Shown here piece after piece: positions 1 through 64,000 of a DNA stretch of 64,000 nucleotides. Positions within the stretch are counted from its first letter, which is position 1. Every line of letters starts with the position of its first letter. Source of the DNA: Candidatus Chloroploca mongolica. Lineage in GTDB: Bacteria > Chloroflexota > Chloroflexia > Chloroflexales > Chloroflexaceae. The position numbers were made by a program, and so were the translations under genes. The notes under the pieces were generated by a model. The model did no database searches. It was not told the DNA's origin and saw only the letters and a list, made by a program, of their open reading frames with translations. The stretch spans positions 103,728-167,727 of the forward strand of contig NZ_SIJK02000002.1 in the NCBI RefSeq assembly GCF_004762035.2. Reading direction: 5' to 3'.

Positions 1-342
1 TGCCCCATCTGTGGCAAGCCCCCCTTTGTGGAGGCCGTCCTGCCCCCCCGGGTTTGCGCCGGCCCAGACCATCATCCAATGGCCGAGAATGATCTCTTCT
101 GCCGACGGTGTGCGCACCCGCCTCTTGTCGCACCAGAGGTTGCCAAGCGGGTCTGTGCTGGCCCAGACCATCACCCAATGGCTGAGGATGATCTCTTCTG
201 CCGACGGTGTGCGCACCCGCTTCTTGTGCCATCAGAGGTTGCCAAGCGGGTCTGTGCCGGCCCAGACCATCACCCAATGGCCGAGGATGATCTCTTCTGC
301 CGACGGTGTGCGCACCCGCCTCTTGTCGCATCAAACATTTAG
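1..342 (+). CDS. C-terminal end of a zinc-ribbon repeat protein (5' end outside window)
   Basis: The reading frame is open from base 1 and stops with TAG at 340-342, so only the last 113 codons are visible. It begins with a CPIC half-ribbon and then carries three copies of a module starting C-A-G-P-D-H-H-P-M and ending F-C-R-R-C, each with two Cys pairs able to bind zinc. The modules repeat every 33 residues (99 bp) from base 55 onward. A related module (C-x-G-P-D-x-H-P-M ... F-C-x-x-C) ends the next gene, which supports this frame over the overlapping one and suggests the two proteins act together. It sits 55 bp before the next gene on the same strand. The function of the full protein cannot be told. 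Confidence 0.8.
   Translation, partial: CPICGKPPFVEAVLPPRVCAGPDHHPMAENDLFCRRCAHPPLVAPEVAKRVCAGPDHHPMAEDDLFCRRCAHPLLVPSEVAKRVCAGPDHHPMAEDDLFCRRCAHPPLVASNI
55..342 (+). repeat. 99-bp tandem repeat encoding zinc-ribbon modules
   Basis: Two full 99-bp units (55-153, 154-252) and a partial third (253-342) are nearly identical in DNA as well as protein. Such near-identity indicates recent unit duplication and makes the array a likely site of copy-number change. Confidence 0.85.
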
Positions 343-397
343 GCTGACTATATATGAAGTGCTGCACATCTGCACCGGCTTTGCCTGCGAGAATGCT

Positions 398-3300
398 ATG
401 AATACTCTTGGCTGTCATCACAACCTTCACCGACTTCTATTCGTCCTGCTCGTATGTGGGTTGGGGCTACTTGGACTTCAAGCTTTGCCCGTCCAGGGAC
501 AAGGAGGAGAGGCATTACGCGTTGAGCGTGAGGTCAATCCTCTCACTGGCGAGTTTGGTCAGGTTGAATTCACAGTTACCCTGACTTTGAGTGGTGATAG
601 CGATATTTGTGATGTGCAGATAGTTAGTCAGCCAACCGACATCATCCTTGTGCTTGATCGCTCAGGCAGTATGAATGATGCTGCTGGTGGAGGTATGCGC
701 AGCAGTAAGTTCGAGGTTATGCAGGAAGCAGCCAAGGGTTTTATCAATCGCGTTGATCTCAACCGCGACCGTGTAGGGGTGGTGGCCTTCGATGGGTCAG
801 CCAATACGGTAATCGCTATCTCGAGTGATGCTGCTCAGATCCAACAAGCTATTGATCAGATTGGACTTGGCAGCAGTACCAGGATTGATGCAGGCATCCT
901 GGTCGCAGAGCGTGAGTTTGGCTTGAGCGGGCGAAATGAAGCGACCCAGGTTCTAGTCTTGCTCACAGATGGTCGTCAACCTTCTGCGCCAGTATTGCGT
1001 GCCGCTGAAGCAGCACGCAATACTGGCATCAGAATTATTACGATTGGGCTAGGATCAGACGTTGATGCGAACTTGCTACGAGAAATCGCCTCACAACCCA
1101 GTGACTATTACGCGGCGGCCCAGGCAGGTGATCTCGAGCAGATCTATGCCACGATTGCCGAAGTGGTCATCAGACCGGTCGCTGCTAGCCAGATCGTTGT
1201 CAACCACAACTTCGATCCCACTACGCTGGAGATCATTCCTGATTCGATTGATCCACCTGGAAATGTAAGCGGCGGGACGATCACCTGGGTCGTTCCCAAG
1301 CTGTTGGATGTCCCGATACCATTGAGCTATCGTGTACAACCTCGAAACCCGGGCCAGACTGAAGTAGGTCGGGGCGATCAAGTGACGTATCAACGTTGCG
1401 GCGATCCTAGTAACTCAGTGCCCATCAACTTTGTGCAAGGACTACCACTTAGTTTTCTAGCACCCCCAACACCAACGCTGCGTCCTACCCTGACCCCAGC
1501 GCCCCCCTTGCCTCCAACACCAACGCCAACGACGGGTCAAAAGATTATCCAGGGCAGCCAGAGTTTCTTCTGTGATAGTGCCTGGTGGCCCTGGTTGCTC
1601 GGATTCCTTGTTTTCATTTTCCTGCTTTGGTGGCTCTGGCGAGTTTGGCAAGAGTTACAGAAGGCCCCGCATGAGCAGCGGCTCTGTGCGCTGATTCCGT
1701 GGTTGTTGCTCCCGATCCTCATACTGGCCCTCAACCAGTTACTCGGCGTGGTTGGTGCGTGTGATGCGCGTGAGGCCGTCTACTTCTGGCGGATTGATGA
1801 ACGCGGCGCGAATGGGATTTACACCACTGATCTGCGTGGCCTACGGCCAGCGCAGCCATTGACGGCACTAACTGATCAGGGTTGTATTGGTTGCCATACG
1901 GTCAATTCAAACCAGCATCAAATCGCAGCGATTAAGGGCGGTTTAGGTGGCCCGATTGTCGTTTACAAGCTTGACGGAACACCCGTTCAGGTACCAGATC
2001 AACGTGCTGCCTACCTTAGTTGGTCACCCGACGGATCGAAGTTAGCATTCTCAGACTCGCAATTGAATATCCAGATTCTCGATCTGGTGACGGGTACCAC
2101 TACAGAACTGGAAGGTGCCAATGATCCGGCCGTCGCTGAACTCATGCCAGCCTGGTCACCTGATGGGCAAACCATCGCTTTTGTACGGGGCACAACTACC
2201 ATTAACCAGGCTACCTTTGCGGGGCCGTGCGACATCTATGTTGTAGCAGCGACAGGAGGTATCGCGGTACCCCTCCCTGGAGCGAGCGGGGATGGATTCA
2301 ATTACTATCCCTCATTCTCACCGGATGGGCGCTGGGTTGCCTTTACACGGCATACGAACGGACAAACAACCTACGCCGCACCCGAGGCTGAGATCTTCTT
2401 GATCCCTGCGACAGGTGGATCACCACTGCGTTTAGCTGCAAATGATGCCCCTGGCAAAGTATCAGGAACGCTCAGTAACTCGTGGCCGACCTGGTCGCGT
2501 GATGGGCAGACTATTGCCTTCAACAGCAAGCGTGATGACTCGCATTATGATATTTTTGTTACCACAATTGATACCAATGGTAATTCAGGTGCAGCCATCC
2601 CCCTCCGTAGTGCCGCCCAACCTGGCGTCTTCGAGCATCTGCCCTTCTGGGGTGAACCACCTGCCCGCGACATTACGGCGGAATTGATCGGACTCTGGCC
2701 GTGGCTGATACCAATCTTTCTCGTACTGTTAGCATACTGGCTTTGTCGCTTACGACCGCAGCCACAACCACCAGTCGAGCAGGCAAAAGTACCTCCTCCA
2801 CCAGGAGCTCTGCCACCGCTCCAGTTCAATCCCTTCTGGCAAGTGGCCCCAACCCTGATCATCGGGACGGGAGGCACTGGCCGTATGGTGCTGACCCAAC
2901 TCAAGAAGAGCTTGCGCGATGGTGGCGGTGGGCAATTACCATCGGGTGTGAAGTTTGTGCTCCTTGATACTTCTGAGTTGGAGCAGACCAATATCTTCCG
3001 CGACGCCCAGGGCAAGGCAGTGGGGGTTGAGTTTGCTGGTGTGAGCCTGGAGCAGAACGAAGTATTGCTTATGGGGCAGAACCTCTCAAGTCTGATTGAA
3101 CACACTCGCACCACCATCGAGCAGGCGCTTGATGGTTGGTTTCCCTACAAAGAATACCGCACACTGCCGGTAGGTCAACGCAACCTTGGTTCGGGCACGG
3201 GTGGACGGCGCCCATTGGCCCGTGCTGGTTTGATTGACAAGCTCGTTGGCGATCCTACTACACCAGCAGATGAAGTACCACCCAATGATGCCACCTACCT

Positions 3301-6112
3301 ATGGGATCGGCTCGTAGAGGGTTGTCAGGCAGCTTATGACACCAAGGGGCGGATTGTACGGGTAATTGTAGTCGGCTCGGTAGCAGGCGGTATGAGTGGA
3401 ACAATCACTGATCTGGCGTATCTGGCTCGTCAAGCTGCGCACATGGTTGTGCCGAAAGACGGTACAATTTACATTGAAGGCTACTTCGCCACGCCCGAAG
3501 TCTTTCGCACCGTGGCAGCCAATCCTGATGCGCTGAATATCAATGCAGCGGCCACGCTACGAGAGTTACAGCGCTTCCAACTCAATCAGGGCTTACCCTT
3601 CCCGTTTAGCTACCAGACCGAAGTTCATCCACAGCGAGGTTACCTGAAGGGTGATCTTAGCGTACCCATGTTTGATTACATCACCCTTTTTGGTGGTAGC
3701 GGCGAACCGGAGCGGGGTACAGGTAAGGCTGATGAGCCATGGGCTACCGTGCTTGCCTCTATGGCCGATACAATTGCCCTGCGTCTTGATCGTGCGGTCA
3801 ATGCAGGGGCGCAAGGCGATTATCGCAGCGGCCTGCATGCTCAGGCAACAACAAAGCAGACCAACACCCAGAAGGCAATCGTGGCGGGAACAGGCAGTTA
3901 TGTCGTACGTGTCCCGATTGTCGACATCCAGGAGATAGTCGAAGCCCGCTGGGCACGTAAACTCTTCCATGTCTTCCTGAACGGTTCAGTTGATTCGGAG
4001 CTTCCTTCGTTTAACCCCGACGAGGCAGGGATGGAGGCACCAGTCGCTAACTATGCCAAAGAGTTCATCCTTGGTCAGCACGTTGCGGGTGAGCCGCCTC
4101 ATGGCATGTCTACCGTTGCTTACCTCACTGGAACAGGAAAAGTACGTGCGCGTGATGTTATTGACCTTGCTAACGATGAGGAGGGGCGCCCCTACTATGA
4201 CTATCTTGGCTACGCCCTCGGACTGATCCTTAACGGCGACCAGCAGGGTAGTTTTGCGCGCCGTGCGCCGCGTCTGGGGTATGCCCAGGCCTTTCTGACG
4301 GCTGTTCTTACGTACTTTACTGAGGCGCTGAATGAGGCACGTAATCAGGGGGCTATAGCTCCAGCAGTGGAAGAACGCTCATGGTTCCAACGACTCAACA
4401 TCTGGTTTGGGGGAGGTAAAGCCAACCAGAACGAATGGAATCAGGTGGTGAAACGCCTACAGGCATGGATTGAGGTGACCAAACAGGCGCTGGCTTCTTT
4501 AGAGGCTATGCGCAACATCCTGATTGGTGGCGACCAGCGCCCCAACTCTAATGGCTCGGTCAGCCTCTATCAAGAACTCGCCCAACGCCAGGCAAAAGCC
4601 GAACAACGGCGCGAACAGATGGATCGCATTGCGGTGCGGCGCTACCTCTGGCGGCGTCCGCTTAGCCCAGATCGTGATCCGGCTGAACCTGATAACCAGG
4701 TTGAACTGGTTGACGAATGGTACGAACAGGTTGAACCACGCGTGGCCGAGCATCTTCAGCGCTTCCGATGGAATATTGACCGCAATGGTTCACTAACCCT
4801 TCGCCTCGTGACTTTTGAGAAGGATGCCCAGAAAGCCATCGCACTTGATGCTGCTTCACATAGCATCACCGCAATTGCTGACGAGATCGAGCGGTTAGCG
4901 AAGAGCGTCACCCAAGATCTGGCGAGCAACGTGGCTTTGCACGAACTCCTCTTGACCATGATGCCCAGCAAACTCGCCGATCCAACCGCAGATCTAGTGC
5001 GACTAATGTGGCGTACAGCGTTACCGCACATCCGTTATGCTCAGACACCCAATCAGACTATTGATGGCGAAATGCAAGCTGTGGCGGGCCTCCCACCTCA
5101 GCTTCAAAAGGGCCAAGCACCGCATCCTCTCGAGGTGAGTTTCCAGAATCTTGGAGGCCCACGTACGCTGATTGAAAACACTGAAAATCCGGTGCCAACC
5201 AACGTCATTGAAAGTACCGATAGCATGGCGATCACGCTGCTACGAGAGTATAGTCTGATGCCACTAATTGGCGTACCAGAGTATAAGAGCATCTGGGCAT
5301 ACTACCAACGTAATGCAGGCAGCGCCAACGATACGATGGTGGAATCGCCTTTGTTAGCTACCGTCTATGCTGCCGAACGGGCGAGCTTGGAGTATGAACG
5401 TCGTCTCGAGCGTGGACTAAATCAGGATTTCCGGGCTTTGCATCCAATCATCGTCATGGGTTTGGCCCGCCCAGAGCTTGCAGAACGCTACCTTGCGGCC
5501 TTTACGGCTGGCTGGATTGTACAACGAGCCGGTAACCCGTGGCTACAATGCCCGGACGAGGAATTCAGTCTAGCTCTACGTGGAGGTGAACTCGGCATGG
5601 TCGATTGGCGCGTGGTCGGTCTACTCCGCATAGCCGCAGGTGATCCTGAGGATCAGAGCCTGTTTGACAGCCTGAACGAGCAACTTGGCCGGGCTAATGA
5701 ACAAACGCGCAAAGCATGGCAAGGTTTTGTGCAACAGTTTAAGCCGTCCGGGGTAGCCACGGCTCCCCCAGCGCAACCCCGATTCTGCCTCAATCAGCAT
5801 CCGATGAAGCCAAACGAGAAGTTCTGTGGCCGATGCGGTGCAGTTGCAGTTGGCGAGGGGCTTGTCTGTAACGGCCCGGATCAACATCCGATGAAGCCGA
5901 ATGAGAAGTTCTGTGGTACATGCGGTTTCCCAGCACGGCCCAATCCAACGCTGCCGCAACCTCCCGTGACAGAGCCGATCAAACCCATTGATCTGAGCAA
6001 TGAGCCTGTCTTGGTACAAGATCTGATGGCGGTCGCTGCCTTGGCAGCCTTTAAGCGTGCTGCTCCCGATGAATGGGAGAAACTGGTGATGCAACGTTCA
6101 CGTCGTAGTTAG
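398..6112 (+). CDS. vWA / TolB-propeller / tubulin-like (Tub_2, FtsZ-like) membrane fusion protein
   Basis: A 1,904-residue protein. The start at 398 opens a signal peptide or anchor (hydrophobic residues about 13-30); the frame continues upstream but those codons overlap the preceding gene's repeats. A vWA domain follows with its MIDAS motif DRSGS at 87-91. Two hydrophobic segments lie near 395-415 and 431-450. A TolB/PD40-like propeller spans about 460-750 with repeated SPDG/SRDG blades and a CIGCH c-haem motif at 496-500. A further membrane segment lies near 766-785. A tubulin-like domain then starts with IIGTGGTG (G823-G828) and has the GSVAGGMSG loop at 993-1001. Two zinc ribbons with an HPM core close the protein (1797-1848). 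vWA, propeller and tubulin-like parts thus lie on one chain, probably with the first outside and the last in the cytoplasm. Family precedent: FtsZ-like families linked to vWA and OmpA-type genes have been proposed to remodel membranes. The substrate here is unknown. Confidence 0.85.
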   Translation: MNTLGCHHNLHRLLFVLLVCGLGLLGLQALPVQGQGGEALRVEREVNPLTGEFGQVEFTVTLTLSGDSDICDVQIVSQPTDIILVLDRSGSMNDAAGGGMRSSKFEVMQEAAKGFINRVDLNRDRVGVVAFDGSANTVIAISSDAAQIQQAIDQIGLGSSTRIDAGILVAEREFGLSGRNEATQVLVLLTDGRQPSAPVLRAAEAARNTGIRIITIGLGSDVDANLLREIASQPSDYYAAAQAGDLEQIYATIAEVVIRPVAASQIVVNHNFDPTTLEIIPDSIDPPGNVSGGTITWVVPKLLDVPIPLSYRVQPRNPGQTEVGRGDQVTYQRCGDPSNSVPINFVQGLPLSFLAPPTPTLRPTLTPAPPLPPTPTPTTGQKIIQGSQSFFCDSAWWPWLLGFLVFIFLLWWLWRVWQELQKAPHEQRLCALIPWLLLPILILALNQLLGVVGACDAREAVYFWRIDERGANGIYTTDLRGLRPAQPLTALTDQGCIGCHTVNSNQHQIAAIKGGLGGPIVVYKLDGTPVQVPDQRAAYLSWSPDGSKLAFSDSQLNIQILDLVTGTTTELEGANDPAVAELMPAWSPDGQTIAFVRGTTTINQATFAGPCDIYVVAATGGIAVPLPGASGDGFNYYPSFSPDGRWVAFTRHTNGQTTYAAPEAEIFLIPATGGSPLRLAANDAPGKVSGTLSNSWPTWSRDGQTIAFNSKRDDSHYDIFVTTIDTNGNSGAAIPLRSAAQPGVFEHLPFWGEPPARDITAELIGLWPWLIPIFLVLLAYWLCRLRPQPQPPVEQAKVPPPPGALPPLQFNPFWQVAPTLIIGTGGTGRMVLTQLKKSLRDGGGGQLPSGVKFVLLDTSELEQTNIFRDAQGKAVGVEFAGVSLEQNEVLLMGQNLSSLIEHTRTTIEQALDGWFPYKEYRTLPVGQRNLGSGTGGRRPLARAGLIDKLVGDPTTPADEVPPNDATYLWDRLVEGCQAAYDTKGRIVRVIVVGSVAGGMSGTITDLAYLARQAAHMVVPKDGTIYIEGYFATPEVFRTVAANPDALNINAAATLRELQRFQLNQGLPFPFSYQTEVHPQRGYLKGDLSVPMFDYITLFGGSGEPERGTGKADEPWATVLASMADTIALRLDRAVNAGAQGDYRSGLHAQATTKQTNTQKAIVAGTGSYVVRVPIVDIQEIVEARWARKLFHVFLNGSVDSELPSFNPDEAGMEAPVANYAKEFILGQHVAGEPPHGMSTVAYLTGTGKVRARDVIDLANDEEGRPYYDYLGYALGLILNGDQQGSFARRAPRLGYAQAFLTAVLTYFTEALNEARNQGAIAPAVEERSWFQRLNIWFGGGKANQNEWNQVVKRLQAWIEVTKQALASLEAMRNILIGGDQRPNSNGSVSLYQELAQRQAKAEQRREQMDRIAVRRYLWRRPLSPDRDPAEPDNQVELVDEWYEQVEPRVAEHLQRFRWNIDRNGSLTLRLVTFEKDAQKAIALDAASHSITAIADEIERLAKSVTQDLASNVALHELLLTMMPSKLADPTADLVRLMWRTALPHIRYAQTPNQTIDGEMQAVAGLPPQLQKGQAPHPLEVSFQNLGGPRTLIENTENPVPTNVIESTDSMAITLLREYSLMPLIGVPEYKSIWAYYQRNAGSANDTMVESPLLATVYAAERASLEYERRLERGLNQDFRALHPIIVMGLARPELAERYLAAFTAGWIVQRAGNPWLQCPDEEFSLALRGGELGMVDWRVVGLLRIAAGDPEDQSLFDSLNEQLGRANEQTRKAWQGFVQQFKPSGVATAPPAQPRFCLNQHPMKPNEKFCGRCGAVAVGEGLVCNGPDQHPMKPNEKFCGTCGFPARPNPTLPQPPVTEPIKPIDLSNEPVLVQDLMAVAALAAFKRAAPDEWEKLVMQRSRRS

Positions 6113-6190
6113 CAAAACACATCTGAGACACGGATGGGCGGGGGTGGTACCGCCCATGTCCATCTCCACCTAGTTGAGGGAGGCAGTGCC

Positions 6191-9100
6191 ATGACCATTC
6201 ATACTGTTACTGATCGTGAGACCAAGGTAACATATCAAACAGGGGTAGTTGAATTGGGGGCCGGGGCCACTGCACAGGTATGGCTAGGCACAACGGTCGA
6301 TGATCCTCGCCAAACGGTGGCAATCAAGATTGCCCATCGAGGTATGGCCAAAGAATATCTTGCTGATTTTTGGAGCGAGTTAGATCTTCTGAACTTGTTA
6401 GGCAAATCTGCGGTACATAACTGCGTACCCTGGGCACATAAAGGGTTTTCTGAAGATGATCCGGATCGCGCAATTATTATCATGGAACATATTGGGCGTG
6501 AGTCACTGCTTAGCAAATTAGTTAATCAAGACGATCGAAATTTACCTGAAGAACTTGTCTTAGAAAGTGCCTTCCAATACGCTCAACTTCTTATGGTCAT
6601 CCATGAACTGAGTTACACAATGCGTGGAGACCGTAAAGTTGCTGATTTTTATCTGATTCCGCAAAAAGAAGGGTGGCGCTTGGTAGTACTGGACTGGAAT
6701 CGGGTGCGTATGATTCCTGATAATGCCCCATCACAGAACCGAGCAGAGTTAAAGCGTCAGGATATACGAAGCTTTGGTCAGATCTGGGCAGAGTATGCCC
6801 TTGGGCGTCAGATTGCGCAATTGCCGGCTGTAGATGAAATCAATGACGCAAGATGGGCAAGTATATCACGTGGTTTACGTACAATTTTAAGCCGATCTGT
6901 TCAATCCAGAGCCGGTTGGGGATATCAAAGTGCTAGTGAATTGTTTGAAGATCTCAAATGGTATCGCGGAATTATTCGCATCAAAGAAGAAGATAGCATT
7001 GAAGCACTACTAATGGATGCTAGAAAGATCAGAACAGACATAGAGCAGAGTATATTCTCAGCACCAAATATCAAGTTAGTTAATAAGCTACTCATTATTA
7101 CAGATGTTATACTCTCTAAAGCGCAAGAATTCGATAAAGAAGAAGTATATAAGCTGCAGACATGGGCTGAGCAGCAGGCTTCATCATTGCACCAAGAGAC
7201 AATTGAAGCGATTCAGCAGATCCATCAATGTCTTATGGTGCGTGATAATGAAGGAGCACAACAAATCGTGCAAACTACTTTGCAACGATTTCAGGCTCAA
7301 AGTAGCGATTCACAACAAGCATACCTGCGTCTGCTGCGCTGGTCGCTTGTCACGCATGTAGGCACACTATGTGATGAGCATCGTATTGATGCATACGAAC
7401 AAATACGTAGCTTATCAGACAGTCTTATGCAACTAGAACAAGTTATTTACTCATTTGGACAGCCTGCTGATCAGGTCATGAATAGCATGTTGCGTATTTT
7501 CACACCATTAGAACATACGATAAATACCCTTCCCGATTTTGTGAAAGAAAAGATCCAACCTCTTATGCACGAACTGAATCTGCACATCTCTTTAGCGCAG
7601 GTGCGACAGAAGCGAGCAAGAGGCGAGGATTTTTCGCGTGAACAAGCGCAAGTCATTACATACTGGCACGAGCTTGAAAAAATAAATCGACCTTATGCAG
7701 TCTGCCTGCAGTCAGAAAACGCCGATTTAGATCGGGAAATGAGTATGCAAATGATGCAAAATTGGAGGCAAAAGGAAAATCAAAATAGGCAAGTACAACT
7801 CTCCAATGCTATTCGCGAAGTCTCGAAGGCGCTCAATAGTACAGGTTGCTGGCGAGATCTTACAACTGAAATTCAGGCACTACGCGATCAGTTGTTTCAT
7901 ATAGGTAGTTTAGATGATTATGATCAGACGAGAAATGACATACTATCATGGATTAACGAAATTGCTCTGATTAATGAATGTTTTATTACTAACAAAATAA
8001 GTGGCATAATTGATCGGCATGTAATCACTTCTTCCTCACCGTCAGAGGAGTATGAGTATAAATTGCTTCAACAACGAGTTGCGAAGGCTGCACGGGCGAA
8101 ATTAGAGCAAATACGGCATAAAGTACTCTGGCCTGATGAAATCAAGCAAGCATATGAACTGATTCAGGTATTGCAAGCCTTACCACCCAGTATTGAGCAC
8201 AACGAGAAAGAACTTGAGGTATGGAGACAGGAGCTGCAGGGAATCAACGAGATTCGTGAAGAATTATTCAAAGAACTACGTGAAATTTTTGGTGAAATAG
8301 AAGTAAGTCCTGAATTTTTTCTGACAAATCTTGACAATGTACGAATCGATCAAATTCTTGAAGAGAGTAGAAGCACCTATTTTATGCAGCTTTATGATCG
8401 TCCTGGCATGACGAATCTTGAAGCAAGCTATCAGGTTGAGACATTGATCACGGCTCGACGCTCCGCACGTTTGGTTTACTATCTCAACGATATCGCAGCC
8501 AATCTCATCCAACTTGCGACAGCTCTTCAGGAAGAGAATAAGCGTTTCGAAGAAAGTCTCATACTCAGCAATGATATTCTAAGACAAGCTCAGCGCTTTG
8601 AATTAATGTTACGGCGACCAGAACACACCTTATTAATTGATCGTGCTGAAGCATATAGCCGCCGAATCAAAAGCATTGAAGAGGGACTCAGTAAAGCCAA
8701 ACAAATTACGGATCAGTTTAATGTATTATCACAACAAGTCTTTCAGCATGAAAATGAGATACTCCATACAATTAAAAAACAAAAAAACATTGAAGATCAA
8801 TTTGAGAACATAAGATCTAAAACAGAAGATATGGAAAATAAAATCAAATTATCTGATAGTAGTTTTTCTCAAATAGAAAATTATACGAACAATACGCTAA
8901 TTAAATTACTAAACATTCAAATATCCCATGGTTTTTATGCAATTCGCCAACTAAATCTAGATAAAGAAAACGGCGCACAATCTTTTCTTGAAAATGCAAT
9001 TCAAATATCAAAACAGTTGCCAACTGATCGTGTTAGAGACAATATTATTGAACAACTCAGGGGATCAGTAAACTGGTTAGAAACTATATATCGCAGGCAA

Positions 9101-9328
9101 GACTTATACGAAGTACTGCGTAACTATCTTGAGTCAATCAACCTACGCGATCTTGAAAAAGCCGATGAGGCCTTCAAGCAGTTTCAGGGGTTGACCGTCA
9201 ATGTACCTAGTCTTCGTGAACACTGGCTTATAACTGAACTACAAGACGAATACCGGATGTTGTGTCGCAGTCGCAACCCGGAAGCGCAACAAGGACGTTT
9301 CCTAAAAAGGATTTGGCCACAACAATAA
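6191..9328 (+). CDS. Divergent protein kinase-like protein with long coiled-coil tail
   Basis: A 1,045-residue protein. The ATG at 6191 is chosen because GGGAGG stands just before it. The N-terminal 280 residues look like a protein kinase: a Gly-rich loop (GAGATAQV), VAIK lysine K46, a probable helix-C Glu at E63, then RGDRKVAD in place of HRDxKxxN (D147, K149, D151) and DWN in place of DFG (D168). Key acids remain, but the Asn and the Gly are lost, so activity is uncertain and it may be a pseudokinase. The remaining roughly 750 residues are strongly helical and charged, as in long coiled coils. No membrane segment is seen. It lies between the tubulin-like gene and a helical repeat gene, so a scaffold or regulator of that machine is likely. 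Codons become visibly A+T-rich around 8700-9100. Confidence 0.7.
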   Translation: MTIHTVTDRETKVTYQTGVVELGAGATAQVWLGTTVDDPRQTVAIKIAHRGMAKEYLADFWSELDLLNLLGKSAVHNCVPWAHKGFSEDDPDRAIIIMEHIGRESLLSKLVNQDDRNLPEELVLESAFQYAQLLMVIHELSYTMRGDRKVADFYLIPQKEGWRLVVLDWNRVRMIPDNAPSQNRAELKRQDIRSFGQIWAEYALGRQIAQLPAVDEINDARWASISRGLRTILSRSVQSRAGWGYQSASELFEDLKWYRGIIRIKEEDSIEALLMDARKIRTDIEQSIFSAPNIKLVNKLLIITDVILSKAQEFDKEEVYKLQTWAEQQASSLHQETIEAIQQIHQCLMVRDNEGAQQIVQTTLQRFQAQSSDSQQAYLRLLRWSLVTHVGTLCDEHRIDAYEQIRSLSDSLMQLEQVIYSFGQPADQVMNSMLRIFTPLEHTINTLPDFVKEKIQPLMHELNLHISLAQVRQKRARGEDFSREQAQVITYWHELEKINRPYAVCLQSENADLDREMSMQMMQNWRQKENQNRQVQLSNAIREVSKALNSTGCWRDLTTEIQALRDQLFHIGSLDDYDQTRNDILSWINEIALINECFITNKISGIIDRHVITSSSPSEEYEYKLLQQRVAKAARAKLEQIRHKVLWPDEIKQAYELIQVLQALPPSIEHNEKELEVWRQELQGINEIREELFKELREIFGEIEVSPEFFLTNLDNVRIDQILEESRSTYFMQLYDRPGMTNLEASYQVETLITARRSARLVYYLNDIAANLIQLATALQEENKRFEESLILSNDILRQAQRFELMLRRPEHTLLIDRAEAYSRRIKSIEEGLSKAKQITDQFNVLSQQVFQHENEILHTIKKQKNIEDQFENIRSKTEDMENKIKLSDSSFSQIENYTNNTLIKLLNIQISHGFYAIRQLNLDKENGAQSFLENAIQISKQLPTDRVRDNIIEQLRGSVNWLETIYRRQDLYEVLRNYLESINLRDLEKADEAFKQFQGLTVNVPSLREHWLITELQDEYRMLCRSRNPEAQQGRFLKRIWPQQ

Positions 9329-9370
9329 ATATCGAAACCCTGTATAGGGACACCTGATGGAAAGAGACCT

Positions 9371-10258
9371 ATGCCACCTAAAGCTGATACACTTCGTGCG
9401 GCCCTGAGATCACGAGACATCGAGCGAGTCTTAACAGTGGGAGAGCGGGTTTTGAACTCTCAGCATACGATGAGTCATCGTGAAAAGAAGGCGTTGCAAC
9501 AGGCGCGTCGAGTCGCACCAATGGTGCAGGCGGTAAGAGTGGCTTTAGCCAAAAATGATGATTTTGCCATTGCGATGGTTTACCATCCCGAACTTCTGCA
9601 ACCTTTCTTTGATCTTCCAGCACCAATGAAAGCACGGGTAGAGCTTGCTCAGCGCCGAGTTGAATTGTGGCGCAAACTCAAAGTTGCCATTCGCTGCAAA
9701 GATGAAGCAGGCATTGCTCGGCTTTATGATCGCGATCTTCTAGCCCAGAGCAGTCTCTTGGATCAAGTCACGTACGCATATTGTGAGGTAATCTGGGCAC
9801 GAACTCAAGCAATCGCAACCCTCCGTGATGCGCTCGCTACTGATAGTGATGAGGTGATTGCCACATGTTATAACCCGGAACTGTTAGACACGAGCACCTT
9901 GCTTCCCACTGCGGATCGTATGCGAGCACGCTTAGCTATTCAGCGCATTGAAGCACTGCAGGTCTTGCACAATGCGCTGAAAGACGATACCTCAATCGAA
10001 GCGATAGCCATAGCATACCTGGAAGTTGTTCGTTGTGGAGCAACAGTACCCGCTGGTAGTAACTGGCTCAAGCTACAAGAGGCACGAATTGCAATCGAGC
10101 GGCGCAACCAATTACGTGAAGCTTTGAAGCATCGTGATGAAAAAACTATTGCGCAACTTGGTTCTATTGTAATAAAAATGACACCAAATTTACTAGACGA
10201 TGCGGAGCAAGTTGAACTTGAGTTGCTTCTACGCTATCCACACCTGTTGTTGGCCTGA
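9371..10258 (+). CDS. Alpha-helical repeat protein
   Basis: A 295-residue soluble protein of unknown family, starting at an ATG after a GGAAAGAG ribosome site. It contains about six degenerate helical repeats of roughly 45 residues. Each opens with an AL(R/K/A)-x-(R/K)-D-type helix (ALRSRD, ALAKND, AIRCKD, ALATDS, ALKDDT, ALKHRD), and several continue to a Y-x-P-E-L-L or Y-x-R-D-L-L turn. Such solenoids usually bind other proteins. It is 42 bp after the kinase-like gene and 25 bp before a membrane coiled-coil gene, so it is probably in the same transcript. An adaptor role is inference only. Confidence 0.7.
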   Translation: MPPKADTLRAALRSRDIERVLTVGERVLNSQHTMSHREKKALQQARRVAPMVQAVRVALAKNDDFAIAMVYHPELLQPFFDLPAPMKARVELAQRRVELWRKLKVAIRCKDEAGIARLYDRDLLAQSSLLDQVTYAYCEVIWARTQAIATLRDALATDSDEVIATCYNPELLDTSTLLPTADRMRARLAIQRIEALQVLHNALKDDTSIEAIAIAYLEVVRCGATVPAGSNWLKLQEARIAIERRNQLREALKHRDEKTIAQLGSIVIKMTPNLLDDAEQVELELLLRYPHLLLA

Positions 10259-10283
10259 ATATGTGATATAAGGTAATATCTCA

Positions 10284-11786
10284 ATGATGCTGGAAGACTT
10301 GAAAAGTTCACTGAATCGGCTGATTATTGATCTGTCGCCCATCGATCGTGATGCACGAGAGCGGCTTGAAGTACTTGGTCAAGGTCTATGGAGCGAGGAT
10401 GATGAGCAGCAGAAACTCGTACATCTTGATCTAAATGCCGTGGTTAGTCCATCTAGTATTGAAGAGAGGGCATATGCCCATTATCAGCGTATGCCCAAAT
10501 GGCTCCACTGGCTCGATTTTTTACGTAACGTATTAATTTTGTTGCCTATTGCAGTTACGTGGCATGCACTCTCAGCCGCCACTTCGAACTATAAAAAGCT
10601 TATCGAAGAACAACCAGATCTTATTACTCAACCATTTCTTCTCTTATGGGAACAAGGATTTGATGGAAACGCAAATCTCTTTAATCCAACTTTTAGTCAA
10701 ATCGCAAGTTTTGATTTTTTCGTTATCAGTATTATTGTCTTGCTTACATTTTTTGTACATTTCCAGCATGATGTACGTGATAGTCAAGCTGCTGAACAAG
10801 CTGGTGTCATCCGCAGACGGGTTGAACAAATCATTTGGCAAATTAATCGTCTTTTGGCACCAGAACGTTTTCGCCAAGCTCAAGCCCATGCGGTGTTAAA
10901 AGTTGCTGAAATCGCTGATAGTTTCCAGATAAATGCGCGTGATCTTTTGAGTCATCTGGCCAGTGAACGAGAAAGACTAGACGATTTGACGAAACGTCGC
11001 GAGGCAGATCTTGCTCAGTTAACAAATTTTAGTTCTAGTCTTGGAGAGGGAACCGAGCGAATTCTCAATTATGGGCGTTTGGTTGATGAGCATACACGTA
11101 AATTCCATATGGTACTTGCTCATTTGAGTAGCAACGTAGAACGCCTAGAACAGTCTCAAGTGCATATAGTTGATGCATTGCGAAGTGTAGAGGGTAGTGC
11201 TGATATCCTACGTCAATCAACGGCAATGACCAATCGTGATCTCGATAGTGCGCTCGATGAGCTTCGAAACTCCACCCTTGAAAATACTGCTTCTCAGCAA
11301 GTTCTTTTGGAAGGGATAAAGAAGATGTCGGAAACTGGTCGCCTAATATCACAGGTAGGCGATCTAGTTCACCAAAGCCTCCAAGACGTTGAGCAATCAA
11401 GACAATCAATGCTTACTGATATGCACCAGGTCTTAGAGAAAGTCACAATAACTGCTAATCAGGTGAGCCAAGCATCTTCTCAACTTAGTGAAGTTGGACG
11501 TCAGATTTATCAATCACAGGAACGAAGTAATGAACTTGCAAACTTGATTAATAATTTTCTCGAACATCAGCACCATTTGATTGCAGAAATACATAGTGTA
11601 ATGAGTGGATTTTCGAGCATAAAACCTTTGCTAAGTGACTTAACAAAATCTGAGCATCCGATAGAGCAAACTTCTTCGCCATCAGAGTTTTTTTCACCAA
11701 GGGGACTTTTGGGACTAGGCATGGTGATAATGATTGCGGTGATCCTTGGAACCATGATCACAACCTTTATACAACAAGCAATATAA
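10284..11786 (+). CDS. Membrane protein with long coiled coil, MotA/ZorA-like topology
   Basis: A 500-residue protein starting at an ATG preceded by AAGG. It has a cytoplasmic N-terminus of about 75 residues, membrane segments near 79-97 and 144-160, a charged Gln-rich coiled coil from about 165 to 460, and a last membrane segment near 472-494. The next gene, 4 bp on, has a MotB-like anchor, so the pair recalls MotA/MotB, ExbB/ExbD or ZorA/ZorB ion-driven complexes in layout. I see no clear MotA/TolQ signature residues, so this rests on topology and neighbour. A chemoreceptor-like coiled-coil sensor is the main alternative. Confidence 0.6.
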   Translation: MMLEDLKSSLNRLIIDLSPIDRDARERLEVLGQGLWSEDDEQQKLVHLDLNAVVSPSSIEERAYAHYQRMPKWLHWLDFLRNVLILLPIAVTWHALSAATSNYKKLIEEQPDLITQPFLLLWEQGFDGNANLFNPTFSQIASFDFFVISIIVLLTFFVHFQHDVRDSQAAEQAGVIRRRVEQIIWQINRLLAPERFRQAQAHAVLKVAEIADSFQINARDLLSHLASERERLDDLTKRREADLAQLTNFSSSLGEGTERILNYGRLVDEHTRKFHMVLAHLSSNVERLEQSQVHIVDALRSVEGSADILRQSTAMTNRDLDSALDELRNSTLENTASQQVLLEGIKKMSETGRLISQVGDLVHQSLQDVEQSRQSMLTDMHQVLEKVTITANQVSQASSQLSEVGRQIYQSQERSNELANLINNFLEHQHHLIAEIHSVMSGFSSIKPLLSDLTKSEHPIEQTSSPSEFFSPRGLLGLGMVIMIAVILGTMITTFIQQAI

Positions 11787-11790
11787 AAGT

Positions 11791-12414
11791 ATGCTTCACC
11801 GACAACGCGGCCTTAGACACAAACATCGTGATACGATGTCATTATCAGGATGGCTCTATGCCGATTTATTGTTAGGTCTGGCGATGCTCTTCTTTGTGTT
11901 CAATACAGTCGGGGTTGAACCACCCGCTGAACTCGATTCACCAAGACCAACCCCGACTGCTAGCCCGACTCTAACTCCGACTCTAACTCCGACTGCTTTT
12001 GCTGAATCTACCAAGACACCGACACCAAGACCAACAAATACACCTGTACCACCAAATGTACTTTCTCCTGAAGCTTTTGAGTTTTCTTTTCGCGTAAATG
12101 CTGATCGGCTACTGCAAGGTGATAAAAGTGAACAGGATCGCGTTCGTCAAGAGATCCGATCCGCACTCAATCAGTACGTTGGTAAACGAAAAGCGGGTTT
12201 CGTTTTGACTTTTGGAACTTCCAATGTTCTTGATGAAGGAACTCGACTTTCTCGTGAAATGAACCGCTTACTCGTTGAGGTACTTCCAGAGGTCTTCGAC
12301 ACTTCAGTTCGGCGTGACTTCCTTCAATTCTCGAATGATCGAGCACTAAGAGGTCAAATTAAAGTAGAGATTTACTTCTTTACAGGTATTCCTGTTTTAC
12401 CGACATCCCCGTAA
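11791..12414 (+). CDS. MotB/OmpA-like single-pass membrane protein
   Basis: A 207-residue protein. Its only membrane segment (about 19-38) reads W-x-Y-A-D-L-L-L-G ... F-F-V-F, which matches the MotB/ExbD-type anchor where an Asp (here D25) carries the proton or sodium ion. A Thr/Pro linker follows (about 50-85). The outer domain of about 120 residues has an OmpA-like look: an FxF strand, a helix of paired charges, and a segment resembling the ordered part of the peptidoglycan-binding fold, though the usual NxxLSxxRA core is only loosely kept (TRLSREMNRLL). It starts 4 bp after the upstream gene. The first ATG has a weak ribosome site, and ATG 11836 is a possible alternative. A partner of the upstream membrane protein is likely. 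Confidence 0.6.
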   Translation: MLHRQRGLRHKHRDTMSLSGWLYADLLLGLAMLFFVFNTVGVEPPAELDSPRPTPTASPTLTPTLTPTAFAESTKTPTPRPTNTPVPPNVLSPEAFEFSFRVNADRLLQGDKSEQDRVRQEIRSALNQYVGKRKAGFVLTFGTSNVLDEGTRLSREMNRLLVEVLPEVFDTSVRRDFLQFSNDRALRGQIKVEIYFFTGIPVLPTSP

Positions 12415-12463
12415 TGCAGTTTCACATCAAGCATTCGTGGTTTACCAAACGTAGCGAGTTAAA

Positions 12464-13558
12464 ATGCCCCCCCGACGACGTCCTTCGCAAAACCGGTCTT
12501 CGTTACGCTACCAGCCGCGATCGAGCGCGAGGCAGCGCACGAGGTTATACCTTGGCGGGTTGCTGCTGGTTGTGTTGTTGGTGGGTGGTCTGGGTTGGTT
12601 GGGAGCACGTTTGTGGTTGCGTGATGATAACACTGCGCCAAGCACGCTTAGCGTTGCAACTCTCCCAGCTGCGCCGGCGACAACTATTCCTACGATAACG
12701 GCCCGACCTCCTGCAACATCAGTTGCCCTCCCTACACGCACCGCAGATGAACGCACTTCGACGCCAGCCAGTGCTCCTGTGCCCTTCGAGGTGGCCCTGC
12801 TGGAACAGGAAATGCTCAGGGTTATCAATGCGGATCGTCAGGCTAACGGCTTGCCACCAGTTGCCTGGGATGTTACTGCGGCAGAGGTGGGAGCTCTTCA
12901 CGCTGAAGCAATGGCCGATCAGGCCTTTTTTAGCCACTGGAGTCCTGATGGTGTTGGGCCTGATCTGCGTTATAGTCGTGTTGGTGGTCGCGATGCGGTG
13001 ATGGAGAATATCTATACTTTTGCCTATCGCTTCAACGATGGAAGCGCAGCCCCGATTGATGATTTTGCTGCGCTTGTGCGCCAGGCTCAGGCGGCACTCA
13101 TGCAAAGCCCGGGGCATCGGCGCAATATTCTGACGCCAACGCATACGCACGTTGGTGTAGGCTTTGCGTATAATCCAAGCACAGGCAGCTTCTATCTGGC
13201 TCAAGAGTTTCTCGGGCGCTATGTGGTCGTAGATGCACTCCCAGCAATGGCACAGGTAGGTGATACCATTGTGGTAAGCGGGCAACTTTTGCCCGGAGCA
13301 ACTGAACCGCTCGTGAATGTGACTTATGAGCCGTTGCCGTCGCCAATGAGTATTGAGGAACTGAACGCAACCGGCTCCTACCAGCGCGATGCCACGATCT
13401 ACGCATCAAGCCAACCAAGCCTGGCTGAAAATGGAACCTTTCAGGCAACCGTTGCCCTTGACAATGCGGGACGTGCGGGGATGTATAGTGTGCGGGTCTG
13501 GGTACGCGTCGGTGCGGAACAGGTACTGGCGAGTGAGCAGTTTCTATTGGTACGATGA
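12464..13558 (+). CDS. Membrane-anchored CAP (SCP/YkwD-like) domain protein
   Basis: A 364-residue protein. A basic N-terminus (about 1-26) precedes one membrane segment (about 27-50), then a Thr/Pro-rich linker. A CAP domain follows from about 105 to 250: the helix with N-x-x-R near its start, HxEAMA, HWSPDG, ENIY and the SPGHRRNIL motif are all recognisable. The last 110 residues form a beta-rich domain of unknown type. Bacterial CAP proteins of the YkwD type act outside the cell, often near the wall; their reaction is mostly unknown. The gene ends the rightward series and meets the leftward series tail to tail with a 24-bp gap. Confidence 0.8.
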   Translation: MPPRRRPSQNRSSLRYQPRSSARQRTRLYLGGLLLVVLLVGGLGWLGARLWLRDDNTAPSTLSVATLPAAPATTIPTITARPPATSVALPTRTADERTSTPASAPVPFEVALLEQEMLRVINADRQANGLPPVAWDVTAAEVGALHAEAMADQAFFSHWSPDGVGPDLRYSRVGGRDAVMENIYTFAYRFNDGSAAPIDDFAALVRQAQAALMQSPGHRRNILTPTHTHVGVGFAYNPSTGSFYLAQEFLGRYVVVDALPAMAQVGDTIVVSGQLLPGATEPLVNVTYEPLPSPMSIEELNATGSYQRDATIYASSQPSLAENGTFQATVALDNAGRAGMYSVRVWVRVGAEQVLASEQFLLVR

Positions 13559-13582
13559 GTTGAGCCGATTATTCGTTCAAAG

Positions 13583-14293
13583 TCACCTACATCCAGTAAA
13601 TTCGCCTGGCTCAGGACTTTGCTGAATGACCTGTACCTTGCGCCCATTGCCAACTTTGAGCAACAAATCAGTCAAGGCAAGTTGAGCATCAAGTTCGGCC
13701 CGACTCAGGATTCCTGAACGGCAGGCTGCATCCAGAAGCAGGGTACGTCCCCGCGCCTCGCCCTGAGGATAGAGCGCGGGATCAACACCTTGCACAAGGC
13801 CATCTGTGCTACGCACAAGCATCGTACGTATATCCTGACTGACAATATGAGCTGGTGGTATATAGATAACGATCTCGTCATCATTCACGATTACATCTTC
13901 GTTGTGAATTCGCTGCAAATCAATCCCTGCTAATATTTTTCCTGTGACTTCAAGCGTTACACTCTCATAGATTGAGGGCATGAAAAAGATCACCGGCTCA
14001 TTCCGGACTTCGACGCTGATTCGTTCGTCAAAAGATGTTGTCACTAGGGTGCTCATACTTTGAATCTGGGAAATAACGATATCGCTTGTCAAAATTGTGG
14101 GCTGAGATGGGGAAAATAGCTTCAACCAGCGATTGAATGGCAGACTCAGGTCAAAAAACCAGAAGATGACAAACGCCAGGGCCACAAGTAAGACAAACTG
14201 ACCCAAGAGACGCTGAAGCGGGGCGCTAAGGAAATTAAGGAGCGCAAGAAAAAATTGCAACAAGCGAGCAAAGAATTTGATAACAAAATTCAT
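13583..14293 (-). CDS. DUF4230-like membrane-anchored protein
   Basis: A 236-residue protein. A helical, partly amphipathic N-terminus leads into one membrane segment (about 31-50). The outer part resembles the DUF4230 family: a T-x-x-(V/I)-x-x-Q-(I/L) start, a central A-G-I-D-L followed by strands ending in I-P-P-A, and a C-terminal helix ending in a Gln-rich tail. The function of DUF4230 proteins is unknown. The start ATG at 14293 follows AAAGG. It is the last gene of the leftward series that begins with the lipoprotein at 19196. Confidence 0.65.
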   Translation of the reverse strand: MNFVIKFFARLLQFFLALLNFLSAPLQRLLGQFVLLVALAFVIFWFFDLSLPFNRWLKLFSPSQPTILTSDIVISQIQSMSTLVTTSFDERISVEVRNEPVIFFMPSIYESVTLEVTGKILAGIDLQRIHNEDVIVNDDEIVIYIPPAHIVSQDIRTMLVRSTDGLVQGVDPALYPQGEARGRTLLLDAACRSGILSRAELDAQLALTDLLLKVGNGRKVQVIQQSPEPGEFTGCR

Positions 14294-14311
14294 TAGAACG
14301 CCTTTCTTGCA

Positions 14312-15109
14312 TCAGAACCACGTTGGATAACTTTTTGCAAACTCAACCAGGGTCAGGCGTAACATGCCTGGCCTGACCTCAACGGCATGAGCGGGACGGT
14401 TCCCGATCATTTCTTGAAACATATTATTCATTAATGCTTCGATGATCGGATCGAAGGTTGGGGAGACTGGTTGTCCCTCAACTTCAGCACTTTCAAGTCT
14501 GAAGATTACCCGTACCCCCAAAATTTCTGGGTAGCCGCGGATCACTAGTTCGCCCTGACCAAACTGACCGGTCGGGTCATTTGATACTGCTCGAAGGTTA
14601 AGCTTCTGGTCTTCAAAGGCAATGGTAGTGTTTTCCAGAAAACGTAACCGGGGTGTCGTTGCAATCTGTTGACGGATCATGAGGCTCGCGTCAGCATCAT
14701 TGATCTCAATCACGGTTGTAGCTTGAGGTGTAGGTGTCAACGTCACAACTTCGGGCAGTGGAATCGCTGAGGTAGGAACAGTGCTGTTGATCGGACTCGT
14801 TGGATTTTGCGTCACAGATCCAGCAGCAGCATTGAAAATAGGTGACGGCGTCGTAACAACAAGAGGAGTCATTGGCGTTGGTTCTGTCAGTACGGCTATA
14901 GGAGATATCGTCGGTATTGCCGACTCAGTTGAGGAAGGAAGTAACGGTATGCTCGTAGCGGACTCCAAAGGCATACTTGTAACGTTGCATGACTCACACG
15001 ATGTCTGCCCAAGGAAATAGCCAATGACGCCTCCAAGTGCGAGGCCCAAGATCAAGGTAACGAGAAGAACGAGGCTCTGAGTGACAAATGTTGAAGGGCG
15101 TTCAGTCAT
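14312..15109 (-). CDS. Single-pass membrane protein with Thr/Pro linker, unknown
   Basis: A 265-residue protein of no recognised family. I chose ATG 15109 because GAGG stands 5 bases before it and it begins just after the upstream stop; TTG and GTG starts 18-30 bases earlier would overlap that gene. A membrane segment lies near 8-35 with a Gly-rich core, followed by a CESC cysteine pair just outside the membrane and a long Ser/Thr/Pro linker. A compact C-terminal domain of about 125 residues has strands rich in R-L-x-x-x and E-V-R-P-G-M-L-R. It shares its build with the next gene upstream and may form part of the same envelope complex. Confidence 0.6.
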   Translation of the reverse strand: MTERPSTFVTQSLVLLVTLILGLALGGVIGYFLGQTSCESCNVTSMPLESATSIPLLPSSTESAIPTISPIAVLTEPTPMTPLVVTTPSPIFNAAAGSVTQNPTSPINSTVPTSAIPLPEVVTLTPTPQATTVIEINDADASLMIRQQIATTPRLRFLENTTIAFEDQKLNLRAVSNDPTGQFGQGELVIRGYPEILGVRVIFRLESAEVEGQPVSPTFDPIIEALMNNMFQEMIGNRPAHAVEVRPGMLRLTLVEFAKSYPTWF

Positions 15110-15123
15110 AGGGGCCTCAATCA

Positions 15124-15669
15124 CTACTGATTTCGACAACTCGTTCGCGCTAGTTGGCGCTGAAAATCACGAGGATTTACGGTCATTTCACGGGTTAATT
15201 TAATCCAGATTTGAGGGTATCCAATTTTATCTTCAAGTAATAAAAAGACTTGATTATCTGTACTTCTATTCCAGCCAATGAGAACCGGGTTATCATAGCT
15301 TAGATTACCCCTTCTATACTGATCTCCTGGGCATGTATAGATCGGAGTGCCACTGGGCGCATTAACAGTAAAGACGGGGCGCGGGGTCATTGTTGGGGTA
15401 AGCGTTGGCATAGGCGTGGCTGTCGGTAGAGGTGTGGCTGTCGCCTGAGGTGTACCTGTTGGCAGGGAAGAAGATCGCGTTGTTGTAGTGATCTGCATCA
15501 TCTCGAGACGTTCCATTGTTTGAACCTGCGCGATCCCCGCCAATGCGGTTTGTGTTTGGCGTAAGGGTTGAGGAAAAAGACTAATCTGTGGCCACAAGGT
15601 TAAGGGGATTAGGATCATCGCTAACCCGATCAGATAGACAAGAACCTGGAATAAGGTGCGGATCTGCAT
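15124..15669 (-). CDS. Short single-pass membrane protein, unknown
   Basis: A 181-residue protein from ATG 15669, which has GAGG nine bases upstream; ATG 15678 is a close alternative. One membrane segment (about 5-25) is followed by a helix, a TPTATPLPT-type linker (about 70-95) and a C-terminal domain of about 80 residues with two Cys that could pair outside the membrane. No family is recognised. It lies 48 bp after the ABC transporter gene on the same strand, so it may be an accessory subunit. Confidence 0.6.
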   Translation of the reverse strand: MQIRTLFQVLVYLIGLAMILIPLTLWPQISLFPQPLRQTQTALAGIAQVQTMERLEMMQITTTTRSSSLPTGTPQATATPLPTATPMPTLTPTMTPRPVFTVNAPSGTPIYTCPGDQYRRGNLSYDNPVLIGWNRSTDNQVFLLLEDKIGYPQIWIKLTREMTVNPRDFQRQLARTSCRNQ

Positions 15670-15717
15670 TGCAGCCATCCTCAATAAGACCTACCTGGCA
15701 TCTCATTGAGACAAGGA

Positions 15718-18585
15718 TTACAGTGAACAGCCTGTCTCAACGAGAAAGATAACAGCAAAAATATCAATGTCAGATCTTGAACCATCAAGCTCAAGACGTA
15801 AGACATCATTAGGCTTGACACTAAATAATGTTTTACGTTGATAGATCAGAAATCTACCACGCGTATTCACCGACTGGGCATCAATCTCTTGATCATTAAG
15901 CAAGAGACGAAGCGTCAAGCCCTGGACTAGTTGGCCAACATCGTCACGAAACACGTCAATCAAAATAATTGCATCACTCGCACGCGTACTTGTCCAACTG
16001 AGCTGCCCCTTGTGGAGATAGGTCTCAGGTCGGGCACACGGTTGCGGTACCGCTACATTTTCGTTTGCCTGGGAGAGATCGAATGACGTCTCAGCGACAT
16101 GAACCCACCCAATATAGGGAGGAGTCGTTGTTCCAGCCTGTGGCAAGGCCAGAACCCGTATCCATGGACGTTCACGCGCACGATCAAGCATAAGGAGCGG
16201 CGTTTGCTGAGGGAGAGGAGTAAGGACAGATAAATCAGGACCATAACGTAACTCTGTTGATACAACGGCAACCCCATTTGGATAATCGACGAGCACAGGG
16301 GCCGGGATAGGCGTCGGTTCAGCATCAGGCGCTGAAGTTGCGTTGAATGGCATACCACCGGGGTTTTCCAACGTTGGCGTTGCATCAGGCACTTCTGTGG
16401 TAGGAAGCAAAGGTATGGTGGTTGGTGAGACAACAGCAGAAGGGCTTACGCCAAGATCATCACTCAGGCGAGGCAAGGCAGCCTGAAGCCGGTCAGGGTG
16501 ATTATCATAACACTGCGCAACACTCAGCGCAGCAAGCCCCCGAGCAGGGCCACGCAAACCAGCAAAACTTTGTGTATCCACGGCGCGCACATAACCATTC
16601 GCAGCGAGCGACATATACAAGTTATGGTACTCACGTGATGATTGACGCAAGACAAGAATGCTCCCGATAAGAGTCGCCACGACCAAAAAGGCAGCAAGCG
16701 TAGCTCGTGATGAAACCAGATGTTTGAGCGTGCGTCGCGCGGGAGTCCAAGGATCACGTAAGCGAAGCAGCATGTAACAGAGACCAAGACAGACGAGCAT
16801 GTATACGCCAAGCGCAAGCCAGACACCTAGCAACATGCCTGGACTATAGTAATCTTTGAAATTATCACGCCAGTTCCAACAATAGATAGCGAGATCAATT
16901 GAATATCCACGAATAGCCCAGTGATTGACCGCAAAGATCTCGAGGAAATTAGTTACCTGACGCCAGGCTTCATTGACCGAAAGCCCAGACATCAGCACCT
17001 GAAAAATAATAATTGCCCCAAGCAAGGCTGTCGCAAACTGATTTGATTTCCAAGCCAATGCCGATATCGCGAGACCCAGAGCAAGGGAAGCGAAGCAAGC
17101 AAGCATCAAGGTTATCAAGCCCTCGAAGTTAAACAGGGTGGCAGTTTCGGCAACAATAGGTGGCAGATCCTTTGTAAGTGTTTGCAACCACCCAGGATTT
17201 GCAGCTGGAAAGACACCCTGGACGGTCAAACCTGGCTTATCTTCAAGCATCTGATAAAGAGGTTGCTTGTGAAACAAGACGAGCACAGCAACAACTTGAA
17301 GTGGCACCAAGATGCCTAAAAGCATGAGCGGAAGCCACTTAGAGAAGATATAAGCCCAGATCGAGAGCCCTTTCCTGCGCTCGTGCTGATAAATCCACCA
17401 TTCACTCGTTATTTCCTGGAAACTTGCCAGCAAACCCAGGATCATCACAATGAAACTTACGTAGAAGACCCCGTTGCGTGCATTGGTAAGATCAATATTG
17501 CCCTTATCAACAGGCACAAAAGAATTTGGATGGAGCACAAGCAATAAAAACCCGCCAATCAAACCAAGCATTAACTTTAGGCTTGTAGCAAGGCCATTTG
17601 CATATTGAATGCGTATATATCGTTGGAATAAAATGCGCAACTGAGCCCACCAACGTGGTCGTGGGGGTGTGCGTGATGATGGGGGAAGGGTTAAGGCAGG
17701 AGCTCGTTTGCTCCATTCTTGCTGTGCTGCCTCTACGATGTCCTGTTGTTTGTCGGTACGACTTGCGAACTCATTAAAGATATAGACCCATCGCTTAAAA
17801 ACATCAGTCTCATCGGGGATAGTTGGATTGATATCTCTGGCCTGACGCCAGAGGTTGTCCTGAACCAGATTAGGCCAACCAACACCTCCTTTCGCAATGT
17901 GCCCATTCTCCAAAAAGATGATCCGATCGCAATAACGGAGGGTGTTAAGTGTGTGGGTAATAACAATGATGGTTTGGCACTGCTCATTGGCCCGTTTGCG
18001 CAACAGTTCCATCAATTCATCTTCGGCATTGGGATCGAGATTGCTCGTCGGCTCATCAAGCAACAGAATCGGAGGATTATTGAGTAATTCAGCACAAATA
18101 TTAACTTTTTTGCGCTGACCACTGCTCAGTGTATCTAGAATCCGCGTACGAGCATCTTCTGGAATCTTAAACTCATCGAGCAACTTCTCGATCTGTTCAT
18201 ACAGGTCACGCTTGCGGAGATCGGGACGCCGCAGCTTACCAACATAAAAGAGCGCTTTGCGGATGCTCAAATTTTTATGTAGGACATCGTCTACCGGTAC
18301 ATAGCCAATCCGGGGCAACCAGTATTCAGTAGCACCTTCGGCGTACAATGACTCTTCAGGATTACCATCGCCCTCCTGCAGCACAACATCACCGCGGAAA
18401 GGGCGCTCTCCGCAGATTGCACTAATCAGCGTACTTTTGCCGGCCCCATTTGGTCCAATGATACCGGTAAGTTCACAGGATTTGGCTTTAAATGAGACAT
18501 CAACCAGAGTTATTTTATTACTGCGACGAACCCACAGATTTTTTACCTGCAGAGTAACTTGATCTGGCATAGATCTACCAAGCAT
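15718..18585 (-). CDS. ABCG-like ABC transporter with C-terminal outer domain
   Basis: A 955-residue fusion of ATPase and permease. The N-terminal ATPase has Walker A GPNGAGKST (K50), the signature LSSGQRKK, and Walker B LLLDEPTSNLDP with a following TH switch. This ATPase-first order with an ABC-2 permease is that of ABCG-type exporters. Several membrane segments lie between about 330 and 620, and one more near 645-665. The last 290 residues are probably outside the cell; they hold a Thr/Pro linker and an SH3-like stretch (PNGVAVVSTELRYGP ... GWVHVAE) followed by a beta-rich end. Substrate unknown. A start at the internal ATG five codons on is possible. It lies downstream of a lipoprotein gene and ahead of two small membrane proteins. 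Confidence 0.8.
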   Translation of the reverse strand: MLGRSMPDQVTLQVKNLWVRRSNKITLVDVSFKAKSCELTGIIGPNGAGKSTLISAICGERPFRGDVVLQEGDGNPEESLYAEGATEYWLPRIGYVPVDDVLHKNLSIRKALFYVGKLRRPDLRKRDLYEQIEKLLDEFKIPEDARTRILDTLSSGQRKKVNICAELLNNPPILLLDEPTSNLDPNAEDELMELLRKRANEQCQTIIVITHTLNTLRYCDRIIFLENGHIAKGGVGWPNLVQDNLWRQARDINPTIPDETDVFKRWVYIFNEFASRTDKQQDIVEAAQQEWSKRAPALTLPPSSRTPPRPRWWAQLRILFQRYIRIQYANGLATSLKLMLGLIGGFLLLVLHPNSFVPVDKGNIDLTNARNGVFYVSFIVMILGLLASFQEITSEWWIYQHERRKGLSIWAYIFSKWLPLMLLGILVPLQVVAVLVLFHKQPLYQMLEDKPGLTVQGVFPAANPGWLQTLTKDLPPIVAETATLFNFEGLITLMLACFASLALGLAISALAWKSNQFATALLGAIIIFQVLMSGLSVNEAWRQVTNFLEIFAVNHWAIRGYSIDLAIYCWNWRDNFKDYYSPGMLLGVWLALGVYMLVCLGLCYMLLRLRDPWTPARRTLKHLVSSRATLAAFLVVATLIGSILVLRQSSREYHNLYMSLAANGYVRAVDTQSFAGLRGPARGLAALSVAQCYDNHPDRLQAALPRLSDDLGVSPSAVVSPTTIPLLPTTEVPDATPTLENPGGMPFNATSAPDAEPTPIPAPVLVDYPNGVAVVSTELRYGPDLSVLTPLPQQTPLLMLDRARERPWIRVLALPQAGTTTPPYIGWVHVAETSFDLSQANENVAVPQPCARPETYLHKGQLSWTSTRASDAIILIDVFRDDVGQLVQGLTLRLLLNDQEIDAQSVNTRGRFLIYQRKTLFSVKPNDVLRLELDGSRSDIDIFAVIFLVETGCSL

Positions 18586-18608
18586 CCATATAATTGGAAC
18601 TGAGAGGC

Positions 18609-18650
18609 ACCCGTACTCTACGACCGAAGCAGACGAAGCTGAGTACGGGT
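18609..18650. terminator. Hairpin between lipoprotein and ABC transporter genes
   Basis: Two perfect 10-base arms, ACCCGTACTC (18609-18618) and its complement (18641-18650), face each other across a 22-base loop. No T-tract follows on either strand. It may weaken read-through or protect transcript ends; this is inference. Confidence 0.35.
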
Positions 18651-18671
18651 ACGCCCAACATCAATTGCCTC

Positions 18672-19196
18672 CTACGGCTCGACTCGTGCGCCCACAATGC
18701 GGCAATTGAGCGTTTCGCGAAAACGATAGGTACCTTCAGGAGTTCCATCAGGCTGGCCAATGTCGAACGTTCCCTCGCGCCACTTTTCTTGCCACTCAAT
18801 ATCGTAGAGATAGACATTGCCTGGTGGAACATTGACTCTGGTAAGGGCGCAAGCCGCATCTTTTGGTAATTCCCGACTCTCGGTGCTAATGTTATACGCT
18901 AAAAAAACCTCCGTACGGACACGATCAGTATCAACGGCGGTTCCTGCTGCTGGGATAACTTCCACACGGTGGGTATACTGCTTGAGTGCCGTCTGATCGC
19001 TCGTCATCGGTTCGGTACCGGTAGAATTATCGACGCGAAAGGTCTCAGTCGTGAGTGCGCCTAACACTTCTTTGTCGTTGTCCTTATTAATGACAATGGT
19101 CTCATCAACGCTAGGCCCACCACAACCTAAACTCAGCAACAGCAGCAAAAAAGCGCTCATGCGAAACACAGGAGAGTTGAATAACCTTTGGAACAT
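18672..19196 (-). CDS. Lipoprotein, unknown
   Basis: A 174-residue protein from ATG 19196, chosen because GGAGG lies five bases before it. Its signal ends in a lipobox L-S-L-G-C with the lipid-bearing Cys at 25. The mature part is mostly polar, beta-rich and has two or three further Cys. No family is recognised. It is the first gene of the leftward series toward the ABC transporter and DUF4230-like genes, and is divergent from the next plus-strand gene with a 200-bp gap that should hold both promoters. Confidence 0.75.
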   Translation of the reverse strand: MFQRLFNSPVFRMSAFLLLLLSLGCGGPSVDETIVINKDNDKEVLGALTTETFRVDNSTGTEPMTSDQTALKQYTHRVEVIPAAGTAVDTDRVRTEVFLAYNISTESRELPKDAACALTRVNVPPGNVYLYDIEWQEKWREGTFDIGQPDGTPEGTYRFRETLNCRIVGARVEP

Positions 19197-19396
19197 AGCC
19201 ACCTCCGAGTTGATAGCAGGAACCCTTGCTCCCCTAACTTAGTAACATATTGCCTTCATGAGCGCGTGATAATGGAGGCATCGGCAGCACACCTTTCCTA
19301 TTCTGGTGCCCAGACTACAAGCAAGCGCCAGACTTGCCACTTGGTTACTAAGGAAGAGAGCTTTGCAATCGAGGGGGATGAGCTAAGGAGCCGACT

Positions 19397-19948
19397 ATGT
19401 GGCCTGAGACAGATGATGATCGTGAATTGATCCGTGATCTGGCGCGGACGGTTGTCGGTGAGGTGGCCGCTGAGGAGTTGGCGGGGTTCGAGGTTTTTAT
19501 CGATGATTATTTTGAGAACCTTGAACGGCCTGAGGGTGAAGGGGCAAGTGATGAGGCGCTAGGTTCGGGGTTGCTTGATCCGGCGTTGATTTCGCAGGTG
19601 GTGGCTTATGCAACGGGCGCAGGGTTGATGCTGCTCTTGCAGGCGCTCAGGGATGCGGTGAAGGATGAATTCAAAGAGCTGAGCAAAATGGTTCTCAAGC
19701 GGTTATTGAGACGTACGCCACAACCAGGCGAGTCAATCACCGTGCATTCCAAGCAGGATAATGCGCCTCCGAGCGTTGTTTTGAATATCTCAATTGAAAA
19801 TATGACCGTCGTTACGGAAGTTTCGATGGTGCAACTGGCTGAAACGGTGCAACAGGCGATCCGGCAGTGTGGGGTTCCAGAGGCGCGTGTAGAAGAGATC
19901 GCCGGGGCTGTTGTGCGCCAACTTGTCCAGCCTGCCGATGAAAACTGA
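19397..19948 (+). CDS. Unknown acidic protein preceding M48 peptidase
   Basis: A 183-residue protein with an AAGGAG ribosome site eight bases before its ATG. The acidic N-terminal half contains a short hydrophobic helix near 70-90 (A-T-G-A-G-L-M-L-L-L), followed by a basic patch (KRLLRRTP). The C-terminal half has a strand-rich stretch and a helix with QxxVPEARVEE. No known family. Its stop overlaps the start of the M48 gene by 11 bp, so the two are probably translated together. Confidence 0.65.
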   Translation: MWPETDDDRELIRDLARTVVGEVAAEELAGFEVFIDDYFENLERPEGEGASDEALGSGLLDPALISQVVAYATGAGLMLLLQALRDAVKDEFKELSKMVLKRLLRRTPQPGESITVHSKQDNAPPSVVLNISIENMTVVTEVSMVQLAETVQQAIRQCGVPEARVEEIAGAVVRQLVQPADEN

Positions 19949-22172
19949 AGCAACAGATGAACCTGCATTTGAGGCGCTGCGGCAGTTGCCTCCAGAGACT
20001 GATGCGCGTTTTCTGATGTTTGTGACCGCAGCAATCTTTCTGACCGTGCATATTGCGCTCATGCTGACAACTGCGCTTGGTCTGCTTGAGCCTGCGCTGC
20101 AAGCACAAATCGCCTCGATTCAATTGACCAATGAAACGATTCCTCCAGGCGGGAGTATGCTTGATCTGACGCTGGAGGAGCGGCTCGTTTTTGCGGCTCA
20201 GCAACGTGAACTGGCTTTGCAAGCACTCTATGGATTGTGGCCCTCTTTTGTGATGCCTCTTGCCACGCTTTTGCTCTTTTTCTTGGTGACCCGCACGGTG
20301 TATGTGACGCATCCCTCGCGCATCCTGCGCAGGTACGCCAAGAACTCGCTTGCACTTGCTGAACTCCCATGGTTAGCGCAAGAGTTTGCCGAGGTTGGGG
20401 TTCAGGGCATTCAACGTATTCACCTCGTGCCGCGTCAGAAGGGCAGTGCTATTGCGGAGCGAGTCTTTGGAAGACGATCAGCCCATGAACTGCTGATTTT
20501 TGGGAAGGCTTCTTTGATTGAACGCCTGCAGCCAGTCATATTTTTGCAAAAGATGTGGGCGCTCCCTGGCTTCCGTGCCTCAGTCTTGCACGAACTAGCC
20601 CATGTGCAAAATGGTGATGTGTATCGAGGCTATCTTAGCCTTGCGGTCTGGCAAGCTTTTGTTGGATTGGTTGTTGTACCTGGCAGCTGCCTGGTGCTTG
20701 GCTTTATGATATGGTCCGGGGCCTTTCTCACTTTGGTGCCACTCTTGTTACGCATCGGAGTGCTTGTTGCGGTAGCCTGGGCTATCTGGGCAAGTTTGCT
20801 CAGGGTGCGTGAGCACTATGCTGACTGGTGGGCGACTTACCATTTGCCCACTGGATATGCCTATCTTCTGCATGAGCCTGAGCATAAAGCTCCTACGTCG
20901 TGGATCAGAGCTTTGATCCACCGCATAAGCAGGATCTGGAGCAATCACCCCTCAGGTTCAGATCGTAGACAGATTATCCACGACCCAAGACCACTCTTTC
21001 GCGTCAGTGCAGATTTGGCGCTGCTCGCCGGGGTGGCCTTTGCGCTTGTCGTCGTGGGCATCGCATTGGTATTTTTGTCACTCGGGATGTTTATTTCGGT
21101 TGGCAGCAGCGCCCTGACGTATAGTCTGGTGCCGGCTGTAGGTCTGCCCGATGGTGCCGAAGGCTTTGACCCGTATGCCTTGATCGTTTTGCTGGTTGGC
21201 GTCTTTCTTCCTGCCGTCTTAATCCTGATCATCGGTACGATCCTACCTGCACGCTTTGTAACGGGTGTTCTTGGTGCGCAAGTGTTGCGTGATGGATTGG
21301 CGCATGGGCAATCAACGGCAATTCAAGCATATTTTAAACTAATTTTTTCGGCATCTCTTTTTACTGTGGGTTTCATTGCTGGATTGCTAATTTTACCATT
21401 TAGTTTTTTTGCGCCAGTTACGGCACTTAATTTTTTGATTGCTTTTGCCCTTGCGCTCCTCTTTTGTGGAGCCATTTGGTTTTGGATGATGTATGTGCGC
21501 CTGTTAGGGACACGCTGGTTAACAGGATCAGTGAGTGAGATATGCGCAGGCTATCGTACCGTTCAGCGGATCGCGACACCTGCTCTGGCGCTGCTCTTCT
21601 GGATCTTTCTTCCACCGATGATCGGGGTCATTTATACTGAGCAGGTCGTGGCCCAGTTACCGCTTGAGGCCAATCGTGATGATTTTGTACGCTATTATCT
21701 TGGGGGGACTGCGCTTTTTCCAACCTTCTTCTTTTTCTTGCTCTTCTGTGGTTATGTTCTGCTCTCCCTGTTTATCTTACCAAAAAGGAAGCACGTTCAC
21801 CGATCTGAGGCAGCGTCGCCACCAGCAGATAGGGCCAGGCTAGAGCCTGTTGCGAAACCTGAGCCATTAGATACGCAAACTCCGCTCGTGATCAGCGGTG
21901 AAGAGCGATCAAGCGATCAGTTTAGAGATCGCAATCCAGGCAATACATCAATGCTCATCATCGCTATTGCGCTGGGATTATTTGCACTGGCCTGTCTTCT
22001 TTTCACCCCGCTTACCTTAATGATGGGCCTGCTATCAAGCCCACCAGTTGGCGAGTCCTTGCTCGTGCAGCGTCTCTGGCGGCCCGTAACCTTGTTGATC
22101 CCGTTGATGTGCTGTCTTGGAAGTCTCTTCTTTGGATCAGTCGCCGTGATTATTGGTCGGTACAAGCGGTAG
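19938..22172 (+). CDS. M48-like integral membrane metallopeptidase
   Basis: A 744-residue protein starting at the ATG that overlaps the previous stop. Two membrane segments lie near 20-45 and 95-120. The zinc motif HELAH (H218, E219, H222) follows a helix entering the catalytic site, and a downstream REHYAD supplies a likely third ligand Glu. These fit the M48 (Ste24/HtpX) group, which cuts membrane or misfolded proteins at the inner membrane. The rest holds many more membrane segments (about 290-590 and near 680-740), far more than in HtpX, with a charged loop near 640-675. It belongs to a run of membrane protein genes that ends in the CHAT-domain gene. Confidence 0.75.
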   Translation: MKTEATDEPAFEALRQLPPETDARFLMFVTAAIFLTVHIALMLTTALGLLEPALQAQIASIQLTNETIPPGGSMLDLTLEERLVFAAQQRELALQALYGLWPSFVMPLATLLLFFLVTRTVYVTHPSRILRRYAKNSLALAELPWLAQEFAEVGVQGIQRIHLVPRQKGSAIAERVFGRRSAHELLIFGKASLIERLQPVIFLQKMWALPGFRASVLHELAHVQNGDVYRGYLSLAVWQAFVGLVVVPGSCLVLGFMIWSGAFLTLVPLLLRIGVLVAVAWAIWASLLRVREHYADWWATYHLPTGYAYLLHEPEHKAPTSWIRALIHRISRIWSNHPSGSDRRQIIHDPRPLFRVSADLALLAGVAFALVVVGIALVFLSLGMFISVGSSALTYSLVPAVGLPDGAEGFDPYALIVLLVGVFLPAVLILIIGTILPARFVTGVLGAQVLRDGLAHGQSTAIQAYFKLIFSASLFTVGFIAGLLILPFSFFAPVTALNFLIAFALALLFCGAIWFWMMYVRLLGTRWLTGSVSEICAGYRTVQRIATPALALLFWIFLPPMIGVIYTEQVVAQLPLEANRDDFVRYYLGGTALFPTFFFFLLFCGYVLLSLFILPKRKHVHRSEAASPPADRARLEPVAKPEPLDTQTPLVISGEERSSDQFRDRNPGNTSMLIIAIALGLFALACLLFTPLTLMMGLLSSPPVGESLLVQRLWRPVTLLIPLMCCLGSLFFGSVAVIIGRYKR

Positions 22173-22218
22173 CTTGTAGCGACTTTTTTGCCAAAGTCAG
22201 CCTGGTAAGGGAATGCTT

Positions 22219-22728
22219 ATGGAGCAACGTCGTTTGTGGCCAACCATTGCAGGTATTGTGGGCTTGTTGTTTGGGGTGATGGTCTGTGCCTGTGGGATGC
22301 TGCAAAGCATTGCGGTGCTGCTTGATCCATCACCCCTTGTCCTCAATGGCGTTGAGTTGCCTTCTGAGGCAGCTTTGTCGGTGGCCTTGCTGGGTCTGGG
22401 ATGTTATGCCGTGCCGTCGTTTTTGATTTGTGGGACAGGAATAAGCGTCTGGTGGATTTATGGCCGCTATGATGCGACCCAACGACGGTTATTGCGCTTA
22501 TCCGTTGCCATGCTTTTGATGCTTGGATGCATTACCTTTATCTGGATTCTGCTTTCGGTGGGCTCGCTTCAAGTGCTGGGGCCATACGTTGGCACGATCT
22601 TCGGCCAATCAACGCCTCAGAGTCTTGAGATTGTCGTCGTTGCGCTTATGTGTAGCAGTGTCGCTATGCTCTTTCTGGCTGCGGCTGCCGCTATCTGGTG
22701 GTTTTTTCTTCGTGCCAAGCGCGCATAA
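22219..22728 (+). CDS. Four-helix membrane protein, unknown
   Basis: A 169-residue protein. ATG 22219 is preferred over 22213 because AAGG stands eight bases before it. Four hydrophobic segments (about 8-32, 50-75, 92-115, 140-162) make up nearly the whole chain, with a short basic tail (RAKRA). No motif is recognised. It sits between the M48 gene and another membrane gene on the same strand. Confidence 0.65.
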   Translation: MEQRRLWPTIAGIVGLLFGVMVCACGMLQSIAVLLDPSPLVLNGVELPSEAALSVALLGLGCYAVPSFLICGTGISVWWIYGRYDATQRRLLRLSVAMLLMLGCITFIWILLSVGSLQVLGPYVGTIFGQSTPQSLEIVVVALMCSSVAMLFLAAAAAIWWFFLRAKRA

Positions 22729-22774
22729 GCGTAGCCTCCAGCTGGTACGCTAGCGATAGGAGTCCCTTTGCCCT

Positions 22775-24190
22775 ATGTCGCTCTCTCCTCGGCCTGATCT
22801 TTTTGGGTTGCTGTGCGATCTGTTGTTGCGCCCGCTCAGTCTGGTGAGGGCGATGAGCGAGGGTCGGGTGCGCTTGCGCTGGGTGTGGCTGGTGGGCGGG
22901 TATGTTGTTGGGGCTGCCGTTGGACTGTTGGCCCTGCTCGGGGTCTGGATGCCCGTTGGCTGGCGTGCCTTCGTGGGTGGGATCGGTCTGGCTCTGGTAA
23001 TGGCGTGGATCGGCGCGGCTCCGTTTTTCTTTGGGCCAGGAGTAAACCTGTCGCTGCGTGTCTTGGTGACATTTAGTTTTGTCCGTTCCACGGTTGCGCT
23101 GGCCCCGATAATGCTGGTGGGTTTTACCTTGCTGTTTAGCCCAGCGCTCGTTTTTTTGCTGCAGGACTGGCGCGTGATCATTGGCTTTTTGCTGTCGCTT
23201 GGTGTCTGGGGCGGCGGTATCGCGACGGTGATGCTGGTGCTGTCAGAGCGACGCGATGAGTCGCGGTTGTTGCGGTGGGTCGCCATTGCGGGGGCCTGGT
23301 TGATTGCCGGGTTGCTCTGGGTCTTCCGGCCTGTAGATCCATTGAATAGTATCCTTTGGATGTCGGCACTCGTTGGACTTGGGTTGGGGCTGTTGCGGCC
23401 CTTGAGCTATCTGTGGCAGGCGTCATTGAGCGTGGCGTTGCTGTTGCTGGCATGGTTCGGGGTTCCGGCGCGACGCCTGTTGCCCTGGCATCCGGTTTTT
23501 GTTGATGAGTTGGCGCTGATGCCGTTGCCTGGACTGGGGTGGTTGTTGCGGCGGGCTTGCCGTGACGAGATGGCCTGGGCTGGCCCCTGGTTGCTTCGGG
23601 TGGCCCGGCATCCAGCTCAGAAGCAGGTTGCCCAACGGGCCCTCGATGGTCTGATCCGCGAGGGCAATGGTCACGTTGGCTTGTTCTGGCTCAGCACTGA
23701 TCCCCAGGGCATCGCCTGGTTGCAAGAACTCAGCCAGGCGGTGCCGTCGTGCCATCGGCTGATTGCACTCTATGCGCACCTGGCTGCAGTGACGGATCTT
23801 GCGGCATGGCCTGCAGTGATCCAAGCCCATCAGGAGGTGCTGACCACGCTGCCCCCTTTGCCTGGTGGAGTTGCAGTGAAAGCGCTGTTGGAGGCGGGAG
23901 CCAGTACGTTGGCGGCTGAGCGCTGGGCAACTGCGATGGCCGCACTTACTCGAGCGACGCCACCGGAGGGCGTCATGGCTGATCCACTCTGGGAGGCGCT
24001 GACGACCGTACGTGCCTGGTCGGATCAGCGGTTGCCTATGTTGCTCAAGGATCGCGCCGAGGCGCTGGCGGCACTCTGGGAGACGCTGGATCAGCTTGAT
24101 GGGTGGCCGGCCACGCTGCTTGAAGCAATGGCTGAGCATTTGCTCTATCTGTTGACGATTGAGCATCGCCGTGGGGTCTGGGTGGCTTGA
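22775..24190 (+). CDS. Multi-pass membrane protein with helical cytoplasmic domain, unknown
   Basis: A 471-residue protein. About seven or eight hydrophobic segments fill residues 35-240. The C-terminal half is soluble and Leu/Ala-rich with repeated helix pairs of HEAT- or TPR-like appearance. No family is recognised. The start ATG has GGAG about twelve bases upstream. It lies 28 bp before the CHAT-domain gene, so it may pass a membrane signal to that protein. This is inference from position. Confidence 0.65.
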   Translation: MSLSPRPDLFGLLCDLLLRPLSLVRAMSEGRVRLRWVWLVGGYVVGAAVGLLALLGVWMPVGWRAFVGGIGLALVMAWIGAAPFFFGPGVNLSLRVLVTFSFVRSTVALAPIMLVGFTLLFSPALVFLLQDWRVIIGFLLSLGVWGGGIATVMLVLSERRDESRLLRWVAIAGAWLIAGLLWVFRPVDPLNSILWMSALVGLGLGLLRPLSYLWQASLSVALLLLAWFGVPARRLLPWHPVFVDELALMPLPGLGWLLRRACRDEMAWAGPWLLRVARHPAQKQVAQRALDGLIREGNGHVGLFWLSTDPQGIAWLQELSQAVPSCHRLIALYAHLAAVTDLAAWPAVIQAHQEVLTTLPPLPGGVAVKALLEAGASTLAAERWATAMAALTRATPPEGVMADPLWEALTTVRAWSDQRLPMLLKDRAEALAALWETLDQLDGWPATLLEAMAEHLLYLLTIEHRRGVWVA

Positions 24191-24218
24191 TTCTGTGCAA
24201 GCAATGAGTGAGTGAGGT

Positions 24219-26093
24219 ATGGCAAAGCCAAAAGAGAGCGATGTGCTCCAGATCTGTATTCGACCTTCCAGCAATGCTGAGCGGTATCAGGTCGATGTTG
24301 TTGTGCCAGGCGTACCGTCGCTGGGCGGGTCGTTTGGACGTCCCAAGCAGTTGATCGATCCCAGTGAGGTGCATCTGTTGCGTAAGGCGTATGAGCAGCA
24401 GATCCAGACGAACCACCTGATTGAAACCGTACGGATGGCGACCCCGGAGGTCACGGCGGTGCAGGATCTGTTGCTGCTGGGGCGACGGGTGAGTCGGGTT
24501 TTGCCCGAAGGTGTGCGTCAGGATATGCTCAATGCATGGCAGCACGCCCAGAGGCGTGGCCGCCAGTTGCGCATCTTGTTTGAGACAACGCCGGAAACGA
24601 GCGCCTTGCTGGCCGTGCCGTGGGAGTTGATGGTCTTGCCAATGGCTGGTCACGGCAGCGACGATTTTCTCTTGCGCGATGCACGAGTCAATCTGGTACG
24701 GCAGATGCGCGGGTCAGGGCAGCAGAAGATGCCAGCGTTGCAGTTGCCACTGGGGGTACAAGCTTTTGTGGCGACACCAGAAGAGGGCCAAGCGCTTGAG
24801 AGCGCCTCAACCAAGCGTTCACTCGAGCAGGTTCTCGCAGGCGAACGCTCTGAACATTGGTGGTATGGCGGCCCCGATACACTTGGCGTGCTCCAAGAAC
24901 GTCTGCGGGCCAGAGCACCGCAAATGCTCCATCTGCTCTGTCATGGCGAAGAGAGTGTCACGCAGCGGGGCCGCCGCCATGATCTGATTTTCACGCATCA
25001 AGATGGCTTTATTCAGCGCGTCAGTGCCTTTGAACTCGCACCGGTGCTCTCGCTCGTACCCGATCTGCAGGTTGTGGTGCTCCAGGCCTGTCATTCAGGT
25101 ACGGTCGCCAGTGCGACACGGCCAGGGTCAGAGGATGAACGTGGGGAAGGCGAGCGGCGCACCTTTGAGAGCATTGCGCTGGCCTTGATCAGGCAGGGCA
25201 TTCCTGCGGTAGTGGCTATGCAGGGCGAGATCACGCAAGAAGCGGCTGACACCTTTGTCCGGGTGCTCTATCAAGAGCTTGGGCAAGGCAAAGGCCTGGA
25301 TGAGGCAATCGCGGCGAGCCGCATTGCGATGCATACGGTTCCTGGCGCAATTGACTGGAGTCTGCCGGTCGTCTATCAAGGCAGCGGGCCACTGGAAGTC
25401 ACAACCTGGCATACGCGCCTAGCCGATCGCGTGGAAGCAGGGATGCGTGAGCCGGTAGCGGTTCGCACTATGCGCGGGATGTTCATCGCCTGGGGCTTAC
25501 TGCTCTTGAGTGTGGGGCTGATCCGGCTCTTGCTCAACCCGGCCAGTATACGCATTGATCGCGACGCCTTGCAAGCGCCCCTAGCCGCATGGTTCGGGGT
25601 TGGCCTGCTCGGGCCGGGGATCATCGCCTTAGCTCAACGAAGCCTACGCAAACGCACCGATCTTGCGCCGGGCATGCGTCGAGCTACTTTGTACGCGCAA
25701 TGGATCGGTGCATACCTTGGCTATGGTCTCGGCGGCTTGCTGGGCCTCTACTTCTGGGCCTCACTCTGGAGTCTCGGTATTTTGGCGCTTTTACCAACCG
25801 CCCTGGCACACGGACTCTTCATTGCGGTCATCCTGGTCGCCCTGGGCTTCAGCTATATCTCCTCGCGTGCGCAATGGCGTTCGGCACTGGTCATTGCAAC
25901 GGTTGATCCAACGCTCTACAGCCTAGCGACCATCGCGTTGATCGCCTTTGCCGCCCTGGTGATCCTCAGCGTCCCGATTATCCTGGTCTTTTTCTTGTCA
26001 GCGAGCGGGATCCCCTGGATCTTTTTGCCGGAACCAGCAGCGATGCTGCTCGCCGCTGGATTGATCGGTATGACGCTGGCGGTCAGTGGGTAG
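24219..26093 (+). CDS. CHAT-domain (caspase-like) protease with membrane C-terminus
   Basis: A 624-residue protein. The first 400 residues form a CHAT domain: the core strand and helix ending LLCHGEE give His H242, and VVLQACHSGT gives Cys C291, the expected dyad of clan CD peptidases. A late S-L-P-V-V-Y-Q-G strand closes the domain. The C-terminal third holds about six membrane segments (about 415-620). CHAT proteins are caspase relatives used in bacterial cell-death and defence systems, usually switched on by a partner. The neighbours (M48 peptidase and two unknown membrane proteins) suggest a membrane-located proteolytic module. Target unknown. Confidence 0.8.
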   Translation: MAKPKESDVLQICIRPSSNAERYQVDVVVPGVPSLGGSFGRPKQLIDPSEVHLLRKAYEQQIQTNHLIETVRMATPEVTAVQDLLLLGRRVSRVLPEGVRQDMLNAWQHAQRRGRQLRILFETTPETSALLAVPWELMVLPMAGHGSDDFLLRDARVNLVRQMRGSGQQKMPALQLPLGVQAFVATPEEGQALESASTKRSLEQVLAGERSEHWWYGGPDTLGVLQERLRARAPQMLHLLCHGEESVTQRGRRHDLIFTHQDGFIQRVSAFELAPVLSLVPDLQVVVLQACHSGTVASATRPGSEDERGEGERRTFESIALALIRQGIPAVVAMQGEITQEAADTFVRVLYQELGQGKGLDEAIAASRIAMHTVPGAIDWSLPVVYQGSGPLEVTTWHTRLADRVEAGMREPVAVRTMRGMFIAWGLLLLSVGLIRLLLNPASIRIDRDALQAPLAAWFGVGLLGPGIIALAQRSLRKRTDLAPGMRRATLYAQWIGAYLGYGLGGLLGLYFWASLWSLGILALLPTALAHGLFIAVILVALGFSYISSRAQWRSALVIATVDPTLYSLATIALIAFAALVILSVPIILVFFLSASGIPWIFLPEPAAMLLAAGLIGMTLAVSG

Positions 26094-26242
26094 GAGGCAC
26101 CTTACCCCCGATCCAGCCCCGGTGATGCAACCAGGACTAAAGTACTATCTTTATGATGCGTGGATCGTTCACGCTTTCGTTACTAAGAAGGTATAGAGGT
26201 CTGAATATTGGATAGCAACCCTAACGGGTTGGTAAAAGCGGT

Positions 26243-26281
26243 TGTATGCTTGCTCGCGGCGTAGCCGCGAGCAAGCATACA
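26243..26281. repeat. Perfect 18-bp hairpin after CHAT gene
   Basis: The arms 26243-26260 and 26264-26281 are exact complements around the loop GTA. No T-tract follows on the plus strand. It stands 150 bp after the CHAT gene and just before the likely start of the next gene, so it may end one transcript or sit in the leader of the next. Confidence 0.8.
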
Positions 26282-26293
26282 GCACCTTCACAC

Positions 26294-26956
26294 ATGATTA
26301 TAAAATATCTATTCAACCAAAAAGTTCAAGTTATCTGGCTTATTTTATTATTTTCATTAACATTAAGTCAGTCTAGTTATTACTCTCGCAGCGATTATTC
26401 ATTGTTTATTGACGAAGAATTCCTTGAAACTGGTGATATCATCTTCAGGACAGGAGGTAGTGTACTCAGCCATGCTGTATTGCTGAATGATCCAACCTCA
26501 GAGTTCTCGCATGTAGGGATTGTTTATAAATCGAACACCAGATCTTTCGTGATTCATATTGCCCCAAGCGAAGGGGCAGCCGTACTAACATCAACGAGTT
26601 TTGCCCAAATAGAACCTCTTGAATCATTTTTAAGCCTGGATAAAGCCTCGCTAGCGGCAGTTTTTCGCTTACATAGCGCTGATAAGAATATCGCCAAGCA
26701 TGCAACTGACATTGCTCGCTCATATGTCGATGAACAGAGAACGTTTGATTTCGATCTTGATTTAGCAACAGAGGAGCAACTGTACTGCACCGAGTTAGTT
26801 TGGCGTGCCTACAACGAGGCAGGGATTGATCTTGTTGATAAGCAATTTGATAATCTATCTATTTTATTTTCAGAACAAAATAAATATTATATTTTACCAT
26901 CGAGATTAGCAAAGAGTAAGCATGTGTATCAAGTGCTTATGGTTAGCTCCCCATAG
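26294..26956 (+). CDS. YiiX/YebB-like permuted papain-fold amidase or peptidase
   Basis: A 220-residue protein from ATG 26294; a longer start at 26246 would read through the hairpin and is less likely. A signal or anchor segment (about 11-27) is followed by the GDIIF motif, FSHVGIV with His H73, and LYCTELVW with Cys C165. This order is that of circularly permuted NlpC/P60-like proteins of the YiiX/YaeF group (peptidase family C92), which cut amide bonds in peptides or lipids. It is visibly richer in A+T than the genes on both sides, a sign of separate origin. It lies between the CHAT gene and a DUF4878-like lipoprotein gene. Confidence 0.7.
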   Translation: MIIKYLFNQKVQVIWLILLFSLTLSQSSYYSRSDYSLFIDEEFLETGDIIFRTGGSVLSHAVLLNDPTSEFSHVGIVYKSNTRSFVIHIAPSEGAAVLTSTSFAQIEPLESFLSLDKASLAAVFRLHSADKNIAKHATDIARSYVDEQRTFDFDLDLATEEQLYCTELVWRAYNEAGIDLVDKQFDNLSILFSEQNKYYILPSRLAKSKHVYQVLMVSSP

Positions 26957-26970
26957 ATAGGAGGAAGACA

Positions 26971-27357
26971 ATGGTTCATCGCAGTTTGGGTCTCCTTGGC
27001 CTCATGTTGATGGTCGCACTTGTTAGTGGATGTGGTCTCTTTGCCGCCGGGCCAGGCCGTACGGTCGAGAAGTTTCTCTATGCACTTGAGGCCGGCAAGA
27101 TCGAAGAAGCAAAAAGCTACTGCTCATCTGAGTTGTTGGATGATTACGGGCGTAAATTAACCCAGCAGTTTGCTACAGTTCCGGCCAACATCCAGGCACG
27201 GGGAGGTATCAAAGCAACTGAGGTTGTCGAAGAGCAGATTGTAGGTGATCTTGCCCAAGTCGTGGTTAGAGTGCGCTTTGGCGATGGCGGTGAAGAGGTC
27301 TTAGCGCAAAGTATGATCAAAGAAAATGGGGCTTGGAAGCTTGCCGCAGGGAAGTAA
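26971..27357 (+). CDS. DUF4878-like lipoprotein
   Basis: A 128-residue protein with a GGAGG ribosome site. The signal ends in V-S-G-C with Cys 21 as the lipid site. The rest looks like the DUF4878/NTF2-like fold: a helix with VEKFLYALEAGK, a turn with SSEL, then paired strands ending in G-A-W-K-L. Such lipoproteins are often sensors or binding subunits, but no ligand is known. The next gene, a Ser/Thr kinase, starts 20 bp on. Confidence 0.75.
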   Translation: MVHRSLGLLGLMLMVALVSGCGLFAAGPGRTVEKFLYALEAGKIEEAKSYCSSELLDDYGRKLTQQFATVPANIQARGGIKATEVVEEQIVGDLAQVVVRVRFGDGGEEVLAQSMIKENGAWKLAAGK

Positions 27358-27376
27358 CTATGTATGGTCAAAACCA

Positions 27377-29710
27377 ATGACAGGTCATATCCAGTGGAAC
27401 CCAGGTGTACTGGTTGGCAATGAGCGCTACCGGATCGAAGCCGAGCTTGGCAGCGGGGGAGCGGGCATGGTCTTCCGTGCCACGCAATTGGAGCTTGATG
27501 ATCAAGTGGCGCTGAAAGTAGCAACCGCTGTCGATCCGGCAGCGCTTGAGGCGTTGCGGGAAGAGGCCCGGTTGCTACGCCGTCTGCGCCATCCTCATTT
27601 GCCGTTGGTCAGCGATTTCTTCGTTGAAGGCGGCTGTCCTTGCCTGGTCATGGAGTACATCGAGGGGCAGGATCTCCATACCTTTCAATCTGACCATGGA
27701 GGGATCATCAGCGAGGCTGAAGCACTTACGGTGATGGAGGATGTCGCTGAGGCCTTGGCGTATTTACATGCACAATCCCCTCCCATCATTCATCGTGATA
27801 TCAAACCAGCAAATATTCGTGTGCGGCCCGATGGCACCGCCGTCCTGGTTGATTTTGGGATTGCGAAGATCGGTGGGGCTGGGACACAGACCCATATGAT
27901 GGGACGAGGTATCGGGACTCCTCCATATGCGCCGCCTGAGCAGTATGCCTCGGGGTTGACTGATACGTATACTGACGTTTATGCGTTTGGAGCAACGCTG
28001 TATGTGCTGCTGACGGGGGAATTACCGGTCGAGTCAGTTTTGCGCCTGAGTGGTCAAACGCTTGTGCCACCCCGTCAGATCAATCCGGCGTTGAGTGCCT
28101 CTACTGAACAGGTTATCCTTAAAGCAATGGCTGTTGTAAGCGGGGTGCGCTTTGGTTCAGGCCGTGAACTGCTCGAAGCCTTGCGCTCTGATCAGCCGCT
28201 ACAACCATCAGTACCCCCGACCACGAAGCTTCGTGATCCTCAAATATGCCCCATTTGCGGGGCGCAGCAGCAGACAGTCAACCCTCTCTTCTGCATTCAG
28301 TGCGGTGTGCCTCTGGCGCTCCGCTTCCCGCAAACAAACCGTATCCTCGCCGATCCCACCAATCTCATTGCCTACGCTGATGCTGAGTGGGACGCTGCCA
28401 CCGGGCACTTGCTCTCACAACGTCTGCGACGCTGGTTAGAAACCCTGGAGGAGTATGATTGGCTGGAGCGGCTTCAGCAGGCTGTGGAACGCTATCCACA
28501 AGATCACGACGCAGCCCTGGAACTACTTCTGCGCCCAACGCCACTAGAAGATCTGCGAACCGATCAACCACAGATCAATTTTGGACGTCAGATGCCTGGG
28601 AGTCGTCCAACGGCCGGGTTACAGGTACGGATAGCAACCCCCAGTTATCTTCACGGCGAAGTTCAATCAGAGGGTGATTGGTTCACAGTGACACCGACCA
28701 AACTCAGAGTCTATCCTGGGCACGCGATTCCGCCGATCCTCATCGCCGTCAAACCAGAGGCACTGGAGGCTTACGAGGCTGAACGCAGTCTCACTGGTGG
28801 GCTAACATTGACAACCAACCGAGGGAAGATCGAACTCCCAGTCACGATGATTGTGTATAACCCACCACGTCCGCAAGCGCCAACGCTAGTGAACTGTGGT
28901 CGCGTTGAATCCCGTCAGCGGAGCGAGCAGCGAGTTGTTTTGCGCAATATTGGTGGTGGCGTCTATGGCGGACAAGTGAGCGCGCGTCAGGCGTGGCTTC
29001 TCGTCGAGTCACAGCAGGCACGCTTTGCCCTTCACCGTGGCGAGCAACATACGGTCAACTTTAGCGTTGAAACGCATATGCTTACGCCAACCGGCGTCCA
29101 CGAAGGTCATTTGCTCTGGGAGTCAGAAGAAGGGGATCTGCTTACGCGCGTCCAGATCGAAGTCGTACCACCGCTTGAAGTTCATCCCGGTGAACCTGCA
29201 ACAGCCATCATCCGCCCCGAAGATTTGATCGTGCTCTGCGATTGTGTACGCGGATCGCCTCCGCATGCCTGGGAACGGGGTATCAGTCTGTTGCAATCAG
29301 GCAAACTGGCGCACGCACTCCGCTTCTTTCATCGGGAAGAATTGGCACGCGAAGCAGAGATGCTTTTGCAGCAGAACGATCACGCGATCGCGCTTGAACA
29401 GATGCTGCGGAAGCTGGGCGCAAAGCCGGCCCGTCACTTTAAAGACAACCAGGGTAAAGTCATCGGCCAGATTACTGGCCCGTTGAGTCGCAAACCACCC
29501 GTGATCGAATATATCATTCGCAATACGAGCAAACGTGGCTATCTCTACGGATCGCTTCGACCACTGGTTGAGTGGCTCAGCATTCCTGATCCTGGCTTCG
29601 GTTGTCTCCCTGATCACGAAGCCATTGTCACGTGTCTGCCTGACTATAACCGACGTACCCGTGCGCCCCTCTTTGGGACTATGGATCTCTTCGAGGTTGT
29701 GCTTGAGTAG
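27377..29710 (+). CDS. Ser/Thr protein kinase with zinc ribbon and beta domains
   Basis: A 777-residue protein from ATG 27377. The kinase domain (about 15-275) is intact: GSGGAG loop, ALKV lysine near 46, HRDIKPAN near 138-145, DFG near 159 and a GTPPYAPPEQ activation segment. A zinc ribbon CPICG ... CIQCG follows near 290. The remaining chain has two or more beta-rich domains (about 395-620) and a C-terminal region with a helix and another strand-rich part. No membrane segment is seen, so it is cytoplasmic. It lies directly before two small genes and the HerA ATPase, and is a candidate switch for that export module. Confidence 0.85.
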   Translation: MTGHIQWNPGVLVGNERYRIEAELGSGGAGMVFRATQLELDDQVALKVATAVDPAALEALREEARLLRRLRHPHLPLVSDFFVEGGCPCLVMEYIEGQDLHTFQSDHGGIISEAEALTVMEDVAEALAYLHAQSPPIIHRDIKPANIRVRPDGTAVLVDFGIAKIGGAGTQTHMMGRGIGTPPYAPPEQYASGLTDTYTDVYAFGATLYVLLTGELPVESVLRLSGQTLVPPRQINPALSASTEQVILKAMAVVSGVRFGSGRELLEALRSDQPLQPSVPPTTKLRDPQICPICGAQQQTVNPLFCIQCGVPLALRFPQTNRILADPTNLIAYADAEWDAATGHLLSQRLRRWLETLEEYDWLERLQQAVERYPQDHDAALELLLRPTPLEDLRTDQPQINFGRQMPGSRPTAGLQVRIATPSYLHGEVQSEGDWFTVTPTKLRVYPGHAIPPILIAVKPEALEAYEAERSLTGGLTLTTNRGKIELPVTMIVYNPPRPQAPTLVNCGRVESRQRSEQRVVLRNIGGGVYGGQVSARQAWLLVESQQARFALHRGEQHTVNFSVETHMLTPTGVHEGHLLWESEEGDLLTRVQIEVVPPLEVHPGEPATAIIRPEDLIVLCDCVRGSPPHAWERGISLLQSGKLAHALRFFHREELAREAEMLLQQNDHAIALEQMLRKLGAKPARHFKDNQGKVIGQITGPLSRKPPVIEYIIRNTSKRGYLYGSLRPLVEWLSIPDPGFGCLPDHEAIVTCLPDYNRRTRAPLFGTMDLFEVVLE

Positions 29711-29753
29711 TCTGTCACGTACGTTCATGATACGTTTCGCGGCACCACTGCTC

Positions 29754-29772
29754 TTCTGATCCAGGATCAGAA
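29754..29772. terminator. Short hairpin after kinase gene
   Basis: Nine-base arms TTCTGATCC and GGATCAGAA flank a single A, followed by TTT on the plus strand. It lies 44 bp after the kinase stop and could act as a weak terminator or attenuator. Confidence 0.4.
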
Positions 29773-29802
29773 TTTCGTTCAAACGCAGGAGTGGAGAGCA
29801 TT

Positions 29803-30225
29803 ATGCATGAACATCAGAGCCGCGAGGCTCTTGCCAAGTTGAGCGCCGGCATGCTGTCGCTCCATATCTGGGTGGTGATTAGCTACAGCTGGTATCTGGT
29901 TCTCCAGACAGGCTTTTTTGGGGCAGGGCTTCTGGGGATGCTGGTAGCAGGTGGAGCGCTGATCTTTTTGCTAAGCCTGGGAACACTCTTTGTCAGACAA
30001 GTGCTCCAGGAGTTGCTTCGGAGTGCTCTGGCCCGTCAGTGGGTCAGCGGAGCAGGGTGTATGACAGGAATCGGAACCTTCATTGCGATGGGGATTGTCG
30101 TAGCCTGGGCACTAACCCGTGATCCTATGCTGGCCTGGTGGATCTTCGTCTTTGCGCCGCTAGGTGGCCTGATCATTGGACTGTTGGTGACATTTCTCCT
30201 GCCATTGCTGCGTCGGTTCCGCTAG
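29803..30225 (+). CDS. Small membrane protein, unknown
   Basis: A 140-residue protein. ATG 29803 follows GGAGTGGAGAG, a good ribosome site. A short charged N-terminus precedes three or four hydrophobic segments (about 15-65 and 85-135). The chain ends in RRFR. No family is recognised. Its place ahead of the HerA ATPase gene makes it a candidate membrane subunit of the same module. Confidence 0.6.
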   Translation: MHEHQSREALAKLSAGMLSLHIWVVISYSWYLVLQTGFFGAGLLGMLVAGGALIFLLSLGTLFVRQVLQELLRSALARQWVSGAGCMTGIGTFIAMGIVVAWALTRDPMLAWWIFVFAPLGGLIIGLLVTFLLPLLRRFR

Positions 30226-30286
30226 CGTCGCAGGATATATGAGCCCTATCGTCGGCAGGCGTACCTTAATCAGGGAGAAGGTAACG

Positions 30287-30793
30287 ATGAACTTCTTTCG
30301 GTCAAAAGCACTACCGTCAGACACCCCAACGCTACGCAACCGTGAACCCGGCCATGGGGTTTTGCCCGAAGAGATTTTTGAGGTCTGGGGTGATATGATC
30401 GACCTGAGCGATTGCGATGCACCAACTCGTTCACGGCTCGCCGGGCAGTCGACAACGTATATGTATACTTTGCTCCGTACACTGCTTGATGAAGAGGGTG
30501 AGTTGTATGCCGGGTTCAAGCTTGAGCGCTGCAGTGATAGCAAAGAGCAAGTCTATCTGCTGGTGAAGGGCGAAGGGTTGCAAGGCGAGATTGGGGTACA
30601 TCAACTGGGAGGCTGTTTGAATCTCTTTGGCATCCTGCGTCTGCCCCAAAAGTGGGGAACCGACCCCAACCCGCTGGTGCGTTTATCACGTTTGAATGCG
30701 ATCCAACGTCGCGATGTGACTATTTTTCAGTCGCTGTTGAAGTATGTGCTCGATCAGACTGCGGAGGCTCTTGATGAACAACGCATTCGTTGA
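30287..30793 (+). CDS. Unknown soluble protein upstream of HerA-type ATPase
   Basis: A 168-residue protein from ATG 30287 with GGGAGAAGG ahead. It is soluble and mixed alpha/beta, with a run of alternating strands (about 65-115) and a helix-rich end. No motif is recognised. Its last 20 bases overlap the start of the ATPase gene, which strongly suggests the two are translated together and that this is an accessory subunit. Confidence 0.65.
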   Translation: MNFFRSKALPSDTPTLRNREPGHGVLPEEIFEVWGDMIDLSDCDAPTRSRLAGQSTTYMYTLLRTLLDEEGELYAGFKLERCSDSKEQVYLLVKGEGLQGEIGVHQLGGCLNLFGILRLPQKWGTDPNPLVRLSRLNAIQRRDVTIFQSLLKYVLDQTAEALDEQRIR

Positions 30794-33653
30794 AATGCCT
30801 GTACTGCACTTGATAACCGCTCCTTCCTATCTGCTTACAGGACAAAAGCAAGATGCCTGTCATTGTTTTTTTGCCGCCACGATTACGAGCATCCCAGAGC
30901 TTGCGTCGTACCCGGAATTTGAGCATGTCGACTTGCTCGATCAGCTCCGCCGTGTGCTCGACACACAGCGCTTGCTATTGATTGGACTGGCCCAGCAACA
31001 GCCACACCAGGGACGGGCACGGGCACTTGATTTGCGCTACATCTTTCAACCAGAAGAGCCTTCGCGTCGTTTGACCATTGCACTGCTGGGCAAGAGTGTT
31101 GCGGCAAGCACTGAGGAGGCGCACAAAGAGGCCGAGGCGCTCTGGTTAGAATTGAATGCGCTCTTTCCCCGTCACCTCTATCGAAGCGGCTTGCAGCCAG
31201 TGATGACCGAGGACGAGTTAGCAAGGATCATGCGCCCGATCAGCGAGGGGCAATGTGTGATTACCCTGCATAAGCGGGTCGAACAAACCCGCCTGCTTCG
31301 TCTGCCCGGTGCGCATCCTGTCGCCTACCCCTTGCGCTGGGGCCTCAGTACGTTGCGTGAACTCTGCAAGACCATGCTCCAGGCCAATGCACCATGTATG
31401 CTCAGCAGCGCACTCGCGCCGACCTCACTCACATCTGATGAGCGACAGGCACTCAATACGATTGCCGGGCGGCTACGACGGATGGGCGAGGGTCGCGAGC
31501 GCTCACGGCGCATGGGCGAAGCTTCAAGCCTGACGGGCGGTGAACGCCAGGTACAACTCCAGAGTCGTGTCGGTCAAGAACGTGAACTCTTTTTGCCCGA
31601 TCCGCAGGCACAGATCAATGCTGAGATTTACGAACAATCGCTCCGTCAACTTGAGCACGCGCTGCTCTGGCGTTGTTATGTGGTTGGGCGTGGAGCTATG
31701 CCCCACAGCGTTGCCGGGGCCTTCGTGGCCGAAGTGGTGGGTGCAAGTCAGCCAACACCCTCAAGCAATGAGCCAGCCCCAACCGCCTATCTTCCTGAGA
31801 CATTGCCCTTGGAGCGCGAGGAGCGCAGACAAGCCCTGAGCAATCTCGATCATCTCGAATTTGCCCCGCACGCACATCAGTGGTCAGTTGCAGAGGGTGG
31901 CGATCTGGCACAGGCTTATAATCAACTGACGCGCCTCCCTTGCTTGATTGATGTGCAAGAGGCGAGTTGTGTCTTCAAGTTGCCTTGTCTGCCAAGTCGG
32001 GACGAGATTGGCGTGCGGTTGCACTCAGGGGCTTTTGTCAGCCAGAGGCCGTTTGAGCATGAGGTAGGGGCACTGAAGCTGGGCCGAGGCGACGATCAGG
32101 CACTGTGGGCGGTGGCCCTCAACGACCTTACTCGTCATACCCTGATTGCCGGCACAACCGGGAGTGGCAAAACGACGACCTGTTTGAATCTGCTTGAAGG
32201 GTTGCTCCGCAATCAACCAGCCATTCCTTTTCTGGTACTCGAACCAGTCAATGCCGAACACAATGACTACCGAGCATTGCTTGATTTGCAACATGGGCCA
32301 CAGGTAAATCTCTTTACCCTTGGTGATGAAGAGACAGCTCCCTTTCGGCTCAATCCATTTGCATTGGCGAAAGGGATCAGTGCTGGTGAACATATTGCGG
32401 CCCTGATGACTTGCTTCAAGGCCGCGTTACCTATGTGGGAACCATTGCCGCGCATTTTTCTCAAGGCTTTGCGACGAACCTACTACCGAGCAGGGTGGGG
32501 GCCGAGTCGCAAAGCAAGAGGCACTGGCAATCCATCCTTCCCGACCATTTATGACTTCTACACCGAGCTATGCATGGTCGTTGACAATGAGATTGAGCAT
32601 GCTGGTGAAGTACGTGACAACATCCGTGGCGCAACCAAGCTCCGCATTGAAGCCTTGATTGAGAGCGGGTGTGGGCGTATTCTCACTAGTCGTGAGTCAC
32701 TGCCGGCAGATGTATGGCTTGAACAGCCTACCATCCTGGAGTTACGGCATATTGGTGATGATGAAGATCGATCGCTGATGTCGGCCTTTGTGCTACTGGC
32801 ACTCCGCGAACACTGCGAGGCGACCCGCAAACGACAAGGGGGGCTCCAGCATATCACGCTCATCGAAGAAGCCCATCGCCTGCTGGGGCAGGCTCCCGAA
32901 GGGGCCAGTCCAGAGGTAAGCAACATTAAAGGTCAAGCAGCAGCGGCCTTTGCGCAGATGCTCGCTGAGACACGCAAATATGGCGAGGGGCTGATTATCG
33001 CGGAACAGCTACCTACCAAGCTCGTACCGGATGTACTGGGCAACACCGGGCTGAAGATCATGCATCGTCTTACGGCGAAAGAAGATCGTGAAGTGATGGG
33101 CCGCTCGATGCGTTTCACGCCTTTCCAAGAAGACCATGTGGCCGCATTGAGTCTCGGTCAAGCGGCACTCTTTGCCAGTGCGATGGAAGCACCGGTGCTG
33201 ATCACTATTGAAGGCACACGCTGGGACAAACTGCGTGAGCATGCTCCGACCGATCAAGCAGTGCGCGAACGGATGCAAGCGCTCTATGCAGCGCAACCCA
33301 CAATACGGCTCCCCTTCGCTGGCTGTGCCCAATGCCCGCTGCCGTGCCAGGTACGTGATCACGGCGAGGCCCTGGCTGCGGATCGGTCACGGGGCTACGA
33401 GGCAATGGTCTATGCCGTGGCCGAACAATTTGCTGAAGAAGGCACGCTTCACGCCTTCTTCACCCAACTCGCTCACCAGAGTAGGCAGTTCGCGGCGCAT
33501 CAAACGGGAGCGCATAGTTCGCTTGAACAAACTGCGATTGCCTACTGCACCTTCCTCCACTTCAAAGTACGCAGTAGCATGCTCCGTCATCGCAGCGATA
33601 CGGTATGGGAAGAGAACTTTCGGCAGGCGCAGCGCACACTGGGCCAGGTATGA
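30774..33653 (+). CDS. HerA/FtsK-superfamily ATPase, putative export motor
   Basis: A 959-residue protein from ATG 30774 with GGAGG seven bases before it. The C-terminal half is a HerA-type (DUF87) pumping ATPase: Walker A AGTTGSGKTT with K466, Walker B L-I-E-E-A-H (E698, E699) and a downstream A-E-T-R-K sensor region. The N-terminal 450 residues have no recognised domain but include a beta stretch just before the ATPase core, as in HerA/VirB4 hexamers. Near the C-terminus C851, C854 and C858 form a C-x2-C-x3-C cluster that could bind a metal. These motors move DNA or proteins. The nuclease/immunity pair 73 bp downstream points to effector export; DNA handling is the alternative. Confidence 0.75.
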   Translation: MNNAFVEMPVLHLITAPSYLLTGQKQDACHCFFAATITSIPELASYPEFEHVDLLDQLRRVLDTQRLLLIGLAQQQPHQGRARALDLRYIFQPEEPSRRLTIALLGKSVAASTEEAHKEAEALWLELNALFPRHLYRSGLQPVMTEDELARIMRPISEGQCVITLHKRVEQTRLLRLPGAHPVAYPLRWGLSTLRELCKTMLQANAPCMLSSALAPTSLTSDERQALNTIAGRLRRMGEGRERSRRMGEASSLTGGERQVQLQSRVGQERELFLPDPQAQINAEIYEQSLRQLEHALLWRCYVVGRGAMPHSVAGAFVAEVVGASQPTPSSNEPAPTAYLPETLPLEREERRQALSNLDHLEFAPHAHQWSVAEGGDLAQAYNQLTRLPCLIDVQEASCVFKLPCLPSRDEIGVRLHSGAFVSQRPFEHEVGALKLGRGDDQALWAVALNDLTRHTLIAGTTGSGKTTTCLNLLEGLLRNQPAIPFLVLEPVNAEHNDYRALLDLQHGPQVNLFTLGDEETAPFRLNPFALAKGISAGEHIAALMTCFKAALPMWEPLPRIFLKALRRTYYRAGWGPSRKARGTGNPSFPTIYDFYTELCMVVDNEIEHAGEVRDNIRGATKLRIEALIESGCGRILTSRESLPADVWLEQPTILELRHIGDDEDRSLMSAFVLLALREHCEATRKRQGGLQHITLIEEAHRLLGQAPEGASPEVSNIKGQAAAAFAQMLAETRKYGEGLIIAEQLPTKLVPDVLGNTGLKIMHRLTAKEDREVMGRSMRFTPFQEDHVAALSLGQAALFASAMEAPVLITIEGTRWDKLREHAPTDQAVRERMQALYAAQPTIRLPFAGCAQCPLPCQVRDHGEALAADRSRGYEAMVYAVAEQFAEEGTLHAFFTQLAHQSRQFAAHQTGAHSSLEQTAIAYCTFLHFKVRSSMLRHRSDTVWEENFRQAQRTLGQV

Positions 33654-33726
33654 AGAGCGATTCGTTGCCCCACGTTGTTGCCTATGCCTAACCGATAAAA
33701 GCGTGGAAAGAAGCAAGGACACTGCC

Positions 33727-34677
33727 ATGCCTCCTGAGCAATCGAGTGTAACCGATACCATAAAAGCGCCTGGAGAAACGAAACGCACACACCACGGAAT
33801 AACGCGTATTGATGGCTTGCTGGCACAGCCGAGCAAAGGAGGAGCCGAGCAATCCCAGACGAACGAGCAAAGCAACTTGACTGGTGATCCAGGCAAAGCT
33901 GAACGAGGGATGACTCGGATTGATAGTGTACTTGCTGACAACGGCCAGGCTGGTGACAAACAACTCAAGTCGATGGAACAGGCACAGGCAACGAGCGATA
34001 CGAGCCAAGCCCAGAAAGGGATCGCCCGGATTGATCAGCAACTCGGACAAGAGGCAACGCAAGCCGAAACTGAACTACGTCTTGTCAACGAAGCAAGCTT
34101 TCCGGCCAATGACTTCAGGACACAGCAAGAATTTAAGCAGATTGATCAACAACTTCAGGGCAAGGAGCAGCCCAATGAGGGATGGCGACAAAAAGAGGTT
34201 ACGCATATACCACCAACGGACGAAGTCACGTTTAACGAGCTACAACCTGATACCATCTATGAAAAGAACGACTATCGCTTCGAAACAGATGGACGTGGGC
34301 GAACCGTTTTGATCGGCGGTTATCTACAAAACGAAAAGGGTGACCGAAACCTCAAGTTGCAAGGTGAAGCCGGCAAGCATGGAGAACAAAATGATGAAGG
34401 TGGGCATCTGATTGCGACCCGTTTCAATGGCCCAACTGATAGTTTTAACCTCGTGCCTCAAAATAGGAACCTGAATCGGAGCGCATGGAAGAAGATGGAA
34501 AACGACTGGCATAACACCCTTGATAATGGGGGCACAGTCGAAGTTGCAATCAGCCCGGTCTATATGGATAATAGCGTTCGCCCCTTTGGGTTTGATGTGC
34601 TCTACTGCATCAAAGATCACACGGGTGAGCACTATGAAACCAAAACGTTTTATAACGAGAGCAGCAAAAAGGAGTAA
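33727..34677 (+). CDS. Polymorphic-toxin-like non-specific nuclease with 37-residue N-terminal repeats
   Basis: A 316-residue protein from ATG 33727 with AAGGA upstream. It has no signal peptide. The N-terminal half holds four copies of an x-(I/M/F)-x-(R/Q)-I-D-x-x-L motif with the I-D pairs at 28, 65, 102 and 139, an exact 37-residue period. From about 175 on it matches the DNA/RNA non-specific endonuclease (Endonuclea_NS_2-type) toxins: D-E-G-G-H-L with catalytic His H227, then N-L-V-P-Q-N-x-N-L-N and W-K-K-M-E. The immunity gene lies 3 bp on, so the product is probably toxic to DNA or RNA of rival or own cells. The N-terminus is likely the export or docking part. Confidence 0.8.
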   Translation: MPPEQSSVTDTIKAPGETKRTHHGITRIDGLLAQPSKGGAEQSQTNEQSNLTGDPGKAERGMTRIDSVLADNGQAGDKQLKSMEQAQATSDTSQAQKGIARIDQQLGQEATQAETELRLVNEASFPANDFRTQQEFKQIDQQLQGKEQPNEGWRQKEVTHIPPTDEVTFNELQPDTIYEKNDYRFETDGRGRTVLIGGYLQNEKGDRNLKLQGEAGKHGEQNDEGGHLIATRFNGPTDSFNLVPQNRNLNRSAWKKMENDWHNTLDNGGTVEVAISPVYMDNSVRPFGFDVLYCIKDHTGEHYETKTFYNESSKKE

Positions 34678-34680
34678 GCT

Positions 34681-34986
34681 ATGTCAAGCACCGTCGAAGA
34701 GTTAACCCAGCAAATCGGCTCTGCCATCACCAGTGCCCTTCCTGAAGCCTGGCATGAAGCCTATGTGGAAGTCGTCTTTGAAGAGGATGTCATCACATCA
34801 CGCGGTAGGTATCGTTCTGCCCCAGATGGAGTTGAGCATAGTTTTCCCCTTCCGGGATCGATCAATCGGCTTTTTCAGCAACTACGGGTCCTGACCAGTC
34901 AAGCTGAGCAGGATATGTGGATGAAAGCGCGCTTTACGATCCAGTCAAATCAACACTTCACCATTGAATTGGGATATGCTTCGTAG
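34681..34986 (+). CDS. YezG-like (DUF600) immunity protein
   Basis: A 101-residue soluble protein with AAGGAG inside the end of the toxin gene. The start resembles YezG, the immunity protein of the Bacillus YeeF nuclease toxin: an amphipathic helix (L-x-x-Q-I-G-x-x-I-x-x-x-L-P-E-A-W), a Y-V-E-V strand, and a W-x-x-A-R ... G-Y end. YezG proteins block nuclease toxins by direct binding. Tight spacing to the nuclease gene supports the same job here. Similarity is by eye, so a different immunity fold is possible. Confidence 0.65.
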   Translation: MSSTVEELTQQIGSAITSALPEAWHEAYVEVVFEEDVITSRGRYRSAPDGVEHSFPLPGSINRLFQQLRVLTSQAEQDMWMKARFTIQSNQHFTIELGYAS

Positions 34987-35057
34987 GTACACTCTAACTG
35001 CTCCAGGAAGAGCTGCGGCCCGGCGAGGCAACGGGTTGCCCGTAAAAGGAAAGACAG

Positions 35058-35861
35058 ATGCAACACGTATATAAATGGATCCTCATGAGCTTGGGCGCAT
35101 TTGTCCTAAGTACGAGCCTGATTGCCTGTCAGGGACAGGGGTCTGCAAGTAGCGGGCCAAATGTGGTGATTATGAACGCGCAAGGCACACCGGTGGGCGG
35201 AACAGCAAGTAGCGTAGTTGCAACACCTGCGGCGACAGCTACACCCGTCCCCCAACCCAATCTCTTGGAAAATGGTGATTTTGCCAGCGACTGGACTGAC
35301 GGCTGGGAGCGCGATAATGGTCCGGTGATTAACGGGCAGAGTGTCGTTGAGGTCATCCCTTCATCACGCGGGAGTTCCGGCAATGCGGTACGCTTGATTC
35401 ACGATGGCGAGGGTTTTTTGAGTGTCTACCAGGTTATTGAGCTAACCTCGCCTGATGTAGTGATCAGTGCTGAGGTCAACCCAACAGCAGAGACGCCATG
35501 TGGGGGCTTTCTCAAAGCTTGTACTGGTATGGCGGGCCTCCTGATCTATCTGCTCCATGGCAACGAAGGCACACCAAACGAGCGGTCAATCGGCTCACTG
35601 GCTTACCTGTATCCAGGCACAAACGACCGTCTACGACAAACGTCTGATGCCACCGCACGCTATCTGTTTGTGGCGCAGGGCTGGCAGACGGTACGGTTCA
35701 ACTTGCGTCAAGAGATTGTCAACAGCCTGCCGGGAGTAGACCTCAGCACCGTCAAAGGCATTATGGTGGGTGTTATTGTCGGATCGGTGGGTGAATGTGA
35801 TCCAGGTCAGTGTTATGCTGAAGTTCAGGCAACGAATCTGAAGATCGAACCATTCAAATAG
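35058..35861 (+). CDS. Lipoprotein with carbohydrate-binding-like domain
   Basis: A 267-residue protein after AAAGGAAAG. The signal ends in L-I-A-C with Cys 24 as the lipid site. A Thr/Pro linker (about 48-72) precedes a jelly-roll-like domain that opens N-L-L-E-N-G-D-F and continues with W-x-x-x-N and a late strand V-Q-A-T-N-L-K-I, the layout of galactose-binding/CBM domains. It carries several Cys that could pair outside the cell. It ends the rightward series after the toxin/immunity pair. Confidence 0.7.
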   Translation: MQHVYKWILMSLGAFVLSTSLIACQGQGSASSGPNVVIMNAQGTPVGGTASSVVATPAATATPVPQPNLLENGDFASDWTDGWERDNGPVINGQSVVEVIPSSRGSSGNAVRLIHDGEGFLSVYQVIELTSPDVVISAEVNPTAETPCGGFLKACTGMAGLLIYLLHGNEGTPNERSIGSLAYLYPGTNDRLRQTSDATARYLFVAQGWQTVRFNLRQEIVNSLPGVDLSTVKGIMVGVIVGSVGECDPGQCYAEVQATNLKIEPFK

Positions 35862-35879
35862 GCCTCGACTTGCAAGTAT

Positions 35880-36557
35880 CTAGCCTCTCACCTCTTCACA
35901 CATCATTTGCACCTGACTAGCTTCAGGCAGGGCAGGCAGGGTAAAATGGGCGAGGCCTCGTTCGTCGGTTGTGGCCGAGAGCGTCTCGTCGCCGATGACG
36001 AGACGTATCTGCCAGCGCGTAGCGCCAGTCGTATCGCGCACGAGTACCCGTATCCACGGGCCGTCGTGGTCGTGCCCCGTGCTCAACGAGAGCATCGGTG
36101 CACCAGTGACTTCGGTGAGCGTACCGGCAAAGAGGGCTTGTTGCGATCCACTTAAGGTTGCCAGAGCAGGAGCTAGCCGTGGCATATTGATCGTCAGGCG
36201 AAAACGACGAACCATGCCCTGAAGCACCTGCAAAAGCACATGTTCACCTTTCGGCGTTGGTGGCGAAAAAAAACTTGGGGGCGTCCGATCGATAACAGGG
36301 AGGGTCTCTGCGGGATCAAGGAGCAGGTCCATGTCTTCTGAGAGTTGTTCATAGAGCCTGAGACTTGCCTCATTGTGATCGAGATGGCGCAAGAGAGCTG
36401 CATAGGCAGGATTGTTGTCGACATCTTCACCGGAGCGTTCCGCAAGAATAAACTCAGGCAAGAGTGCAGCGGCCTCTTCAGGCGTCAGTTCGTCATTGGT
36501 ATGCAGCGCCCTGGCCAGCCGCGCTGCAGCCTGGTCGGGTGAGTGAGGGTTAGACAT
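35880..36557 (-). CDS. Probable anti-sigma-factor-like protein lacking zinc cysteines
   Basis: A 225-residue protein. ATG 36557 is chosen because AAAGG lies nine bases upstream; ATG 36563 is also possible. It overlaps the end of the sigma-factor gene by a few bases, so translation is coupled. The N-terminal helical part (L-P-E-F-I-L-A ... H-L-D-H-N-E-A) resembles the start of zinc anti-sigma domains, but the C-x-x-C is absent. No membrane segment is seen. The C-terminal 100 residues form beta strands. Binding of the upstream sigma factor is inferred from order and overlap. Confidence 0.6.
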   Translation of the reverse strand: MSNPHSPDQAAARLARALHTNDELTPEEAAALLPEFILAERSGEDVDNNPAYAALLRHLDHNEASLRLYEQLSEDMDLLLDPAETLPVIDRTPPSFFSPPTPKGEHVLLQVLQGMVRRFRLTINMPRLAPALATLSGSQQALFAGTLTEVTGAPMLSLSTGHDHDGPWIRVLVRDTTGATRWQIRLVIGDETLSATTDERGLAHFTLPALPEASQVQMMCEEVRG

Positions 36558-37332
36558 GGGCATCAACCTTTGCTGATCCGGAAGAACCGGACAAGGGGGT
36601 GTCAACGTAGGAGGCGAAGCGCGCCATCGTGGCTGGATGTTCGCGCAGCCGATGTAAAGCCCTGGCTTTGGCGACCCTGGTACGATGCAGAGGCAACCCG
36701 AGCTCTTTGGCAACATCACGTGGAGGATCACCCTGAAGAAGGCAACGGACAAGGGTGATCCGCTCGAGAGGATTTGTAATCACTGCGAAGAGTAGATCCG
36801 CTAGTTCCTGGGTTATTACGTTGGTTTCAACAATGTCGGCGAGATTCAACATATCAACCGCCTCGTAGGCCTGTGTCCCATCTTCGTTGGTAAGCGACAC
36901 TTCCTGTGCTTTGGGCCGAAGATCGCGCTGGACGGTACGAAAGACCTGGATGGCCCAGGCGAGAAAGCTTTGCGGCATCCGCACACTTGCGAGTTTCTCG
37001 ATGACACGGGTTACCGCCTCTTGGGCTAGTTCATATGCCGTTGCTTGCGGTGTTCCACCACGCAAGGCCAGACGCACAAAACAGAGCCATACTTCCTGGG
37101 CGGCTCGTTCTTCACGGGCCTGGATGCCATTGTAGAGGTGAACGCTATAGACTCGATGGCAAGCCACACGCAAGCGCTTCTCGGGCGCATCTTCCGCCTT
37201 GAGATTTTGATACTCTGCGAAGACACGATCAAGAAACGGATCTTCACCTTCAGGCGCAATCAACTCCCACTGATTACGTGCGGCGAGTTGCTGCCATACC
37301 ATTTGGGCACGTTCACGGTCTGGAGCATCCAC
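36550..37332 (-). CDS. ECF-type sigma-factor-like protein
   Basis: A 260-residue protein. GTG 37332 is chosen because GGAGAGG stands seven bases before it; earlier codons would include that site. The region-2 helix (A-Y-E-L-A-Q-E-A-V-T-R-V-I-E-K-L ... F-L-A-W-A) is recognisable around 100-135, and region 4 (D-V-A-K-E-L-G-L-P-L-H-R-T-R-V) lies near 215-235. An extra N-terminal stretch of about 90 residues is unusual for the family. It likely directs RNA polymerase to its own gene set; targets are unknown, though the neighbouring accessory block is an obvious candidate. Confidence 0.7.
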   Translation of the reverse strand: MDAPDRERAQMVWQQLAARNQWELIAPEGEDPFLDRVFAEYQNLKAEDAPEKRLRVACHRVYSVHLYNGIQAREERAAQEVWLCFVRLALRGGTPQATAYELAQEAVTRVIEKLASVRMPQSFLAWAIQVFRTVQRDLRPKAQEVSLTNEDGTQAYEAVDMLNLADIVETNVITQELADLLFAVITNPLERITLVRCLLQGDPPRDVAKELGLPLHRTRVAKARALHRLREHPATMARFASYVDTPLSGSSGSAKVDAHV

Positions 37333-37437
37333 GTTGCTACCTCTCCGCAAAAAGTCTTGCTTTGCGGCAATGGTAGCACAGCCGGTAATAACACGTCAAC
37401 CTTTTGGGGGTTTGATGGTTTTTAAGCAGTACATCAG

Positions 37438-37489
37438 GGAGTGCCGATTTCACTCGGCATCCGGCTTAGCCGACTGAAGTCGGCACTCC
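37438..37489. repeat. Inverted repeat of the GGAGTGCCG family
   Basis: Two 21-base arms (37438-37458 and 37469-37489) match at 19 positions around a 10-base loop. The same GGAGTGCCG ... CGGCACTCC core occurs in the palindrome at 58919-58954, so this is a dispersed repeat rather than a gene-specific signal. Confidence 0.75.
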
Positions 37490-37591
37490 GGTTCGCCCGA
37501 TGAAATATTTCATAACCGTAGACAGGATTCTGAAGGGATCGGGTCAGCAGGTGGTACCACGTCCTGCTGCCACGATACAATGCCAGATGCG

Positions 37592-37738
37592 TTATCCATT
37601 ACCAGTCATGCCGTTACCTGGATCGGCTACTTGTACGGGTTGCGGCTGTGTCGTGACCTGTGGCAGCTGGATCGAACCAAGAGCCAGAGCCAGGCCAAAC
37701 AGTACCGTAACGCCGAGGCGCTTCAGAGCCTGTTGCAT
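37592..37738 (-). CDS. Small secreted peptide (48 residues)
   Basis: A 48-codon gene. Its ATG at 37738 is preceded by GGAGGTGAGG, one of the best ribosome sites in the window. Residues 5-22 form a typical signal core (basic start, then V-L-F-G-L-A-L-A-L-G), followed by a Gln/Pro-rich tail (TTQPQPVQV) and a Gly/Asn end. No family is recognised. It lies alone in the 650-bp gap between the sigma-factor and PEP carboxylase genes. Confidence 0.55.
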   Translation of the reverse strand: MQQALKRLGVTVLFGLALALGSIQLPQVTTQPQPVQVADPGNGMTGNG

Positions 37739-37808
37739 CCATCCTCACCTCCTTCTTGTGCAAACTCGTCGTGTTGAGCGACGGCACAGAAAGAGAGCAA
37801 GGAAAAAG

Positions 37809-37847
37809 AAAAACGTATCAGGCACATTGAAGGCCTGATACGTTTTT
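37809..37847. terminator. Bidirectional rho-independent terminator-like hairpin
   Basis: Arms AAAAACGTATCAGGC (37809-37823) and its exact complement (37833-37847) make a 15-bp stem with T-runs on both strands. It sits between the start of the small peptide gene and PEP carboxylase with no plus-strand gene just upstream, so it could stop antisense or leader transcripts, or serve as an attenuator. Confidence 0.65.
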
Positions 37848-37982
37848 GGCAAAAGATCGTTGGCCGAAAAAGAAGCGCCCCTCCCACTAGGCAAATGCCC
37901 CTGGCAGGAACCACCGGAATGTGGCATCATAGCGTGAGAGGTTACCTTTGCGCTCTGTTTGCCTGATTGGGAGGATCTGCCT

Positions 37983-40727
37983 ATGACCCTGGTGAATTTG
38001 TCGACCGTTGATCCAGCTACGTTTGCGGACGAGCTTACTTTTTTGATGGATTGTCTGCGTGAGGCGTTGCTTGACTCTGGTGAGCCGGATCTGGCTAGGG
38101 TGTTGCCTTGGATTACACCTCCACAGGCTGATCCTCCTCGCGCCGATTTGCCGCCCGAACGGTTGGTGCAAGCGCTTTCGATCGCGTTTCAGTTGTTGAG
38201 TATGGTTGAGCAACGCGCTGCCGTGCAGTATCGCCGTACTACCGAGACCCGCGCTGGTCTGGCGGCTGTGCCTGCGCTCTGGGGGGAGGCGTTTGCTCAG
38301 TTACAGGCCCACGGCTTCGATGAGGCAACACTGGCCGCTGCGCTGCCAACGATACGCGTTGAAATCGTGCTGACGGCGCATCCGACCGAGGCCAAGCGCG
38401 CTACTGTCCTTGAACATCATCGTGCCCTCTATCTGCTCTTGCTCAAGCGCGCGCATCCACATTGGACCCCCTATGAGCAGCAGGCACTCCGTACTGAGGC
38501 GGTGACCCGTCTGATTGCGCTCTGGCGTACCGGCGAGATTTTTCTCGATAAGCCGGATGTGGCCTCAGAGCGACGCAATATTATTCATTATCTGCGGACG
38601 GTTTTTCCCTCCGTCCTTCCTATGCTCGATGCACGGGTGCGCCAGGCCTGGCAAGCAATTGGGTTCAATCCGACGCTGCTCCAGTCTCCCGAGGCCCTTC
38701 CGTCGCTCCAGTTCGGTACCTGGGTCGGTGGCGACCGTGATGGGCATCCGCTGGTGACTGCCGAGGTGACAACCGAGACGCTCGCGGAACTCCGCCGCCA
38801 GGCGCTTGGTCTGCTCTATGACCAGTTGAGCGAACTGGCGAGCTATTTGAGTCTGTCCGATCAGTTGCAGGCTGCGCCGCAGCCCTTGCTCGATCAGATC
38901 ACGACCGTCGCCTCCCAATTGGGCGAACGAGGGGCGCACGCGCTCGCCCGTAATCCAAATGAGCCGTGGCGCCAGTGGATCAATCTGATGATCGCACGCC
39001 TCCCCGACGCACCTGCGGCGATGCACGTCTATCAGCAAGCCGAGGAACTGGTGCGTGACCTGCGGATCCTCGCGCAGTCCTTGGAGATGATCGGGGCAGG
39101 GAGCCTCGTGACGCATCTGGTGACACCGCTCATCCGTAGTGTCCATACCTTTGGCTTTCATCTGGCGCGGCTCGACATTCGCCAGAATAGCGCAGTTCAC
39201 GACCGTGCGCTTGGTCAGTTGCTCGCTGCCGCCGGTTTTGTGGATCATGATGTGACAACCTGGGATTTCGCACGCCGGATGGATCTGCTGACCCACGAAC
39301 TCATCTCGCCACGGCCCTTTACGCGTGCGCGAGCGGGCGTCGGCACCGAAGCCGATATGATCCTCAGCAGTTATCGGGCGATCCGTATTGCGTTGCACAC
39401 CTATGGCTCGGCGGGTCTGGGTGGGCTTATCGTTAGCATGACCCGCAATATCGCTGACTTGCTCACGGTCTATCTCTTTGCGCGTGAGACCGGCCTGCTC
39501 ATGGTCACACCGGATGGCCTGGCCTGCCCCCTGCCGGTGGTGCCTCTCTTCGAGACCATTGAGGATCTCGAGCGCAGCCCGAGCATTCTTGCGGCCTTTC
39601 TGGATCATCCAATGACCCGACGCAGTCTGGAAGAGCAACGACGCCAGACAGGCGCGGCGGATCTGATCCAGCAGGTCATGATTGGCTATAGTGACAGTAA
39701 CAAAGATGGGGGCCTGATCGCGAGCCTGTGGGCGCTCTATCGTGCCCAGGCGGCCCTCGCTGCCGTCGGCCAGGCGCGGGGCGTCCGGATTCGCTTTTTC
39801 CACGGGCGCGGTGGCACCATCAGTCGAGGGGCCGGGCCGACGCATCGCTTCCTCAAGGCGTTACCCGCTGGATCAGTTGGTGGCGATGTGCGCATTACGG
39901 AACAGGGTGAAACCATTGCGCAGAAATATGCCAACCCCGTCACGGCAAGCTACAATCTCGAACTGTTCCAGGCTGGTGTCGTCCGTACAACCATGCGTGA
40001 GCGACTTGGTCTTGCGACGGCACATCCACTCGAACCGACGATGGATCGCCTTGCCGCCTGGAGTCGTGAGGCCTATACGACGCTGCTGAGCAGTGACGGG
40101 TTCCTGCGCTTTTATCGTCAGGCCACGCCTGTAGATGTGCTGGAACAGAGCCGGATTGGCTCGCGCCCGGCCCGTCGTTCCGGTCAGGCTACCTTGGCTG
40201 ACTTGCGCGCTATCCCGTGGGTCTTTAGCTGGAGCCAGGCGCGCTTTTTTCTGCCTGGGTGGTATGGGGTTGGAAGCGCCCTCGAACGGCTGAAGGGTGA
40301 AGATCAAGCAGCTTTTGCGGCGCTGAGCGAACACTTGATCACCTGGGCACCCCTGCACTACATTCTCAGCAATGCAGCTACCAGTGTCGCTACCGCCGAT
40401 ACCGAAGTGATGGGCTGGTACAGCGATCTTGTCGAAGAGCACGCACTACGCGAACGAATGGTGAAGACCATTTTGACTGAGTACGACCGCACCGTCACGC
40501 TCCTGGAAGAGATCTATGGCGCACCACTGGACGAACGACGGCCTAACGTCCATGCCATGATCCAGGTTCGTACGCCGGGGCTACGCCTGTTGCACCGTCA
40601 GCAAGTCGCTTTGCTCGGTGAGTGGCGCAGCAAGCGGGCCGCAGGGAGTGAAGACGCCGCCATCTTGCTCAGCCGACTGTTGCTGACGGTCAACGCCATC
40701 GCGGATGGGCTCGGTTCAACTGGGTAG
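37983..40727 (+). CDS. ppc: Phosphoenolpyruvate carboxylase
   Basis: A 914-residue enzyme from ATG 37983 with GGGAGGA upstream. It adds bicarbonate to phosphoenolpyruvate to give oxaloacetate, which refills the citric acid cycle and feeds carbon fixation routes. Hallmarks are all present: L-T-A-H-P-T-E with catalytic His H133, GGDRDGHP, the G-Y-S-D-S-N-K-D-G-G active-site motif, and FFHGRGG followed by S-R-G-A-G-P. Length fits bacterial PEPC. The C-terminus ends G-S-T-G rather than the usual N-T-G. It is cytoplasmic and probably transcribed alone. Confidence 0.97.
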   Translation: MTLVNLSTVDPATFADELTFLMDCLREALLDSGEPDLARVLPWITPPQADPPRADLPPERLVQALSIAFQLLSMVEQRAAVQYRRTTETRAGLAAVPALWGEAFAQLQAHGFDEATLAAALPTIRVEIVLTAHPTEAKRATVLEHHRALYLLLLKRAHPHWTPYEQQALRTEAVTRLIALWRTGEIFLDKPDVASERRNIIHYLRTVFPSVLPMLDARVRQAWQAIGFNPTLLQSPEALPSLQFGTWVGGDRDGHPLVTAEVTTETLAELRRQALGLLYDQLSELASYLSLSDQLQAAPQPLLDQITTVASQLGERGAHALARNPNEPWRQWINLMIARLPDAPAAMHVYQQAEELVRDLRILAQSLEMIGAGSLVTHLVTPLIRSVHTFGFHLARLDIRQNSAVHDRALGQLLAAAGFVDHDVTTWDFARRMDLLTHELISPRPFTRARAGVGTEADMILSSYRAIRIALHTYGSAGLGGLIVSMTRNIADLLTVYLFARETGLLMVTPDGLACPLPVVPLFETIEDLERSPSILAAFLDHPMTRRSLEEQRRQTGAADLIQQVMIGYSDSNKDGGLIASLWALYRAQAALAAVGQARGVRIRFFHGRGGTISRGAGPTHRFLKALPAGSVGGDVRITEQGETIAQKYANPVTASYNLELFQAGVVRTTMRERLGLATAHPLEPTMDRLAAWSREAYTTLLSSDGFLRFYRQATPVDVLEQSRIGSRPARRSGQATLADLRAIPWVFSWSQARFFLPGWYGVGSALERLKGEDQAAFAALSEHLITWAPLHYILSNAATSVATADTEVMGWYSDLVEEHALRERMVKTILTEYDRTVTLLEEIYGAPLDERRPNVHAMIQVRTPGLRLLHRQQVALLGEWRSKRAAGSEDAAILLSRLLLTVNAIADGLGSTG

Positions 40728-40764
40728 GCACGTGGTCTGTCAACTACATTTGGTGATGATTTGA

Positions 40765-40788
40765 CGCAAAGGCGCAAAGGCGCAAAGG
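40765..40788 (+). repeat. Octamer tandem repeat CGCAAAGG x3
   Basis: Three exact copies of CGCAAAGG lie in the leader of the next gene, the last one nine bases before its ATG. Each copy ends in AAAGG, so each could serve as a ribosome site. Confidence 0.85.
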
Positions 40789-40796
40789 GTTATCGT

Positions 40797-42263
40797 ATGC
40801 GATTCATTCTTTCGTTGCTCGTGCTCGTGCTGCTGATCACGGCGTTGCCCGCCCCGGCGGTACAGGCACAAGCGCCGGTGCAGCAGATGCGGGCCTTCTG
40901 GGTTGATAGTCTCAATCCCGGTTTCCATAATCATCCGCAGGTCGATGAGTTGGTAGCGAATGTGAAGCGGGCCGGGGCGAATACGATCATTGTGCAGGTA
41001 CGTCGCCACGGGGATGCCTGGTATAACAATGCGATCGAACCTCGGGCGGCTGATCCGCGCCTTGCCCCTGCCGCCGAGTTTGACCCGCTCGGCTATTTGC
41101 TGGCCCGCGCCCACGAGGAGGGGTTGCGGGTTCATGCATGGTTGGTCGTTTCGGTCGTTTGCCGTACCTCGGATCGGCTCTGGGGGCACCCGGATCATGT
41201 CTGTACCGCCCACGGTCCACGGGCGCAGGGCACAGCACGCTGGACGACGGCGACGTATGCAGGGCAGCAGGTTGGCGATTTTGATTTTGGGCATCCCGAG
41301 GCGATTATCCATACCGAGCGGGTGGTCGAGCATCTGTTGCGGGCGTATCCGGCGCTCGATGGCATCCACTGGGACTATATTCGCTTTGGGGGGCAAAGCT
41401 ATGGCTATAATCAGGTGAGTGTCGAGCGCTTCAACCGGGCGACGGGTCGCCCGCTCAACAGCCGCCCTGCGCCAGGTGATCCGGCGTGGAGCCAGTGGCG
41501 CCGTGATCGTGTCACCGAATTGGCGCGGCGGCTCTACATTCGATCGAAGGCGATCAAGCCTTCGATCGAGGTGAGTGCGGCAGCGATTACCTGGGGCAGC
41601 CTGGGCAACGATGGCAACTGGGGGCGTTCGTCGGCCTATAGCACGGTCTTTCAAGATTGGCCCGCCTGGTTGGCCGAGGGCATTATTGATGTGGCGATCC
41701 CGATGCACTATTTTGCCGAAGGTGTGCCACGTTCACGCGAGTGGTACGATGGCTGGCTGGCCTTTGATCGCGCCAATACCGGACGGCGCACGATTGTCGC
41801 CGGGATCGGCTCGTGGCTCAATACGCCCGAGCAAAATATCAGCCAGGTTGCCCGTGCCTTGACGCCTGATGAGCAGGGACGCGTGCTCTCGGGAGTTGCC
41901 TTCTTTTCGTATGCAGGGGCTTTTGCCGGCAGCAATGATGCGTCGCGACGGGCTTTTATGGATCAACTACGGGCAACCGTCTTTGCCCAACCCGCCCGCG
42001 CCCCCGACTGGCCCTGGATCGTCGCCCCGACTGCCGGCCATCTGCAAGGCATGGCCGCCATTGACGGTGTGCTCACGCCCGATGCGCGGGTGACGCTCAT
42101 CCACGAGGGGGCCTGGCTGCGCGATCTTACCGCTAGCGCCGATGGCTGGTTTGGGGCCGTCGAACTCCCCCCAGGGAACTACACGGTCGTCGTAACGCAG
42201 AATGATCGCCAGCATACCTGGCATAATGTTGTCGTACGACCTGGATTGGTGACGAGTCTCTAA
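40797..42263 (+). CDS. Secreted GHL10-like glycoside hydrolase (DUF187 family)
   Basis: A 488-residue protein from ATG 40797. A signal peptide (1-24, ending V-Q-A-Q-A) precedes a TIM-barrel domain of the GHL10/YngK type: the opening M-R-A-F-W-V-D, the I-I-V-Q-V-R strand, V-H-A-W-L-V, and G-I-H-W-D-Y-I-R-F, where the Asp is a likely active-site acid. The family cuts sugar polymers, possibly peptidoglycan-related glycans; the substrate here is unknown. A small beta domain of about 75 residues closes the protein. It converges on the ABC-2 permease gene. Confidence 0.8.
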   Translation: MRFILSLLVLVLLITALPAPAVQAQAPVQQMRAFWVDSLNPGFHNHPQVDELVANVKRAGANTIIVQVRRHGDAWYNNAIEPRAADPRLAPAAEFDPLGYLLARAHEEGLRVHAWLVVSVVCRTSDRLWGHPDHVCTAHGPRAQGTARWTTATYAGQQVGDFDFGHPEAIIHTERVVEHLLRAYPALDGIHWDYIRFGGQSYGYNQVSVERFNRATGRPLNSRPAPGDPAWSQWRRDRVTELARRLYIRSKAIKPSIEVSAAAITWGSLGNDGNWGRSSAYSTVFQDWPAWLAEGIIDVAIPMHYFAEGVPRSREWYDGWLAFDRANTGRRTIVAGIGSWLNTPEQNISQVARALTPDEQGRVLSGVAFFSYAGAFAGSNDASRRAFMDQLRATVFAQPARAPDWPWIVAPTAGHLQGMAAIDGVLTPDARVTLIHEGAWLRDLTASADGWFGAVELPPGNYTVVVTQNDRQHTWHNVVVRPGLVTSL

Positions 42264-42322
42264 ATTGCAAGGCCCGCACCACTGGCAAGCCAGGCTTGCC
42301 AGTGGTGCGGGCCTTGCAATTT
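42262..42322. terminator. 61-bp perfect palindrome between convergent genes
   Basis: Two exact 30-base arms (42262-42291, 42293-42322) flank a single A. The left arm includes the last two bases of the GHL10 stop codon. Both ends finish in AAATT/AATTT, so it can stop transcripts from both convergent genes. Confidence 0.85.
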
Positions 42323-42340
42323 CATCGAACGAATACGACC

Positions 42341-44071
42341 CTATAATTCGATCCGTTCTAACCCTTTCACCCCGATCTTCATACCACTCCAGATCACGCC
42401 CAGCGTAACGATCGCGGCAACCGACCAGCCAGTGATTTGGATGCCAAAGCCGGCGACGCCGCCGCCAAGCACGACACCGAGCGACCCGCTGCCTGCGACG
42501 AGTAGCAGCATCAACCCGAGATAGAGCGGGTAGAAGATCGTGCTGAGGCACCCGCTTTGCCAGGTGGCCTGTTGCTGTGGATTTTCCCAGTCGAGCCGGG
42601 GGAACGCTGCGCCGAGGCCGATGCCAAAGGCGGCGCACCCGAGTCCGACGAGCATCAAGAGGGCCCACTGCTGGACGAAAATACCAGGCGATTGATGACC
42701 GACCAGCGCAAGAATCAGCAGAAAGGCCGTCCCGATCACGGGAAAGGGCAGGAAGGCCAGGGTCATCTTGCCAAGCAAGAGCCTGCTGGCGCTGATCGGG
42801 GCAAGTTTGAGGAGCCAGAAGGCCTTGCCTTCGCGGCTAATTCCGGTGCCAGCCAGCACACTCGAAATGCTAAGACAGATGAAAAAGGCAATGCCAGCGC
42901 TGAGCAGTTGCACAAACGGGAGCGCCCACGCGACGGCGGGGGACTCAATCGTATTTGGCGTAGTCAGCGCCTGAAACGTCCAGATCCCGGCGAGTGCAAG
43001 CGGAAAGATGAGCGCCTGTAGATTGCGCAAATCGCGAAAAAAGAGCCGCAGATCTTTGGCGAGCAGCGCCCGGGCTTCAAGCGGGAGGAGCCGCGAGACC
43101 AGGGTGCTGCCTGGCAGCCAGGCGTTCCGCTCGTTCGCCTTGCGCACCCGTACCTTGCCCCCCTGATTGGCAAGGTTGCTCCAGCCATCATAGTAGAGTC
43201 GTTCGGCCAGCACGAGACAGGCAGCAAAAATAGCCAGTGACATGCCCAAAAAGAGCGAACCATAGCCGAGCAGGGCCAGCCACTGACCTTCGCCGGACGC
43301 CACGAGCGCACGCCCCGCCCAGGTCGAGGGCAGCAGCGGCATATCAAGGAGCAACAGCAGGGCAAGGGTATCTGGGCCAGCAACTGAAGCGATGAATTGG
43401 CGACTGAACTGCGACAAGAGAAAGAACGTCACCCCGATGAGACCGCCCAGAATGCTCACCAACTCACGGGCGCGACGGGCGGGGATGATGCGGACGACAG
43501 CCATCACCAGTAGCGCCCCCAGCCCCGCAGGCAAAAATGGCACCACGAGCAAGGCCACCAGGACACTCACCAGATAGAAGAACCCGTAGGCCATCCCATG
43601 CCCATAGCCAACGAGGACAGGAGCGAGCATGACAAAGAGGATGAGATACTGCGTGAGCAAACCGCCGAAAAACTTCACCACAAAGACCGCCCGCATCGGC
43701 ACCGGCGCGACCAGCAGCATATCAAGATCACCCGCCAGATAGAGGGAATTGAGCAGACTGGTAAAACTGGAAAAGATCAGCAGGGTCAGCGCCAGGAGCA
43801 TAATCATGCTCGGCACAGCCGCCAGCAACGGCGCAATCGCCGTGGGCAACCCGGGGGTCGTCTGAGCGGCCTCACGCAAGAGCGCCTCGAACTCAGGATC
43901 GCGTAAAAGGCTCACCGTAAAACGGGTGAAACTATAGAGCCCCAGCATCGCCAGGCTGCCCAACCCCAAGAGGAAAGCCAGGCCAATTTTGTTGCCGAGC
44001 GAGCTTCGGATGAGATTATTGCGTGTGATCTGCAAACGTGCCCGAACAAGCACGCCAATCGCATAGAGCAT
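42341..44071 (-). CDS. ABC-2-type export permease
   Basis: A 576-residue membrane protein. I place the start at ATG 44071, just after the hairpin in the leader; ATG 44164 would run through the hairpin and add a poorly conserved-looking Arg-rich segment. A basic N-terminal helix (R-A-R-L-Q-I-T-R-N-N) is followed by about twelve hydrophobic segments, as in the putative ABC exporter family. The ATPase that would drive it is not beside it. Substrate unknown. Confidence 0.7.
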   Translation of the reverse strand: MLYAIGVLVRARLQITRNNLIRSSLGNKIGLAFLLGLGSLAMLGLYSFTRFTVSLLRDPEFEALLREAAQTTPGLPTAIAPLLAAVPSMIMLLALTLLIFSSFTSLLNSLYLAGDLDMLLVAPVPMRAVFVVKFFGGLLTQYLILFVMLAPVLVGYGHGMAYGFFYLVSVLVALLVVPFLPAGLGALLVMAVVRIIPARRARELVSILGGLIGVTFFLLSQFSRQFIASVAGPDTLALLLLLDMPLLPSTWAGRALVASGEGQWLALLGYGSLFLGMSLAIFAACLVLAERLYYDGWSNLANQGGKVRVRKANERNAWLPGSTLVSRLLPLEARALLAKDLRLFFRDLRNLQALIFPLALAGIWTFQALTTPNTIESPAVAWALPFVQLLSAGIAFFICLSISSVLAGTGISREGKAFWLLKLAPISASRLLLGKMTLAFLPFPVIGTAFLLILALVGHQSPGIFVQQWALLMLVGLGCAAFGIGLGAAFPRLDWENPQQQATWQSGCLSTIFYPLYLGLMLLLVAGSGSLGVVLGGGVAGFGIQITGWSVAAIVTLGVIWSGMKIGVKGLERIEL

Positions 44072-44080
44072 ATCATTGTG

Positions 44081-44133
44081 AAGGTGGTAGGTGCGTGCTC
44101 GTGGCAGAGCCACGAGCACGCGCCTACCACCTT
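44081..44133. repeat. 25-bp hairpin in permease leader
   Basis: Arms 44081-44105 and 44109-44133 are complementary with one wobble pair around the loop AGA. On the minus strand it lies between a TATAAT box and the likely start codon of the permease, and 80 bp after the C13-like peptidase gene. Confidence 0.8.
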
Positions 44134-44170
44134 TTCCATACCCCGTAAGGGGTGCGACCGTCATGGCTCT

Positions 44171-44176
44171 ATTATA
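44171..44176 (-). promoter_or_regulatory. Candidate -10 box for the permease
   Basis: On the minus strand the sequence reads TATAAT followed seven bases later by a possible start point near 44164. No good -35 box is seen 16-18 bases upstream. The resulting transcript would begin with the hairpin at 44133-44081. Confidence 0.35.
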
Positions 44177-44212
44177 CCAATTCTTCCGTTGGGTCATGGC
44201 GATGCCATGCCC

Positions 44213-46432
44213 CTACCTGAGCGTCAATGGCAAATAGACCCGATGCGCGCCCGTGGTGGCAACAATGGGCAAGGCATTGAAACCGTCATTGTCGCGGGCC
44301 TGGATGACAATGCGATAGTCACCTTCTTCGGTGAAGCCGTCGTAGGTCACACTGTAGCGATCATTGCCCAGCGGGGACAGGGTGACAAAGGGTACGGCTA
44401 CCGTGACGAGCCCTGACTGTGGATCGGGTGGTTGGTACGAGGGCGGGAAGATCTGGGCAAAGACCTCTTCGACACCATGATCGTCGCGGACCAACGCACT
44501 GATGGTGCCATTGCTGCCCTCGGTACGCACAAAGGTTGCCTCGACAATGAGCGGGCGGAAGTTGAGATCGTCACTCAGCGTTGCAAGCGCAAAACTGCGC
44601 TGCTGCGCTTCTTGCCCGTCGGCGGCTTCGTTTGGCACGCCATTGCCGTTATCGTCCAGCCAGGCGATCTGGTCGGGATAGGTCGCACGGGCAAGCGCTT
44701 TGCCGTCAAGGAAGCTCTCGTAGAGACTGTACGAGGCGAGTGAGGCGAGGAATGTGTCTGAGAAATAGGCTCCCTCGGGTGAGGCATACGCCACGTTGTC
44801 GGCAGGCGAGGAGGCGATGACGACACGTCCGACTTTGCTGAGGCTGCCCGGGTCGAGGATGAAGCTTCCGGCGAAACAGGCTTCGATGATCAGATTGACC
44901 TTGAGCCCGGGGCGGGCTGTTTCGAGTTGATTCAGCCACTCGTTGAGTTGCTCGGGTTCGAGACGCTGCTGCCCGGCGGTTTCATCAACATAGAAACGAT
45001 TTTCGTCGCCATGCCCAACCATGTAGATGGTTAGGGAACTACTCGAGACAACCCGTTCACGCGCCCAGATGGTAATCGCGTTGCGCAGGTTGGTCAACGT
45101 GGCCGGGGCATCGTAGCCATCCAGGGTTGGATCGGTCGCCAGTACCTGAATGTGATCGTCGTCGTACCCGTTGGCGCGGAAGAGTTGATACGCATTGCGT
45201 GCGACCCCATGGATCTGCTGCTGCACATCATCATTGTCGCGCAATTTGCCCGCCACAATGATCACCGCGCCCCGCGTTTCAGCTGTGGTGATCGTCGTGA
45301 GATCACGCACCGACAGGTCGTACGCGACCTCTGATCCAAAGATGCTCGGATCACGGTTGATCACCTTGAGGTAGATCGTGCCGGTCGCGGGAGCGTCAAA
45401 TGAGATGCTGACGCCGTTGCTAAAGGTGTTATTCTGCCCACCTGTTGGGTCACTCTCGCACCGATCATAGAGTTCGACCGCGAGACTGGCGGGGGAACCT
45501 GCGGGTGGGCGAGCCACCAGCAGATAGCGCCGTCCTGCTTCGGCACTGAAGGCGACCCAGTCGCCATCCTCGGCACGATGAAACGTGCGCGACTGGGCGA
45601 CGCCGTCGACACTAATCGTTCGTGCCGTCGCACAGGTGTTGTCTGGCTCAAAATTATCGGCCCCCGCTGCAGCCTGCACCACGACGGTGTAGGCGTTCTC
45701 AAGAGTCGCCTGAGCCACGCCAGGCGTGATGACCGTCAGCGGATAGGCCTGCGGGTTCAATCCAGCCGGCACGGTTGCCCGCATGCGGGTCGTGCTATCG
45801 TGAATGACGGTCAGCGTGGTTTCACCAAGTCGAACCTCAGCCGCTGGCGAAAAATCCTCGCCGGCAATGACAATTTCGACGGGTTGCTGATTGGCACCCT
45901 GATCCGGTTGAACTTGCAGAATGCGCAGATTGGGCAATTCGACGGTAAAGGCGTCATCGAGGGTGACATTCTGCCCGTCGGGGTTGCGCACCACAATCGC
46001 GTAGACCCCGGCGGTAACCCCGGCGGGGAGCACCGCTTCGATGCGCGAGGCGCTGATGGTCGTCACATTTTCCAGCGCCGTCGTGCCGAGCGTCACGGTC
46101 GCCCCAACTTGAAAATAGTTGCCCGTCAGCGCCAGCGCAACCGGCACCACGCTACGCGCTGCCGTTGGCTCGACGGCACTCAACGTCGGGGCCTCGTCAT
46201 TGAGGCCGCTCCAGAATCCGCCGTTTAGCGTATAGATGCCACCAGTCAGCGGTGGACTGCTGTCGTGGGCAAGCGAACCCTGAACCGCAAACGAGCCGCT
46301 GCTACTCGTGCCACCGCCACCACTGATCGCCGCCCACGGCAGGCCAAAGCCGGCCTGGGCCGCCACGATCGTGATCGTCAGCACGAGCAACAATCCGCCA
46401 AGAATCACCCCGAAAAGCGATGTGCGTTGCAT
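44213..46432 (-). CDS. Secreted C13 (legumain-like) cysteine peptidase with IPT and PPC domains
   Basis: A 739-residue protein from ATG 46432, preceded by GGAAAGG. A signal segment (about 6-26) leads to a Gly/Ser-rich part, two IPT/TIG-like beta domains (about 85-165 and 170-255) and a PPC-like domain (about 260-380). The peptidase part has Y-M-V-G-H-G-D with His H474 and I-I-E-A-C-F-A-G with Cys C519, the 45-residue spacing of clan CD enzymes. A last beta domain ends in H-R-V-Y-L-P-L-T-L-R. It probably cuts proteins outside the cell. It lies 20 bp after the gene at 46452-47999 and likely shares its transcript. Confidence 0.8.
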   Translation of the reverse strand: MQRTSLFGVILGGLLLVLTITIVAAQAGFGLPWAAISGGGGTSSSGSFAVQGSLAHDSSPPLTGGIYTLNGGFWSGLNDEAPTLSAVEPTAARSVVPVALALTGNYFQVGATVTLGTTALENVTTISASRIEAVLPAGVTAGVYAIVVRNPDGQNVTLDDAFTVELPNLRILQVQPDQGANQQPVEIVIAGEDFSPAAEVRLGETTLTVIHDSTTRMRATVPAGLNPQAYPLTVITPGVAQATLENAYTVVVQAAAGADNFEPDNTCATARTISVDGVAQSRTFHRAEDGDWVAFSAEAGRRYLLVARPPAGSPASLAVELYDRCESDPTGGQNNTFSNGVSISFDAPATGTIYLKVINRDPSIFGSEVAYDLSVRDLTTITTAETRGAVIIVAGKLRDNDDVQQQIHGVARNAYQLFRANGYDDDHIQVLATDPTLDGYDAPATLTNLRNAITIWARERVVSSSSLTIYMVGHGDENRFYVDETAGQQRLEPEQLNEWLNQLETARPGLKVNLIIEACFAGSFILDPGSLSKVGRVVIASSPADNVAYASPEGAYFSDTFLASLASYSLYESFLDGKALARATYPDQIAWLDDNGNGVPNEAADGQEAQQRSFALATLSDDLNFRPLIVEATFVRTEGSNGTISALVRDDHGVEEVFAQIFPPSYQPPDPQSGLVTVAVPFVTLSPLGNDRYSVTYDGFTEEGDYRIVIQARDNDGFNALPIVATTGAHRVYLPLTLR

Positions 46433-46451
46433 GAGGCTGGCCTTTCCATCG

Positions 46452-47999
46452 CTAGCGGGTCGCATCAGCAGGCGCAGGGACATCTACCGTCGTATCAGAT
46501 GAGACCGGCACCATTGGCACTGACTCGGCAGGCGTTGTTTGCGGGCGCAGCGGAGCATCAGGATTCGCCCCTGGATAGAGGAAGGTGCCCTGCTCAGCCG
46601 GGATTTTTTCCTGCTCAACAATGATCCGGTTGTCACGTGCCCACGGGTCATTGCGGATGCCCGTCACTTGCCACGAGACCTTGAGCCCCGCTGAACCCCC
46701 GGCAATCGCAAAGTGATTGTCAACAATTTCTTCGGCAATATGCAAATTCGGGGCTGCACCGCCAATCGGCGTCAACTGATAGCGGTACTCGATATTGAGC
46801 GCCTCGAAATAGTCGGGCAGGGTCACCTCGGCGCGTCCGTTGGCATCAAGCACGACATTGCCATTGTAGACATTCATCATATCGGGCGACTCGACAAACG
46901 AATGGCTCAAATAACGATTGGCCGGATCGAGCGGGTGATCGATCAAGAACGAGCCACCCGATTTGCTCAAGGTGCCCGCGACAGTGACACGACCCTCGAA
47001 ATAGCCACCCCATCCCCCTGAAGCATTGCGGCCCCAGACCCCGACACTATTATCAGCCGAACTGACGCCACGTACACCAGTACTCGACGAACTACTTGCA
47101 TTGACCCCGTTGCCCGATGTGCTGACCGCATTGACCCCGTTGCCCGATGTGCTCCGCCCACTCAAGCCATTCGCCGCGACACTGATGCCGACCACCCCCG
47201 AAGCACCAGACACAGTAGACTGATTTTCGACCCATAGCGCCGTGTAGCCGACATCCCCGCGCCACGTCGTGCCAAGATGGTTGTGATCTGAGCGCGCTAC
47301 CAAGCTCGAGCTGCCGTTGGCACTAAAGTTGACGCTGAAGGTTGTGCCTGAACGCGACAACCCTGAACCGGCACTGTAGGTCGTATCAGTATCAGCCGCC
47401 GGTGCCCAGGCTGTCCCATCCCATTTCAGCACCTGGCCGCTGGTTGGCGCAGTCTCGGCGAGTGGTTGCTCGCGCAGGGCATTGGTGCTCTCGCTCGTGA
47501 CGCTATTCTGGCTGTTGACGCTATTCTGGCTGTTGACACTATTCTCGCTATTGACACTATTCTCGCTATTGACACTATTCTGGCTGTTCACACTATGCTG
47601 GCTAAAGATCGCCATCGGCACGCTGGCAAGCTCCTGGCGGGGCGAAAGAATCGTGAACTCACCGGTAGAACCACCGGGGCGCACCGCAATTTCGAGAAAC
47701 CGTGGCTCGCCATCAAAGATGTCTCCGAAATCAAGCGCTACCACAAAGAGCCCACGGTTGACCGTGACATCCTCGCGCAACAGACTCGCACCAACCTGCG
47801 AACCGCCGGTGGCAGCAGTGTAGAGAATGAAGCGCAGATCGAAGCTTCCACTGGCTGGTGCTCCGTCAGCCGTCAGCACACCCTGGTAGTTGAAACTGGT
47901 ACTGGCGCTCAATGTCCCCTGAGCTTCGGCTGGATAGCGCGTGGTTGCAACGAGCACAACGACGACAAAGACCAGCACGGCCGTGAATAACGTACGCAT
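46452..47999 (-). CDS. Secreted repeat protein of fibre-like type
   Basis: A 515-residue protein from ATG 47999 with AAAGGGTGA upstream. After a signal peptide (1-26) comes a beta domain of about 110 residues (start F-N-Y-Q-G-V-L-T, later L-E-I-A-V-R-P), common in secreted proteins of Chloroflexi and Planctomycetes. A run of N-S-V-N-S-Q/E hexamers follows (about 135-170), then a Gly/Ser/Asn-rich stretch of short repeats (about 265-315) like a fibre shaft, and a C-terminal beta domain. No catalytic motif is seen. It may be a surface fibre or coat protein. The peptidase gene follows it. Confidence 0.65.
   Translation of the reverse strand: MRTLFTAVLVFVVVVLVATTRYPAEAQGTLSASTSFNYQGVLTADGAPASGSFDLRFILYTAATGGSQVGASLLREDVTVNRGLFVVALDFGDIFDGEPRFLEIAVRPGGSTGEFTILSPRQELASVPMAIFSQHSVNSQNSVNSENSVNSENSVNSQNSVNSQNSVTSESTNALREQPLAETAPTSGQVLKWDGTAWAPAADTDTTYSAGSGLSRSGTTFSVNFSANGSSSLVARSDHNHLGTTWRGDVGYTALWVENQSTVSGASGVVGISVAANGLSGRSTSGNGVNAVSTSGNGVNASSSSSTGVRGVSSADNSVGVWGRNASGGWGGYFEGRVTVAGTLSKSGGSFLIDHPLDPANRYLSHSFVESPDMMNVYNGNVVLDANGRAEVTLPDYFEALNIEYRYQLTPIGGAAPNLHIAEEIVDNHFAIAGGSAGLKVSWQVTGIRNDPWARDNRIIVEQEKIPAEQGTFLYPGANPDAPLRPQTTPAESVPMVPVSSDTTVDVPAPADATR
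47496..47603. repeat. Six 18-bp tandem repeats
   Basis: Six units of 18 bp (47496, 47514, 47532, 47550, 47568, 47586) differ by a few bases each and encode the hexamer N-S-V-N-S-Q/E on the minus strand. The reading frame is kept in every copy, so copy number can change without breaking the protein. Confidence 0.9.
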
Positions 48000-48028
48000 A
48001 ACAGTCACCCTTTGTCACAAAGCTTATA

Positions 48029-51000
48029 TCAACGACTTACCAGCGGGAGCAAGACACAATGGCCTGTACACGGCGTATCCGGTGCGGCAGTCACGAGGCC
48101 CGGAGTGTAATACTGGCCTTTGTTGGCGGCAACGGTGATCTTGCCCGCCTTGTCAACAATCTGAACGAGATAACGTGAGTTGGTGTCACCAGTGAACGAG
48201 CCAACCCATTTTTGCGCGCGTGGATCGTAGGTGAGATCCATTGATTGCAGTTGGCGTGCGGTCTGGTTGATGTCTTGAATATACGACAGCACGACTCGCT
48301 CGATCCCGGCAACCTCAACGGTCCCGACTTTGATCTCGACCTGAGTGCTGCCAACACGGGTAATGCCGTCAATGACAGTCGTTTCGCGTGAAAACTGTTC
48401 GTCCGAGAGACTGTAGTAGATTTCGGCGTTGACGTCGTTGAGCAAACGCAAGGCTCCCAGATCTGCATCATACTGGCCAAGCTGCGTCACCAAGCTCGAC
48501 GTCTGGTTATGGCGCTGGATCGAGACCGGGAGAAGCGGGAAGAGTCCGCGGGCCTGGGCAAGTTCGCCAGGTTCATTATCGGGTTGATATTCGTTAAAGG
48601 GGGCGGCAATGAGCGGATCGAACGGCTCGGCTTCCTGATAGCTTGCCTGGAGCAACAGCACCCCACGAGCCTCCAGGTTGGGGGCGGTCACATTGCCAAA
48701 GTGCAACGGCTGCACCGGCAACCCCGGCACCGTCTGCACCGAACCATTCAAGGCATAATAGCCGCCATCATCGGTCTCGGAGAGCGCAAGATTCTCGGCA
48801 TTGCGAAAGTCAATCGCCACCGAGCCGGTCAAGACGGACCCATTGCTCATCAGGGCAGCGCCGCCACCCGGCAAGATCGGCGTAAAGCCGACCCCCGGGA
48901 ATTCATTCCCCGGGCCAGAGAGCACCGCCCCGGTCTCGATTTCATACATCGGCAACCCATAAAAGACCAGTTGCTGCATCACCTTTTCGTCATAACTAGA
49001 AAAAGACTGGCCCTGCTGAAAATAGAGGCTTTTCGCCGTCGCCAGCGCCTGGCCCATGCTCGCCCGCGTGCCTTTGAGCAATTCTTGCGTATAGAGCCGA
49101 ACCATGCGTTCCGAGAGCCCAATGGCACTGCGCATCCCCCAGCCATAGCCGGTATTGCCAATATAACTGGCCCCGCGACCGGCAAAGGCCTGCGGCAGAT
49201 CAAGCGGGTTCGTTTCATTGCCAGGCGGAAGATTGAGCCCGGCATGGCAGGCCGGTGAATAGATCAGGCCCCCGCGCAGATCGGCGGTACCCTCGGCGAT
49301 ATCGCTGGCGCGCAGCGAATTGCCCACTGGCACCCCATGGGCATAGTGCGTTCCGTGACCATTGAAGATTTGGATATTAAACGGCGAAGTTGGACGCGTT
49401 TGGAGTGCCCTGAGTGCATCGCCTGTCCAGGTATCACCAATGAGGGTACAATCAATGCGGGGAAGGCCCAGATCGGCCCGCCAGTCGTCGCAATCGGCCG
49501 ACGCAAGATCCTGCACAAAGTCGTAGCCGGTGATCAAGACATTGCTCACCGTGGTGCGCTGGCGTTCAAGGAAGGCATCAAGCTGAACGATGATCTCGGT
49601 GGGCGTTTCGATCAGGCGACCCGTCGCAAGATCGGGGAGAAAGAGCTCGCGCCCATTGGCCTCGGCTGGCTCGCGATCCGAGAAATAGTCATCAGTGAAA
49701 TAGTGGTTGTCTTTGATCGCAACCCCAGCAGGATGGTTCGTACTGACATGCGCATAGGTTCGTTCGGGCGAACGCGGGGTCGTATCGAAGATCCGACGCA
49801 TTGGGAGCGCCCGATCATCGCCGACCAGCACCAGATATTCAAGCCCGCTCCGCTGTTGCTGATAGGTGAGGACAACCGTGCGAATCGCGGCTGTTACCTG
49901 ATTGGCCTTTTCGACATTGCCAAGATCACCAACCCAGGCGGTGTAGGCAGCCCGTACCTGAGCATTATTGTCAAGCAAGACGATCTCGCCGCGCACCTGC
50001 GGATGCTGTGCCAATGTTTCGAGGCGCGCCAAAACCGCAGCAGCCTCGGCGACACTATAGATCTGACCAAAGCGCGTCTGATTGAAGAGAATCAACGTCC
50101 GTACCTCGGTCTGCCCTGGAGGCGGGGTGGTACCCTGGGTTGGGCCAGGGGAGGGCGTCGGTGGCGGTGTCGCCGTCCCTTCGCGGACACGCAACGAATA
50201 TTCGGTGCCGATGCCCTGGTAGCTCGGATTATACTGGCGTACCCGCACAAAATAGTTGCCGGCACGAGCCTCGGCCAGGCTCACCTGCGAACTGGTACCG
50301 GGGGTAAAATCGTCATTGAGCGCGAGCAAGACCTGGTTGGCATCGTACAACTCAACGACCGTATCGGCTTCGGCACCGAGGGCAATCGCATCCACCAGGT
50401 AATTTTTGCCCGCTTCGGCGACAAAGGCGATCCAGTCTTCGTCACCTGCCGGACAGAAGTTGCGGTTTGTTGCAGCACTTCCAACGACAACGACTCGCGC
50501 ACTATTACGGCTATTATCATCCTCAAAGGCATCGGGCTGACAGATGCGTTGCGTCACCTTGAGATCATAACTGGTAAGCTCACCCGCGACAGTTGGCGAG
50601 AAATCCTTGATCTGCAACAGATAGGTGCCATTGACCGGCGGTTCAAAGCTCAGGCGCGAGGCTTTGCCAGTGCCCCCATCATCATCACAGGCGATCTGCT
50701 CACCGGTACTGGTATGCAGACACATCACCGTATCAGCCGCTTCACCCAGATTCAGTGTCTCGATGGTATAGGTCGTTCCGGCATTGGCCGTAAAACTAAC
50801 CCAATCCACATCGGCTTCAGGGCAGAAATTGCGCGTCTGGGTGGTTCCATCAGCCGCAATTGAACCTGCCTGTTCAAGTGTATCGTCATCTTCAAAGCTA
50901 TCCGGCGTACACCCCGAGACACTCAGACGCTCGGCGCGCAGGGTGTATTCGGTGCCACTGCCAGCAACCTCAGGCTCAACCTGGGCCGCTTTGAGATAGA

Positions 51001-52189
51001 CATGGCCGGCCTCCGCCGCGATAAACTCGATCGTGGCTCCACTCGCGGCACTTGTTGCCGCATCAAGCGTACGATAGAGTTCAAGGGTCACGTTCGCTCG
51101 TGGCCCGACGCTGGTCGCAACCACGCGATAACTGGCCCCGGCCTCGACCGCCAGACGTACCCAGTCGTGATCGGCAGGCTTGCAAAAGCTGTGGGTTTGC
51201 ACGGTCTCAAGCGGCAAATCGCCAGCGGTAGCGGCACTATTATTTGGCTCGAAATAACTCGGGCAAGCACTATCGTTTGTTACCTGAAGCGTGTAGGGAT
51301 GATCAGGCCCAGTCTTGTTATTAAGAACCCGTAGAAAGATCGGGCCATCGGCAGGGGCAGTGAATTCGGTAATGACTTTGTTACTAAAACTCGGTGCCCC
51401 TGTACAGGTACTATAGAGTTCAATAATTGGATCAGCATCAACCCCGGTTGGACTCGCTTCGACCGCATAGGTGACACCGCCGACCGCATTGAACGTCACC
51501 CAATCAACATCACGTTCGCGCCCCGGATTTGGAAAGAAATTGCGACTCTGCGGCGTTCCATCCGTTGGAATGGGTTTCGCCTGAACACACGTATCATCAT
51601 CTTCAAAGGCATCAACCCCGGTAGCAACCTGAGGAAAGAGATTATTTTCTTCGTCTAACTCGGCAATGAAATTTTCCCACGGCGGATCAACCCAGGCATA
51701 GACCGTCGGCGGCGTGCGCGTAAATTGCTGGTCAAACCGGGTAAAGCTAAACGTCCCCCCGGGGGGCAACATCAGCGCATAGCCGGCAAACGTCGTATAC
51801 TCAGTCTGCTCATTTGGCGGTTCATCAGTCGGTTCAACATAGAGATAGATATTGAACCGGCCCGACGTTGCGGCGGTTCCCTGATTTTTTACGACGATTT
51901 CGATATCGGCCGTGCCACCCACCCCAGGGTCAAGCGGGGTCAGATTAATTGCCGTAATCACCAGATCTGGCAACGTCGTATTCGCCACCCCACGCGATGC
52001 AGCGATGGGCGTCCCGATGGTGGTAGGAGCAACCGGCACTCGTGTCCGCGAGACAGCCGCGAGCGCCAGGGCAGCCTGATCAGCCTCGCCACGACTCGGC
52101 GCAGCGCCGAGTGATGTACCCAGACTTGCCAACAGACAAACCAGGGCCACCATCGTCATCCCAAGCGCATACGAGGCAATCCGTGTCAT
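48029..52189 (-). CDS. Secreted C25 (gingipain-like) cysteine peptidase with CARDB and PPC domains
   Basis: A 1,386-residue protein from ATG 52189 with AGGAGAAAAA upstream. A signal peptide (about 1-29) is followed by a CARDB-like domain (about 72-185). Four or more PPC-like domains come next (about 190-670), each with a D-x-F-E-D-D or F-E-P-N start and a D-W-V-x-F strand. After a Thr/Pro linker the peptidase domain (about 690-1090) has N-G-H-G-T-H with His H945 and S-P-A-C-H-A-G with Cys C981, as in gingipains. Beta domains close the chain, which ends V-L-L-P-L-V-S-R. It probably cuts proteins outside the cell and is the largest of three secreted cysteine peptidases here. Confidence 0.85.
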   Translation of the reverse strand: MTRIASYALGMTMVALVCLLASLGTSLGAAPSRGEADQAALALAAVSRTRVPVAPTTIGTPIAASRGVANTTLPDLVITAINLTPLDPGVGGTADIEIVVKNQGTAATSGRFNIYLYVEPTDEPPNEQTEYTTFAGYALMLPPGGTFSFTRFDQQFTRTPPTVYAWVDPPWENFIAELDEENNLFPQVATGVDAFEDDDTCVQAKPIPTDGTPQSRNFFPNPGRERDVDWVTFNAVGGVTYAVEASPTGVDADPIIELYSTCTGAPSFSNKVITEFTAPADGPIFLRVLNNKTGPDHPYTLQVTNDSACPSYFEPNNSAATAGDLPLETVQTHSFCKPADHDWVRLAVEAGASYRVVATSVGPRANVTLELYRTLDAATSAASGATIEFIAAEAGHVYLKAAQVEPEVAGSGTEYTLRAERLSVSGCTPDSFEDDDTLEQAGSIAADGTTQTRNFCPEADVDWVSFTANAGTTYTIETLNLGEAADTVMCLHTSTGEQIACDDDGGTGKASRLSFEPPVNGTYLLQIKDFSPTVAGELTSYDLKVTQRICQPDAFEDDNSRNSARVVVVGSAATNRNFCPAGDEDWIAFVAEAGKNYLVDAIALGAEADTVVELYDANQVLLALNDDFTPGTSSQVSLAEARAGNYFVRVRQYNPSYQGIGTEYSLRVREGTATPPPTPSPGPTQGTTPPPGQTEVRTLILFNQTRFGQIYSVAEAAAVLARLETLAQHPQVRGEIVLLDNNAQVRAAYTAWVGDLGNVEKANQVTAAIRTVVLTYQQQRSGLEYLVLVGDDRALPMRRIFDTTPRSPERTYAHVSTNHPAGVAIKDNHYFTDDYFSDREPAEANGRELFLPDLATGRLIETPTEIIVQLDAFLERQRTTVSNVLITGYDFVQDLASADCDDWRADLGLPRIDCTLIGDTWTGDALRALQTRPTSPFNIQIFNGHGTHYAHGVPVGNSLRASDIAEGTADLRGGLIYSPACHAGLNLPPGNETNPLDLPQAFAGRGASYIGNTGYGWGMRSAIGLSERMVRLYTQELLKGTRASMGQALATAKSLYFQQGQSFSSYDEKVMQQLVFYGLPMYEIETGAVLSGPGNEFPGVGFTPILPGGGAALMSNGSVLTGSVAIDFRNAENLALSETDDGGYYALNGSVQTVPGLPVQPLHFGNVTAPNLEARGVLLLQASYQEAEPFDPLIAAPFNEYQPDNEPGELAQARGLFPLLPVSIQRHNQTSSLVTQLGQYDADLGALRLLNDVNAEIYYSLSDEQFSRETTVIDGITRVGSTQVEIKVGTVEVAGIERVVLSYIQDINQTARQLQSMDLTYDPRAQKWVGSFTGDTNSRYLVQIVDKAGKITVAANKGQYYTPGLVTAAPDTPCTGHCVLLPLVSR

Positions 52190-52230
52190 GATCTTTTTTC
52201 TCCTGCGCTAGGCTGGCGGGGTTTCTTGGT

Positions 52231-52281
52231 GCTTTGCTGGTCGAGAACCCCAGCGTCGCTGGGGTTCTCGACCAGCAAAGC
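52231..52281. terminator. Perfect 24-bp hairpin between two peptidase genes
   Basis: Arms 52231-52254 and 52258-52281 are exact complements around GTC. It lies 33 bp after the C10-like gene and 41 bp before the C25-like gene on the same strand. No T-tract follows, so it may end or stabilise the first transcript. Confidence 0.8.
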
Positions 52282-52313
52282 GAAAATCCCTGGGGGCCTA
52301 CGGCCCCCTTGCA

Positions 52314-54497
52314 TCACGGATTATTATAGACCCCGGCAAACCAGACATCGGCACTCGTCCAGCCGTTATTGTTGCCATACCAGCCATTGTTGACATAGAA
52401 GCTACGCTGATAGCTCGTATTGCAGATAAAGAGGAAGCATGATCGCTTGCTGCGCTGAGCGTAGCCATAGGCAACCGGATAGTGTTGCAACCAGCCGGTA
52501 CCAACCACCGCCGGGGCGCCCCGATTGATGATCTGATCGCGGGCAAGGTTGCGGTTCCTGTCACATGCTCCAAACCAGCAGAGTCCCGTCGGATCGTAGC
52601 GGGTATTCATTCGCCATGCGGCGCTTGCCCGTGGCTGAACATACCTGGATGCATCAATCATCCGCCACGGCCAGGTCGCCCCACTGCCGGCAATGCAGAA
52701 GGTGCCAATATGCCCACGGATCTCACTCGTCATGTTGCGTACGCCGGTATCCTGGCTCTTTGGCGCAACGACGTCGCTGCCGAGGCCACCGTTTTCGCGG
52801 TAGAGCCCCCAGTGATTCCGCCAGCGCGGGTGATTCTCGGCTGCACGCCGGTCAACCCAGGCAAAGAGGATTGACCAGGCCGTCGCGCCACAGCCGCTGG
52901 CACAACCGCCCGTGGTAAACTGGCCGTAGCGAATGCCGCCAGTATTGCCGTCGGCCCACCAGTACTGCCACGGCCCCCACGAGTTGAGCGTTGCCCCGGT
53001 CTGGCTCACCGCAACCCCGGCGGTGCCAACACCACCTCGTGTGACGACCGGCAAATAGACGGCATTGCTTCCCGTCAGACCAAGCGCCTGACTATTCGCA
53101 ATAGCATATTTGACCGTCTCGGTGACACCGCTTCCATAGGTGATTTCAACATTGATCGGCAACAGCGTTGCGGGATCTTCGGGTTCATCAAGCACCACCA
53201 GCCGGACACCACGCAACTGCGTCTCCTCGGTCAATTCTTCCTGCTGGAGATACTGCGCGGTGGTACCGTCGCCCGTCACATTGATCGCAGTAATCGGCTG
53301 ATTCGGCAAGCCAAAGACCGCACGCTCATCCCCGCGGATCAGCGTTTCGCCGTTGGTGCGCAGATTCTGATCCAGTGTCCAGGTCTCTTCGGCCCGTTGC
53401 GTCTGCGCAGCAAGCAATGGTGCGTAGGCTGTCTCATACTCCTTCTTCAAGGCTTCCCACGAAGGCCACTCTTCCTGTTCGCTGAGTGGCAATTCTTCGG
53501 GGCCTTCACGCTCCACATTGCCCTCTGAGTCGACGCCTTCGGTCACCAGTTCAGCTTCTTCCTGCGGCAGATCGCTCAGACCCGGAATGCGTTGCGGCAG
53601 ATCCCCAAGGTTCACGACATCATCCACCACTGCGCTGATCCCTACCGGCGTGAATGCTTCATACTCCGAGGCATACGAGAGCGCATCGAGCTTGTAAAAC
53701 TCGGTCAATCTTGCCCCGAGCGGCGCAATTTCGGCCAGTTCCTGGGTCGGCGACATGCCCGAGACATCCCAGTGCGACACAGGATAGTCATGCTCGCCGG
53801 CGGCAAGCTGAATAAACCCGGCTGGCTCATAGCCGTTTGGCCCTGGCTTTTCAACGCTAAATTCGTAATAGGCCGGGGTCTGGAGATCGGGGCGATAAAT
53901 GATGCGCACATCGCGGCTCAGGCGAGCCTCGACCCATTCAGGGGCAAGGTCGCTGCCGCGCAACTCTTCGAGGAACTCAATGGCCCGGCGTTGCACTGCC
54001 TCGGGCACTTCCTGACTCTGGGCGAGGTTGGGGCGATGCGGGGCGGCGGGGGCCAGACTGACGGCAAAGCTTGCCTCGCTCTCCACGGCACGCCCGTTGC
54101 GCTCGGCCAGCAAAAAGAGCGGCCCATCACGCAGCGCTGTAAACTCAAGCGTGCCATCGGTCAGCGCAAACGTGGCACCGCCACGGCTACAATGGTCATA
54201 GAGATTCAGTTGCAGCGCGGCAGCCTCACTCACCTCGAGCCGATACCGCTGATCCTGTTCGACCATCAACCGAACCCAGGCTGCCCCTGAGGACGTCTGG
54301 GCGAAAGACTGCGCCAACTCGGTACCCGCTTCGAGTACGGGAACCTGGGCACAATTGGCGAGACTCGCCTGACGTGACGCTGCAGCCAAGAGCGAGGGCA
54401 AGGCCAACGCGCCCCCAAGCAGCACCACAACCAGCCATAACCCGATCATACGACCCGACCTGCGACCAGAGAACCGACGGGGTTGCTCCCTTCCCAT
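52314..54497 (-). CDS. Secreted C10-like (streptopain-type) cysteine peptidase
   Basis: A 727-residue protein from ATG 54497 with AGGAA nine bases upstream. A basic start and one hydrophobic segment (about 16-40) form a signal. A PPC-like beta domain (about 45-150) is followed by a long middle part with a Glu-rich stretch near 300-340. The C-terminal 200 residues look like a papain-fold enzyme of the C10 type: G-C-A-S-G-C-G-A-T-A-W (C536 likely catalytic, C532 nearby), L-Q-H-Y-P-V-A-Y-G-Y with His H672, and a late V-N-N-G-W-Y-G-N. Four further Cys could pair. It also has N-A-V-Y-L-P-V-V-T-R inside the chain. Substrate unknown. Confidence 0.7.
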   Translation of the reverse strand: MGREQPRRFSGRRSGRMIGLWLVVVLLGGALALPSLLAAASRQASLANCAQVPVLEAGTELAQSFAQTSSGAAWVRLMVEQDQRYRLEVSEAAALQLNLYDHCSRGGATFALTDGTLEFTALRDGPLFLLAERNGRAVESEASFAVSLAPAAPHRPNLAQSQEVPEAVQRRAIEFLEELRGSDLAPEWVEARLSRDVRIIYRPDLQTPAYYEFSVEKPGPNGYEPAGFIQLAAGEHDYPVSHWDVSGMSPTQELAEIAPLGARLTEFYKLDALSYASEYEAFTPVGISAVVDDVVNLGDLPQRIPGLSDLPQEEAELVTEGVDSEGNVEREGPEELPLSEQEEWPSWEALKKEYETAYAPLLAAQTQRAEETWTLDQNLRTNGETLIRGDERAVFGLPNQPITAINVTGDGTTAQYLQQEELTEETQLRGVRLVVLDEPEDPATLLPINVEITYGSGVTETVKYAIANSQALGLTGSNAVYLPVVTRGGVGTAGVAVSQTGATLNSWGPWQYWWADGNTGGIRYGQFTTGGCASGCGATAWSILFAWVDRRAAENHPRWRNHWGLYRENGGLGSDVVAPKSQDTGVRNMTSEIRGHIGTFCIAGSGATWPWRMIDASRYVQPRASAAWRMNTRYDPTGLCWFGACDRNRNLARDQIINRGAPAVVGTGWLQHYPVAYGYAQRSKRSCFLFICNTSYQRSFYVNNGWYGNNNGWTSADVWFAGVYNNP

Positions 54498-54756
54498 GTT
54501 GACCAATTCCTTTGCGCTGTACTCATCAGGGCCTCGAAACAGGCGTTTGGGGCAACTGCGTCAAGTGGGCACCTGGGCAAAAGGAAAGTGGCAGAAGGCG
54601 CTACAGTTGCACCTCAACCTGGGAGGCTCGATGAGCATACGAGTGGCGAAGACACGAACAAGGAGCGAGATTGACGCATTGTTTTGTTGGGATTGACCCC
54701 ATCATAGCGTATCAACGCTGAGTTTGTGGAGGGAACAAACAGGGAAGTTTGGCGGA

Positions 54757-56103
54757 TCATTGGGGGAGCAAAACCGGAAGATCGAGTGCAACAAACTGGC
54801 AGCCGTGGCCGCGGAGAATCTGGATGCATCCCTGGTCTTCGCCCAGCGCCTCGCGCAGACTCCGCAACGCGGTACGCAGACTCTCAAGGCTCGCTGCGTC
54901 GTGACGCCCCCAGAGCGCCTCGGTCAATTCTTCACGTGAGACGATGCGCTGGCGATGCTCGACCAGATAGCTCAAGAGTTGAAACTGTTGCGGTGGCAAG
55001 GGCAACGGCTCACCGCGCAACAGGGTGGTTTTGAGTGACGGCACAAGCGTCACCGGGGGCACCTGGATCAAGCCGGGTACCTCTTGTTCAGCGACAAAAC
55101 GGCGAAAGGCCGCTGAGAGCAACGTTGGTTGTCCATCGGCTCCTTGCGTTACGAGACCACAGGCTTCGAGGCGGCGCACAGCAGCCGGATGCGTCGGGGC
55201 GAGCAACGCAAAGAGCGCCAACATCTGTTTACTCTCAAGGTTCAACCGATGCCACATGGCGCTCCATTGTGCGGTGGCTTCGCTCAGAAACGCATGCTCA
55301 AGTGTCGGCGCATCATAGGGGCGCTGCAACTCACCGGTCTTCAGCAACTCGATCGCGTGGTAACCGGCGATCTGGAGAAAGAGAGGATGGCAACCGGCGA
55401 GTTCCAGCAAGGCATCAAGCAAGAGTTGATCAAGCGTAAAACCACTCTGCGCCGACAACTCTTGCAACAGGAGACGACTCGCTTCCATTGAGAGTACCCC
55501 AAGACGAATAACGGCAAAATCATTGAGAAACGCGACGTTCCACGCCTCAAGATGCGCATTGTCGAGTTCAAGCAAGGAGCACGACGAAGCAAGCACATAG
55601 ACAACCCGATGCGTCGTGGACAATGCCCGCAGACTCGTGTAGAAGGTCTGATCAAGCTGCGTATTCGCAAGCAAACTCTCAACCTCATCGAGCAAAAAAA
55701 TGAACGTATAGCCATTGGTGCTAGCGCATTCAATGGCTGCTTCAAACTGGGCAAACGCTACGCCTTCGCTGCCATCCGCACGACACCCCGACGAAGCAGC
55801 CTCCGATCCTTCGCCGATTGCGGCAAGTAGCCGCCCATAGATCATCTCAGGGTTCGCCTGAACGAGACTCTGGCAGTCGAGGTAGACACAACGGAGCCGG
55901 CTGACCTCACGCCCGATCTGGGCATGCAACGCTGGATCGCCAAGTTGAAGCAGTAGCGAGGTCTTGCCAATGCGCCGCGGGCCAATCAGCGCCACACTCT
56001 GCCCAGAGGCAAGAAACGCGAGGGCACGCTCGAGCAGCGGCTGGCGCCCATAGAGATAGCGCCGATCACGAATCGGGCCACGGTAAAAGAAATGATTTTG
56101 CAT
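54757..56103 (-). CDS. AAA/STAND-type ATPase with C-terminal winged helix
   Basis: A 448-residue soluble protein. The N-terminal ATPase has Walker A G-P-R-R-I-G-K-T (K47), and a later F-L-L-D-E-V-E-S Walker B. It resembles small STAND/AAA_16-type ATPases. The last 100 residues fit an OmpR/PhoB-type winged helix (P-P-Q-Q-F-Q-L-L-S-Y-L-V ... V-S-R-E-E-L-T-E-A-L-W-G and R-T-A-L-R-S-L-R-E-A-L). It is thus a probable ATP-dependent transcription regulator. It starts 11 bp after lysA on the same strand. Targets unknown. Confidence 0.75.
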   Translation of the reverse strand: MQNHFFYRGPIRDRRYLYGRQPLLERALAFLASGQSVALIGPRRIGKTSLLLQLGDPALHAQIGREVSRLRCVYLDCQSLVQANPEMIYGRLLAAIGEGSEAASSGCRADGSEGVAFAQFEAAIECASTNGYTFIFLLDEVESLLANTQLDQTFYTSLRALSTTHRVVYVLASSCSLLELDNAHLEAWNVAFLNDFAVIRLGVLSMEASRLLLQELSAQSGFTLDQLLLDALLELAGCHPLFLQIAGYHAIELLKTGELQRPYDAPTLEHAFLSEATAQWSAMWHRLNLESKQMLALFALLAPTHPAAVRRLEACGLVTQGADGQPTLLSAAFRRFVAEQEVPGLIQVPPVTLVPSLKTTLLRGEPLPLPPQQFQLLSYLVEHRQRIVSREELTEALWGRHDAASLESLRTALRSLREALGEDQGCIQILRGHGCQFVALDLPVLLPQ

Positions 56104-56114
56104 CACCTACCCCG

Positions 56115-57416
56115 CTACAGCACGATATCACGCGCAAGTAACTCTTCTTCTGTCTCACGTCGCTGGATCAACCGAGCCGAGCCGCCTGCGAGCAAAAGCA
56201 CAGCGGGGCGTGGCACAAGATTGTAGGTACTCGCCATGCTCAACGTATACGCACCTGCGGTAGCAACAGCTAACACGTCGCCAGATGCGCCGGATGGCAG
56301 GGCTATGTCACGCAACAGAATATCACCAGATTCACAGTACCGGCCTGCGACCGCCACCACCGTATCCGCAGGCTCGGCGGCACGATTGGCGAGCAGCGCA
56401 CTATACCGCGCCCCATAGAGCGCCGGGCGCAGATTGTCGGCCATACCGCCGTCAACGTGCAGGTAGAGCAGTCGTCCATCGGGCGCATATTTGCGTCCGA
56501 TGACTCGATAGAGCGCAACGCCCGCCCGCGCAATAATGGAGCGTCCCGGCTCGATCGTCAGCCTGGGCAAAGGAAAGTTCGCCCGCGTACACGCATCAGT
56601 CAGGGTCGCGGCAAGCATCGTCGCGTAGCCACAAATATCAGTCGGCGGTTGCTCGGTTGTATACGGAACCCCCAGGCCACCACCGGGGCTCAACTCGGTC
56701 ACAGTATACCCATACTGATCACGCACATACACCGCCGCTTCGAGCAGCACCTGCACGGTCGCCTGCAACTGATCGAGCCGAAAGAGTTGCGAGCCAATAT
56801 GGGCATGCAGGCCCAGCAAGTGGAGTCCGGGGGCCGCCAGAAGCTGCGTCACAGCTGCATCAAGTGCGGCAAGGGGCAGGCCAAACTTCGCATCACTGCT
56901 ACCGGTCGCAATATGGGCATGCGTCTGTGCGGCAATATCCGGGGCGAGGCGCAACAAAACACCCTGCGGCTGCGGGCGGTGCGCTGTCAGTGCGCACAGG
57001 TGGGCAAGCTCATCGAGATTATCCACCACGATCGCGCCAACGTTCCATGCCAGCGCCCGCTCGAGTTCGAGCGCACTTTTGGCATTGCCATGCAGATGCA
57101 CATGCTCCATCGGCACCCCGGCTCGCTGGGCCACGCGCAACTCAGCCGCCGACACCACATCCAGCCCAAGGCCCTCCTCGGCAACAATCTGGGCCAGTGC
57201 GGTATTGAGCAACGCCTTGCTTGCATAGTGGACGCGATGTTGCGCCGGGTAGGCTGCGGCAAACGCCGCCCGATAGGTGCGCATTGCGCCGCGCAGCGTC
57301 ACCTCATCAAAGACATAGAGCGGTGTCCCATGCTGCTCGGCCAGCGCAACCAGATCGCATCCCCCCACAGCAAGATGTCCATCACGCACCGCAACCGTTT
57401 CGGGCCACACATCCAT
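56115..57416 (-). CDS. lysA: Diaminopimelate decarboxylase
   Basis: A 433-residue PLP enzyme with GAGGAG eight bases before its ATG. It removes CO2 from meso-diaminopimelate to give lysine, the last step of that pathway, in the cytoplasm. The fold III barrel starts with Y-A-S-K-A-L-L-N, where K67 binds PLP; E-P-G-R-S-I-I-A, V-D-G-G-M-A-D-N-L-R-P and C-E-S-G-D-I-L (the catalytic Cys) follow in order. It lies between an E2 gene and an ATPase regulator gene. Confidence 0.95.
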   Translation of the reverse strand: MDVWPETVAVRDGHLAVGGCDLVALAEQHGTPLYVFDEVTLRGAMRTYRAAFAAAYPAQHRVHYASKALLNTALAQIVAEEGLGLDVVSAAELRVAQRAGVPMEHVHLHGNAKSALELERALAWNVGAIVVDNLDELAHLCALTAHRPQPQGVLLRLAPDIAAQTHAHIATGSSDAKFGLPLAALDAAVTQLLAAPGLHLLGLHAHIGSQLFRLDQLQATVQVLLEAAVYVRDQYGYTVTELSPGGGLGVPYTTEQPPTDICGYATMLAATLTDACTRANFPLPRLTIEPGRSIIARAGVALYRVIGRKYAPDGRLLYLHVDGGMADNLRPALYGARYSALLANRAAEPADTVVAVAGRYCESGDILLRDIALPSGASGDVLAVATAGAYTLSMASTYNLVPRPAVLLLAGGSARLIQRRETEEELLARDIVL

Positions 57417-57455
57417 CAGTGTTGCTCCTCAACATGCCCATTTGACCGTCCACCT

Positions 57456-57501
57456 GCGCGCCGTGCGGGGAGCCAGTAAACTGGCTCCCCGCACGGTGCG
57501 C
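57456..57501. terminator. 21-bp hairpin after the E2 gene
   Basis: Arms 57456-57476 and 57481-57501 pair at 20 of 21 positions (one wobble) around TAAA. It starts 8 bp after the E2 stop on the minus strand and 40 bp before lysA. No T-tract follows. Confidence 0.75.
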
Positions 57502-57508
57502 AACAGCA

Positions 57509-58837
57509 TCACCCCTCGAGGAGCAACGCCTCGGGATCTTCCATCAACTCTTTGAGCCGCACCAGGAAGCGCACCGCCGTACTCCCATCAATCAGGCGAT
57601 GGTCATAACTGAGCGCCAGGTACATCATCGGGCGGATCACAATCTGACCATCACGGACAATCGGGCGCTCTTCGATCTTGTGGAGACCGAGGATGCCAAC
57701 TTGCGGCGCATTGAGAATAGGCGTGGACATCAGTGATCCATAGACGCCGCCATTCGTAATCGTAAAGGTTCCGCCCATTAATTCAGCCAGGCTAAGCGTA
57801 CCGTTGCGGGCTTTGCCTGCGAGCACGCCAATCTCCTGCTCGATCTGCGCAAAGCTCTTGCGGTCAGCATCGCGCACCACCGGCACGACCAGGCCCTCTT
57901 CAACGCCAACCGCCATCCCGATATCGTAATAGTGCTTGAGCACCACCTCTTCGCCCTGGATTTCGGCATTGACCGTCGGGAAGGCTTTGAGTGCGCCAAC
58001 CGCAGCTTTGGTAAAGAACGACATAAACCCGAGGTTGACCCCGTGACGCTCTTTGAAGCTGTCTTTATGGCGCTTGCGCAAATCCATCACGCTGCGCATA
58101 TCAACCTCATTAAAGGTCGTGAGCATGGCCGCAGTCTGCTGAGCCTCGACCAGGCGACGGGCGATCGTCTGGCGGCGGCGCGTCAGGCGCTGACGTTCCT
58201 CACGGCGACCATCGCCCCCCGCAGCTACCACTGGTGCGGGCGTTGGTGCATACTCGATCGGTGTCGGGGCCGGGGCAGAAATTGGATAAACAGGTGCTGC
58301 CTGTGCCGCTCGTGGGGGGGCAACTGGTTGCGGACGCGCAGGTGCCGCAGGTACCGCAACGGTGCTGGTCACAGGAGCCTCCACGCTCCGCAGCACATCC
58401 TCCTTTGTAATGCGCCCATCAGGGCCAGTACCACTGAGGGTGCGCAGGTCAATGCCATGCTGCGCAGCCACTTTCTGGGCGGTTGGAGTAGCCACGACGC
58501 CACCGGGCATACTCACCGCTTGCTCTTGCGTGGCGTGTGCGCCATTCTCGCTATGAGTCGCGGTGGCGGCAGTCGACGAGGCCACAACCGTCGCCGCCGA
58601 ACCGGGGATAATCGTTGTCAGGACATCGCCAATGCCGACCGTCGCCCCCTCTTGCACTAACAGCGCACCTATCACCCCGGCATGGTCAGCAGCAACCTCA
58701 AGATTGACCTTATCGGTCTCGAGTTCAACCACCGGCTCACCGGAGGCCACTGCCTCACCCGTTTGTTTTAACCAGCGGGCTACAATCGCCTCAACAATCG
58801 ACTCACCAAGCGCTGGAACTTTGATCTCATATGCCAT
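57509..58837 (-). CDS. sucB: 2-oxoglutarate dehydrogenase E2 (dihydrolipoamide succinyltransferase)
   Basis: A 442-residue enzyme from ATG 58837 with GGAG upstream; the earlier codons lack a ribosome site. It passes the succinyl group from E1 to coenzyme A. The lipoyl domain (1-78) has the E-T-D-K-V motif with lipoyl lysine K43. An Ala/Pro linker, an E3-binding domain (about 110-145) with [14 protein letters not shown], a second linker and the catalytic core follow. The active site H-R-L-I-D-G has His H413 and D417. E1 lies upstream on the same strand; no E3 gene is seen here. Confidence 0.93.
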
Positions 58838-58887
58838 ATGCTTGCTCCGCAAAGTCACTCACAAAACACCCCACCGGTGAACAGTTT

Positions 58888-59007
58888 AGAGGCTGTCTGA
58901 AAAGGCGACGGTTTGCTTCGGAGTGCCGGCTTTAGCCGGCTAAAGCCGGCACTCCAACGGTACACCATGTGGTGGCGAACGATGCTGAAACTCTTTTCAG
59001 ACAGCCT
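58888..59007. mobile_element. MITE-like element between sucA and sucB
   Basis: A 120-bp unit bounded by 16-bp inverted ends GAGGCTGTCTGAAAAG (58888-58903) and its exact complement (58992-59007). It is flanked by a TTA direct repeat on each side (58885-58887, 59008-59010), as expected for a target duplication. It has no gene. The ends look like those of IS5/IS1182-type elements. A 36-bp palindrome lies inside. Confidence 0.75.
58919..58954. repeat. 36-bp perfect palindrome of the GGAGTGCCG family
   Basis: The 36 bases are their own complement. The core is shared with the inverted repeat at 37438-37489. It lies inside the MITE. Confidence 0.85.
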
Positions 59008-59024
59008 CTTAGCTTGAAAACAAC

Positions 59025-61820
59025 TTAGCTTACGGTACTAACCGCAACCCCGGCGACGGCTTCGCGCAAGATGCGCTGCTGCTCGCGAGCATGCAGACTA
59101 TGCATACCCTCGGCGGTTGAAGCCGACTCACCCCTCCCGACATAACGGAACGTCAGGCCAGGGGCGAGGATCGCTTGCAGCCGGGGTCCAATATACGACC
59201 ACGCCCCCATATTTTGTGGCTCTTCCTGCATCCAGATCACCTCGTGCAGATTGGGATAGCGCTCAAGCGTCGCCCGCAGGTCGTGCTCGGGGAACGGATA
59301 GAGCATCTCGACGCGCACGAGATCAACGCTGCCCCCGGCTCGTTCGAGTTCACCCGAAGCCAGCAGATCAATCGCGACCTTGCCACTACAGAGAATGAGC
59401 CTGGTCACATCTTCGGGAGGCGGCGCATCGGCCCCCAGGTCAAGCACCGGTTTGAAGGGGCCAGCAGTTAGATCACTGAGTGACGAATTCGAGCGCGGAT
59501 TGCGCAACAGGCTCTTGGGCGTCATCACAATCAGCGGGCGCGGATGCAGCGCCAGCGCCGACGCCTGGTAGCGCAACAAGTGGAAATACTGCGCTGCCGT
59601 GGTCGGATTCGCGACCCGGATATTATCCGTGGCGGCGAGTTGCAAAAAGCGTTCGAGGCGCGCCGACGAATGTTCGGGACCCTGACCCTCGTAGCCATGC
59701 GGCAACAAGAGCACCAGGGCGGGATCAACGGCCCACTTCGAGCGCCCCGCGACAATGAACTGATCAATGATCACCTGCGCCCCATTGGCAAAATCGCCAA
59801 ACTGCGCCTCCCAGAGCACCATCGTGCCGGGAGCGTGGGTGCTATAGCCATATTCAAACGCAAGGACAGCCGCCTCTGAGAGCGGACTATTGTAGAGAGC
59901 GAACGCAGCGCGGGCCTGGGGCATATGGTGCAACGGAACAAACCGTTCGCCCGTCAGCGAGTCGTGCAACACCAGATGGCGCTGGCTAAAAGTACCGCGC
60001 TCGCTATCCTGTCCAGTCATACGAATCGGCGTACCGTCAGCCAGAATCGCCGCAAGCGCGAGTGCCTCGGCATGCGCCCACTCAATTCCAGCGTGGTCAT
60101 GGATCGTCTGACGCCGCCGCTGCAACATTCGTTCAAGTTTCGGATGCGCAATAAACTCTTCGGGGCGATCAAGCAACGCCTCATTCAACTCAAGCAACTT
60201 CTGCGCCGAGATCGGCTTGGCAAAAATCGTTTCACGCAAGGGGTTGGCGAGTGGGGCTGGCGGCAATTGCTCGGTCGGTGGCAGGCTGGCCGCGAGGCGC
60301 TGACGCTCACGCACCGTGTCAAACGCCTGCTGAAGCCGCTGCATCACGGTCTCAACCCGCGCCTGGGCTTCTTCGTGGGTAATCACACCGCGACGTTCTA
60401 ACTCACGTGCCCAAATCTCACGTACCGTCGGGTGATTGCGGATCTTCTCATACATCCGAGGCTGGGTAAATTCCGGCTCATCGCCCTCGTTGTGCCCCCA
60501 CCGCCGATAGCCAACCAGGTCGATCAAGATATCCTTCTGGAACTTATCGCGGTACGCCCAGGCCATACGAGCGACCGAAATGCACGCCTCGGGATTATCG
60601 GCATTGACATGCACGACTGGCATCTCGAAACCACGGGCAAGATCAGAGGCATAGAGCGTTGAGCGTGATTCTTGATAGTCAGTAGTAAAACCGATCTGAT
60701 TATTTAAAATAATATGGATCGTTCCGCCAACGTGATAGCCTTCCAACCGCGACATATTGAGGGTCTCGGCGACGATCCCCTGCCCGGGGAAGGCCGCATC
60801 GCCGTGGATCAGGATGGCGAGTGACTCCTTCTCGTCCTCCTCGGGATAGCCAGGGCGCGTACGTTTCTCTTGGGCAGCGCGGGCACGCCCAACAATCACC
60901 GGATTCACATACTCCAGGTGGCTCGGATTGGGCGCAAGGGTAATCGGCATCTCAGAGACACCACTCTCACGATAGGCTTTCCGTGCGCCAAGGTGATATT
61001 TGACATCACCCGTCCAGCCCAGATACGTATCTTTCGTATAATCTGGCGTATGAAATTCACTCAGAATTGACGAGTATGGTTTCCCAAGAATATGGGCAAG
61101 CACATTGATCCGCCCACGGTGGGCCATGCCGATCACAACCTCACGGGTACCACCAGCAGCGGCATTGCGAATAATCGCATCAATCACGGGCACCAGCATA
61201 TCGGTACCCTCGATCGAAAACCGCTTTTGCCCGGGAAAGGTCTTATGCAAAAAGCGCTCGAAGGTCTCGACCTCAGTCAGGCGGTCGAGCAACTCACGCT
61301 GGCGATCGGTATCGAGATCAAAGGCAAAGCGGCCACTCTCAGCCGCCTCGCGGATCCAGTTCCGTTCTTCCCAGTTCTGGATCTGATCGGTCTCATAGCC
61401 AATCGCCCCCGAATAGATCTGGCGCAACCGCTCGACCCCTTCGGCGGCATTGCGAACATGGGTCGCCACAGGCCCACGGATAATATGGGCGGGCAGCATC
61501 GCGAGGTCAGCCTGGGTCACCCCATGCGAGATCAATTCCAACCCAGGATCACCGGGCGGGTCGCTCCCCAGCGGATCGATCCGGGCTGCCACGTGGCCCA
61601 ACTCACGTAAATAGCGGATCAGGCGAGCCGCACCAACAATGCGCGTCACATCAAGCCCGGCCCCATGCTCGCTATCGCGCACCTCAACCCCAGGAGGCGT
61701 CCACGCCGCAAAAAAGTCGCGGGTTGCCGCATCAACCGAGTCAGGATCGGCCTGATAGCGTTCGTACAACTCCATCAAGTAGCCCGCATTGGGGCCATGA
61801 AACTGCAGCCATTCGCTCAT
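59025..61820 (-). CDS. sucA: 2-oxoglutarate dehydrogenase E1
   Basis: A 931-residue thiamine-diphosphate enzyme. It decarboxylates 2-oxoglutarate and loads the succinyl group on E2. The N-terminal E2-contact stretch (F-x-G-x-N-A-x-Y-L-M-E-L-Y) is present. G-M-A-H-R-G-R-I-N-V-L, H-G-D-A-A-F-P-G-Q-G and the R-R-W-G-H-N-E-G-D-E-P motif build the cofactor site; E-A-Q-F-G-D-F-A-N-G-A-Q and L-L-P-H-G-Y-E-G-Q-G-P-E-H-S-S follow. Length is that of ordinary SucA without an added acyltransferase domain. The E2 gene lies 188 bp downstream beyond the MITE. Confidence 0.96.
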   Translation of the reverse strand: MSEWLQFHGPNAGYLMELYERYQADPDSVDAATRDFFAAWTPPGVEVRDSEHGAGLDVTRIVGAARLIRYLRELGHVAARIDPLGSDPPGDPGLELISHGVTQADLAMLPAHIIRGPVATHVRNAAEGVERLRQIYSGAIGYETDQIQNWEERNWIREAAESGRFAFDLDTDRQRELLDRLTEVETFERFLHKTFPGQKRFSIEGTDMLVPVIDAIIRNAAAGGTREVVIGMAHRGRINVLAHILGKPYSSILSEFHTPDYTKDTYLGWTGDVKYHLGARKAYRESGVSEMPITLAPNPSHLEYVNPVIVGRARAAQEKRTRPGYPEEDEKESLAILIHGDAAFPGQGIVAETLNMSRLEGYHVGGTIHIILNNQIGFTTDYQESRSTLYASDLARGFEMPVVHVNADNPEACISVARMAWAYRDKFQKDILIDLVGYRRWGHNEGDEPEFTQPRMYEKIRNHPTVREIWARELERRGVITHEEAQARVETVMQRLQQAFDTVRERQRLAASLPPTEQLPPAPLANPLRETIFAKPISAQKLLELNEALLDRPEEFIAHPKLERMLQRRRQTIHDHAGIEWAHAEALALAAILADGTPIRMTGQDSERGTFSQRHLVLHDSLTGERFVPLHHMPQARAAFALYNSPLSEAAVLAFEYGYSTHAPGTMVLWEAQFGDFANGAQVIIDQFIVAGRSKWAVDPALVLLLPHGYEGQGPEHSSARLERFLQLAATDNIRVANPTTAAQYFHLLRYQASALALHPRPLIVMTPKSLLRNPRSNSSLSDLTAGPFKPVLDLGADAPPPEDVTRLILCSGKVAIDLLASGELERAGGSVDLVRVEMLYPFPEHDLRATLERYPNLHEVIWMQEEPQNMGAWSYIGPRLQAILAPGLTFRYVGRGESASTAEGMHSLHAREQQRILREAVAGVAVSTVS

Positions 61821-61951
61821 ACGCTTCTCTGTTTCTCACGTTCCACCGCTGTTCCAATCACCTGGCGTTGCTGGATGATGATCATTGGCGCGTTTCGGTG
61901 GATCTTTCTTGCACAATTCTTGCTGGCTCGTATTGTACCATGAGCCTATAG

Positions 61952-61998
61952 TGAATGGGTGGAGACGAGGGGCTACGCCCCTCGTCTCCACCCATTCA
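61952..61998. terminator. Perfect 22-bp hairpin after the vWA gene
   Basis: Arms 61952-61973 and 61977-61998 are exact complements around TAC. It lies 28 bp after the vWA protein's stop on the minus strand and upstream of sucA. No T-tract follows. Confidence 0.8.
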
Positions 61999-62025
61999 TT
62001 ATGGATCTAACGCAGCGCCCATCTC

Positions 62026-63999
62026 TCACCGGAGCGTAAGCGGTAGATAGACCGCATGCGCTGCATTCGGTATACCTTGTGCCGGTACGCGGAGCATGGG
62101 CAGGAAGATCGCATGCTCGGCACCTTTTGAATCAAGGTTGCCCGGCACTTCATTGGCGAGCAGTGGCCCAACCGACAACTCGTAGAGGCCAGTGGTTGCG
62201 GCGGCATTGCGATGCTTGACCGCAATATAGACCGTTGTCCCGGAACTGTTTGGCAGGCTAACACTGATCATGTCGCCCGTGGCACCGGTGAGCGAGCGGT
62301 CGATTGACCAGGTCTCGTCGGTGTCAAAGGCAGTTATGACCGGATCCATGCCCAGGGCCAGTTGCCCGATGCGCAGGATCAGCGCGTCGCTGTAATCAGC
62401 CGGTACGTCAACCTTGAAGATGTCAACGTCGCCAACCCGATCAATGCGCCCATCAAACGGGGTGTTATCGGGCGACATCTGCGTCGCCGCGAACATATCA
62501 TCCGCGTGGTCGTCAGGTTGCCATCCCGTCACAAAGACCTTCGTGGTAGCGTACCGCTGGAAGTTGCCTTCGACCGGGTAGGTCTGAGCTTCACGGACGG
62601 TGCCATCGGGTGCCGTGGATGGGGCAACCGCCTCTTCGGTAAAGACGGCCTGCCCGTTGTCGTTATCGAAGAAGGCCGCAATGGAATAGACGCCGTTGCC
62701 CCGGTAATCAATGAGCGCACTGTAGTGCCCATCATTCGCCAGGAAGTCGGGGGCCACGCCATCATCGGTAAAGACTACCGGCACGGTCGTGCCATCAGGC
62801 AGCGTGATTTCGCCACGGATACCACCACCAGTGATCGGGAAGTCTTGGGCAACCATCGCATCGATCAAGAGCGCCTCGGGCGCGGCGATGGTATTGCCCG
62901 TCAGCGAACGAACATGGGCAAAGAACGTGCCTTCATCGGCTTGCGGTGTCCCGTCAGCCCAGAAGGCGACACGACTGCGGGCACTCGTTGTGGTCACCCG
63001 CAGTGTCCAGGTCCCAAGGGCAGGATTGGTGATACGCGTGCTGGCCAGCGTAAACTGACCACCAAAGCCATCATCAACACCAGAGGCCGTAAAGATGGCT
63101 CCACTCGCAGTGCCATCAGGTCGCGTGAGTGTGATCGTTGCGTCAGCGGGCAGGCCACTAAAGATTACATCAAGATCAAGGGTGCCAAGGCTCGCATCAA
63201 CATAGAAGCTTGCTTCATACGGCGTGGCATTCGTCATCTCACCCGAGCCGGTGGCGATGCCAACGTCAACGACTGGCGACAAACGATGGGTCGCTTCACG
63301 CAGACCAATGCGCAACTCGGTTGCATCGGCTACGCTTACGTAGTCGCCACCGGTTGCCGTCGCCAGCTGGAAGAGTTCTGCGGCAAGTTGTGGATCGCGC
63401 CCCAGATCAAAGGCCTCCAGCGTAACGGCGGCGTCTTGATACGCGCCAACCTGCGCAAAAGGATGGCTTGCGCCCGTATACATCCCGGCGCTAAAGAGAT
63501 AGACCGCACGCACCGCGTTGTCGGGAATGCCAGCGGCACCCTCAGCCCCCAGCGCGGTTTCCAGCGCTTCGCCGGTCACCACGGCAGCGCTGCTACTCAA
63601 CACCAAGCCATCAAGCGTTGCCTTGAGCGCGGTACGGCTCGCCTCGCTGTCGAGCAACACCGGCTGCTGCACAACCGTCACCGTATCGGCATAGGTAATC
63701 AGGCCGATCATCGTCGTGTCAGACGCCTGATCAACCAGATTCTTCAGATTCGCCTTGATCGACGCCAGTTGCGCCTCGCTCATCTGCGTCGAGGTGTCCA
63801 CCACAAACTGTAGTGCCATTTCAGCATTGGCTTGCTGCAAGCGCGGGCTCCCTGACTGGCCAACCCAGACGAACTGCAACGCGTTGCGTGCATTGGCCTG
63901 GGCAGCGGCATTCGTCAGATCGATCCGTGGGGGCTGCCCTGACGCAGGCGCAACCGCCGCCAGTTCAGGATGGAAGAGGCGCACCGGTGACGTCATCCG
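62026..63999 (-). CDS. Secreted vWA-domain protein with C-terminal LPLxxR motif (5' end outside window)
   Basis: At least 657 residues; the frame is open to the window edge and the first visible residues are not a signal peptide, so the start is probably beyond 64000. A vWA-like domain spans about 50-230 (F-V-V-D-T-S-T-Q-M-S keeps a D-x-S-x-x MIDAS-like core). Beta domains follow, including a strand pair with T-R-P-D-G, a Y-x-A-x-I-D-Y repeat and a PPC-like domain near 500-620. The chain ends A-H-A-V-Y-L-P-L-T-L-R. No catalytic motif is seen in this part. It is upstream of sucA with a hairpin between. Confidence 0.75.
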   Translation of the reverse strand, partial: RMTSPVRLFHPELAAVAPASGQPPRIDLTNAAAQANARNALQFVWVGQSGSPRLQQANAEMALQFVVDTSTQMSEAQLASIKANLKNLVDQASDTTMIGLITYADTVTVVQQPVLLDSEASRTALKATLDGLVLSSSAAVVTGEALETALGAEGAAGIPDNAVRAVYLFSAGMYTGASHPFAQVGAYQDAAVTLEAFDLGRDPQLAAELFQLATATGGDYVSVADATELRIGLREATHRLSPVVDVGIATGSGEMTNATPYEASFYVDASLGTLDLDVIFSGLPADATITLTRPDGTASGAIFTASGVDDGFGGQFTLASTRITNPALGTWTLRVTTTSARSRVAFWADGTPQADEGTFFAHVRSLTGNTIAAPEALLIDAMVAQDFPITGGGIRGEITLPDGTTVPVVFTDDGVAPDFLANDGHYSALIDYRGNGVYSIAAFFDNDNGQAVFTEEAVAPSTAPDGTVREAQTYPVEGNFQRYATTKVFVTGWQPDDHADDMFAATQMSPDNTPFDGRIDRVGDVDIFKVDVPADYSDALILRIGQLALGMDPVITAFDTDETWSIDRSLTGATGDMISVSLPNSSGTTVYIAVKHRNAAATTGLYELSVGPLLANEVPGNLDSKGAEHAIFLPMLRVPAQGIPNAAHAVYLPLTLR

Positions 64000-64000
64000 C

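Follow-up and report, generated by a model that had tools for sequence, protein, structure and literature searches.

The sequence analysed was a window of 64,000 nucleotides from Candidatus Chloroploca mongolica (C83:103728-167727 of the 6.3-Mb genome). A gene on its plus strand (398..6112, ATG start) encodes a protein of 1904 amino acids in which a vWA domain, a beta-propeller and a Tubulin_2 domain are fused in one transmembrane chain. The open reading frame is intact, with 0 ambiguous bases and no N. From the N-terminus, and all on the plus strand, the protein comprises a signal peptide or first TM segment (aa 14-32, 437..493), the vWA domain (aa 81-250, 638..1147), a TM hairpin (aa 395-413 and 436-454, 1580..1759), a TolB-like beta-propeller (1775..2632), a last TM segment (aa 761-779, 2678..2734) and the Tubulin_2 domain (aa 820-1190, 2855..3967). 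The hairpin and the last TM segment were recognised as hydrophobic segments and in the AlphaFold model. The remainder consists of a long helical or coiled-coil and alpha-beta region seen in the AlphaFold model (3968..5767) and two zinc-ribbon-like motifs (5780..5932).

The vWA domain matched the Pfam profile VWA with 92.3 bits (cut-off 23.8), the propeller matched PD40 in 4 stretches with 73.7 bits (cut-off 20.9), and the Tubulin_2 profile (PF13809) gave 107.4 bits, far above the cut-off of 27. Matches of this size for the three domains greatly exceed chance. The MIDAS motif DRSGS (aa 87-91, 656-670, +) has residues invariant in 5 orthologues, and the alignment columns of DxSxS and of the distal Thr and Asp (D64, S66, S68, T138 and D168 of alignment A3) did not vary. 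The zinc ribbons scored 19 bits, under the Pfam cut-off of 25, although two CxxC pairs are present there. A preliminary description of this DNA had listed a vWA domain with MIDAS, membrane segments with a propeller and a further TM segment, a GTP-binding tubulin-like domain and terminal zinc ribbons. The vWA domain, the membrane segments and the propeller were borne out, and the zinc ribbons were recovered as CxxC pairs with a score below threshold. The tubulin-like character of the last domain stood, while its GTP binding became doubtful, with loop T1 intact and the T4 signature lost. We regard the architecture itself as virtually certain.

In the AlphaFold model the outer half consisted of a vWA fold, a beta-sandwich, a helical hairpin, the propeller and the last helix, with a mean pLDDT of 75. 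Its fold matches were vWA adhesins (pilus adhesins), the I domains of integrins and of TEM8/CMG2, and TolB. The propeller resembles TolB, by sequence and by fold, and other PD40 propellers in its fold and repeats; unlike TolB, it is membrane-bound and carries a CxxCH motif, and it reached 58.2 bits with the TolB equivalog TIGR02800, far under the cut-off of 343.15. The cytoplasmic part was modelled with confidence (pTM 0.89). Its top matches among PDB folds were mostly tubulins, TubZ and BtubAB included, at weak values (best E 0.017, target TM about 0.35), and this match, although specific to tubulins, is a weak indication of a tubulin fold in the core. Long helices (model residues 470-615) make up the coiled-coil/helical C-terminal part of the Tubulin_2 protein. 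When PDB sequences were searched with the Tubulin_2 alignment, coiled-coil-type matches and nothing else came up, and a fold search against viral proteins gave no match.

The simplest topology would have an exported N-terminus, the vWA domain outside, the hairpin leading in and back, the propeller outside and, after the outside-to-inside crossing of the last TM segment, the tubulin domain inside. When the Lys and Arg residues flanking the TM segments were summed over ten fusions, about 100 lay on the inside and about 31 on the outside. In the window protein alone this positive-inside signal was weak and nearly neutral (about 8 to 7), and in the Aminicenantes orthologue (L163) the flanking charges were ambiguous at the second TM segment. 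The TM segments and the charges over the ten fusions favour opposite sides of the membrane for vWA and Tubulin_2, the arrangement that the preliminary description had set as a check. To judge from the sequences, it is very likely that the vWA domain and the propeller lie outside and the Tubulin_2 domain inside.

Upstream of the fusion the genes encode, in this order, a PP2C-like membrane protein, a vWA protein, a PP2C, an FHA kinase, a zinc-ribbon vWA protein, a kinase, a 1465-aa coiled-coil protein, a metallophosphoesterase, a 920-aa vWA protein with one C-terminal TM segment and a separate, canonical Tubulin_2 protein. The 3' end of the last gene occupies 1..342 (+) of the window, and its Tubulin_2 domain, likewise on contig C83, starts roughly 4.4 kb ahead of the window. 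This Tubulin_2 protein is soluble and has an intact GTP loop with the T4 signature GGTG[ST]G. At its end the gene has zinc-ribbon repeats, each of about 33 aa and nearly identical to one another, which contain an assembly gap (L003 about 19300-19745; window 1-342). As the gap shifts the frame, gene predictions may wrongly fuse both tubulin genes, and a single 3518-aa frame joining the upstream gene and the fusion was rejected as an artefact of this kind. Two ordinary FtsZ genes are present in the genome besides. The PP2C/vWA/FHA-kinase cluster (L003:1-6406) resembles the kinase-phosphatase-vWA theme in the relevant sections of Kaur et al. 2020 (PMC7159879); the hits that the FHA kinase obtained in PADLOC appear to be generic to kinases.

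Since the classical separate pair of vWA and Tubulin_2 genes is present, the fusion constitutes a second pair on one chain, in the same order. The preliminary description had taken the fusion for a compact version of a known system. This did not hold, because separate vWA-TM and Tubulin_2 genes persist immediately upstream; the fusion is an added second paralogue and not a compact replacement.

Directly downstream of the fusion a kinase-like coiled-coil protein of 1064 aa is encoded (6134..9328, +), and its position is conserved; the order phosphoesterase - vWA-TM - Tubulin_2 - fusion - kinase-like recurs among related fusion loci. A CAP-domain protein found with Pfam is encoded at 12464..13558 (+). 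In the window the CAP domain has a gene to itself within this cluster, and it is fused N-terminally in three orthologues (L118, L119 and L116). The CAP-domain gene showed a weak likeness (34.6 bits) to the NCBIfam divisome-associated lipoprotein DalA. At 15718-18585 (-) an ABC-type ATPase is joined to membrane segments and an extracellular-looking C-terminal region.

A TPR-like 295-aa gene, a 500-aa TM coiled-coil gene and a MotB-like gene (together 9371-12414) form an apparently independent module. The 207-aa product of the last one (11791-12414) has a MotB-like N-terminal segment by reading of the sequence, and it gave no Pfam or PDB match, OmpA included. The 500-aa and MotB-like genes are adjacent in five further Chloroflexota genomes (L175-L179), with a relative of the 295-aa gene in 3/5 and a PP2C-like gene upstream in one case. 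None of the three genes was found at the other fusion loci. The MotB/OmpA-like gene, which had been put forward as part of the system, was therefore rejected as a component. A Zorya-like reading of the 500-aa gene was rejected as well, with weak coiled-coil matches and nothing more.

Relatives were found by a scan with an alignment of canonical Tubulin_2 copies and by profile searches of the loci; a contig search with the whole window protein found no relative. Tubulin_2 was carried by 7/41 close relatives, 16/158 genomes of the class and 45/400 of the phylum, numbers that are lower bounds for second copies because Pfam misses some. It was absent from the two genomes of the same genus. The fusion of an extracellular vWA domain, TM segments and Tubulin_2 was present in ten genomes including the window, nine of them Chloroflexota-type and one Aminicenantes. 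The other carriers are Chloroflexaceae SM1_1_0 (L118), an uncultured Anaerolineae (L119, 513-kb contig), Anaerolineae T2 (L116), Ca. Aquidulcis FI88_2_58_12 (L159, 42% identity over aa 11-1790), Chloroflexi B30_G15 (L161), Aminicenantes CS4-C025 (L163), Ca. Chloroheliaceae L227-5C (L112), G436 (L072) and M5B4 (L102). The last is labelled a cyanobacterium, yet its copies of Tubulin_2 cluster with those from Chloroflexales.

The order vWA-hairpin-propeller-TM-Tubulin_2 was kept in five genomes, while others have vWA-TM-Tubulin_2 alone. As the domain order is kept in independent genomes, the fused protein is not a chimera. Further relatives have a propeller-TM-Tubulin_2 arrangement without vWA (L106) or TM-Tubulin_2 (L103). 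In the orthologue L116:13974-21038 an extra vWA domain lies between the last TM segment and Tubulin_2, on the predicted cytoplasmic side. Two degenerate second Tubulin_2 proteins (L065:11122-14007 and L124:12797-15718) have TM segments after the tubulin domain, which is another way of tethering. The joining of vWA and tubulin in one chain was thus correctly observed in the preliminary description and is more general than claimed there; the interpretation given with it was half right.

Two kinds of tubulin domain were distinguished. Among 69 domains compared, the T4 signature GG[TS]G was kept in 54/55 canonical copies and in 0/14 second copies. With four further second copies it was lost in 17/18, the exception being Sulfidibacter with an intact T4. 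In Sulfidibacter corallicola, for which a complete genome exists, the second copy has the TM segment but no vWA domain. The view of every second copy as degenerate was revised on account of the intact T4, and the loss of GTP binding is no fixed rule. In the fusions T4 was degenerate in 10/10, the window having GSVAGGMSGT (3374..3403, +) with GGMSG for the canonical GGTGSG. The T1 loop (GxGGTG) is intact in the window (IIGTGGTGR, 2858..2884, +) and in several orthologues. Because the fused domain lacks the T4 signature, it is treated here as a degenerate homologue and not as a proven GTP-binding member.

In the tree the window second copy and its orthologues formed one clade (100/99) and the canonical partners another (100/100); with a fifth orthologue added the values were 100/100 and 100/99, respectively. 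The nearest neighbours agreed between the canonical and second-copy sets for most genomes, and the two distance matrices were correlated (Mantel r 0.42, p 0.007, n=13 genomes). Judged by these trees and distances the two Tubulin_2 paralogues are co-inherited, which could also stem from simple linkage. Monophyly of the second copies had weak support (64/84), so that single and multiple fusion events are indistinguishable.

The propeller contains the motif CIGCH (aa 496-500, 1883..1897, +), a predicted c-type heme attachment site. CxxCH occurred at the same place in 6/6 tubulin-linked propellers, both Cys residues and the His being invariant in a five-way alignment, and in 0/4 of the nearest propellers without tubulin that were examined. 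The attachment of c-type heme takes place outside the membrane, and the predicted topology puts CxxCH on the outer side. The genome encodes two cytochrome c assembly proteins (PF01578) and has no ResB of System II cytochrome c maturation, which points to maturation by System I. The conserved motif suggests that the propeller probably carries a covalent heme.

Makarova and Koonin 2010 predicted that FtsZl1, vWA, GTPase and OmpA-type proteins together make up a system for membrane remodelling (PMC2875224), and the preliminary description had referred the window to it. A vWA gene in the operon, by which the FtsZl1 system is recognised, was found here, and the FtsZl1/vWA association stood. The remaining partners did not: Pfam revealed no P-loop GTPase in the neighbour genes that were scanned, and the OmpA-like gene is unrelated. 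As in the FtsZl1 proteins described in that article, Tubulin_2 is followed by a coiled-coil/helical C-terminal region and lies in an operon with vWA genes and kinases. The vWA and FtsZl1 proteins treated there are separate, whereas here a T4-degenerate second FtsZl1 is fused to an extracellular vWA domain and a heme-type propeller. The fusion is an added membrane-bound partner within the FtsZl1/vWA association.

The most likely reading is that of a membrane receptor or anchor which joins outer sensing domains to a pair of tubulin-like partners. It is based on the architecture, conservation, predicted topology, loop loss, gene order and co-inheritance seen in the sequences. Outside, the metal-dependent vWA domain and the propeller with its predicted covalent heme would bind or sense a surface ligand, the redox state or a gas. 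Inside, the tubulin-like domain with its damaged GTP loop would pair with the intact soluble Tubulin_2 protein encoded next door, which would bind GTP and then assemble or switch. On engagement of the outer domains the fused protein would tie its active tubulin-like partner to the membrane or nucleate it there, and the kinases, PP2C phosphatases and vWA proteins encoded nearby would control this step. The binding of heme, the pairing of the two tubulin-like domains, the formation of polymers, the direction in which the signal runs and the result for the cell are all inferred. Physical pairing of the fused domain with the canonical copy is somewhat favoured, while polymer formation by the partners has slightly less than an even chance. 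The complete explanation we consider evenly balanced. The variation of the outer modules, with no vWA domain in L106 and a second, cytoplasmic one in L116, counts against it, as do the weakness of the fold match to tubulins, the intact T4 loop of Sulfidibacter, linkage as another source of the co-inheritance and the nearly neutral charge balance of the window protein.

In integrins, outer vWA and propeller-type domains are coupled through the membrane to the cytoskeleton. The window protein would likewise link such domains across the membrane to a cytoskeletal part, which, unlike that of integrins, is on the same chain and tubulin-like; no homology of the whole proteins is claimed. By this analogy the heme propeller and the vWA domain might gate a pseudo-tubulin in the cytoplasm, which would seed or cap polymers formed by the co-inherited active tubulin-like GTPase, and a redox or surface signal would directly control a bacterial cytoskeleton. 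This extension is speculative and rather doubtful.

An unlikely alternative is a cell-suicide or anti-invader system, in which outer domains and tubulin-like partners would form a threshold switch triggering an effector, a role that has been proposed for GTPase/tubulin/vWA systems of multicellular bacteria. In the relevant sections of Kaur et al. 2020 (PMC7159879), loci from Firmicutes that combine two tubulin genes with two vWA genes, one vWA being extracellular, are placed within GAP1-N2 GTPase systems and interpreted as systems of biological conflict. The occurrence of tandem tubulins together with an extracellular vWA protein is therefore not new, and the kinase, PP2C and stand-alone vWA themes are shared with the present locus; those sections mention neither the fusion nor the CxxCH propeller. 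The patchy distribution, with absence from both same-genus genomes and presence in about one tenth of the class, would suit such a system. At the Ca. Aquidulcis locus, the closest orthologous one, the canonical and the fused tubulin gene are separated by genes for a KAP NTPase with an FGE domain, a SIR2_2 protein and an nSTAND1-WD40 protein, and a DUF4062 gene comes next (L160:11613-18580, L159:18964-19998); these genes keep the conflict reading alive. However, the defining components of those systems, a GAP1 protein and a TRAFAC GTPase, had no Pfam match among the scanned neighbours, the fused gene had no PADLOC match, the defence-type genes were seen in one relative only and the conserved core has no obvious effector.

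It is also quite unlikely that the two tubulin-like proteins form a non-polymerising pair that serves a kinase/phosphatase signalling complex as its GTP-dependent switch or scaffold. The T4 degeneration throughout the fusions, the PP2C, FHA kinase and vWA genes upstream and the conserved kinase-like coiled-coil gene downstream agree with this. Against it, the canonical partner keeps its GTP loops, and tubulin-superfamily proteins characterised by 2010 all form filaments according to the text of PMC2875224, in whose sections on FtsZl1/Tubulin_2 filament formation by this family itself is not demonstrated.

Membrane remodelling or vesicle formation as proposed for FtsZl1, with a tethered tubulin-like polymer bending the membrane, appears improbable. 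The locus does belong to the FtsZl1/vWA association outlined in PMC2875224, and the fused protein could supply the membrane link missing from that proposal; the scanned neighbours nevertheless yielded no P-loop GTPase, the OmpA-like gene is part of another module, and no sequence feature speaks for the generation of curvature. Ordinary domain shuffling or an assembly artefact of no specific function is hardly credible, for although the outer modules differ among relatives and an assembly gap lies in the upstream paralogue, the window gene has no N, the fusion recurs in ten genomes with the full order in five, and the conserved MIDAS, CxxCH and TM pattern contradicts it.

No other report of such a fusion was found in the open-access literature, which leaves most subscription journals outside its scope. 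Since 2010 the FtsZl1 proteins have stood as a prediction that lacks a mechanism. In the published reviews of the 2010 paper (PMC2875224), a referee raised the objection that cytoplasmic FtsZl1 would be unable to form a complex with exported vWA partners; one chain with vWA predicted outside and tubulin inside, in ten genomes, answers this objection. The predicted outer heme would provide a concrete input signal. The question of which protein binds which is turned into a testable pair, an active soluble tubulin and a degenerate membrane-bound one, and a tubulin-family protein serving as a membrane receptor would, as far as the literature search goes, be new to cytoskeleton research.
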